DNA of 35,022 nucleotides from Asaia bogorensis. GTDB taxonomy: Bacteria; Pseudomonadota; Alphaproteobacteria; Acetobacterales; Acetobacteraceae. The translations under genes and the position numbers were made by a program. The notes under the pieces are model-generated. The model had not been told where the DNA came from. It made no database searches and worked only from the letters and a program-made list of their open reading frames with translations. Positions 1 to 35,022 of the stretch are shown in pieces (the stretch's first letter is position 1; each line of letters begins with the position of its first letter). The DNA lies in NCBI GenBank assembly GCA_945873195.1, contig CAMCDA010000022.1:1-35022 (forward strand), read 5' to 3'.

Positions 1-141
1 ATTGTCCAGCAGGTCATCGCCGAGGCCGGTCAGGCCGAAGGCACGGAACGCGACATGATCGTGGCGAATCTGTCGCGTGCCCTGCTCGAAATTCGGAATT
101 TCCTGAAGCGCCAGCACGCCAACGAGCCGGGCGCCGTCTGA
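1..141 (+). CDS. C-terminal fragment of an unidentified protein
   Basis: Frame 1 is open from the window edge to TGA at 139-141 and gives 46 residues ending EPGAV. The segment is mostly helical in character (VIAEAGQAEG, MIVANLSRALLEIRNFLKRQ) with mixed charge and no recognisable motif. Codon use is GC-rich at third positions, like the other genes here, so it is probably the real 3' end of a gene that starts outside the window. I do not recognise the family. A GC hairpin at 160-178 follows it and could end its transcript. Confidence 0.5.
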   Translation: MVQQVIAEAGQAEGTERDMIVANLSRALLEIRNFLKRQHANEPGAV

Positions 142-159
142 GCAGACTATCGGTTCGGC

Positions 160-178
160 GGCCGGCATTGGGCCGGCC
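160..178 (+). terminator. GC hairpin after the truncated gene
   Basis: GGCCGGC (160-166) and GCCGGCC (172-178) form a perfect 7-bp stem around a 5-nt loop, 18 bases after the stop at 141. No T-tract follows, so a terminator role is only suggested by position. Confidence 0.35.
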
Positions 179-196
179 CCGTTCGGGTCTTCCATA

Positions 197-298
197 TCAG
201 AAGGGGTATTTCTCGACGGCCGGGACGGTGGCGCGCGGCAGTCTGTGCAGGCCGAGGCCCGACTTCCACAGATCTCCGCCCTTGCTGGCGGCGGGCAC
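197..298 (-). CDS. Possible short ORF or gene remnant, 33 aa
   Basis: On the minus strand, GTG at 298 opens a 33-codon frame ending TGA at 197-199. The C-terminal part (GGDLWKSGLGLHRLPRATV...KYPF) reads like a real protein terminus. A GGGAGGG lies 11 bases before the GTG, which is rather far for a ribosome site. The same frame stays open upstream of the GTG without any ATG. It could be a short gene after the stress-protein gene, or the tail of a lost gene. I do not recognise it. Confidence 0.2.
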   Translation of the reverse strand: MPAASKGGDLWKSGLGLHRLPRATVPAVEKYPF

Positions 299-351
299 AA
301 CAAAAACCCACCCTCCCGCCAGACTGAGACCTTGTCCTATGGTTCGGCGAC

Positions 352-783
352 CTATCGCAGCAGGGTCACCGGCATCTTGGCCTGACCGGCCACGTCACGG
401 GCGACCGATCCCAAAAGCAGCCCAGTCATTCCACCCAGGCCGCGCGTGCCCATGACGATCTGGCTGCAGCCCAGCTTGTCGGCGAACGCCACCACGGTGT
501 CCGCGGCCTGGCCCACGCCGACGTGGAGATGCGGCTTCAAACCCGTTGCCTCCACCTGCTTCGCCGCCTCGGACAGGACCTTCATCCCCTCCTCCCGGTG
601 ATAGCTTTCGATCTCGGACTGGGACACCAGCGACGCGGCCACGCCGCGCACGGCTGGTTGCACGTTCAGCAGGTGGATCTCCACCGGCGCGCCATGGGCG
701 GCCATGTCGAGCACGAACTGCACCGCGTTCCGCGCATGCTCCGACCCGTCGGTGGGAACCAGGATACGACGCACGTCGCTCAT
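352..783 (-). CDS. Universal stress protein, UspA family
   Basis: This 143-aa protein is a single Usp domain of usual size. It starts RRILVPTDGSEHA, the typical first strand and loop. It carries the complete ATP-binding signature G-2x-G-9x-G-S at G112, G115, G125 and S126, so it should be of the nucleotide-binding type. Usp proteins are cytoplasmic, usually dimeric, and help cells survive stress or starvation; the specific role here cannot be read from sequence. Its ATG overlaps the stop of the TerC-family gene by four bases (ATGA, 780-783), so the two are probably translationally coupled. It is the last gene of the minus-strand run that begins with the tct genes. Confidence 0.93.
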   Translation of the reverse strand: MSDVRRILVPTDGSEHARNAVQFVLDMAAHGAPVEIHLLNVQPAVRGVAASLVSQSEIESYHREEGMKVLSEAAKQVEATGLKPHLHVGVGQAADTVVAFADKLGCSQIVMGTRGLGGMTGLLLGSVARDVAGQAKMPVTLLR

Positions 784-1505
784 TTCTTGTCCTCCGGCGC
801 AAGGTCAACCGGCGCATGGTGCTTGGCCTTCGCGCGCTTGGCCAACACCAATCCGACCACCACCACGAAAGCCGCCAGCAGGGGCCGAGCAACCAGTTCC
901 TGTATATGGATATCGAATGGGATGTTGGTGTGCACAACCTCATCGCTCACGATAATTTCACCCGCGATCCAGCCCAGCAAGCCGCCGCCGGCGATCACCA
1001 GGACCGGGAAGCGGTTGAGGATGCTCAGCACCAACTGGCTGCCGAACACGATCATCGGTACGCTGATGATGAGACCCAGGATGATCAGCAGCATGCTGTC
1101 CTTGGCCACAGCGGCGATGGCCACGACGTTGTCCAGAGACATCACGGCATCCGCGATGGTGATGGTCTGGATCGCGCCCCAAAGATTGGATTTGGCGGCG
1201 ACGCTGTCCTCTCCGGCCTCTTCCTCGGGGACCAGCAGCTTAATGCCGATATACAGCAGCAGCAGCCCGCCCACCAATTTGAGGTAGGGGATCGCGAGCA
1301 GCCAGACGATCAGCACCGAGAAGACGATACGCAGCACGATGGCCGCGCCGCTGCCGCCAAGGATCGCCCATTTTCTCTGCTCGGGCGGCAAGGATCGGCT
1401 CGCCAGGGCGATGACCACCGCATTATCGCCAGACAACAGGATGTTGATCCCGATGATCTGCATCAAGGCCGTCCAGAAGAACGGCGTACCAAATTCAGCC
1501 AGCAT
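780..1505 (-). CDS. TerC-family integral membrane protein (YjbE-like)
   Basis: The 241-aa protein has about seven hydrophobic segments. It carries the acidic intramembrane motifs typical of TerC/Alx/YjbE proteins: LLSGDNAVVIALA near residue 25 and MSLDNVVAIAAVA near residue 123. Members are linked to metal export (manganese in several studied cases) or tellurite resistance. The length and the lack of a CBS domain fit the short YjbE-type branch. The cytoplasmic loop around residue 95 is acidic (PEEEAGED) and the C-terminus is charged. The gene lies 63 bases after tctA and overlaps the Usp gene, so it may be read with both. Substrate not determinable from sequence. Confidence 0.9.
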   Translation of the reverse strand: MLAEFGTPFFWTALMQIIGINILLSGDNAVVIALASRSLPPEQRKWAILGGSGAAIVLRIVFSVLIVWLLAIPYLKLVGGLLLLYIGIKLLVPEEEAGEDSVAAKSNLWGAIQTITIADAVMSLDNVVAIAAVAKDSMLLIILGLIISVPMIVFGSQLVLSILNRFPVLVIAGGGLLGWIAGEIIVSDEVVHTNIPFDIHIQELVARPLLAAFVVVVGLVLAKRAKAKHHAPVDLAPEDKK

Positions 1506-1568
1506 GGTTCCTCGACATGGTTGCGCCGCCCCGAGGGACAGCGGATCCGACCTGATCGCGCAGGAGGG

Positions 1569-3080
1569 TTATTCTTGGAATACGTCCTCCCGTCCACGGC
1601 GGACGGATGGTAAAATGACCAAAATCAGCAATCCGAGGGATGCAAGCAGCAGCCCGAGGCTGATCGGCCGGTCAATGAACGTCATCAGGTTGCCCCGCGA
1701 GATCTGCAACGCTCGGCGGAGGTTCTCCTCCATCATCGGGCCGAGGATGAATCCGAGCAGCAGCGGCGCGGCTTCGAACCCCAGCTTGACGAACAGATAG
1801 CCCATCAGGCCGAACATGGCGGTGAACAACACATCCACCGGCGAGTTGTTCAGGCTGTAGATACCGATCGCGCAGAAGATGATGATCGCCGGGAACAGGA
1901 ACTTGTAGGGCACCTTCAGAAGCTGCACCCAGATCCCGACCAGCGGCAGGTTGATGATGACCAGCATCAGGTTGCCGAGCCACATGCTGGCGATCATGCC
2001 CCAGAACAAGGCGGGCTGCTTGACCATGACCTGCGGCCCCGGCGTGATGCCCTGGATCGTCATGGCCCCGATCATCAGCGCCATCACCGGGTTCGACGGA
2101 ATGCCCAACGTCAGCAGAGGGATGAAAGACGATTGCGCGGCGGCGTTGTTGGCCGCTTCCGGCCCCGCCACGCCCTCGATCGCGCCCTTGCCGAAGCGGG
2201 ACGGATCCTTCGCGATCTTCTTTTCCAGCGTGTAGGAGGAGAACGAGGCCAGCACCGAGCCACCGCCCGGCAGGATGCCCAGAAAGGACCCCACGCCCGT
2301 GCCGCGCAAAATCGGCCAACTGGAGGCCTTGAGGTCCGCCATCGTCGGCATCAGCCCATGCACGCGATGGATCTTCGCCTCGCCTTCCGGGTTGCGGGCC
2401 GAGCGTTCAAGATTGGTCATGATCTCGGCCATGCCGAACAGGCCCATTGCAACGGCGACGAACCCGATACCATCCGCCAGCTCGGGCAGGCCGAAGGTAA
2501 AGCGCGCGGCGCCGGACGTGACGTCCTGGCCTACCAGCCCCAACAGCAGCCCGAGGATGATCATCGAGACGGCCTTGATGACCGAACCGGATGCCAGCAC
2601 GACGGCGCCGATCAGGCCGAACACCATCAGGGAGAAATACTCGGCCGCGCCGAACTGCTGCGCGATCGATGCCAGCGGCGGGCCGACCAGGGCAATACCC
2701 ACGGTAGCGACGCTGCCCGCAAAAAACGACCCGATCGCCGCGATCGCCAATGCCGCCCCCGCTCGGCCCTGACGCGCCATCGCATGGCCGTCCAAGGCGG
2801 TGACGACCGAGGATGACTCGCCCGGCACGTTCAGCAGGATCGCGGTGGTGGAGCCGCCATACTGGGCACCATAATAGATGCCGGCCAGCATGATCAGCGC
2901 GCCTTCCGGCGGCAGGTTGAAGGTGATCGGCAGCAGCATCGCGACGGTGGCCAGCGGGCCAATCCCGGGCAGGACGCCGATCAGCGTGCCCAGCAGCGCG
3001 CCCACCAGGCAGAACAACAGGTTATTGACGGTGCCCGCGATGGAAAAGCCGAGCGCGAGGTTGGAGATGAGGGATTCCAT
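1569..3080 (-). CDS. tctA: Tripartite tricarboxylate transporter, large membrane subunit TctA
   Basis: The 503-aa protein is the large permease of a TctCBA-type secondary transporter, driven by an ion gradient. It has about a dozen hydrophobic helices and the family signatures: [17 protein letters not shown] near the N-terminus, [20 protein letters not shown] near residue 70, and the related second-half motif [17 protein letters not shown] chose the ATG at 3080 ([11 protein letters not shown]) because it gives normal family length and sits five bases after the tctB stop. The open frame upstream of it merely overlaps tctB. Substrates of the family are citrate and other carboxylates; which one is used here is unknown. 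Confidence 0.95.
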
Positions 3081-3085
3081 TGGTG

Positions 3086-3538
3086 TCAGCCCCACTCCGG
3101 CAGGATAAGCAGGGGAAGCCCCAGCAGCCAAATGAACAGCACGGCCGACATGACGGACAGACCGAGCGCCAGCAACAGGGTCGGAATCGGGCGTGATCCC
3201 GGCGCCGCAAGGCTGGAAATCGCGGTCGTCGCCAGGATCGCCAGAACCAGGCCTCCGCCTTGCAGCAGCAGGGCGAAGGCGATCAGCGCGGCACAAAGCG
3301 CGACCAACGGCCGCCAGGCCCAGGGCTCAAGCTTCGGTCCGTTGGTGATGAAGCCTCGCAGCGCGATCAACGCGCCCAGGCCCAGCAGGACCCAACTGAG
3401 CACGGTCGGCAGATAGCCGGGCCCCATGCGCACAAGCCGGCCCATCGCCAGGTCAGCTGCCAGGTACCGCGCGACCAAGGCGAGGGCGATCAGGAACAGC
3501 CCCGCGGCGAAATCCTGTTGATTGCGAAGACGAATCAC
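3086..3538 (-). CDS. tctB: Tripartite tricarboxylate transporter, small membrane subunit TctB
   Basis: The 150-aa protein has about four transmembrane helices and the TctB layout: a short charged N-terminus, RNQQDFAAGLFLIALA, the RMGPGYLPTVL turn after the first helix, and a hydrophobic C-terminal half. I chose the GTG at 3538 because it gives normal TctB length and overlaps the stop of the preceding small gene by four bases (GTGA). The frame remains open further upstream, but the residues there are arginine-rich and unlike TctB. Stop-to-start distance to tctA is five bases. It works with TctA and a periplasmic TctC-type receptor. Confidence 0.88.
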   Translation of the reverse strand: MIRLRNQQDFAAGLFLIALALVARYLAADLAMGRLVRMGPGYLPTVLSWVLLGLGALIALRGFITNGPKLEPWAWRPLVALCAALIAFALLLQGGGLVLAILATTAISSLAAPGSRPIPTLLLALGLSVMSAVLFIWLLGLPLLILPEWG

Positions 3539-3744
3539 GAGGAGGACGATCCGGTGCTGGAGCGGGACGCCGAGGCATGCCCGCACCGTACCTGGATGCG
3601 GGCCGCGCGACGCGGTCGCATGGCCCAGGCAGTCCATCCCAGGATGACCACGGCGATCAGAAGCATCGACAGGTCCGACGCCGAGGCCGCCAGTACCACG
3701 ACGATCAACCCGAGCAGCGCGGCGAGAACCGCGTGAACAACCAT
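3535..3744 (-). CDS. Small two-helix membrane protein in the tct operon
   Basis: This 69-aa ORF lies between tctC and tctB. The chosen ATG at 3744 (MVVHAVLAAL) is preceded by GGGAGG at a proper distance; an ATG seven codons upstream would swallow that site. Residues 3-22 and 26-43 are strongly hydrophobic, giving two probable transmembrane helices. A basic segment (RPRRAARIQVR) and a serine-rich tail follow. The TGA overlaps the tctB GTG by four bases, which points to translational coupling. Standard tctCBA operons do not need such a gene and I do not recognise a family. It could be a fourth transporter component or a remnant. Confidence 0.6.
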   Translation of the reverse strand: MVVHAVLAALLGLIVVVLAASASDLSMLLIAVVILGWTAWAMRPRRAARIQVRCGHASASRSSTGSSSS

Positions 3745-3847
3745 TTCCCACCTCCCATTCCGCAAGCGCTTCTGAGGACGCTTTCAGCAACCGGTTCCGT
3801 CTATCACCGACCCGTGATGTTCACCAAGGGCCGGCGCGCCGCCATTG

Positions 3848-4822
3848 TCAGTCGAGCTGCGCGCCCGACGCCTTCACGATCGGAGCCCACTTCGCCAGTT
3901 CAGCCTTGACGAAGGCAGCCAGCTTTTCCGGGTTCGAATCCGGGGTCGGATCGACGCCGGTATCCTGCAGGCGCTTGATCACGACCGGATCGGCGAGCGA
4001 CCGTTGCATGGCATCCACCAGCTTCGCCACGATCGGCGCGGGCGTCTTGGCCGGCGCGAAAATCGCGTTCCAGGTGTAGCATTCGTAGCCCTTCACGCCC
4101 TGCTCCTGAACCGTCGGCAGGTCGGGCAGCGCACGAGGGCGCGTCGCGGTGGCGGATGCGAGCGCGCGGATCGTGCCGGACTGGATCTGCGGCAGCGCGG
4201 TCGGCAGCCCATCGAACGCCATCGGGATCTGGCCGGCGGCAAGGTCGTTCATCATCGGGGCAGAGCCACGATAGGGCACATGCTCGATATCCAGGCCGCC
4301 AACGGACATTTTGAAGCTCTCCCCGCACAGATGCAGGATGCTGCCCATGCCAGAGGACCCGTAGCTGTACTTGCCGGGGTTGGCTTTCAGCAGGGCGATC
4401 AGTTCCGCGACGTTCTTCACGGGAACATCCTTATGGACCGCGAGCACCCCGGGGGTGACGCCGACCTGGCCGATCGGCTCGAAATCCCTCACGGCGTCAT
4501 AGGGGATTTTCTTGTACAGCAGCGGGTTGATGGCGTGCGTGGATACGGTCGCCATCAGCAATGTGTAGCCATCGGGGGGCGACTTCGCGACGATGTCGGC
4601 GCCGAGGTTGCCGCCGGCGCCCGGCCGGTTGTCGATGATGATCTGCTGGCCGAGGATTTCCCCCATCCGCGCGCCCATGATGCGCGCCACGATATCGGTC
4701 GGACCGCCCACGGCGAAGGACACGACCATGCGGATCGGTTTCGACGGAAACTTGTCCTGGGCCTGCGCGGGCAGGGACACCAGACATGCCAAGGCCGCAC
4801 CGGCCAGGAAGCGCAGACGCAT
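3848..4822 (-). CDS. tctC: TctC/Bug-family periplasmic solute receptor
   Basis: The 324-aa precursor starts with a signal peptide (MRLRFLAGAALACLVSLPAQA, cut after AQA). It then shows the Bug fold markers: FPSKPIRMVVSFAVGGPTDI near residue 25, the GQQIIIDNRPGAGGNLGAD motif, SPPDGYTLLM, and HVPYRGSAPMMNDLAAGQ. GGAGG precedes the ATG. Bug receptors bind carboxylates or similar small molecules in the periplasm. Being first in an operon with tctB and tctA, this one is the natural partner of that permease. It is clearly more divergent from the two receptors at 5007 and 7174 than those are from each other. Confidence 0.93.
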   Translation of the reverse strand: MRLRFLAGAALACLVSLPAQAQDKFPSKPIRMVVSFAVGGPTDIVARIMGARMGEILGQQIIIDNRPGAGGNLGADIVAKSPPDGYTLLMATVSTHAINPLLYKKIPYDAVRDFEPIGQVGVTPGVLAVHKDVPVKNVAELIALLKANPGKYSYGSSGMGSILHLCGESFKMSVGGLDIEHVPYRGSAPMMNDLAAGQIPMAFDGLPTALPQIQSGTIRALASATATRPRALPDLPTVQEQGVKGYECYTWNAIFAPAKTPAPIVAKLVDAMQRSLADPVVIKRLQDTGVDPTPDSNPEKLAAFVKAELAKWAPIVKASGAQLD

Positions 4823-4995
4823 TATATAGACCTCCGTGTAGGGGGCAGGCCTGACGTTACCCGCCAGCCATTGGCGCGTCGTGTATCATCGCAAATCCAC
4901 GTTGGCCATGCCGATTGCGCGGCCCAACACAGCGATGTAGGCCAGAAATCGCGCAATCGCCGGGGCGACGAATGACCCTGGCGGATAACAATTGA

Positions 4996-5009
4996 CGGAG
5001 GTCAACATG
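4996..5009 (+). promoter_or_regulatory. Ribosome binding site that decides the receptor start
   Basis: CGGAGG at 4996-5001 sits five bases before ATG at 5007. This favours 5007 over the in-frame TTG at 4992 and puts the signal peptide at the true N-terminus. Confidence 0.7.
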
Positions 5010-5981
5010 ACGACGAGACGCCTGTTCACCATGGCCGCGCTCGCCGCGGGATGGGCCGGGACCCGATCCAGCGCATCCGCCCAACCCGCCCCGGCGTGGC
5101 CCACCAAACCCGTGCGCGTGATCGTCAACTACCCGCCCGGCGGCTCCACCGACAATGCCACCCGCCCGTTCATGGACCGGTTGTCGCAATCGATGGGCCA
5201 GCAGTTCATCATCGAGAACAAGGGGGGCGCGTCCGGTGCCGTGGGGGTGGAGGCCGGGGTCAGGTCACCCCCGGATGGCTATACATTCTTCGCGACACCC
5301 GTCGCCTCGCTCACGATTCTGCCGAACGCGCGCCCCACGGCCTATGATCCGTTCAAGGACATGGTTCCGGTCGCCTGGCACGCCGATTCAACGCTGGTCT
5401 TCGCCATCCACCCATCGATCCCGGCCAACACGATGGCCGAGTTCGTTGCCTATGCGAAGAAGAACCCGGGCAAGGTCAATTTCGGGTCCTCGGGCCTCGG
5501 CACGCTGACACAGATGATCTGTGAGGTTGTGAACAAGGAAGCCGGCATCGACATGCTGCACGTGCCCTATCGCGGCGGCGCGGAATCCCTGACGGATTTC
5601 CTCGGCGGGCAGGTGCAGGTGTTCGCGGAGGGCAATGTCCTGCCGCATGTGCAGGCGGGCAAGGCGAAGCTGCTCGCGGTGGTAGACATGGTGCGGCACC
5701 CGGACTTCCCCAACGTACCGACGCTGAAGGAAGTGTTCCCGAACGCCGATATCCAGAACTGGTTCGGCATCTTCGCCCCCGCCGGCACACCCCAGCCGAT
5801 CGTGCTGAAGATGGCTGATGAAATCGCGAAGGCCGCGAAAAACCCCGAGTTGCAGGCGCATCTTCTGCGGCTCGCCCTCCGCTCCAACGGCGCGGGGCCG
5901 GACGTGCTTGCCGCGCGGCTGCGTCAGGACTTCGATCTTTACGGCAGGCTGGTCAGGGAACTGAAGATCAGGATGGATTGA
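5007..5981 (+). CDS. Bug-family periplasmic solute receptor (paralogue A)
   Basis: The 324-aa precursor has an N-terminal signal (MTTRRLFTMAALAAGWAG, with a cut near ASAQ). It carries the Bug motifs WPTKPVRVIVNYPPGGSTDN, GQQFIIENKGGASGAVG, SPPDGYTFF and HVPYRGGAESLTDFLGGQVQV. It has no membrane genes next to it on the same strand, as is common for expanded Bug sets, so it may share a TctAB permease or act as a sensor-type receptor. It is very similar along its whole length to the receptor at 7174, and both end in the same IRMD. The pair is most simply explained by duplication. Confidence 0.92.
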   Translation: MTTRRLFTMAALAAGWAGTRSSASAQPAPAWPTKPVRVIVNYPPGGSTDNATRPFMDRLSQSMGQQFIIENKGGASGAVGVEAGVRSPPDGYTFFATPVASLTILPNARPTAYDPFKDMVPVAWHADSTLVFAIHPSIPANTMAEFVAYAKKNPGKVNFGSSGLGTLTQMICEVVNKEAGIDMLHVPYRGGAESLTDFLGGQVQVFAEGNVLPHVQAGKAKLLAVVDMVRHPDFPNVPTLKEVFPNADIQNWFGIFAPAGTPQPIVLKMADEIAKAAKNPELQAHLLRLALRSNGAGPDVLAARLRQDFDLYGRLVRELKIRMD

Positions 5982-6020
5982 GTCGCCCGGCCGGCGTTAC
6001 GTTATCGATTGTGGCCGGGA

Positions 6021-6422
6021 TCAATGGCCCCGGTCACGTCGGACGTTTCGCGGGATACGTCCAAAGAGCCAGACAAGAATTGGACGTCCCCGCAGGAAGA
6101 GCCGGTACGACAATTCAAGGACCGACAGGACCCCAGGGATCGCCGCCGCGCGGGCCGCCCAGCGCCAACGCGGAAGCCGAGCCCAAAGTTCGACGAATGC
6201 CGCGGCGCCAGAAAGAAGCGCTCCATTTCCAGCACGAACATGAAAGCGTTCCATCGCTCGGCTTTGGGTCAGACCAACAGGAACGGCTGCATCCGGTTTC
6301 GAGACATCAATGAACGATAGCGCTCCTAGACTGTCCTTCCGACGGTAATAGCCGATCTCCGCCCGACACAACGGACAGGAGCCATCAAAATACACCGTCG
6401 ATCTGGTGGCTTCGGATTTCAT
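6021..6422 (-). CDS. DCC-family thiol-disulfide oxidoreductase (DUF393)
   Basis: The 133-aa protein opens with VYFDGSCPLCRAEIGYYRR, the DCC (DxxCxxC) signature, with cysteines at 16 and 19 placed as in thioredoxin-like enzymes. DUF393 proteins are small predicted thiol-disulfide oxidoreductases; few have been studied and substrates are not known. The hydrophobic stretch near residues 92-118 ends in FLRGRPILVWLFGR, so membrane association is possible. AGGAGG lies just before the ATG. It follows the small membrane protein at 6493 on the same strand after 70 bases, so the two may work together. It converges with the receptor gene that ends at 5981. Confidence 0.85.
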   Translation of the reverse strand: MKSEATRSTVYFDGSCPLCRAEIGYYRRKDSLGALSFIDVSKPDAAVPVGLTQSRAMERFHVRAGNGALLSGAAAFVELWARLPRWRWAARAAAIPGVLSVLELSYRLFLRGRPILVWLFGRIPRNVRRDRGH

Positions 6423-6440
6423 GAATGCCTCCTGATCTTC

Positions 6441-6469
6441 GGGGCGGCAGGTCCCGCCCGCGCCGCCCC
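6441..6469 (-). terminator. Inverted repeat between the small membrane protein and the DCC gene
   Basis: GGGGCGGC (6441-6448) and GCCGCCCC (6462-6469) form a perfect 8-bp stem with a 13-base loop. It lies after the stop at 6493 and just before the DCC ribosome site. No T-tract is present; it may be a terminator, an attenuator or an RNA stability element. Confidence 0.35.
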
Positions 6470-6492
6470 TTCAAAACCGCCCGTGTCGGCGC

Positions 6493-6801
6493 TTATTCGT
6501 GCTCTCCATCAGCACGGCGCCCGGCACCGCGGATGAACACCTGAGGGCTTCTCGCAGCGGTCGTGAGGGTTGCAACCGTTATCGCCACCGCGGCGATCAA
6601 TACCGTATGCCCCACCAGGCTCGCCGCGAGGAACGTGTAGCTGCCGATTGCGAGCGAAAAGCTGACCGCCCACATGAACCCCAGGGCCTGCAAGACGTAG
6701 TGCCTTACGGCGACGTCGGGAATGTTGCGCAGCGGGCTGACTTCATGATTGAAAATGAAATCCCACGCATAAACGACAGTCGCGCTGATTCTTTCGAACA
6801 T
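6493..6801 (-). CDS. Small membrane protein of unknown function
   Basis: The 102-aa protein has an amphipathic N-terminus (MFERISATVVYAWDFIFNHE). Two to three hydrophobic segments follow from about residue 33 to 85 (LQALGFMWAVSFSLAIGSY, FLAASLVGHTVLIAAVAITV), and the tail is basic then acidic (RGAGRRADGEHE). No enzyme motif is visible and I do not recognise a family. The ribosome site (AGAGAG) is modest. It is first in a probable two-gene unit with the DCC protein, which suggests a joint role at the membrane, but this is inference from position only. Confidence 0.6.
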   Translation of the reverse strand: MFERISATVVYAWDFIFNHEVSPLRNIPDVAVRHYVLQALGFMWAVSFSLAIGSYTFLAASLVGHTVLIAAVAITVATLTTAARSPQVFIRGAGRRADGEHE

Positions 6802-6973
6802 GATATGGCTACTCTCTCTTGAAATGGAAAAGTGGTTTTTCTGGCTACGACTGATTGGGGACAGAAAAATTGATCAACGAGTCGTTGTGTCTTACGGCGT
6901 CCTCCATCCGTTGGATCACTCGGGCATCACGAAACGCCTGATTCCCCAGTCCAATGAAGGCTGGGGCTTGAGA
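6802..6973. other. Non-coding stretch with a 13-bp palindrome
   Basis: No credible gene is seen here. The only open frame (plus strand from 6800) has no ribosome site and does not resemble the Bug receptors until its last third. CAACGA-G-TCGTTG at 6875-6887 is a perfect odd palindrome lying about 75 bases upstream of the minus-strand gene starting at 6801. It could be an operator for that gene. The region is less GC-rich than the genes, as promoter regions are. Confidence 0.35.
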
Positions 6974-7096
6974 GATGGGAATGTGCCGCGTATCCGGGCC
7001 CGGCGGAGCCTTCCGACGCCGGACTTCCCCAACGCGCCGCCACTGAAGGACGCCAATATCCGGAACTGGTTCGGGACCCTCGCCCCCGCCGGGATG
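6974..7096 (+). pseudogene. Decayed C-terminal fragment of a Bug receptor gene
   Basis: The plus frame reads DGNVPRIRARR, then PDFPNAPPLKDANIRNWFG, then TLAPAGM. This matches the intact receptor at 5007 at its EGNVLPHVQAGK, HPDFPNVPTLKE, ADIQNWFG and IFAPAGTP segments. The DNA is also clearly alike (for example CCGGACTTCCCCAAC in both). Relative to the intact copy it has lost the stretch between the first two segments and about 12 bases before the NWFG motif. Nothing upstream in the frame resembles a receptor and the tail after APAG is unrelated. It is the scar of a third receptor copy, just upstream of the one at 7174. Confidence 0.75.
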
Positions 7097-7173
7097 TTGC
7101 TGCTTCGCGCGCCCGGGCGTTAGGCTGGGCTCCATAAGGTCGGGCGCTCGTACCGGCCAACAGGGAGACGACC

Positions 7174-8145
7174 ATGAAGCCATCCTGGATCGGCGCGGCC
7201 GCGGCCGTGCTTATGACGATGTGCGCGCCCATCCTCGCGCGCGCCCAAGCCCCGCTGAACTGGCCGACCAGGCCCGTCAAGATCGTCGTGCCCTATGCAC
7301 CTGGCGGGTCGACAGACAATGCCGCGCGCCCCTTCGCCGACCGGCTTTCCATCGCGTTCGGACAGCAATTCGTGATCGAAAACAAAGGCGGCGCATCCGG
7401 TGTGGTGGGCACCGAATACGTCATGCGCTCCGCACCCGATGGCTACACGTTCGGCGTCGTCCCCGTAGCCACCATGACCGTGCTGCCGGCCGCACGGAAA
7501 ATGCCCTTCGATCCGTTCAAGGATTTCGTGCCTGTCTCGAAAATATTCGAGAACACGTTGGTATTCTCAATCCATCCGTCACTGCCCGCGACGACGATGG
7601 AGGAGTTCGTGGCCTACGCAAAGGCCAACCCCGGCAAGATCGCGTTCGGGTCCTCCGGCACCGGCACCATGACCCAGATGACGTGCGAGAGCGTGAAGGC
7701 CGCGGCCAAGATCGACATCCTGCACGTGCCCTATCGCGGCGGCGCCGAGGCGCTGAGCGACTTCCTCGCCGGTCACGTCCAGGTCCACTGCGAGGGCAAC
7801 ATCCTCCCCCACGTCAAAGCCGGAAAGGCTCGGCTTTTGGGCGTGGCCGACAACGAACGCCATCCCGACTTCCCCGATGTCCGCATGCTGAAGGAAATCT
7901 GGGCGGAGGCGGACTCCGTCAGTTGGGGCGGCCTCTTCGCGCCCGCCGGCACGCCCGACGCGATCGTCCGCCGCCTGAGCGCGGAAATCCAGAAGATCGC
8001 CAAGGACCCAGCGTTGAAGGAGCAGATGATGAAGATCGCCGTCCGGCCGGCGGGAAGCACACCCGAGGAACTCGGCGCGGAACTGCGGAAGGACTACGAA
8101 CGCTATGGCAATCTGGTGCGCACGTTGAACATCCGGATGGACTGA
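7174..8145 (+). CDS. Bug-family periplasmic solute receptor (paralogue B)
   Basis: The 323-aa precursor has a signal peptide (MKPSWIGAAAAVLMTMCAPILARA, cut near ARAQ). The full Bug motif set follows: WPTRPVKIVVPYAPGGSTDN, GQQFVIENKGGASGVVG, SAPDGYTFGV, NTLVFSIHPSLPA and HVPYRGGAEALSDFLAGHVQV. CAGGGAG before the ATG is the ribosome site. It closely parallels the receptor at 5007 and differs mainly in the ligand-facing loops and the region after residue 235, so the two may bind related but different ligands. No permease gene is adjacent. Confidence 0.93.
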   Translation: MKPSWIGAAAAVLMTMCAPILARAQAPLNWPTRPVKIVVPYAPGGSTDNAARPFADRLSIAFGQQFVIENKGGASGVVGTEYVMRSAPDGYTFGVVPVATMTVLPAARKMPFDPFKDFVPVSKIFENTLVFSIHPSLPATTMEEFVAYAKANPGKIAFGSSGTGTMTQMTCESVKAAAKIDILHVPYRGGAEALSDFLAGHVQVHCEGNILPHVKAGKARLLGVADNERHPDFPDVRMLKEIWAEADSVSWGGLFAPAGTPDAIVRRLSAEIQKIAKDPALKEQMMKIAVRPAGSTPEELGAELRKDYERYGNLVRTLNIRMD

Positions 8146-8170
8146 TCGCCCGGCGGAGAATCGCCTGATT

Positions 8171-8223
8171 GTTGTTGCGCGGCCCTGGGAACCGGCTCAT
8201 GGTCCCCAAATCGTGGCAACAAC
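8171..8223 (+). ncRNA. Nested inverted repeats ahead of a short ORF (candidate structured leader)
   Basis: GTTGTTGC (8171-8178) pairs perfectly with GCAACAAC (8216-8223). Inside this, TGGGAACC pairs with GGTCCCCA (7 of 8 positions) across a 7-base loop. The two stems would form one elongated hairpin with an internal loop. It ends immediately before the strong ribosome site at 8226-8238. Position and nesting suggest a structured 5' leader for the short ORF at 8241. No known riboswitch class is recognised. Confidence 0.4.
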
Positions 8224-8225
8224 TG

Positions 8226-8238
8226 GAAGGAGGTGATC
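8226..8238 (+). promoter_or_regulatory. Extended Shine-Dalgarno, perfect 13-nt match to the 16S 3' tail
   Basis: AAGGAGGTGATCC is the exact reverse complement of the conserved 16S rRNA end GGATCACCTCCTT. Ordinary genes in this window match at four to six bases. It sits two bases before GTG at 8241. That spacing is short from the 3' edge of the pairing but normal from the GGAGG core. Confidence 0.6.
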
Positions 8239-8240
8239 CT

Positions 8241-8306
8241 GTGTCTCATTGTTCGGTGGCTTTCATTGCCTTGACCTGGATCGCCGGCGCGAACGCGACG
8301 GCATAG
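8241..8306 (+). CDS. Candidate 21-aa small protein or leader peptide
   Basis: GTG at 8241 starts a 21-codon frame ending TAG at 8304-8306. It begins MSHCSVAFIALTW and has a hydrophobic core (VAFIALTWIAGA), with one cysteine, one histidine and one tryptophan. The start lies directly after a 13-base perfect Shine-Dalgarno, nested hairpins lie upstream, and a hairpin follows 36 bases after the stop. This arrangement suggests a real short transcription unit. Alternatives are a leader peptide for tag, or an RNA whose purpose is to bind the ribosome and whose ORF is incidental. No family is recognised. Confidence 0.4.
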   Translation: MSHCSVAFIALTWIAGANATA

Positions 8307-8342
8307 ACTATTGGGTCCGGCAACGGACGTCATAAACAATGC

Positions 8343-8372
8343 GAAGGCCCCGGGGGCGACCCTGGGGCCTTC
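8343..8372 (+). terminator. Terminator-like hairpin after the short ORF
   Basis: GAAGGCCCC (8343-8351) and GGGGCCTTC (8364-8372) form a perfect 9-bp stem with a 12-base loop, 36 bases after the short ORF and 27 before tag. A T-tract is missing. It could end the short transcript or act as an attenuator in front of tag. Confidence 0.5.
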
Positions 8373-8399
8373 GGCATGTCAGGTGGGGGAGAAACCATC

Positions 8400-8960
8400 A
8401 TGACCACGCGCTGTCCCTGGGCCGAAAAGGGCGATGACGCCTACAAGGCCTACCACGACACCGAATGGGGCGTGCCGGTCCGCGACGACCGCACGCTGTT
8501 CGAATTCCTGACGCTGGAAGGCGCCCAAGCCGGGCTGTCCTGGCACAGCGTCCTGATCCGCCGCGAAGGCTACCGCGCCTCCTTCCACGGCTATGACATC
8601 GACCGCATCGTCGCGATGACCGATGACGACCTGCAAGGCCTGATGCAGGGCGGGCCGATCATCCGCAACCGCCTGAAAATATGGTCCGTCCGCGACAATG
8701 CCCGCATCGCCCAGCAGGTCATCGCCGAACACGGTAGCCTCGATGCCTATATCTGGTCGTTCGTCGACGGCAGGCCGATCGTCAACACGTGGACCGAGCA
8801 CACGCAGGTACCCGCAACGACGCCGGCCTCCGACGCCATGAGCAAGGCGCTCCGCAAGCGCGGGTTCCGTTTTGTCGGCTCCACCATATGCTACGCGTTC
8901 ATGCAGGCGACCGGCATGGTCAACGACCACCTGACCACCTGCTTCCGCCACGGCCACTGA
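8400..8960 (+). CDS. tag: DNA-3-methyladenine glycosylase I
   Basis: The 186-aa enzyme cuts 3-methyladenine out of alkylated DNA, the first step of base excision repair. It has the Tag hallmarks: MTTRCPWAEK at the start, YHDTEWGVPVRDDRTLFEFLTLEGAQAGLSW, and the C-terminal NDHLTTC. The structural zinc ligands known from the E. coli enzyme correspond here to C5, H19, H177 and C181, all present. I chose the ATG at 8400, preceded by GGGGGAG, because it gives the usual length. An ATG at 8376 would add eight odd residues and lies almost against the hairpin. The stop is 17 bases before the amidohydrolase gene. Confidence 0.96.
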   Translation: MTTRCPWAEKGDDAYKAYHDTEWGVPVRDDRTLFEFLTLEGAQAGLSWHSVLIRREGYRASFHGYDIDRIVAMTDDDLQGLMQGGPIIRNRLKIWSVRDNARIAQQVIAEHGSLDAYIWSFVDGRPIVNTWTEHTQVPATTPASDAMSKALRKRGFRFVGSTICYAFMQATGMVNDHLTTCFRHGH

Positions 8961-8977
8961 TCCCAGGAGACTTCACA

Positions 8978-10396
8978 ATGCGCAATGACGAGGAAATCTG
9001 GCAGCTGGTCGACGCCAGGCAGGACGACTTCATCGCCCTGTCCGACCGGGTCTGGGAAATCCCCGAACTCTGCTACGCCGAACACCAATCCTGCGCCGAA
9101 CACACCGCGATGCTGGAGGCGCAGGGCTTCCGCGTCACCCGCGACGTGGCCGGCATCCCGACCGCGGTGATGGGTGAGGCCGGGGAAGAAGGCCCGGTCA
9201 TCGCGATCCTCGGCGAGTATGACGCGCTGCCGGGCCTGTCGCAGGAAGCGGGAGTCGCCGAACCTCGCCCCCTGCCCGGCCCCGGCTTTGGTCACGGCTG
9301 CGGCCACAACCTGCTTGGCTCCGCCTCCATGCTCGCCGCCACGGCGGTGAAGGACTATCTGGAGAAGAACGGCATCAAGGGCCGCGTCCGCTATTACGGT
9401 TGCCCGGCCGAGGAAGGCGGCGCCGCCAAGGGGTTCATGGTCCGCGAAGGCGCGTTCTCCGACGTGGACATCGCGATCTCCTGGCATCCGTCATCGTTCA
9501 GCGGGGTGAATGAGCCGATCTCGCTGGCCAATACTCGCATCGATTTCTCCTTCACTGGACGCGCGTCCCACGCCGCCGCCGCGCCGCATCTGGGGCGCAG
9601 CGCTCTGGACGCGGTCGAACTGATGAATGTCGGCGTGAACTACATGCGCGAACACATGCCGTCAGACGCGCGGGTTCACTACGCGATCCTGGACGCCGGC
9701 GGCATCGCGCCAAACGTGGTGCAGGCGCATGCCAAGGTCCGCTACCTGATCCGCGCCCGCAACCTCCCCGAACTGAACCGGTTGATCGAGCGAGTGCGGA
9801 AGATCGCCCAGGGCGCGGCGCTGATGACGGAAACCTCGGTCGAGACCAAGGTGATCAGCGCGGTGTCCAACCTGTTGGGCAACACGCCGCTGGAAAAGGC
9901 GATGTACGACAATTACTCCCGCCTTGGGCCGCCGGAATTCGATGATGCCGACCGTGCCTTCGCCGCGAAGATCCAGTCGACGCTGACCGAGGAGGATATC
10001 GAGAGTTCTTACCGCAGAGCGGGGCTGCCGATGCGGGACGGGGTGCCGTTGTGTGACACGATCGTGCCGTTGGATGCGAAGACGGCGCCGATGATGGGCT
10101 CCACCGATGTCGGGGACGTGAGCTGGGCGGTACCGACGGTGCAGGCGCGGGGCGCGACCTATGCGATCGGGACGCCGGGCCATTCATGGCAGTTGACCGC
10201 GCAGGGGAAGATGCCGGCCGCCCATAAGGGCCTGGTGCATGTGGCGAAGGCGATGGCGGGCACCGCGCTCGACGTGCTGCACAATCCGGCGTTGCTGGAG
10301 CAGGCGAAGGCGGATCATCAGGCACGGGTGAAGCGCACGCCCTATGTCTGCCCGATCCCCGATGATGTCAGCCCGCCGATCGGGATGTCCGCCTAG
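8978..10396 (+). CDS. M20-family amidohydrolase, AbgB-like
   Basis: The 472-aa metal-dependent hydrolase resembles AbgB, the large subunit of p-aminobenzoyl-glutamate hydrolase, in length and motifs. These are GEYDALPGLSQEAG, GHGCGHNLLG (metal ligand His), CPAEEGGAAKG (catalytic and ligand Glu), ISWHPSSFSG, the dimerisation-domain start FTGRASHAAAAPHLGRSALDAVELMN, and STDVGDVSWAVPTVQ. No abgA or abgT homologue lies alongside, so the true substrate could be another N-acyl amino acid or dipeptide. AGGAG at 8965-8969 supports the ATG at 8978. It probably shares a transcript with tag, though the functions look unrelated. No signal peptide, so cytoplasmic. Confidence 0.9.
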   Translation: MRNDEEIWQLVDARQDDFIALSDRVWEIPELCYAEHQSCAEHTAMLEAQGFRVTRDVAGIPTAVMGEAGEEGPVIAILGEYDALPGLSQEAGVAEPRPLPGPGFGHGCGHNLLGSASMLAATAVKDYLEKNGIKGRVRYYGCPAEEGGAAKGFMVREGAFSDVDIAISWHPSSFSGVNEPISLANTRIDFSFTGRASHAAAAPHLGRSALDAVELMNVGVNYMREHMPSDARVHYAILDAGGIAPNVVQAHAKVRYLIRARNLPELNRLIERVRKIAQGAALMTETSVETKVISAVSNLLGNTPLEKAMYDNYSRLGPPEFDDADRAFAAKIQSTLTEEDIESSYRRAGLPMRDGVPLCDTIVPLDAKTAPMMGSTDVGDVSWAVPTVQARGATYAIGTPGHSWQLTAQGKMPAAHKGLVHVAKAMAGTALDVLHNPALLEQAKADHQARVKRTPYVCPIPDDVSPPIGMSA

Positions 10397-10412
10397 GATC
10401 CTTGATTTCGCA

Positions 10413-11339
10413 TCATTTTGTCGGCTCTCGGTTCCGGTACCACCAATCCGCGACCAGCGCCCCGGCCACGCCGCTTCCCACGACCCACACCCGGGAGGCG
10501 GCGCTGGTCGCCGCGTCGGCGATCACGGCGCCTGAGTAGAGCAGGCCTGAACCCGTGCTGAGCGGAAGCGCGCCAACGGTGCTGGTGGAGAGGTAGTTCG
10601 CCATCGCCACGCCGCCGAAGGTGCCGCCCAGCAAGGTGAACATGTAAGGGAGATCGGTGTCGTTGCCGGCCCATTTGTCATAGGCCCAGGTCGCGCCAAT
10701 GGCTCCAAGGCCGCCGGTGGTGACCGCGATGAGGCGGCTGCCGACCACGGTGCTGATGGGGATCGGGGCCAGGGCGGCGCCTTCCAACGGCAGCACGCCC
10801 AGCGACTGGGTCATGCCATTGAAGGTCGAGACACCGACGATCGCGCCCGCCGCCATCGCCCATAGGCGCCCAGACGCCATACCGCCCTCGGGCGGTTCTG
10901 GATGATGGAGGTAGTCCCCGACCCAGGCGCCGACGACCGCGCTGCTGACGGCGTAGACTCGGCTGACCGCCACCGCCATTTCGGCCGGGATCATGGATGT
11001 TCCCAGCAGGGTCGCTCCGCCAGGCAGGGCGCCGACGCCGAAGGCCGCGGTGTTGAAGGCGATGACACCGGCGACGGCACCAAGCCCGGCCACAACGGTC
11101 GCGGTGCTGGGTCCGGAGGCCCACATCGATGGCGCTGCCGACGCTGGGGCTGCGGGCGCTGGCGCGGCGGCCACCGGCGGAACTGGCGCGGGAGCGGGCG
11201 GTGCCGCGGGAGCAGGCCGCGCCGGCGCGGGCCGAGGCGGCGGTGCCTGTCGCTGCGGCTGGGTCTGCGCGTGGACGGGTGTAGCCACAAGACCGGCGAT
11301 CGCACCGCAAACGACAGCGAAACTCGACAAACGCCGCAT
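10413..11339 (-). CDS. Secreted or membrane protein with three internal repeats
   Basis: The 308-aa protein has three parts. Residues 1-24 are a signal peptide (cut near VHAQ). Residues 25-75 are a low-complexity Ala/Pro linker. Residues 82-301 are three related units of about 65-70 residues, at about 82-146, 160-224 and 232-301. Each unit runs through a glycine-rich hydrophobic helix with an Asn (VIAFN, VSTFN, VAMAN), a G-x-LP turn (GALPG, GVLPL, GALPL), a segment containing SR, and a glycine-zipper-like helix ending near Asp and an aromatic residue (GDYL, YDKW, ADWW). This predicts six membrane or membrane-inserting helices. I chose the ATG at 11339 over a GTG five codons upstream; neither has a strong ribosome site. 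Family unknown. Confidence 0.75.
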   Translation of the reverse strand: MRRLSSFAVVCGAIAGLVATPVHAQTQPQRQAPPPRPAPARPAPAAPPAPAPVPPVAAAPAPAAPASAAPSMWASGPSTATVVAGLGAVAGVIAFNTAAFGVGALPGGATLLGTSMIPAEMAVAVSRVYAVSSAVVGAWVGDYLHHPEPPEGGMASGRLWAMAAGAIVGVSTFNGMTQSLGVLPLEGAALAPIPISTVVGSRLIAVTTGGLGAIGATWAYDKWAGNDTDLPYMFTLLGGTFGGVAMANYLSTSTVGALPLSTGSGLLYSGAVIADAATSAASRVWVVGSGVAGALVADWWYRNREPTK

Positions 11340-11452
11340 ACCGGCCCCGTTCACATAGTGCGCTGTTATAACTACCTATTCGCGCGAAAAATACAAGCGA
11401 TATTACATCCTATGGGTGTATTAAATTCGCGCCCGCATCGGTTAACGCGCGG
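11340..11452 (-). promoter_or_regulatory. AT-rich promoter region of the three-repeat protein
   Basis: The 113 bases between the three-repeat gene and pheA are distinctly AT-rich for this genome (runs such as GTATTAAATTC and GCGAAAAATACAAG). On the minus strand a TTGTAT and a GTTATA lie 18 bases apart, ending about 20 bases before the coding region. This is only a loose match to a housekeeping promoter. Confidence 0.3.
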
Positions 11453-12304
11453 TCAATCCGCCGCATCCTGTGTCAGCCGGAACGGCGCCGCCTTGTAAAC
11501 TCCCAGGATACGGACCTCGGACGAGAAGAACCCCAATTCCTCCAGCGCGCGCCGCAGCGCCGGCTGTTCCGGGTGACCATCGACGTCGCACATGAACTGC
11601 GTGGCCGAGAACCGCCCGCCCATCATATAGCTTTCCAGCTTGGTCATGTTAACGCCGTTCGTCGCGAACCCGCCCAGCGCCTTGTACAGCGCCGCCGGCA
11701 CATTCCTGACCCGGAACACGAACGTCGTCATCAAATTCGGCGTGGATGGCTCGGGGTGCGCCGGCCGCGGGGCCATCACGTAGAACCGGGTCGTGTTGTG
11801 GGACGCATCCTCGATGTTCCGGCGCAGGATTTCCAGGCCGTAGATTTCGGCCGCGAGGGATGACGCGATCGCCGCGTCCTCCTTGTTGCCCCATTCGGCG
11901 ATCAGCTTGGCCGAACCGGCGGTATCGCCCTCGACGACCGGGACGAAGGCCCGTTCCTTGAGAATACGGCGCACCTGGCCCAGCGCGACGGGGTGGGAAT
12001 GCGCGCGCTTGATGTCGTCGATGGTGGAACCCTTGATGCCGAGCAGACAGTGCTCGACCCGCTGGAACTGCTCACCGATGACGAACAGGCCCGACTCCGG
12101 CAGCAGATGGTGGATGTCGGGCACGCGCCCGGCCAGCGTGTTCTCACAGGGCAGCATCGCAAGGTCGGCGCGCTTGTCGTGAACCGCCTCGATCGCCGCC
12201 TCGAACGTCTCACACGGCAGGGTTGTCATGTCCGGATACGCGTTGCGGCAGGCAAGGTCGGAATAGGCGCCGAGGACGCCCTGGAATGCGATGGTACCGG
12301 TCAT
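11453..12304 (-). CDS. pheA: Prephenate dehydratase
   Basis: The 283-aa cytoplasmic enzyme converts prephenate to phenylpyruvate in phenylalanine synthesis. The catalytic domain (about 1-180) carries the periplasmic-binding-like motifs GAYSDLACRNAYP, LPCENTLAGRVPDIHHLL and the active-site NTTRFYVM. The C-terminal ACT domain (about 190-275) has GVNMTKLESYMMGGRFSATQ, the alphaproteobacterial form of the phenylalanine-binding ESRP region, so feedback inhibition by Phe is likely. There is no chorismate mutase domain, unlike the E. coli enzyme. It starts four bases after the kdsB stop and is the second gene of that unit. Confidence 0.96.
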   Translation of the reverse strand: MTGTIAFQGVLGAYSDLACRNAYPDMTTLPCETFEAAIEAVHDKRADLAMLPCENTLAGRVPDIHHLLPESGLFVIGEQFQRVEHCLLGIKGSTIDDIKRAHSHPVALGQVRRILKERAFVPVVEGDTAGSAKLIAEWGNKEDAAIASSLAAEIYGLEILRRNIEDASHNTTRFYVMAPRPAHPEPSTPNLMTTFVFRVRNVPAALYKALGGFATNGVNMTKLESYMMGGRFSATQFMCDVDGHPEQPALRRALEELGFFSSEVRILGVYKAAPFRLTQDAAD

Positions 12305-12308
12305 GAGA

Positions 12309-13046
12309 TCAGGCTTTCGGGTTCAACAGGGTTCGGGCGCGTTCCAGGTCCTCGGGCGTGTCGACCCCGAACAGCCCATGCGCCATGCGGGCGCAGGCGA
12401 TGCGCATGCCGGCCTCCATCGCCCGCAGCTGCTCCAGCTTCTCACGCTGTTCCAGCAGGCTGGGCGGCAGGGAGACGAAGCGTTCCAGCGACGGCCGGCG
12501 GAAGGCGTAGATGCCGATATGGTGCCACCGGGGGCCTTCGCCCCAGGGGATTGGCGCGCGGGAGAAATACAGCGCCGGCGCGACATCGGCGCCGTCCGGA
12601 AAGGCGCAGACGGCCTTGACGAAGGACTCGGTCATGGCCTCGTGATCAGACAGGATCGGCACGACCAGGGTGCCGATGTCGATCGCCGGATCGGCCAGCG
12701 GCGTGACCACCAAACGCAGCTGCGCGGGGTCGAGCGTCGGGACATCGCCTTGCAGGTTGACCACGACATCATGCCGCCCCTCAGGGTCCAGGGACACTAG
12801 GGCGGCATGGACCCGGTCGGTGCCGGACGGCAGGGCCGGGTCGGTCAGCACCGCGATGCCGCCGGCGGCGCGCACGGCATCCGCGATCTCCGCATCGCCG
12901 CAGGCAACGGCCACCGGGCCGATATCGGCTTCCCGCGCGCGGTCCAGCACATGGACGATCATCGGCTTGCCGTGGATATCCGCCAGGGGTTTCCCAGGCA
13001 GGCGGGCGGCGGCCATGCGGGCCGGGATGATGACGATCGGGTTCAC
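12309..13046 (-). CDS. kdsB: 3-deoxy-manno-octulosonate cytidylyltransferase (CMP-Kdo synthetase)
   Basis: The 245-aa enzyme activates Kdo with CTP to CMP-Kdo for the inner core of lipopolysaccharide. Motifs are clear: IPARMAAARLPGKPLADIHGKPMI (nucleotide-binding N-terminus), SGTDRV near 74-79, VNLQGDVPTL near 97-105 (QGDEP in E. coli) and YFSRAPIPW. The start is a GTG at 13046, since no in-frame ATG lies before the conserved IPAR region. It heads a two-gene unit with pheA. Its presence shows a Gram-negative, LPS-making host. Confidence 0.95.
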   Translation of the reverse strand: MNPIVIIPARMAAARLPGKPLADIHGKPMIVHVLDRAREADIGPVAVACGDAEIADAVRAAGGIAVLTDPALPSGTDRVHAALVSLDPEGRHDVVVNLQGDVPTLDPAQLRLVVTPLADPAIDIGTLVVPILSDHEAMTESFVKAVCAFPDGADVAPALYFSRAPIPWGEGPRWHHIGIYAFRRPSLERFVSLPPSLLEQREKLEQLRAMEAGMRIACARMAHGLFGVDTPEDLERARTLLNPKA

Positions 13047-13201
13047 GGCGCGCGGCAGGTCCTGGAATTGCTCGGCGGGAAATGGCCGGCAGTGGCTTGA
13101 AGGTCTGTAATCGTTTCCCTATGGTGCGCGCACCTTATGGATGCGTTTGGTTTGGCGCAACGGCGCGAGCGCCCGACCGCCGACGACCGGCGCATCCAAT
13201 C

Positions 13202-13230
13202 TATGACGACGGGCATCGTATGACGACGGG
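13202..13230. repeat. 12-bp direct repeat upstream of the cytochrome gene
   Basis: TATGACGACGGG occurs at 13202-13213 and again at 13219-13230, a 17-base period. It ends 14 bases before the cytochrome c ATG. It may be a binding site pair or a small duplication. Confidence 0.5.
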
Positions 13231-13244
13231 GACGTTGGGCCGAA

Positions 13245-13784
13245 ATGGATAGTATGGAATTCAACAAGGGCATTGCCGCGCTCCTGATTGCCGGCATTGT
13301 CTTCTTCGTCACGGGCACGATCGGCACGATCCTCGTCCATCCGCACCGGCTCGAGCATTCGGTGCTGAACATCGCGGTAGCCGACACCGGCGCCGGCAAG
13401 GAAGCCGCCAAGCCGGTCGCGCTCACGCCGATCTCTCCGATGATGGCCGCGGCCGATGCGGGCGCGGGCGAAGCGCTTGCCAAGAAGCTGTGCTCGAGCT
13501 GCCACACCTTCACCGAAGGCGGAAAGAACGGGGTCGGCCCGAACCTGTATGGCGTGTTCGGCTCCCCGCATGGCCAGGGTGCCGCCGGCTACAATTTCTC
13601 GGCGGCGCTCAAGGGCGTAGTGGGGAACTGGTCGTATGAGGACATGAGCGCATGGCTGGCGAAGCCCAGCGCCTTCGCGCCCGGCACGCGGATGGCCTTC
13701 GCCGGCATGAAGGACGACAAGCAGCGGGCCGACCTGATCGCCTATCTGCGGAGCCTGTCCAAGTCACCGCTACCGCTGCCCTGA
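13245..13784 (+). CDS. Membrane-anchored c-type cytochrome (CycM-like)
   Basis: The 179-aa protein has one N-terminal transmembrane anchor (about residues 9-31) and a short linker. A class I cytochrome c domain follows, with the heme site CSSCH at 83-87 and the axial Met in PGTRMAFAG (M150). The order anchor, linker, then mono-heme domain matches CycM/cytochrome c552-type proteins of alphaproteobacteria, which pass electrons between the bc1 complex and terminal oxidases. The GVGPNLYGVFG and NFSAALK signatures support this. ATG at 13245 or a second ATG three codons later could be used; the ribosome site is weak. It may be read together with hisN, seven bases downstream. Confidence 0.93.
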   Translation: MDSMEFNKGIAALLIAGIVFFVTGTIGTILVHPHRLEHSVLNIAVADTGAGKEAAKPVALTPISPMMAAADAGAGEALAKKLCSSCHTFTEGGKNGVGPNLYGVFGSPHGQGAAGYNFSAALKGVVGNWSYEDMSAWLAKPSAFAPGTRMAFAGMKDDKQRADLIAYLRSLSKSPLPLP

Positions 13785-13791
13785 TCAGTCC

Positions 13792-14565
13792 ATGGATCGC
13801 CTGATCGCGGCAGCCGAGGCGGCGGCGGATGTCGCCGCCGCCGTGATTCGGCCCTTCTTCCGGGCAGGGGTCACGTCAGACCTCAAGACCGATCGATCCC
13901 CGGTGACCATCGCCGACCGCACCGCCGAACTGGCGATGCGGGCTGTGCTGTCGGAACGCTTTCCCGACCACGGTATCCTGGGTGAGGAATTCGGCCTCGA
14001 CCGGCCCGAGTCCCGGATGCGCTGGGTGCTGGACCCGATCGACGGCACCCGCGCGTTCATCACCGGCCGGCCGACCTTCGGCACCCTGATTGGGTTGCTG
14101 GAGGATGGCGTTCCGATCCTCGGCATCATCGACCAGCCCGCGACCGGCGAACGCTGGGTCGGTGCCCGCGGCCGCCCGACCACATTCCGCGGGCCATTCG
14201 GCGGGACCGCCGGCTGCCGGCCCTGCCCTGATATCGGCAATGCCGAACTCAGTTGCACCAGCCCCGAGATGCTGGGCGACGATGCCCCCCGCTGGAACCG
14301 GTTGAAGGATGCGGTGCGGCGGAACTACTGGGGTGGCGACTGCTATGCCTATGGGCTGCTCGCGCTGGGCCAGATCGATGTGGTCGCTGAATCCGACATG
14401 AAGACGTGGGACTGGGTTCCGCTGGTCGCGGTGATTGAAGGTGCTGGCGGCCGGGTCACCGATTGGGACGGCAAGGCCCTGCGGGCGGATGGCGATGGCC
14501 GAGTGCTGGCTGTTGGGGATCCGGCGTTGCTGGGCACGGCGGTGGGGTTGTTGGGGGGCGGGTAA
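13792..14565 (+). CDS. hisN: Histidinol-phosphatase, inositol monophosphatase family
   Basis: The 257-aa Mg-dependent phosphatase has the IMPase metal sites: LGEEFG (about 64-69), WVLDPIDGTRAFITGRPTFG (about 82-101) and KTWDWVPLVAVIEGAGG near 205. The DGTRAFITGRP version, with Arg-Ala after DGT, is typical of the HisN type that removes phosphate from L-histidinol phosphate in histidine synthesis, rather than of SuhB or CysQ. Length fits. A general sugar or inositol phosphatase cannot be excluded. It starts seven bases after the cytochrome stop; no other his gene is in the window. Confidence 0.88.
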   Translation: MDRLIAAAEAAADVAAAVIRPFFRAGVTSDLKTDRSPVTIADRTAELAMRAVLSERFPDHGILGEEFGLDRPESRMRWVLDPIDGTRAFITGRPTFGTLIGLLEDGVPILGIIDQPATGERWVGARGRPTTFRGPFGGTAGCRPCPDIGNAELSCTSPEMLGDDAPRWNRLKDAVRRNYWGGDCYAYGLLALGQIDVVAESDMKTWDWVPLVAVIEGAGGRVTDWDGKALRADGDGRVLAVGDPALLGTAVGLLGGG

Positions 14566-14606
14566 CGCCCTTTCCGGTCCGTGCCGCTGTTTACCCCCCA
14601 CCCCGA

Positions 14607-14629
14607 CCCTCCCCCTCAAGGGGGGAGGG
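14607..14629. repeat. GC hairpin, REP-like or terminator
   Basis: CCCTCCCCC (14607-14615) and GGGGGAGGG (14621-14629) form a perfect 9-bp stem with a 5-base loop, between hisN and the peptide-binding protein gene. C-rich sequence before it and the lack of a T-tract resemble the short palindromic repeats scattered through many GC-rich alphaproteobacterial genomes. It may also stop transcription after hisN. Confidence 0.5.
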
Positions 14630-14692
14630 GGTTGTTGGTCGGAGCCGGCCCCACCCTGGCGGCCACGGTGTTTGATCGGAGGTTTGGACCCC

Positions 14693-16570
14693 ATGCGCGC
14701 TTTTGCCGTTGCCTCCCTGATTGCCACCGCCTGTTTCCTCCAGCCCGCTTGGGCGGCGGATGCGCCGGTCACGCGGAGCCATGGGATCACCATCCTGGGC
14801 AAACCCGCTTTGCCGGCCGACTTTGCCTATTTTCCCTATGTGAACCCGGACGCCCCCAAGGGTGGCGATGTGTCACTCGCCAGCGTCGGCACGTTTGACG
14901 GGTTCAACCCCTTCATCCTGCGCGGCACGGCCGAGGCGCGCACCATCGCGCCCTGGGTCATCATGCCGGGCGGATCAGGCTCCGGTTCCTCGGTCGGGCA
15001 TGTCTGGGAAAGGCTGCTGACCCCCTCGGCCGATGAGGTCGCGACGGCCTATGGCCACCTGGCATCGGTCATCGAACTGCCGGCCGATCGGATGTGGGTC
15101 GCGTTTGAAATCCGGCCGGAAGCCAAATTCTCTGACGGCCGCCCCGTCACGGCGGAGGATGTCGCCTGGACCTTCCGCACCCTGCTGGAAAAGGGCCGGC
15201 CCAGCTACCGCATCCAACTGGCCGACGTGAAGAACGTCGAAACCCAGGGCGAGCGCCGGGTCGTCTTCCATTTCAAGACCAATGAAAACCGGGAACTGCC
15301 CTTGCTCGTGGGCGGCCTGCCCATCCTGCCGAAGCACTTCTTCGAAGGCCGGGACTTCGCCAAACCCCTGACCGAGCCACCCGTCGGCTCCGGCCCCTAT
15401 CGGATCACGCAGTTCGAGCTCGGCCGCAGCGTCGTGTACGAACGCCGCCCCGACTGGTGGGCCGCAGACCTGCCGACCGGCAAGGGAACCAATAACTTCG
15501 ACCGAATCCGGTTCGAGTATTTCCGCGACTCGACCGTGGCGATGGAGGCCTTCAAGGCCGGCAAGGTCGATATCCGCAGCGAGAACATCTCCAAGAACTG
15601 GGCCACGGCCTATGATTTCCCGGCGGTGAAGACCGGGCTGGTGCAGAAGCTGGTCTATCCGCACAAGCTTCCGGGTGGGATACAGGGCTATGCGATGAAC
15701 ACGCGCCGCCCGGCCTTCGCGAACCCGCTGGTCCGCCAGGCGCTGACCGAGATGTTCGATTTCGAGTGGACCAACAAGAACCTGTTCTACGACGCCTATA
15801 CCCGCACCACGAGCTACTTCAGCAACAGCGACCTCGCGTCATCCGGCGTGCCGGAGGGGGCCGAACTCGCCCTGTTGGAGCCGTATCGGAAGGACCTGCC
15901 GCCCGAACTGTTCACCCAGCCCTTCAAGTTGCCGGTGACGGATGGCTCGGGCAACAACCGCGAGCAGGTCCGCCGAGCGATTGAGCTGTTGCGACAGGCG
16001 GGGTGGCAGATCAAGGACCGGAAGGTGGTGGATGCCAAGGGGCAGCCGATGTCCTTCACCGTCCTGCTGCCTGATCCGTCGCTGGAACGGCCGACCTTGC
16101 CGTTCGTGCAGAACCTCCAGAAACTCGGGATCGACGCCAAGGTCCGGACCGTCGATCCCGCGCAGTATCAGAACCTGAGCGACGAATTCGACTTCGACAT
16201 GGTCATGCTGATCTTCGCGCAGGGCGACATCCCAGGGACCGAGTTGCGCGACTATTGGAGTTGCGCCGCCAAGGATGCCAAGGGCAGCACCAACATGCCC
16301 GGCATCTGTGAACCCGCGATCGACGCCCTGCTGAACAAGGTCATCACGGCCGAGGACCGAGCCACCCTGACCCCGGCCGCGCGGGCCTTGGACCGGGTGT
16401 TGCTCTGGCGGTATTTCCTGGTGCCGAACTGGGGCAGCCGGGATTTCAAGGTCGCCGTCTGGGACCGTTTCGGCAGGCCCGAGACGCCGATCCGGGAGGG
16501 CGTCAACTTCGACCTTTGGTGGGTCGACTCCGCCAAGGCCGCCGCGACCGACGCCGCTCGGCGGCGGTAG
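14693..16570 (+). CDS. ABC transporter periplasmic peptide-binding protein (YejA-like, family 5)
   Basis: The 625-aa precursor has a signal peptide (MRAFAVASLIATACFLQPAWA) and a family 5 extracellular solute-binding domain. HGITILGKPALPADFAYFPYVNPDAPKGG and ASVGTFDGFNPFILRG at the start are typical of the YejA group, which binds oligopeptides and, in E. coli, microcin C. Later markers are VTAEDVAWTFRTLLEKG and PVGSGPYRI. The ATG at 14693 has GGAGG about ten bases upstream and gives the usual length; the open frame before it overlaps hisN. Genes for the yejB, yejE and yejF membrane and ATPase parts are not here. The next gene is on the other strand. Confidence 0.93.
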   Translation: MRAFAVASLIATACFLQPAWAADAPVTRSHGITILGKPALPADFAYFPYVNPDAPKGGDVSLASVGTFDGFNPFILRGTAEARTIAPWVIMPGGSGSGSSVGHVWERLLTPSADEVATAYGHLASVIELPADRMWVAFEIRPEAKFSDGRPVTAEDVAWTFRTLLEKGRPSYRIQLADVKNVETQGERRVVFHFKTNENRELPLLVGGLPILPKHFFEGRDFAKPLTEPPVGSGPYRITQFELGRSVVYERRPDWWAADLPTGKGTNNFDRIRFEYFRDSTVAMEAFKAGKVDIRSENISKNWATAYDFPAVKTGLVQKLVYPHKLPGGIQGYAMNTRRPAFANPLVRQALTEMFDFEWTNKNLFYDAYTRTTSYFSNSDLASSGVPEGAELALLEPYRKDLPPELFTQPFKLPVTDGSGNNREQVRRAIELLRQAGWQIKDRKVVDAKGQPMSFTVLLPDPSLERPTLPFVQNLQKLGIDAKVRTVDPAQYQNLSDEFDFDMVMLIFAQGDIPGTELRDYWSCAAKDAKGSTNMPGICEPAIDALLNKVITAEDRATLTPAARALDRVLLWRYFLVPNWGSRDFKVAVWDRFGRPETPIREGVNFDLWWVDSAKAAATDAARRR

Positions 16571-16574
16571 CCGC

Positions 16575-17684
16575 CTAACCGAACCGCTTCGGCGCCACCA
16601 TCGCCTGGATCGCCGCGGCTTCGCCCAGGTCGCGGCCCAACAGCAGGTCCGTGACCAGGCGGCCGGCGGCGGGCGAGGTCTGGATGCCATATCCCCCCTG
16701 CCCGACCGCCCAGAAGAATCCCTCGGCCCGCGCGTCCCAGCCAATCGCCAGACTGCCATCGGGGGTGAAGGTCCGCAGGCCGGCCCAGGCGTGCTCCACC
16801 CGCTTGACCTCGATATCCAAGGCCTGCTGCATCCGGTCGATGCCGATCGCGATGTCGAGTTCGTCCGGCTGGATGTCCTGCGGGTCCATCGGTGTTTCAT
16901 CCGCCGGGGAAACCAGCAGGCGGGTTCGGGCCTCGGGCCGAGCGTACCAGCCGTGGGCGACGTCGATGGTCATGGGCCAATGTTCGGCGTCCCACGGCGC
17001 GGGGTCCACGATGGCGGCGGTGCGGCGCTTGGGTTGGATGCCGAGGGGCGTGACGCCGGCGTGGGCAGCGACCTCATCGCCCCAGGCACCGGCGGCGTTG
17101 ACGATGATGGGGGCACGGAAAACTGTGCCTGCGCTCGTCTCCACCCGCCAACCATCCCCTTCCCTTTCAATCCGCCCCGCTCGGCTGCGCAGCGCGAGGA
17201 CGCCGTCATTGGCGCGGAGCATCCGTAGGAAGCCCTGGTGGATGGCGGCGACATCCATGTCGAAGGCATCTTCCTCGATCGCGGCGGCAGACACGTAGCC
17301 GGGACGGAGGGCGGGCAGCAGCGCGGCGGCGTCGGCCGGGCTGATCGCGCGCAGACCGATCCCCTCGGCGATCAGGGCCTCCATCTCAGCCCGCTGTTCG
17401 GCGTTGGCGATGAACAGCACGGGCCGCTGGCGCATCAGCGGAACCTCTGTGAAGCCGGACGGCGGGGCGGTGAAGAAGGCGCGCGACAGGCGGCTGAGTT
17501 CGCGCACGTCCTGTGGCCCGTAGTTCTGGATCCACAGGGCGGCGGAGCGGCCGGTTGAATGGTAGCCGGGCGTTTCCTCCATCTCGATCAACGCCACGCG
17601 GCGATGCGGGGAGAGCTGAGCGGCCGCGGTTGAGCCGGCCATGCCGGCGCCTATGACAACAACGTGAAAATCGCGAATTTCCAT
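16575..17684 (-). CDS. FAD-dependent oxidoreductase, D-amino acid oxidase (DAO) family
   Basis: The 369-aa flavoprotein begins with the FAD-binding Rossmann motif VVVIGAGMAGSTAAAQL (about 8-24) and an acidic strand end (VALIEMEE). HSTGRSAALW follows, where this family contacts the flavin. The C-terminal end GFFWAVGQGGYGIQTSPAAGRLVTDLLLG is the usual second FAD contact of DAO proteins. These oxidise amino acids, sarcosine-like amines or hydroxy acids; the substrate here is unknown. I chose the ATG at 17684 (MEIRDF) since it places the dinucleotide fold at the N-terminus. It is divergently arranged with the small secreted protein at 17764. Confidence 0.92.
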   Translation of the reverse strand: MEIRDFHVVVIGAGMAGSTAAAQLSPHRRVALIEMEETPGYHSTGRSAALWIQNYGPQDVRELSRLSRAFFTAPPSGFTEVPLMRQRPVLFIANAEQRAEMEALIAEGIGLRAISPADAAALLPALRPGYVSAAAIEEDAFDMDVAAIHQGFLRMLRANDGVLALRSRAGRIEREGDGWRVETSAGTVFRAPIIVNAAGAWGDEVAAHAGVTPLGIQPKRRTAAIVDPAPWDAEHWPMTIDVAHGWYARPEARTRLLVSPADETPMDPQDIQPDELDIAIGIDRMQQALDIEVKRVEHAWAGLRTFTPDGSLAIGWDARAEGFFWAVGQGGYGIQTSPAAGRLVTDLLLGRDLGEAAAIQAMVAPKRFG

Positions 17685-17763
17685 GACCTGTGTTCGTCCA
17701 CACTGAAACGCCTCGGCAAGCAATACTCGCGTATTCCTTCCGACGTCCAAGGGAGATCGGACG

Positions 17764-17964
17764 ATGCGCGCCACCCGCCTGCAACTCATTGCCTTGACCG
17801 CCGGAGCCATGATCCTGGGCCTGTCCCGGGTGGGCGGACTTCCGGCCGATATCTCCGCCATCGCGCTCAACCCCAGCGCGCTGATGCAGTCGGAGAGCCG
17901 GTTCGGCGAGGGCTCCGCGAAGTTCCACGGCGGTGAGGTTCGGCCGATCAACAAGACGATGTAG
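17764..17964 (+). CDS. Small predicted secreted protein, 66 aa
   Basis: The ATG at 17764 follows AGGGAG at a good distance. Residues 1-28 look like a signal peptide or anchor (RATRLQLIALTAGAMILGLS). The rest is short and polar (SESRFGEGSAKFHGGEVRPI). No motif is recognised. It ends 50 bases before tsaC. An imperfect operator-like element, AATAC-TCGC-GTATT, lies about 30 bases upstream of the ATG. Reality rests on the ribosome site, the signal-like start and isolation in an otherwise empty divergent gap. Confidence 0.5.
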   Translation: MRATRLQLIALTAGAMILGLSRVGGLPADISAIALNPSALMQSESRFGEGSAKFHGGEVRPINKTM

Positions 17965-18014
17965 TCACGCGTCAGCCGGTTCCGTCGCCTCGCGATTGGC
18001 TGTATGGCCGGCGG

Positions 18015-18989
18015 ATGACCGATGTGCTGATAGCGAATGAGGCCGGGATCGCCCGCGCGGCGGCAATCCTGCGCGCCGGCGGTCTGGTCGCGTTCGGGAC
18101 CGAGACTGTCTACGGGCTGGGCGGCGATGCGACCAACGCCCACGCCGTGGCCGCGATCTTCGCCGCCAAGGACCGTCCGCATTTCAATCCCCTGATCTGC
18201 CACTATGCCGACGCCGACAGCGCCTTTCGCCATGTGATCGCGGATCGGCGGGCGGAGGCGCTGGCACGTGGCCTCTGGCCTGGTCCGCTGACGCTGGTCT
18301 TGCCGCGCCAGGCGGATTGCCCTGTGCCGCTGCTGACCGGTGCCGGGCTGGACACGCTGGCTGTGCGGGTGCCGGCGCATCCCGTAGCGTTGGCGGTGAT
18401 CCGCGCCCTGGGCCGTCCGATTGCCGCGCCGTCCGCCAACCGCTCGGGGCAGGTCAGCCCGACGACGGCGCGCCATGTGCTGGACGGGCTGGAGGGGCGG
18501 ATCGACGCGGTCCTCGACAGCGGCCCCTGCGTGGTGGGGGTGGAATCGACGGTGCTGGACCTGAGCGGCCCCGACCCCGTCCTGCTGCGCCCTGGTGGCG
18601 CGACGGTGGAGGCGATCGAGGCTTTGATCGGACCGGTTCGGCGCGGGCTGCCCCATGCCGTGGCGGGACAAGGCCTGCCGTCACCGGGTCTGATGCTTTC
18701 CCACTATGCCCCGGCGCTGCCGGTTCGGCTGGCGGCCGAGGCGGTCGGCGGCGATGAGGCATTGCTGGCGTTTGGGCCCCCTCTGGCCGGGGCGGGCGCG
18801 GTGTTTCAGCTCAGCCAGGCTGGCGATCCGACCGAAGCCGCGGCGCGGTTGTTTGAGGGGCTGCGGGACCTCGATGCGAGCGGTTCGGCGCTGGGCCTGC
18901 GGGGGATCGCGGTGATGGCGGTGCCCTGTTCAGGTTTGGGGCTGGCGATCAATGATCGGTTGCGCCGAGCGGCGGCTCCCAGGGGGTAG
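18015..18989 (+). CDS. tsaC: L-threonylcarbamoyladenylate synthase, Sua5 type
   Basis: The 324-aa enzyme makes threonylcarbamoyl-AMP from Thr, bicarbonate and ATP for the t6A modification of ANN-reading tRNAs. The YrdC domain (about 1-205) shows FGTETVYGLGGDATNAHAV, KDRPHFNPLICH, WPGPLTLVL, LAVRVPAHP and PIAAPSANRSGQVSPT. The extra C-terminal part beyond about 230, starting SPGLMLSHYAPALPVRL, is the Sua5 domain, so this is the long form rather than the short TsaC. Several residues of the C-terminal domain are hydrophobic and poorly conserved, as usual. The ribosome site before ATG 18015 is weak (GGCGG). Confidence 0.95.
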   Translation: MTDVLIANEAGIARAAAILRAGGLVAFGTETVYGLGGDATNAHAVAAIFAAKDRPHFNPLICHYADADSAFRHVIADRRAEALARGLWPGPLTLVLPRQADCPVPLLTGAGLDTLAVRVPAHPVALAVIRALGRPIAAPSANRSGQVSPTTARHVLDGLEGRIDAVLDSGPCVVGVESTVLDLSGPDPVLLRPGGATVEAIEALIGPVRRGLPHAVAGQGLPSPGLMLSHYAPALPVRLAAEAVGGDEALLAFGPPLAGAGAVFQLSQAGDPTEAAARLFEGLRDLDASGSALGLRGIAVMAVPCSGLGLAINDRLRRAAAPRG

Positions 18990-19068
18990 GCGGGGATGGG
19001 TTGCCAAACCGGATGGGGGGCCGCATGACGGGCGCCGGTTGCCCCCTTCCCGAACCCCACGGAGCAGC

Positions 19069-19476
19069 ATGACCCGCGGCGCCTTCCCTTCCTGCCTGAC
19101 CCTGCCCATCGCCAGCGCCGCCTCGGCGTTGCTGTTGCTATCCGCCTGCGGCGCCCCGACGCCACCGGCTCCGCCACCGAAGCCTCGGCAGGATGTGGTG
19201 GATGGGTTCTACCGGGGCACCAGCACGCGCTTTCAGGCCAATACGCGGGGTTGCCCACGGCCCGGTCTGGTAGTGGTCCAGGTGTGGGACCGGCGGTTCC
19301 AGTACAGATGGGCCTACGGCGTGCAGGTCAACGCCCGCATCCTGGAGGACGGCACGATCGAGGGCGAGGGCCAGGGGATTTCCCTGTTGGGCCGCTATTC
19401 CGGAACAAGGATCGAGGGCGACATCACCAACGGCGATTGCGGCCTGCACTTCACGCTGACGCTGCGCGATAAGTAG
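19069..19476 (+). CDS. Small lipoprotein of unknown function
   Basis: The 135-aa protein has a lipoprotein signal with lipobox LLSAC, the lipidated Cys being about residue 27. A short Pro-rich linker (APTPPAPPPKP) follows, then a compact domain (about 40-135) rich in beta-type sequence: GFYRGTSTRF, RGCPRPGLVVVQVWDRRF, GTIEGEGQGI and DCGLHFTLTLRDK. Two cysteines in the domain could form a disulfide. GGAG lies four bases before the ATG. Proteins with this layout occur in Acetobacteraceae-like genomes as hypothetical lipoproteins; no function is assigned. It converges with nrdR. Confidence 0.75.
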   Translation: MTRGAFPSCLTLPIASAASALLLLSACGAPTPPAPPPKPRQDVVDGFYRGTSTRFQANTRGCPRPGLVVVQVWDRRFQYRWAYGVQVNARILEDGTIEGEGQGISLLGRYSGTRIEGDITNGDCGLHFTLTLRDK

Positions 19477-19480
19477 GGTC

Positions 19481-19526
19481 GTTGGGCGTCAGCCCTGGGG
19501 TTCGTTGGGCGTCAGCCCTCGGGTTC
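19481..19526. repeat. Tandem 23-bp duplication over the nrdR stop codon
   Basis: GTTGGGCGTCAGCCCTGGGG plus TTC (19481-19503) is repeated at 19504-19526 with a single change. The second copy contains the nrdR stop (TCA at 19512-19514 on the plus strand); the first is a spare copy just after the gene. Confidence 0.85.
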
Positions 19527-19970
19527 GGTGAGCGTCCCCACGAATTCCTCGAAATCCTTCGCTTCCCGGAAGTTCCGGTAGACGCTGGCGAAGCGCACGT
19601 ACGCGACCTTGTCGAGTGCCTTCAGCGTGTCCATCACCAACTCCCCGATCTGCTTGCTGGGGATGTCGCTTTCGCCGCTCGCTTCCAACTGCCGGACCAG
19701 GGAGTTGACGATCCGCTCGATCCGCTCCTCCTGGATCGGGCGTTTGCGCAGGGAAATGCGGATCGAACGGGCGAGCTTGTCGCGATCGAACGGGACCCGG
19801 CGGCCGTCGGTCTTCACCACGGTCAGTTCCCGTAGCTGGACACGCTCGATCGTCGTGAAGCGCTGCCCGCAATTGGCACAGAACCGGCGGCGACGGATCG
19901 CGCCGTTATCCTCGGTGGGACGGCTGTCCTTCACCTGGGTGTCGTCGGAGCCGCAGAACGGACAGCGCAT
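19512..19970 (-). CDS. nrdR: Transcriptional repressor NrdR
   Basis: The 152-aa regulator represses ribonucleotide reductase genes when dATP is plentiful. It has the N-terminal zinc ribbon (C3, C6, C31, C34 in [17 protein letters not shown] and [15 protein letters not shown]) and an ATP-cone domain (about 49-139, [20 protein letters not shown] onward). Length and spacing are standard. It starts six bases after the glyA stop, an arrangement widespread in alphaproteobacteria. No NrdR box is seen in the window, so its targets lie elsewhere. The last codons lie in a tandem repeat. Confidence 0.97.
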
Positions 19971-19976
19971 CTGGGT

Positions 19977-21260
19977 CTATCTGCCGGGATACATTGGGAA
20001 ACGGGCGCAGAGTTCCTTGACCTTGGCGCCCACCGCGGCCTCCACCGCCGTGTTGGTGCCGTCGTTGGACCGGCCGAGGCCTTCCAGCACCTCATTGATC
20101 ATCATGCCGATCTGGCGGAATTCGGTTTCCCCGAAGCCACGGCTGGTGGCCGCCGGCGAACCCAGCCGGATGCCCGAGGTGATCATTGGCTTTTCAGGAT
20201 CGAACGGGATCGCGTTCTTGTTGGCGGTCATGTGGGCGCGTTCCAGCGACGCCTCGGCTGCCTTGCCGGTGACGCGCTTGGGCCGCAGGTCGACGAGCAT
20301 CAGGTGGCAGTCGGTGCCGCCGCTGACGATGTGCAGGCCCTGCTGCTTGAGCGTTTCCGCCAGCACGCGGGCGTTGTCCTGAACCGCCTTCTGATAGACC
20401 TTGAAGTCAGGACGCAGGGCTTCCCCGAATGCCGCGGCCTTGCCGGCGATCACATGCATCAGCGGGCCGCCCTGCAAACCGGGGAACACGGCCGAGTTGA
20501 TCTTCTTCCCAAGCTCCGGATCGTTCGACAGGATCATGCCGCCGCGCGGGCCGCGCAGGGTCTTGTGGGTCGTCGTGGTGACGACATGGGCGTGCGGCAG
20601 GGGGCTCGGGAACAGGCCGGCGGCCACGAGGCCGGCGAAATGCGCCATGTCCACCATGAAATACGCACCGACTTCGTCCGCGACCTTGCGGATGCGGGGG
20701 AAGTCGATGAAGCGGGGATAGGCGGAACCGCCGGCGATGATCAGCTTCGGCTTTTCGGCGCGGGCCTTCTGTTCCAGTTCCTCGTAGTCAAGCAGGCCGT
20801 CTTCCTTGCGGACACCGTACTGCACCGCGTGGAACCACTTGCCCGAGAGGTTCGGCGCCGCGCCGTGGGTCAGATGGCCGCCGGCCGCGAGGCTCATGCC
20901 CAGGACGGTATCGCCGGGCTTGCACAAGGCCAGGAACACCGCCTGGTTGGCCTGCGCGCCGGAATGCGGCTGGACGTTGGCGAATTCACACGAAAACAAC
21001 TGCTTGGCGCGGGCGATCGCCAGTTCCTCGGCCACGTCGACGTAGACGCAACCGCCGTAGTAGCGCCGACCGGGGTAACCTTCGGCGTATTTGTTGGTCA
21101 GGACCGAACCCTGCGCCTCCAGCACCGCGGCGGAGACGACGTTCTCAGACGCGATCAGCTCGATACCGTCCTGCTGGCGGTACAGTTCGGCGCGGATGGC
21201 GGCGGCGAGCTCGGGGTCGGTCTCGGACAAGGGGGCAGTGAAGAAGCGCGGGTCGGTCAT
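19977..21260 (-). CDS. glyA: Serine hydroxymethyltransferase
   Basis: The 427-aa PLP enzyme interconverts serine and glycine with tetrahydrofolate, feeding one-carbon metabolism. It has [11 protein letters not shown], the substrate-loop [15 protein letters not shown], and the PLP lysine in [16 protein letters not shown] (K233). The ATG at 21260 (MTDPRFF), with AGGA shortly upstream, matches the family start; the open frame before it is only leader sequence. It leads the glyA-nrdR unit. Linking one-carbon supply to nucleotide control makes biological sense, as thymidylate synthesis uses the same folate pool. Confidence 0.97.
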
Positions 21261-21418
21261 GTTGGTCCTGCGGCTGGTTGGGCAGGGTCCTGTTAGCACT
21301 TGCTGGGCTGCAAACAAGCCATCCCGATTGTGCGTCGCAGCAATTCCGCCATGTGCGGGGCGGATGGCGGCCCCCACGCCGCCCGCATGGTCCCGAACGG
21401 CGCCCTACGATCTCTCGC
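21261..21418. other. Gap between the COG0523 gene and glyA
   Basis: This 158-base gap must hold the glyA promoter and the end of the COG0523 transcript. I see no convincing -35/-10 pair or terminator hairpin. A minus-strand frame beginning MRAAWGPP runs through it but has no ribosome site and no recognisable content. Confidence 0.3.
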
Positions 21419-22627
21419 CTATTCCCATTTCGGGAAGGGGTCGGGCAGCCTGGTCCAGGACTTGACCCCGGCGCGCATCTCGGCGGCCGTCAGCAGGCAG
21501 TCGTTCAGCGCGTTGCGCAGGATGGTTTCGTCCATCCCGATCCCGATGAAGACGATTTCCTGGCGGCGGTCGCCGAAGGGTTCCTCCCAGTTCGACTTGA
21601 TGTAGGCGCGGGATTCGGCATCCTCGGGCCACTGCTTCGGATTCATGGCCGACCACCAATGGCCCGCCGCCTGGTGCTTCCCCACGCTGCCGGCCAATTG
21701 CCAACCGCCCGCCCAGTGCATCCGGCTCGCGAGCCAGAAGAACCCCTTGGCGCGGATCACGCCGGGCAGGTCGCTCTCGATCAGGGCCTTGAACCGGGCC
21801 GGGTGCAGCGGCCGCCGAGCACGCCAGACGAAGGAGGTTATGCCGAATTCCTCGCTCTCGGGCATATGGTCCCCGGCCAGCGCCTGGGCCCATCCGGACG
21901 CCTGCTGCGCCTCGGCATAGTTGAACCGTCCGGTGTCCAGGACATGCCCCAGCGGCACCTGCCCGTTGACGGAGGCCACGATCTCGGCCCGCGCGTTGAA
22001 GGTCGCGAGGATCGCGGACAGGCGTTCCAGGTCCTCGGGCGGGACCAGATCGGCCTTGTTGATCACGATGACGTCGGCGAACTCGACCTGCTCGACCAGC
22101 AGATCGACCAGCATCCGCGTGTCCTCCTCCCCCGCGACCGAGCCGCGGTTGCGCAGGCTGTCGGTGCTGGAATAGTCCCGGAGGAAGGCCGCCGCGTCGA
22201 CCACGGTCACCATCGTGTCCAGCCGAGCGAGGTCGGCCAGGCTGAAACCTTCCTCGGTGCGGAAGTCGAAGGTGGCGGCCACGGGCATCGGCTCACTGAT
22301 CCCCGTGCTTTCGATGACCAGGGAGTCGAACCGGCCTTCCTGGGCGAGCTTGGCGACCTCCTGCATCAGGTCTTCCCGCAGGGTGCAGCAGATGCAGCCG
22401 TTGGACATCTCGACCAGCTTTTCCTCGGTGCGGGACAGGTTCCCTTCCCGTGAGACGAGGGCGGCGTCGATGTTGACCTCGCTCATGTCGTTCACGATGA
22501 CCGCGACGCGGCGCCCCTCGCGGTTGGCGAGGATGTGGTTGAGCAGGGTGGTCTTGCCGGCGCCGAGGAAGCCGGAGAGGACGGTCACGGGCAGGCGGCT
22601 GTCTTGGAGGGCGGCGGATTGGGTCAT
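21419..22627 (-). CDS. COG0523 (CobW/ZinG-family) metal-chaperone GTPase
   Basis: The 402-aa G3E-type GTPase has the P-loop [12 protein letters not shown] (19-30), the metal-binding CxCC motif GCICC (C78, C80, C81), the ESTGISEP and NKAD nucleotide-contact motifs, and a CobW C-terminal domain with WASxxHWAGGW-like segments ([11 protein letters not shown]). COG0523 proteins deliver or allocate metals, often zinc under shortage. Its ATG overlaps the DUF1826 stop by four bases, and a Zur-type operator lies ahead of that gene. This combination strongly suggests the zinc-starvation type rather than a cobalamin-related one. The stop at 21419 lies 158 bases from glyA. Confidence 0.92.
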
Positions 22628-23319
22628 TCGTCCAGGTTCCATTCGGTCTGATCGATGCAGAGCAGCAGGCGCGCGCGCCGCCCCGGGCCGGCGGGGGGAG
22701 AGCGGTGGATGCAGCCGTTGCCGAGATTGTTGGGGTAGCGCTCCCCCTTCAGGACGGCGACCGCGCCGGGGGGAAGCTGGCCGATCGCGGCGGCGGATGG
22801 CGGCGCGTCCATGGCGCGGGCGGCCGGGGCGCCGCCATCCATCGACAACCATTGGGTGCCGGGGCCGTGATAGGTGCAGAGCAAACGGAGCCCCACGGCG
22901 TCGGCGTGCCATTTCTTGCAACCGTCATGGGTGAGCGCCTCCAGCCGGATCCGCACGCGGGGCGGGCCTTTGTCGAGGACGGTGAAGACGGCGGCGAGGT
23001 CGGCGAGGTCCAACAGCAGGTCGATCGGCGCGGGTACCGGCAGTTGCGCCGATAGCTGGTCGGGCAGGGCCTCGGCGGTGCCGATGGCGACGGCGGTGAA
23101 AGGGGCCGCGGCCATGAGGGCGCGGAGCGACGGGCCGTGGAGGGTCGGCGGCAAGGCCCGATGCCAGATCGCGAGGTTCACGCCGGGTTGGTGGATATGC
23201 ATGAGGACGGTGGGGTCGTTGGAGGCGGTGGTGACGGCACGATCCGGCATGCCGTCGTGGCCGATCTGGCCGTTCACCAGGGCGGTTTGGGGGAAGGTGT
23301 CGATCCGCGGGCCGAACAT
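22624..23319 (-). CDS. DUF1826 protein, probable zinc-starvation gene
   Basis: The 231-aa protein has the DUF1826 pattern: [10 protein letters not shown] near residue 50, a central [46 protein letters not shown], and the C-terminal LLKGERYP-like [12 protein letters not shown] with GCIHRSPPA. The conserved His and Cys ([22 protein letters not shown]) could bind a metal. The HxD plus distant His layout recalls cupin-like oxygenases, but this is my inference. The family has no settled function; from memory it often neighbours COG0523 genes and Zur sites. It is the first gene of the unit, about 27 bases from the operator, and overlaps the next gene by four bases. Confidence 0.85.
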
Positions 23320-23345
23320 GGGGGTGCCTTAGGGGCGATTGCTCA

Positions 23346-23368
23346 GATATGTTATGTTATAACATATC
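23346..23368 (-). promoter_or_regulatory. Zur-type operator upstream of DUF1826-COG0523
   Basis: GATATGTTAT (23346-23355) and ATAACATATC (23359-23368) are perfect 10-bp inverted arms around a 3-base centre. They stand in a strikingly AT-rich island and match the alphaproteobacterial Zur consensus built on GATATGTTATAACATATC. On the minus strand a TTGTAA sits just upstream, with TAACAT 17 bases later inside the site, so a bound repressor would cover the promoter. The target genes (DUF1826 and COG0523) fit zinc control. Confidence 0.85.
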
Positions 23369-23427
23369 TTTTTACAAGCCTGCCATCAGGCGTCGGTTCG
23401 TGTTTCGGCGATGAGGCCGGTGGGCGG

Positions 23428-23471
23428 GTGCCCCATGCACCCGGGCGGAGCCGCGTGCCCGGGTGGGGCAC
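23428..23471 (-). terminator. Long GC hairpin after the molybdopterin oxidoreductase gene
   Basis: CACCCGGGC (23438-23446) pairs with GCCCGGGTG (23457-23465), and GTGCCC (23428-23433) with GGGCAC (23466-23471). This gives a 15-bp stem with a 4-base bulge and a 10-base loop. It lies just past the stop at 23490 and before the Zur-controlled promoter, so a terminator role is likely despite the lack of a T-tract. Confidence 0.55.
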
Positions 23472-23489
23472 GCCAAGAGCCTCCGGATT

Positions 23490-25508
23490 CTACCAGGCGC
23501 GGGCTTCCAGCCACGTGCTCTGATACGTCGCCCCTTCCCCCAAATCGGTATATCCGTCGTCGCACAGCATGTTCACCGTACCGGACACCGCTTCCTCATC
23601 CGGGCGCTGGCCGGGCACCAGGATCACGCCGGGGCGCACATCCTCCCGCACATGCAGCACCACCCCGATGGCGCCGCGATCGTTGAACAGGCGGATCTTC
23701 TGCCCCTCGGTCAGGCCGCGCGCCTTGGCGTCGTCGGGGTGCAGCACGGCGCAGGGCGCGCCCTCGCGTTCGCGCAGGAAGGCGACGCCCGAGAACGCGG
23801 TGTGGCTCTGGAAATACCCGGGCGTGGTCAGCAGTTGCAGGGGGTAGCCGCTGGCGGCGGCGGGTTCGGCCGGATCAGGCTCCCAGCCCGGCAGTGGCGG
23901 CTGTCCGTGGTCGGCCAACGTCTGCGAGTAGAACTCCAGCTTCCCCGACGGCGTGCCGAACGCCTGTCCGCTTTTGCCGGCGATCGAGATCGGCCCCTGT
24001 TCCGGCAGCGTCGCCGGGTCATAGGCGGCGACCGGCCCGCCGGCGCCCTGAAACAGTTCCTTCAGGATATCGCGCGGCGTCATTCCGAACACCGGATCGT
24101 TCAGCCCCATACGCCGAGCGAGGGTTTGCGTGACGCGGAGGTTGGACCAGGCCTCGTGCTGCGGCGGGACGGCGGCCTCACTGTATTGCATGTAGTAGGT
24201 GCCGTAGGAGCGGAAGAAATCCTCGGTTTCCAGATAGGTCGTGGCCGGCAGGATGATGTCGGCGTAACGGGTTGTGGCCGTCATGAACGGATCGTGGACA
24301 ACGGTGAACAGATCCTCCCGCGCCAGTCCCGCCCGCAGTTTCCCGAGGTTGGGGTTGGTGACGGCGGGATTGTTGGCCGCGATGAACAAGGCGCGGATCG
24401 GCGGATCGTTCGCCTCGACCAGCGCTTCGCCCAGTTTCAGGTGGTTGATGGTGCGCGCGGTGGCCGGGCCGGAGGGGCGGCGGACGGCGCCATAGTTCAG
24501 ATCGAAGGCCGCCGCGGTGGCCAGCAGCGCGCCGCCGCCGTAGCGGCCATAGGCGCCGGTCACGCCGGGCAGCAGCGCCACGGTCCGCAGGTTGCGCCCG
24601 CCGTATGTGAAACGGCTCATGCCGAAGCCGATGCGCGTGAAGGACTTCTTCGCGGCGCCGTACATCGCGGCGAATTGCTCGATATCCGCGACGGGCAGAC
24701 CGGTGATCTCGGCCACGCGGGCGGGAGGGAAGTTCGGCAGGACGTCGCGTTCCACCTGGTCGAAGCCCAGCGTATGGGCGGCGACATAGGCGCGGTCGAC
24801 CAGCCCGTCGCGCGCCAGGATATGCATCACGCCCAGCGCCAGGGCGGCATCGGTGCCGATGCGGATCGGCAGATACAGATCGGCGGCGCGGGCGGCGCGG
24901 GTGCGGCGGGGATCGATCACGACCAGCTTGACGCCGCGGGCGCGGGCTTTCTCGATCAGCGCCCATAGATGGACGTTGGTCGCGTGCAGGTCGGAGCCCC
25001 AGCCGACGACCAGGTCCGATTCAACAACGGACTCCGGATCGGCGCCGGCCACCGGCCCGACCGTATGCTCCCACGCGGCGTCGGAGCAGGAATCGCAAAC
25101 AGTACCCGCGTTCAATCGGCTGGTGCCGAGGGCGTGGAACATCCCGTTGGTCAGGCCGCGGTTCATCAGGCCCTGATGGGCGCTGTAGGCATAGCCGAGG
25201 ATCGCCTCCGGGCCGGACTCGGCGATGATCGCGCGCCATTTCGTGGTGATTTCGTCCAGCGCCTGGTCCCAGGTGATCGGCTCGAACTGGCCCGAGCCCT
25301 TGGGGCCGGTGCGGCGCAGCGGGGTCTTCAGCCGTTCCGGGGAATGCACGAGCTCGTGGTCGCGGTTCACCTTGCCGCAGGCAAAGCCGGCGGTCAGGGG
25401 ATGGTTCGGATCGCCCTCGATCTTGACGACACGGCCGTTGTCCACGTGCGCGATAAGGGAGCACATGTCCGGACAATCATGCGCGCAGACGACCCGCTTG
25501 GTTTCCAC
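23490..25508 (-). CDS. Molybdopterin oxidoreductase, DMSO-reductase superfamily
   Basis: The 672-aa enzyme has an N-terminal [4Fe-4S] site (C8, C12, C16, C44 in CAHDCPDMC and FACGK), the large Mo-bisPGD domains, and a C-terminal molydopterin dinucleotide-binding domain starting near PLQLLTTPGYFQSHTAF. By position in the alignment the likely Mo ligand is C138 (NAGTVCDSCSDAAW), as in periplasmic and assimilatory nitrate reductases and formate dehydrogenases. No Tat signal is present, so it should be cytoplasmic. No electron-transfer or membrane subunit gene adjoins it. The start is a GTG at 25508 with GGAGAG upstream. Substrate unknown. Confidence 0.92.
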   Translation of the reverse strand: METKRVVCAHDCPDMCSLIAHVDNGRVVKIEGDPNHPLTAGFACGKVNRDHELVHSPERLKTPLRRTGPKGSGQFEPITWDQALDEITTKWRAIIAESGPEAILGYAYSAHQGLMNRGLTNGMFHALGTSRLNAGTVCDSCSDAAWEHTVGPVAGADPESVVESDLVVGWGSDLHATNVHLWALIEKARARGVKLVVIDPRRTRAARAADLYLPIRIGTDAALALGVMHILARDGLVDRAYVAAHTLGFDQVERDVLPNFPPARVAEITGLPVADIEQFAAMYGAAKKSFTRIGFGMSRFTYGGRNLRTVALLPGVTGAYGRYGGGALLATAAAFDLNYGAVRRPSGPATARTINHLKLGEALVEANDPPIRALFIAANNPAVTNPNLGKLRAGLAREDLFTVVHDPFMTATTRYADIILPATTYLETEDFFRSYGTYYMQYSEAAVPPQHEAWSNLRVTQTLARRMGLNDPVFGMTPRDILKELFQGAGGPVAAYDPATLPEQGPISIAGKSGQAFGTPSGKLEFYSQTLADHGQPPLPGWEPDPAEPAAASGYPLQLLTTPGYFQSHTAFSGVAFLREREGAPCAVLHPDDAKARGLTEGQKIRLFNDRGAIGVVLHVREDVRPGVILVPGQRPDEEAVSGTVNMLCDDGYTDLGEGATYQSTWLEARAW

Positions 25509-25605
25509 TGTGTCTCTCCATTTGAACGTGCCGGATATGACGCGATTGGGAGGGCGGATGTAAGTCCGGATTGGTGCCCAGGGGGCGGACCATTGCCCGG
25601 ATCGG

Positions 25606-26613
25606 CTATTCCGCGACCTTCACCACCAGTTTGCCGGTGTTTTCGCCGGTAAACAGCATGCCCAGCGCCCTCGGGGCCTGTTCCAGCCCCTCAACGACAT
25701 GCAGTTTCTGTTGCAGCCGTCCCGCGCGGATCTGGGCGGACAGCCAGGCCCGCGCCTCGGGGTAGCGGCTGTTGTAGTCGAACACGATGAAGCTCCCCAT
25801 CCGCATCCGCCGCCCGCCCATCATGCCGAGGTTCCTGATCCCGTAGGGCTCCTTCGCCGCGGCCTGGGAGATGCGGCCGCAGCAGACGATCCGCCCGCCG
25901 GTCCGCATATTGGCCAGGGCGGCATCCAGCATCGGCCCGCCGACATTGTCGAAATACACATCGACGCCATCGGGGCAGGCGCGCCGGATGGCCGCGGTCA
26001 GGTCGGGTTCGGCCTTGTAGTCGATGGCCGCGTCCACCCCGAGCGTGTCGGTGATGAACCCACATTTCTCCGGCCCGCCGGCGATGCCGATCACCCGGCA
26101 GCCGTCTATCTTCCCAATCTGGCAGGCGATCTGCCCCACCCCACCGGCGGCGGTGGAGACCAGCAGCGTGTCCCCCGGCCGCAGGTCCCCCACGTCGCGC
26201 AGGCCGAAATAGGCGGTCAGCGCGCTGGTCCCCAACGGCCCCAACCAGTCCGCGACCGATCCCAGGGACAAATCGAGCTTCTGGGCCTCGCGTCCCCGCA
26301 GGGTGGGATGGCTCTGCCAGCCGGTGCGACCCTGCACGATGTCGCCAGGCTGGAAGCCCTCGGCCCTGCTTTCCAGCACGCGGGCCACGCCACCGGCGCG
26401 CATCGGGTCGCCGATCTCGATCCGGCGCGTGTAGGTCGGGCCTTCACTGATCCACGACCGCATGGCGGGGTCGATGGAGAGATACAGCGTCTCCACCAGC
26501 ATCTCCCCCTCGGCCGGCGGGCGGATGGGCGCGGTGTCCTCATGGAAGTTGGCCGACCCGGGGATGCCATCCGGGCGGGCGGCGAGCGTGACACGGCGAT
26601 TGGCGTTGCGCAT
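25606..26613 (-). CDS. NADP-dependent oxidoreductase, zinc-free MDR family (PTGR/CurA-like)
   Basis: The 335-aa protein has the leukotriene B4 dehydrogenase/CurA layout. Its N-terminal GroES-like domain lacks zinc cysteines and contains LYLSIDPAMRSWISEGPTY. The Rossmann domain has TLLVSTAAGGVGQIACQIGK and the CGRISQAA turn. VDVYFDNVGGPMLDAALANM is a strong family marker. Such enzymes reduce the double bond of alpha,beta-unsaturated aldehydes and ketones with NADPH. The ATG at 26613, preceded by GGGGAGG, gives the normal length. It lies 97 bases upstream of the molybdopterin enzyme and is divergent from the carboxylesterase. Confidence 0.94.
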   Translation of the reverse strand: MRNANRRVTLAARPDGIPGSANFHEDTAPIRPPAEGEMLVETLYLSIDPAMRSWISEGPTYTRRIEIGDPMRAGGVARVLESRAEGFQPGDIVQGRTGWQSHPTLRGREAQKLDLSLGSVADWLGPLGTSALTAYFGLRDVGDLRPGDTLLVSTAAGGVGQIACQIGKIDGCRVIGIAGGPEKCGFITDTLGVDAAIDYKAEPDLTAAIRRACPDGVDVYFDNVGGPMLDAALANMRTGGRIVCCGRISQAAAKEPYGIRNLGMMGGRRMRMGSFIVFDYNSRYPEARAWLSAQIRAGRLQQKLHVVEGLEQAPRALGMLFTGENTGKLVVKVAE

Positions 26614-26726
26614 GGATGGAACCTCCCCAGGGAACCCCATGCTGTCCGGCAACACGGCCCGTGACAACACTCGACTCCGTCCGATCCCAGCCGCATGCTC
26701 CGGCCAAACACCGGAGGAGGCCGATC

Positions 26727-28274
26727 ATGTCCGCCATCGTGCAAACCACCCAGGGCCGCGTCAGCGGTTTCGAGATCGAGGGCACGACCGCCTTCCTGTC
26801 GCTGCCCTACGGCGCGCCGACCGGTGGCGCCAACCGCTTCCTGTCACCCAAACCACCCGCGGCCTGGGCCGGGGTGCGCGATGCGACCCGCGTGCTGGGC
26901 AAGGCGCCTCAGGCCGGCCTGCGCAATCCCTCGCGCCCGGAACTGGATGACCTGTCCGGCACGCCCGACCCGTCCCCAGAAACCGAGGACTGCCTGAGCC
27001 TGAACATCTGGACCCCAGCCGCCGACACCGCGAAGCGGCCGGTCATGGTGTGGTTCCATGGCGGCGCGTTCTCCTACGGCAATGCCAATGGCGACCGCAC
27101 CCGCGGGTCTCGGTTGGCGAAGCGCAACGACATCGTCGTGGTCTGCGTCAACCAGCGGCTGAACATCTTCGGCCACCTCGATCTGTCGGCCCTGGCGTCA
27201 CCGGAGTTCGCGCAATCCGGCAATGCCGGCACGCTGGACATGGTGGCCTCGCTTGAATGGGTGCGCGACAACATCGCGGCCTTTGGTGGCGACCCCGGCA
27301 ACGTCACGATCTTTGGCGAGTCGGGCGGCGGCGGCAAGGTCAGCACGCTGCTCGCGATGCCCCGCGCCAAGGGCCTGTTCCACCGCGCCATCATCCAAAG
27401 CGGCGCCGGAGTCCGCCTGCGCACCCCCGACCGCGCACAGGCGCTGACGGAACACGTGCTGCGAGTCCTCGGGCTGGGACGCGGCGATATCGGCAAGCTG
27501 CAAGCCCTGCCCATCTCCGCCCTCCTCGCCGCCGTCAAACCCTCGGAAAAGGCGCTCGGCCCCGCCCCATCGCCGTTCCTGGACCGGTATCCGTTCGGCC
27601 CGGTGGTCGATGGCGACGTGGTGCCGGCGCATCCCTTCGACCCCGCGGCGCCGGATGTGTCCGCCGATGTGCCTCTGATCATCGGCGACATGCTGAACGA
27701 GACGACGATCTTCATGGCGACCGACGACAAGGTCTGGTTCCGCACCCTGACCGAGGACGAACTTCGCGCCCGCGTGACCGCCCTGGCCGGCGCCCATGCC
27801 GACCGGGTGATCGAGACCTATCGCCGCCTGTATCCCGGCGCGTCCCCGGCGGAACGGCTGATCGCCACAACCACCGACTGCAACTTCCGCCTGCGGTCGC
27901 TGATCCTGGCGGGCCGGCGCGTGGCCAAGGGTCGGGCCCCCGTGTGGATGTATTCGTTCGATTGGCAGACCCCAGTGCATGAAGGGCGGTTGATGGCGCC
28001 CCACGCCATGGACGTGCCGTTCACCTTCGACACGATCGACCTGACGAAGCTGACCGACCTGTCTCCCGCCGCCCGCGGCCTGTCCGCTACCATGTCAGGT
28101 GTCTGGGCGTCCTTCGCCCGCCACGGCCGCCCGGTGTCCGACGCGATCCCCGCCTGGCCGGCCTACGACCTGAAGGATCGGGCGACGCTGGTGCTGGACT
28201 CGCCCTGCCGAGTGGAAAACGACCCGCGCGGCGAGACGGCGCGGATGTGGCTGGACATCGTGGGCGCAGGCTGA
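26727..28274 (+). CDS. Carboxylesterase type B
   Basis: The 515-aa alpha/beta hydrolase has the type B signatures. The oxyanion-hole HGGAFSYG is at 111-118, EDCLSLNIWTP at about 88-97, and the nucleophile elbow FGESGGGGK has Ser199. A catalytic Glu lies near TLTED or in the FGP-VVDGD region, and the His is in APHAMDVPFTFD near the C-terminus. No signal peptide is seen, so it is cytoplasmic. It hydrolyses carboxylic esters; natural substrate unknown. GGAGGAGG lies eight bases before the ATG, an unusually strong ribosome site. It is followed after 36 bases by another hydrolase. Confidence 0.94.
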   Translation: MSAIVQTTQGRVSGFEIEGTTAFLSLPYGAPTGGANRFLSPKPPAAWAGVRDATRVLGKAPQAGLRNPSRPELDDLSGTPDPSPETEDCLSLNIWTPAADTAKRPVMVWFHGGAFSYGNANGDRTRGSRLAKRNDIVVVCVNQRLNIFGHLDLSALASPEFAQSGNAGTLDMVASLEWVRDNIAAFGGDPGNVTIFGESGGGGKVSTLLAMPRAKGLFHRAIIQSGAGVRLRTPDRAQALTEHVLRVLGLGRGDIGKLQALPISALLAAVKPSEKALGPAPSPFLDRYPFGPVVDGDVVPAHPFDPAAPDVSADVPLIIGDMLNETTIFMATDDKVWFRTLTEDELRARVTALAGAHADRVIETYRRLYPGASPAERLIATTTDCNFRLRSLILAGRRVAKGRAPVWMYSFDWQTPVHEGRLMAPHAMDVPFTFDTIDLTKLTDLSPAARGLSATMSGVWASFARHGRPVSDAIPAWPAYDLKDRATLVLDSPCRVENDPRGETARMWLDIVGAG

Positions 28275-28310
28275 GGCGAGGTGCCCCCGGGAACCGAGGC
28301 CTGAACCCTC

Positions 28311-29093
28311 ATGCAGGCTTTCCTTGCCTTGCTGGCGATGCTGACCGCCTCGGGCCTGCCGGCGGAGCATGTTCGGATCCCGACGCCGGCTGGTGTGACG
28401 CTTGATGCCGCGCTGGTGCGACCCTCCGGACCCGCGCAAGGGCCGGCGGTGGTGGCGCTGCATGGATGCTCGGGTCCCTATGCGGCGCGGGATGGCGGCT
28501 GGGCGGTGGAATTGGCGCGCAAGGGCCATGCCGTGCTGCTGCCGGACAGCTTCGGGTCGCGCGGGTTGGGGCCGCAGTGCCGGGTGAAGGACCGCACCGT
28601 CCGCCCCAGCCCGGAACGCCGGCTTGATGCCATCGCCGCCGCCCAATGGCTGACGGGTCAGCCAGGCACGCCCGAGGGCGGCATCGTGCTGCTGGGCTGG
28701 TCGAATGGCGGCCAGACCACGCTGGCCACGGCGAACCAGGCATCCGATTTGCCCGAGGGGTTGTTTGCCCGCTTCGTCGCCTTCTACCCCGGCTGTGCCA
28801 GCACCAACCGTGACCCCGCGTGGCGGCCGGGTACGAAAATGCTGATCCTGGTGGGGGAGTTGGATGATTGGACTCCGGCCGGCCCCTGCCATCGGCTGGC
28901 CGAGAAATTCCCCGATCTGCTGACTCTGGTGACCTATCCGGGCGCGTATCACGATTTCGATGCGCCCGGCCGTCCAGTGCGGGTGCTGACCGGCCTTTCC
29001 ACGACCCGCGACGGCACGGCCCATGCCGGCACCGACCTGGTGGCGCGGGCGGACGCGCTGGCGCGGGTGCCGGCGTTCGTGGCGGGGCGGTAG
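28311..29093 (+). CDS. Dienelactone hydrolase-family protein, probably exported
   Basis: The 260-aa protein begins with a hydrophobic signal-like segment (MQAFLALLAMLTASGLPA). A DLH-type alpha/beta fold follows: VVALHGCSGPYA (about 47-58), the nucleophile elbow GWSNGGQ (S131), the acid in LVGELDDWTPA (D185 or D186) and the His in GAYHDFDAPGR (H214). DLH in the strict sense uses Cys as nucleophile; here it is Ser, so a general esterase or peptidase-like activity is more likely. It lies 36 bases after the type B esterase on the same strand, possibly co-transcribed. Confidence 0.88.
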   Translation: MQAFLALLAMLTASGLPAEHVRIPTPAGVTLDAALVRPSGPAQGPAVVALHGCSGPYAARDGGWAVELARKGHAVLLPDSFGSRGLGPQCRVKDRTVRPSPERRLDAIAAAQWLTGQPGTPEGGIVLLGWSNGGQTTLATANQASDLPEGLFARFVAFYPGCASTNRDPAWRPGTKMLILVGELDDWTPAGPCHRLAEKFPDLLTLVTYPGAYHDFDAPGRPVRVLTGLSTTRDGTAHAGTDLVARADALARVPAFVAGR

Positions 29094-29173
29094 GCTTTGG
29101 CGGCCACGCGCGAAATCGATAAGATGCCCAACGCCCGGCCAACCATCGACCAGGGCTCTTGGGATAAGGCCGC

Positions 29174-29635
29174 ATGACGGACATCTATATCGACGGCGAC
29201 GCCTGCCCGGTGCGCGAGGAAGTCTACCGGGTCGCGGACCGGCTCGCGCTCCAGGTTCATGTCGTCTCCAACGGGTCCCGCCCCATCCGGCCATCCGGCC
29301 GCCCCAACGTCGCGATGATCGTCGTCGGCGCCGGGGCGGATATCGCGGATGACTGGATTGCCGACCGGATCACGGCGGCGGATGTCTGCGTGACATCGGA
29401 TATCCCGCTGGCCTCCCGCTGCCTCGCCAAGAACGCCCGCGCCCTGTCGCCCAATGGCCATGTCTGGACGTCGGACAACATCGGCAACGCCTTGGCCGGG
29501 CGCGAAGTGTCCCGTCACCTGCGGGAGATGGGCGTGGCAACCGGCGGGCCGTCCCCCTTGACGAAGCAGGACCGCTCCCGCTTCCTCAACGCCCTCGACA
29601 CCCTGATCCAGGCCGCTCGGCGTGCCCGCCCATAG
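29174..29635 (+). CDS. YaiI/YqxD-family protein (DUF188)
   Basis: The 153-aa protein shows the DUF188 pattern throughout: IYIDGDACPVREEVYRVADR at the start, SNGSRPIRP, VVGAGADIADDWIADRI, TSDIPLASRCLAKNARALSPNG, and DRSRFLNALD near the end. The conserved acidic residues (DGDACP, DIADDW, TSDIPLA) resemble a PIN-like metal-binding nuclease core, but no activity is established. Length is typical. An AAGG lies just before the ATG. It sits 11 bases ahead of the racemase gene on the same strand. Confidence 0.94.
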   Translation: MTDIYIDGDACPVREEVYRVADRLALQVHVVSNGSRPIRPSGRPNVAMIVVGAGADIADDWIADRITAADVCVTSDIPLASRCLAKNARALSPNGHVWTSDNIGNALAGREVSRHLREMGVATGGPSPLTKQDRSRFLNALDTLIQAARRARP

Positions 29636-29646
29636 AGGGAAATCAC

Positions 29647-30360
29647 GTGACCCCATCCAATGATCGCGTGCTGGGCGTGCTGGGCGGCATGGGGCCGCTG
29701 GCGAGCGCCCAGTTCATGCTGCGGCTGACGCTGCTGACGCCCGCGACGCGGGACCAGGAGCATATTCCGACCATCCTCTGGTCCGACCCGCGCGTGCCCG
29801 ACCGCACGAAAGGCAAGCTGGCCGGCGGCGAGGATCCCCTGCCCTGGCTGCTGCGCGGGATCCACGGCCTGCGCGAAGCCGGCTGTGGCGCCATCGCGAT
29901 CGCCTGCAATACCGCCTATGGCTGGTTCGATCCGATGGTCCAGGCCGCCGGCATCCCGATCCTCCACATCGTCGATGCCGCGGCCACTGACCTCCGCCGG
30001 CTCGGCGTGGGACGCGGGACGATCGGGCTGATGGGCACGCAAGCGACGCTAAACATGCGCCTATATCAGGAGCGGCTGTCCGGTCAAGGCTGGGACTGCA
30101 TGACCCCCAGCCAGGACCAGATGGACCGGCTGGTGTCGCCGGCAATCGCGCTGGTCAAGGCGAACCGCGTGGCAGAGGCCTTTGCCCCGCTGGCCGAGGT
30201 CGTCAATGACCTCGCGGCCCGGGGGGCGTCGGCGGTGGTGCTGGGATGCACGGAAATCCCGCTGGGGATTCAGGCCGGGCCGGCCGAGGCGCTGAACGCC
30301 CCGGTCGTCGATACGATCGACGCGCTGGCGCGGGCGTCGATTGCCTGGGCGCGGGGGTAG
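29647..30360 (+). CDS. Aspartate/glutamate racemase-family protein
   Basis: The 237-aa protein has VLGGMGPLASAQF at the start and the two catalytic cysteines of cofactor-independent racemases (C87 in AIACNTAYG, C201 in VLGCTEIPLG). This supports aspartate racemase activity or a relative in the YgeA branch. The start is a GTG at 29647 preceded by GAGGG. With DUF188 it forms a likely two-gene unit. Cytoplasmic; substrate not proven. A 65-base gap with no strong hairpin separates it from the convergent glycosyltransferase gene. Confidence 0.92.
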   Translation: MTPSNDRVLGVLGGMGPLASAQFMLRLTLLTPATRDQEHIPTILWSDPRVPDRTKGKLAGGEDPLPWLLRGIHGLREAGCGAIAIACNTAYGWFDPMVQAAGIPILHIVDAAATDLRRLGVGRGTIGLMGTQATLNMRLYQERLSGQGWDCMTPSQDQMDRLVSPAIALVKANRVAEAFAPLAEVVNDLAARGASAVVLGCTEIPLGIQAGPAEALNAPVVDTIDALARASIAWARG

Positions 30361-30425
30361 GCTCGCGCCGGGGGCTTAGCTCGGGGTCGATAGAGCCAGG
30401 GCAGGGCAGTTCCAACAACGCTCCC

Positions 30426-31826
30426 CTACCCCTCCCGCAACGCGCTCCCAACCCGCCGCATCACATCCGCCCAGTCCCCCGCGACCTTCTGCCGGAACAG
30501 CCGGACCGAGGGGTACCAAGGCGTGTCCTCCCGATCCATCAGCCACCGCCAGTCCGGCGCGTGCGCCAGCATGATCCAGGTCGGCCGGCCCAAAGCCGCC
30601 GAAAGATGCCCCACCGAGGTATCCACCGTGATGACCTGGTCCAGGCTGCTCAGCAATGCCATCGTGTCGTCGTAGTCCCCAATCTCCGCCCCGATATTCA
30701 CCAGCGGCGCGCGCCCGAAATACCGCCCCGCCTGGTCCGCCGAGGGGCCCTTCTGCAACGACACCAAAGCCACCCGCGGCACCGAGGCGATGGGCCCAAA
30801 GGACGCCAAAGTCGTTGACCGCCGCCGGTCGTTGTTATGCGTCGGCCGCCCGGCCCAAACGATCCCCACCCGCTTGAACCCAGCCGGCGCCAGCCCGTCC
30901 AGCCGCTGCCGCCACGCCTGCACCCGCATCGGATCGGTCCGCAGATAGGGCACCGGTGCCGGCACATTCCCCAGCCGCGTCCCATGCAGGCGCGGCAGGC
31001 CCGACAGCGGCACAAAAGCGCGGAACGGCAGCGAATCCTCCCACCGCAACGCGATCGCGGCCGAGGGGCACAGCTGCCGCATGATGGACACGACCTCGGG
31101 CGGGCAGGCGATCACAATGTCCGGGCAGCGACCAAGAACCCAATCGATGTAGCGGCCGAACTGGATGATGTCGCCAAACCCCTGGTCGGCCACCAGCAGC
31201 AGCCGGCCATCGGAGAACGCGGTCCCATCCCATTGCGGCCGGTCCGTCGGCGGCATCAGGGGCGCGGCGTCGGCGATGCGGAAGCGCCACTCATATTCCT
31301 CCCACCCCTCGGCCCAGTCACCCCGCAGCAGGAGCGCCTCGGCGCGGGCGAAATGGGCACCGGGCAGCCCGGCATTCATCGCAAGCGCGCGGTCGGCGCA
31401 GGCGATGCTCTCGTCCAGTTCCAACCGTTCGTAGTGGATGACCGACAGGTTGTGCAGGCATAGCGGATCGCTGGGCGACAGCGCCGCGGCGCGCTGGGCC
31501 GAGGCCAACGCCTCATCCAGCCGCCCCAGGCTGCGGTAGACCTCGCAGATATTCCGCAGATACAGCGGCGTATCGACACCATGGGCAATCGCCCGCTCCA
31601 TCTGGTCCAGCGCCTGCGCGTGCCGGCCGAGGCGGAATGACACGATCCCCGCCAGATGCAACGAGTCCGCCTGGTTCGGCGCCACCGCCAGGATATGGTT
31701 CAGCAGCCGGTCCGCCTCCGGCCAGCGCTTCGCCCGTTCATACTCCGCCGCGACCGTGAACAATTCGTTCAGCGGGACCGGCACCATGGGAACGTCGCCG
31801 GGCCTGGGCGGCGGGATCGGTTCCAT
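30426..31826 (-). CDS. TPR-containing glycosyltransferase (GT-B, family 9-like)
   Basis: The 466-aa protein has about four TPR units (residues 20-180; for example NQADSLHLAGIVSFRLGRHAQALDQMERAI and ALSPSDPLCLHNLSVIHYERLELDESIACADRAL). A bridging WEEYEWRFR segment follows, then a GT-B catalytic domain with LLVADQGFGDIIQFGRYIDW, RVGIVWAGRPTHNNDRRRS and DTSVGHLSAALGRPTWIML. This arrangement is found in glycosyltransferases that modify proteins or build surface glycans; acceptor and sugar are unknown. It begins three bases after the sulfotransferase stop, so it is the last gene of a tight three-gene operon. Confidence 0.9.
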   Translation of the reverse strand: MEPIPPPRPGDVPMVPVPLNELFTVAAEYERAKRWPEADRLLNHILAVAPNQADSLHLAGIVSFRLGRHAQALDQMERAIAHGVDTPLYLRNICEVYRSLGRLDEALASAQRAAALSPSDPLCLHNLSVIHYERLELDESIACADRALAMNAGLPGAHFARAEALLLRGDWAEGWEEYEWRFRIADAAPLMPPTDRPQWDGTAFSDGRLLLVADQGFGDIIQFGRYIDWVLGRCPDIVIACPPEVVSIMRQLCPSAAIALRWEDSLPFRAFVPLSGLPRLHGTRLGNVPAPVPYLRTDPMRVQAWRQRLDGLAPAGFKRVGIVWAGRPTHNNDRRRSTTLASFGPIASVPRVALVSLQKGPSADQAGRYFGRAPLVNIGAEIGDYDDTMALLSSLDQVITVDTSVGHLSAALGRPTWIMLAHAPDWRWLMDREDTPWYPSVRLFRQKVAGDWADVMRRVGSALREG

Positions 31827-31829
31827 CGG

Positions 31830-33656
31830 TCAGTCGACCGTGTAGCCGAGACGCTCGATCACCGGTTGCAGGATCGGGATGATCGGCTCCAACTGCCGGC
31901 GGTAGTTGCGGTAGCGGAAGCGGGAGCGGTCGTACAGCGGCTCGGTCACCTGGGCGTAGCTCGCGGTGCGGGCGTGGCGGCTGTTCTTGTGGAAATCCAG
32001 GCAGCGGGGATCGAAATCCTCCCCCACGAAATCCAGGATCGCGCGGATCGTCGGCTCCTGGTCCTCCACCATCTCCTCGTACCGGATCGGCAAATAGCGC
32101 AGCGCCATCTCGGCCCGGTAGTGCTGCACCAGGTCCATCACCCGCACATAATGCAGCGCGGCGGTTTCCAGCGAATGGGAGCAGTTGAACCCATGCGTGA
32201 ACAGGTTGGAAATCGCCGAGACCATCACATCCAGCGGATGCCGGATCACATGTATCAGCGGCGATTGCGGGAACAGCAGGGCAATCAGGCCCAGATGAGT
32301 CTCATTCAGCGGCATCTTGTCGGTGAACCAGGCCGCCCCCGGTTGCAGGATGCCCATCTGCCCGACCTTCTGGAGGTAGTAGTCGCGCAGGTTGTCCAAC
32401 CCCGCCCGCTGGTCGCCCATCCAGAGTTCGGCCAGCGCCTCGGGGTAGGTCAGCGGGCTGGCCAGCATCCGCGGCATCAGGCCCGAGATGTCATTGATCA
32501 GCGGCAATTCATCCCCCGCGCAGATGCGGGGATGCACGGACAGCGTCTGCTCGATCAGCGTGGTGCCGGACCGGGGGAAGCCCAGGATGAAGATCGGCTG
32601 CGGCACGTCCTGGCGCACGCCGGCGCGCGGCAGGGTCCGCAGCCGGCCGGCGGTGAAGAACCCACGCAGGCGGGCGATCAGATTCTCCGCCACCGCGTCC
32701 ATGTATTGCAGGCCGCCCCGCTCCAGCGCGAGCCGCTTGCCGTCCTGGAACGCCGCGAACGCATCGTCGTAGCGGCCCATCTGGTCGAGCAGGCGGCCCT
32801 TTTCCAGCAACTCGGTCGGCCCGAACCCGTCATCGCCCTGTTGGCTTTCCCGGGTTTGGGCCGCCAGGGCATCCAGTTCGGCCAAGGCCTGGTCGTGGCG
32901 CTTCATCCGCCCCAGCACGACGGCGCGGGTCAGGCGCACCGCGGGATCGGCCGGCCATCTTGCCTCCATGCGATCAAGCAAAGCGGCGGCGGTGTCGAAC
33001 TTCCGGTCGGCTTCCTCCAGCCGCACCCAGCCCAGAAGGGTCTGGCGAATATCGGGTGCCGCCGCGGCCGATTCTTCATACAGCGCCCGAGCTTCCTCCA
33101 TCCGCCCCTGGTTCTTCAGGTTCCAGGCCAGATTGGCGAGCAGGATCGGGTCGCGCCCTTCCGTCAGTTCCAGCACGCGGCGGTAATGATATTCGCCGAT
33201 TTGGGGCCGCTGCGCCTCGGTCAGGATCATGCCCATGAGGTTATGGGCCTGGGGGTTTTCCGGCGCGATGCGGACAGCGTTGCGGGCATGCATCTCGGCG
33301 TCGGCCAGCAGGCCCCGGCCCAGCAGCAGCAGGACGAGCTCATTCGTCGCGAGGAAATTGTTCGGATCGAACAGCACCATGCGCCGCAACAGCGCCTCGG
33401 CCGCCGCGTGCCGGCCCTGTGCCTTCCGGATTTCATACAGGATCGACAGCGCCCCGGGCCGGTCGGGCGCGAGTTCGAGTACGTCGAGGCAGAGCCGTTC
33501 AGCCGTTTCCGTGGCACCCTGTCGGTGGGCCTGCAAGGCTCGCTCCACCAGCGGCATCAGATGCCGCGTGGCCTCGGGTGGCGGCAGGGTCGCGGGGTTC
33601 AGCGCGCAGCAATGCGACGCGCGCAACCCGCTGCCGCAGGGGCAGGGCTGGTTCAT
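31830..33656 (-). CDS. SEC-C/TPR sulfotransferase
   Basis: The 608-aa protein has three parts. A SEC-C zinc motif lies at residues 5-17 (CPCGSG, HCC). TPR-like helices run from about 35 to 320. A sulfotransferase domain follows from about 354, with the PAPS 5'-phosphosulfate loop FILGFPRSGTTLIEQ (357-370) and the 3'-phosphate contact HVIRHPLDVMVSAISN. The TPR-plus-sulfotransferase layout resembles animal-like tyrosylprotein sulfotransferase relatives in bacteria, which may sulfate proteins or glycans. SEC-C is usually found on SecA and on metal-binding proteins, and its fusion here is uncommon. The gene overlaps the dehydrogenase stop by four bases. Confidence 0.92.
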   Translation of the reverse strand: MNQPCPCGSGLRASHCCALNPATLPPPEATRHLMPLVERALQAHRQGATETAERLCLDVLELAPDRPGALSILYEIRKAQGRHAAAEALLRRMVLFDPNNFLATNELVLLLLGRGLLADAEMHARNAVRIAPENPQAHNLMGMILTEAQRPQIGEYHYRRVLELTEGRDPILLANLAWNLKNQGRMEEARALYEESAAAAPDIRQTLLGWVRLEEADRKFDTAAALLDRMEARWPADPAVRLTRAVVLGRMKRHDQALAELDALAAQTRESQQGDDGFGPTELLEKGRLLDQMGRYDDAFAAFQDGKRLALERGGLQYMDAVAENLIARLRGFFTAGRLRTLPRAGVRQDVPQPIFILGFPRSGTTLIEQTLSVHPRICAGDELPLINDISGLMPRMLASPLTYPEALAELWMGDQRAGLDNLRDYYLQKVGQMGILQPGAAWFTDKMPLNETHLGLIALLFPQSPLIHVIRHPLDVMVSAISNLFTHGFNCSHSLETAALHYVRVMDLVQHYRAEMALRYLPIRYEEMVEDQEPTIRAILDFVGEDFDPRCLDFHKNSRHARTASYAQVTEPLYDRSRFRYRNYRRQLEPIIPILQPVIERLGYTVD

Positions 33657-34690
33657 CCGCCCGCGCGCCCCGGCGCGGTCTGGGAATCCGCGCGCCCTGG
33701 CGCGGTCTGGGAAGCAGCACGCCCCGGCGCGACCTGTGGATTGGCCAGGCGCAAGGTGCCGCCGGCGGCATAAGCCACGATCTGCTCGAAAGTCTCGGAG
33801 AAGTACAACTCAAAATTCTCCCATTCCGCCCAGCCGAGATGGGGCGTGCAGACAACATTGGGCATCGACAGGAACGGGTGGTCGCCGTTCACGATCGGCT
33901 CCTGCTCATACACATCGACCGCCGCGTAGCCGGGGCGGCCCGCCCGCAGGCCCGCGACCAACGCACCCGGCTGGACCAGTTCGGCGCGGGAGGTGTTGAT
34001 CAACAGCGCCGTGGGCTTCATCCGCGCCAGGTCCTCCGGCCCGACGATGCCGGCCGTGTCGGGGCGCAGGCGGACATGCAGGGACAGGACGTCCGATTGC
34101 TCGAAAAATTCCGCCTTGCTGGCGGCGGCGCGGTAGCCAAGCTCCACGGCCTTGGCCGCGGACCGGGCCTGGCCCCACACCAGCACGTTCATCCCCAGCC
34201 CCGCCCCCGCGCGCGCGACGATCGAGCCGATGGACCCCAGCCCGAAAATCCCCAGCGTCGAACCAGACAGCCGGTGCGAAAGGGTCATCGGCCATTCGCC
34301 GCGGCGCATCCGCTCCGCCTCCACCACGATATTGCGGCGGGCGGCCATCATCAGGGCCACGGTCAGTTCGGCCGGCGCGTGCGGGGAATTGCTCTTGCCG
34401 GTGGAGACCATGACACCCCGATCGGTGCAGGCCTGGTAGTCGATCGTCGTCGCATTGCGCCCGACAAGAGCGATCAAGCGCAGATTCGGCAGACGCTCGA
34501 TCAACGCGCGGGTGAAATCCACACGCTCGCGTATGGCGACGATCACCTCGGCCGGATGCAGGCGGTCGACCAACTCCTCAAAATCAGCGGCGGGAGCGCG
34601 ATGGCGGGTGACGTCGTGGCCCTGGAGCAGGCCATAACAGGCCAGATTCTGAACCATGTCCTGGTAGTCGTCGGGGATCACAATCCGCAT
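33653..34690 (-). CDS. D-2-hydroxyacid dehydrogenase with repeat-extended C-terminus
   Basis: The 345-aa NAD-dependent dehydrogenase carries the binding motif GIFGLGSIGSIVARAG (GxGxxG at 150-155). Its catalytic residues are R235 (NTSRAEL), E264 (VYEQEP) and H284 (TPHLGW). The family reduces 2-keto acids or oxidises D-2-hydroxyacids; the exact substrate is unknown. The ATG at 34690 (MRIVIPDDYQ) matches the family start. After the normal end near residue 319, about 25 extra residues consist of three APGRA-type repeats from a 27-bp tandem DNA repeat. The stop overlaps the sulfotransferase ATG, making it the first gene of the operon. Confidence 0.93.
   Translation of the reverse strand: MRIVIPDDYQDMVQNLACYGLLQGHDVTRHRAPAADFEELVDRLHPAEVIVAIRERVDFTRALIERLPNLRLIALVGRNATTIDYQACTDRGVMVSTGKSNSPHAPAELTVALMMAARRNIVVEAERMRRGEWPMTLSHRLSGSTLGIFGLGSIGSIVARAGAGLGMNVLVWGQARSAAKAVELGYRAAASKAEFFEQSDVLSLHVRLRPDTAGIVGPEDLARMKPTALLINTSRAELVQPGALVAGLRAGRPGYAAVDVYEQEPIVNGDHPFLSMPNVVCTPHLGWAEWENFELYFSETFEQIVAYAAGGTLRLANPQVAPGRAASQTAPGRADSQTAPGRAGG
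33661..33741 (-). repeat. Three 27-bp tandem repeats at the 3' end of the dehydrogenase gene
   Basis: Units at 33661-33687, 33688-33714 and 33715-33741 share CGCGCGCCC-type cores. Units 1 and 2 differ at two positions; unit 3 is more diverged. Being a multiple of three, the repeats keep the frame and encode nine-residue APGRA/SQT units. Confidence 0.85.
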
Positions 34691-34751
34691 GGTCCGGGTC
34701 CTGGCAGGCTGAGGTCTGGAGCGTAGCATGAAGGTCGTTGCGGGGGGAGAG

Positions 34752-34820
34752 CGGGGCTCCGCCCCGGACCCCGCGAGGGGCTTTGCCCCCTCGACCCCCA
34801 CCAAGGGCGACGGCCCTTGG
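34752..34820. repeat. Array of three GC hairpins (REP-like intergenic repeat)
   Basis: Three palindromes follow each other: CGGGGC-TCC-GCCCCG (34752-34766), GAGGGGC-TTT-GCCCCCTC (3475-34792 within this line, one extra C), and CCAAGGGC-GACG-GCCCTTGG (34801-34820). Sequences of this type recur between genes in many Acetobacteraceae-like genomes (from memory). Here the array lies between the dehydrogenase start and the insertion sequence end and may serve as a transcription barrier or transposase target. Confidence 0.6.
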
Positions 34821-34874
34821 AACCGGTCAGTTTGGGGAGCTTCCGGGAGGGGCCAACCCGGACCCATCCAGGTC

Positions 34875-35022
34875 CAGGGCTGTTCAACGCTCTCAACTGA
34901 CGCACCACTTCAGAAGGGGATCAAGGCCCTGCAGAGCCGCGGCGTATCTGTCTTGACTGAAGGTACTAGTCTTGTTTCGACGTAGGATATTGTAGGCAAA
35001 GCTGCGCAGTCTGGCGAACACA
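34875..35022 (-). mobile_element. Partial ISAs1-like insertion sequence, one end
   Basis: CAGGGCTGTTCAACGC at 34875-34890 looks like the terminal inverted repeat. It is followed at once by the transposase stop on the minus strand at 34893. The other end lies beyond the window, so the boundary and any target duplication cannot be checked here. Confidence 0.6.
34893..35021 (-). CDS. ISAs1-family-like transposase, C-terminal 42 residues
   Basis: The minus frame from the window edge reads VFARLRSFAYNILRRNKTS, then FSQDRYAAALQGLDPLL, ending WCVS and TGA at 34893-34895. The LRSFAYNILR segment followed by a short helical tail is the usual C-terminus of ISAs1-type (COG5433) DDE transposases. The catalytic residues lie outside the window. 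Whether the gene is intact cannot be told. Confidence 0.65.
   Translation of the reverse strand: MFARLRSFAYNILRRNKTSTFSQDRYAAALQGLDPLLKWCVS

Follow-up and report, generated by a model that had tools for sequence, protein, structure and literature searches.

Between a gene for a TctC receptor and tag, which is followed by a gene for an M20-family amidohydrolase, a contig of Asaia bogorensis (CAMCDA010000022.1, assembly GCA_945873195.1; the 35,022 nucleotides analyzed are called the window here) carries a short stretch with a complement to the 3' tail of 16S rRNA, a tiny open reading frame (ORF), and a terminator-like stem. The question raised by this locus is what such a stretch does. The initial annotation described a compact unit and proposed three roles: a tiny membrane peptide made at a very high level, a leader of tag, or a ribosome-titrating or ribosome-sensing RNA. 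Sequence comparison indicates that the element is a free-standing small RNA gene of approximately 150–170 nucleotides and a homologue of the Rfam family CC2171 (RF01867). The compact, free-standing unit was borne out, including its exceptional docking site and a real small ORF, the coordinates of which had been given exactly (Table 1). What the analysis adds are a reading frame that is kept while its peptide is nearly free, a 15-nt docking complement, and a self-complementary mimic of the 16S tail; the RNA family itself was already known.

Table 1. Features of the element and its flanks in window coordinates
Feature	Position	Strand	Remarks
TctC, tripartite tricarboxylate receptor (PF03401)	7174..8145	+	Flanking gene, outside the element
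Upstream inverted repeats	8171..8223	+	In relatives a promoter-like region, no conserved hairpin
Whole element	8217..8371	+	Full-length RF01867 (CC2171) match, model positions 1–159 of 159
Extended Shine-Dalgarno (SD) GGAAGGAGGTGATCC	8225..8239	+	Complement of the 16S 3' tail; class-wide conserved form GAAAGGAGGTGATCC
13-mer AAGGAGGTGATCC within the SD	8227–8239	+	Read from the sequence
ORF, GTG start, TAG stop, 21 codons, peptide MSHCSVAFIALTWIAGANATA	8241..8306	+	Frame conserved, amino acids hardly
Long-range helix, 5' arm CATTGTT, codons 3–5	8247..8253	+	Partner 8335–8341; minimum free energy (MFE) fold, pair probability, class-wide co-change, kept in the genus
Internal 16S-tail mimic GGATCGCC	8278..8285	+	Complementary to GGTGATCC of the SD
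Hairpin GTCCG-GCAA-CGGAC, 3' of the stop codon	8315..8328	+	Stem invariant in 30 genus copies
Long-range helix, 3' arm AACAATG	8335..8341	+	Adjoins the terminator-like stem; fold, pair probability, co-change
Terminator-like G+C-rich stem-loop	8343..8372	+	Co-varies in the genus; U-tract absent from the window copy
tag, DNA-3-methyladenine glycosylase I (PF03352)	8376..8960	+	Flanking gene, in general outside the element

Relationship to the CC2171 family and distribution

A search of the window against Rfam at the curated thresholds yielded no match. At an E-value threshold, RF01867 ("caulobacter sRNA") matched with 64.5 bits (E 2.5e-13 and 1.6e-13), and the same model yielded a single, full-length match in the whole assembly (E 1.2e-12). 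The score lies below the RF01867 gathering score of 75, as was the case in 72 of the 85 genomes with a match (E ≤ 0.001) in a sample of 385 genomes of the class (own genome included), only 13 of which exceeded the cut-off. We therefore term the window copy a homologue or variant and not a curated member; the Rfam cut-off excludes the majority of the homologues found here. Six of the eight relatives supplied reached it. Among 14 control genomes a match was obtained in Caulobacter vibrioides only, and in a sample of the phylum all matches (42 of 249 genomes, own counted) fell within the class to which the window belongs.

The initial annotation had staked its proposal on the presence of similar elements in close relatives, and blastn detected the element in 34 of 58 relatives, including 30 of the 32 within the same genus (own genome excluded). 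When the core of the element was searched as a pattern with at most two mismatches, it was present in 57 of the 385 class genomes and in at least 120 named stretches; the records listed include Methylobacterium, Bosea, Microvirga, Brevundimonas, Phenylobacterium, Caulobacter, Roseomonas, and Rhodopseudomonas. One of these stretches (L146) belongs to a metagenome bin titled Ramlibacter, which we take to be a non-alphaproteobacterial name, and the bin may be misassigned. Genomes of the class sample mostly carry one copy; copies with differing ORFs are located on two separate contigs of Methylobacterium tarhaniae DSM 25844 (L075 and L138), so some genomes carry two. A phage or plasmid origin was rejected, as the phage collection gave no match and the plasmid collection one short match (14% of the query). 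On the 308-kb replicon NZ_CP086109.1 of Skermanella mucosa, 42 bases (176722–176763) matched the core at 90.5%, with no feature annotated there.

CC2171 was reportedly first described by Landt in 2008. No function for the family was found in the literature searched on CC2171/RF01867, and the kept frame with its free peptide, the 15-nt complement to the 16S tail, and the mimic were absent from that literature; Landt 2008 may describe the ORF. The RNA has been catalogued as an sRNA in print since 2017 or earlier (PMC5596092), and its translation goes unmentioned in the available parts of PMC11701678 and PMC5596092, which by title are the sole papers retrieved that name the family in context.

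For the comparisons below, 216 copies were collected and dereplicated to 151 (<85% identity), which reduced shared ancestry and did not remove it. Collection required an SD and a start codon with TC after it, which by itself accounts for part of the conservation seen there; no rule was imposed on ORF length, helix, or mimic.

The docking site and the 16S tail

In the window copy, 13 consecutive Watson–Crick pairs are formed with the 16S tail, or 15 pairs including one G-U over the whole extended SD; the 13-nt match of the initial annotation is real and had been placed one base too low (8226–8238). The predicted duplex of the SD with the 16S tail amounted to −28.7 kcal/mol; the Rfam 16S model gave no match in the own assembly or in 12 other genomes, and the tail sequence was taken from loci at which the class-wide 15-mer lies antisense to 16S genes. 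A search of 240 class genomes placed the exact 15-mer GAAAGGAGGTGATCC at 70 sites in 62 of them, compared with one site for the reversed 15-mer; the own assembly has no exact copy. Thirty of the 70 sites were read: 16 were this element by architecture, 13 lay on the antisense strand of 16S genes at their 3' end and hence reveal the tail sequence, and one lay at another small ORF. Two of the 13 antisense sites were verified with the Rfam 16S model, and the other 11 are taken to be 16S. One of the 16 element sites (L264) had no RF01867 match at E ≤ 0.001. The sole site that was neither antisense to 16S nor clearly the element (L259) carries an ORF of 40 codons with the stop counted and a terminator-like stem; it had no Rfam match at E ≤ 0.001 and is possibly a divergent copy.

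A whole-genome search for the 13-mer followed by a small ORF had been suggested by the initial annotation. The match goes beyond chance: the 13-mer is present twice in the 5.4-Mb assembly, and the conserved GTGTCTCA does not come after it at the second site (L002). Over 149 copies, conservation 5' of the start codon was highest over GAAAGGAGGTGATCC and the preceding CAACAA stretch. The leading GA of the 15-mer, which the search rule did not impose, was kept in 143 and 142 of the 149 copies, and conservation fell at the two positions just before the complement to the 16S tail.

A site of this kind could work as a trap or titrator, in which the 15-nt duplex holds 30S subunits and lowers initiation under some condition, translation being unneeded. 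That the conserved complement spans the tail seen at the 16S loci, with a fall in conservation immediately outside it, is consistent with such a role, and the helix at +6 described below would be expected to hinder accommodation; a trap leaves the kept frame and stop position of the ORF unexplained and would need a high abundance of the RNA, and we consider it very unlikely.

The reading frame and the peptide

None of the 151 copies had a frame 0 stop before codon 14; the stop was at codons 14–32 in 144 copies and later in 7. In frame +1, stops fell before codon 14 in 69 copies, at codons 14–32 in 33, and later in 49, and the corresponding counts in frame +2 were 40, 35, and 76. Over codons 6–14, 7.5 nonsense changes were expected from 216 substitutions in 64 independent pairs, and a stop was present in 0 of the 216 copies. 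A TGG motif was in frame in 112 cases and out of frame in 18. The comparison across copies indicates that the reading frame of the ORF is under selection. These counts bear on the view that CC2171 is a purely noncoding, trans-acting sRNA, which pairs with mRNAs or sponges sRNAs of the anti-SD type and in which the SD-like stretch and the ORF are incidental. Such a view would leave both the absence of early stops, found in frame 0 alone, and the missing nonsense changes without a reason, and we judge it unlikely even though the Rfam type (sRNA), a structure that includes a long-range helix, and the variable neighbours of the element are in its favor.

The ORF was also sought at the places found with the Rfam model. 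The class search gave 92 places, of which 69 were fetched besides the own; the ORF was present by rule in 64, was recognized by eye in three more (L225, L241, and L249), and was absent at two (L244 and L252).

Past codon 5, dN/dS was 0.92 (bootstrap 0.77–1.07; 61 independent pairs with equal ORF length), and the two false frames gave 0.86 and 0.90. Substitutions at codon positions 1, 2, and 3 numbered 159, 168, and 148, with no third-position excess. The amino acids are therefore hardly selected, and the purifying selection of a small-protein gene was not found; for codons 2–5, selection on amino acids is inseparable from that on the helix. The genus of the window alone gave 0.78 (14 pairs, without an interval). 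Within clades, the peptide is not wholly random, with EQP stretches and W at codons 12–14, so a weak selection on amino acids may persist. A group of peptides that often start with MSSE or LSSE (L212, L217, L220, L226, L229–L231, L238, L246, L247, L251, and L264) shares the EQP stretch. In L037, L040, and L216, an ORF of 55–58 codons replaces the tiny ORF behind the complement to the 16S tail; these ORFs have a signal-peptide-like start, and their Cys-containing tails look related.

A functional small peptide, for example one in the membrane, made at a very high level from an RNA that is merely its mRNA, would account for the very strong SD and the strictly open ORF, and the clade-wise motifs and the three longer ORFs also suit it. 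The near-neutral dN/dS, for which this reading was down-weighted, and a peptide that differs in length and sequence between clades both argue against it, and the hydrophobic core on which the membrane peptide of the initial annotation was built is not kept elsewhere; we regard a peptide function as quite unlikely, somewhat more so than a noncoding sRNA. An ORF that is kept open without its peptide being kept suggests, at the level of sequence, that the act of translation matters and not its product. In the available parts of a ribosome profiling study (PMC4117421), ncRNAs, mostly intergenic, were untranslated, which counts against translation of CC2171, and two formerly predicted ncRNAs, named in its dataset, were translated; CC2171 could be one of these two.

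Predicted fold and the long-range helix

The RNA from 8206 to 8377 had a predicted free energy of −76.5 kcal/mol (z = −4.08; none of 200 dinucleotide shuffles was as good), and its predicted fold is a rod in which CATTGTT of codons 3–5 is paired with AACAATG beside the terminator-like stem (pair probability 0.93–0.95). The SD lies outside the rod; the MFE structure places part of it in a small local hairpin, with a mean unpaired probability of 0.48–0.49. The helix corresponds to CAUUGUC...GACAAUG of RF01867 and is already in the Rfam structure of the family, for which Rfam 15 reports one extra covarying pair (PMC11701678).

Co-change of the two arms was measured in 137 copies; here and in the ensemble test, 11 of the 148 were omitted because they had no terminator by rule. 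The pairing run of a copy's own arms averaged 5.80, compared with 4.23 ± 0.09 for swapped arms. When the 66 copies lacking CATTGT, the common form, were taken alone, the own run was 5.03 and the swapped run 3.81 ± 0.11, the highest of 500 swaps reaching 4.16. Divergent arms that still match each other include CATGAAT/ATTCATG (L213), AATGAGATT/AATCTCAT (L057), and CATCGC/GCGATG (L158). The own run was 4 or shorter in 32 of the 137 copies, partly because the terminator rule chose another hairpin. Within the genus, the helix is nearly invariant (25–30 of 30 copies identical per pair), and the terminator stem shows changes on both sides. The initial annotation had named covarying stems as a check, and the helices do co-change. 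In predicted ensembles of the full RNAs across the class, which ignore pseudoknots, proteins, and ribosomes, the long-range helix exceeded a probability of 0.5 in only 50% of the 137 copies.

The terminator-like hairpin annotated at 8343–8372 is real as a stem; the T-run that follows the stem in many relatives is absent from the window copy, and a terminator scan called no site there on the plus strand, the same stem being terminator-like on the minus strand.

The 16S-tail mimic and two predicted states

Sequence in the ORF's second half looks like the 16S tail and complements the SD of the same element. The duplex between SD and ORF was stronger than in shuffles, with a mean z of −1.85 (n = 148, three of the 151 copies with an ORF of more than 36 codons being left out; Wilcoxon p 5e-25), and reached p ≤ 0.05 singly in 48% of the 148 copies, compared with a z of −0.13 (p 0.60) for control sequence of equal length 3' of the ORF. 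The signal persisted in 39 independent segments (shuffled-SD z −2.07, codon-order z −1.40). Of the 148 copies, 124 reached a duplex energy of −13 kcal/mol or lower; in these, the duplex ended a median of 18 nt (IQR 14–20) before the end of the ORF; the spread of this position was 7.5 compared with 14.6 in codon shuffles, the copies being filtered (≤ −13 kcal/mol) and the shuffles not. The mimic of the window copy forms a duplex of −15.2 kcal/mol with the SD and is weakly populated in its own nascent fold.

With the RNA cut at the stop codon, the mean pairing between SD and ORF was 0.55 (n = 137). In the full RNA this mean was 0.18, and that of the long-range helix was 0.45 (n = 137). For the window copy, the state in which the SD is paired with the mimic had a probability of 0.06–0.27 in the RNA cut at the stop codon and 0.00 in the full RNA; the genus mean was 0.35.

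Surroundings of the element

The nested inverted repeats reported at 8171–8223 are present in the window and are paired in a predicted fold. Relatives have, by eye, promoter-like sequence in place of the 5' arm, so the repeats are not a conserved structure, and they were rejected as a conserved regulator. The promoter-like pattern (CTTG[AC] at about −65 to −68 and [TC]A[TC]nnT at about −41 to −43 from the start codon) was scored in 34 of 149 copies compared with 1 of 149 shuffled; no such pattern was scored in the window itself. A terminator-like hairpin was observed at 8152–8165, just 3' of the TctC gene, and would set the element apart from that gene.

Downstream, a motif that presumably marks tag came next in 14 of the 30 genus copies; of the 133 others with enough sequence, none had it within 900 bases. 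Of 99 downstream ORFs, 70 were scanned against Pfam and hit 97 families, each represented by at most two members. The longest downstream ORF was on the same strand in 43 of the 99 and on the other strand in 56, a count that antisense ORFs may blur. The neighbourhood is lineage-specific and no fixed downstream operon was found, and the leader of tag proposed by the initial annotation was rejected as a general role. An attenuator-like leader of the downstream gene would find some footing in the tag motif of the genus copies and in the window's terminator-like stem without a T-run; set against the absence of the motif outside the genus, the scattered Pfam families, and the mixed strands, such a function seems extremely unlikely for the element. 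The window copy (8343–8400) and its sister (L003 and L004) have lost the U-tract behind the terminator stem and lie a few bases short of tag, which in this lineage could allow transcription to run on into the gene.

Discussion

We give about an even chance to the reading that the element, instead of being purely noncoding, is a dual-function RNA or small mRNA whose fold is gated by the docking and transit of ribosomes. During synthesis of the RNA, the mimic would tend to cover the SD. With the 3' end in place, the RNA would be closed into a rod by the long-range helix, which would free the SD, and the rod would place a helix just inside the start site (+6), where it could gate initiation. A 30S subunit would dock very tightly through the 15-nt duplex and would have to open this helix for the start, and the transit of a ribosome through the ORF would then open the rod and cover the mimic. 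As transit would change the structure in this way, the fold of the RNA, and along with it RNA stability or pairing to a target or protein, could report docking and translation, and the peptide would be a by-product. Counting against this reading are the weak pairing of SD and mimic in the window copy, the short pairing runs of 32 copies, and a long-range helix that exceeds 0.5 in only half of the class-wide ensembles. The reading comes close to the RNA sensing or titrating ribosomes that the initial annotation had listed among its roles.

A wider reading, which we put forward as tentative and hold to be doubtful, is that CC2171 may be a ribosome-gated RNA switch over much of the Alphaproteobacteria, with translation as a purely mechanical input by which the cell reads its initiation capacity. 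On the same tentative footing, such a switch might be put together from 30S docking, an ORF that runs through the mimic with no peptide to preserve, and a helix between codons 3–5 and the terminator that turns ribosome traffic into a state of the RNA. CC2171 is listed as an sRNA family, and its RNAs appear to be organized around translation. Were this true, the family would be a clean natural case of a free-standing RNA in which selection on the ORF concerns the act of translation, not the product; it would allow the effects of very long SD duplexes to be tested, and it might serve Alphaproteobacteria as a gauge of ribosome availability.

Among known systems, RF01867 is the closest, with which the window element shares a full-length alignment, the order of parts, the long-range helix, and the terminator stem. 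The Rfam entry, of type sRNA, differs from the present reading in that it shows neither an ORF nor pairing between SD and mimic, and the window copy differs from the family in its score below the cut-off and in the absent U-tract. The rnTrpL/peTrpL system of Alphaproteobacteria, one of their dual-function or attenuator-derived RNAs (PMC10117765 and PMC7298713), resembles CC2171 as a short RNA with a tiny ORF whose fate is coupled to translation; CC2171 differs in having no tied downstream operon, a peptide that is hardly kept, and a long SD, whereas rnTrpL/peTrpL starts leaderless. The extended SD mRNAs of Staphylococcus aureus, in the available part of PMC13009471, likewise pair with the 16S tail over more than the usual length, whereas CC2171 covers 15 nt of the tail in one free-standing, mostly single-copy small RNA gene.
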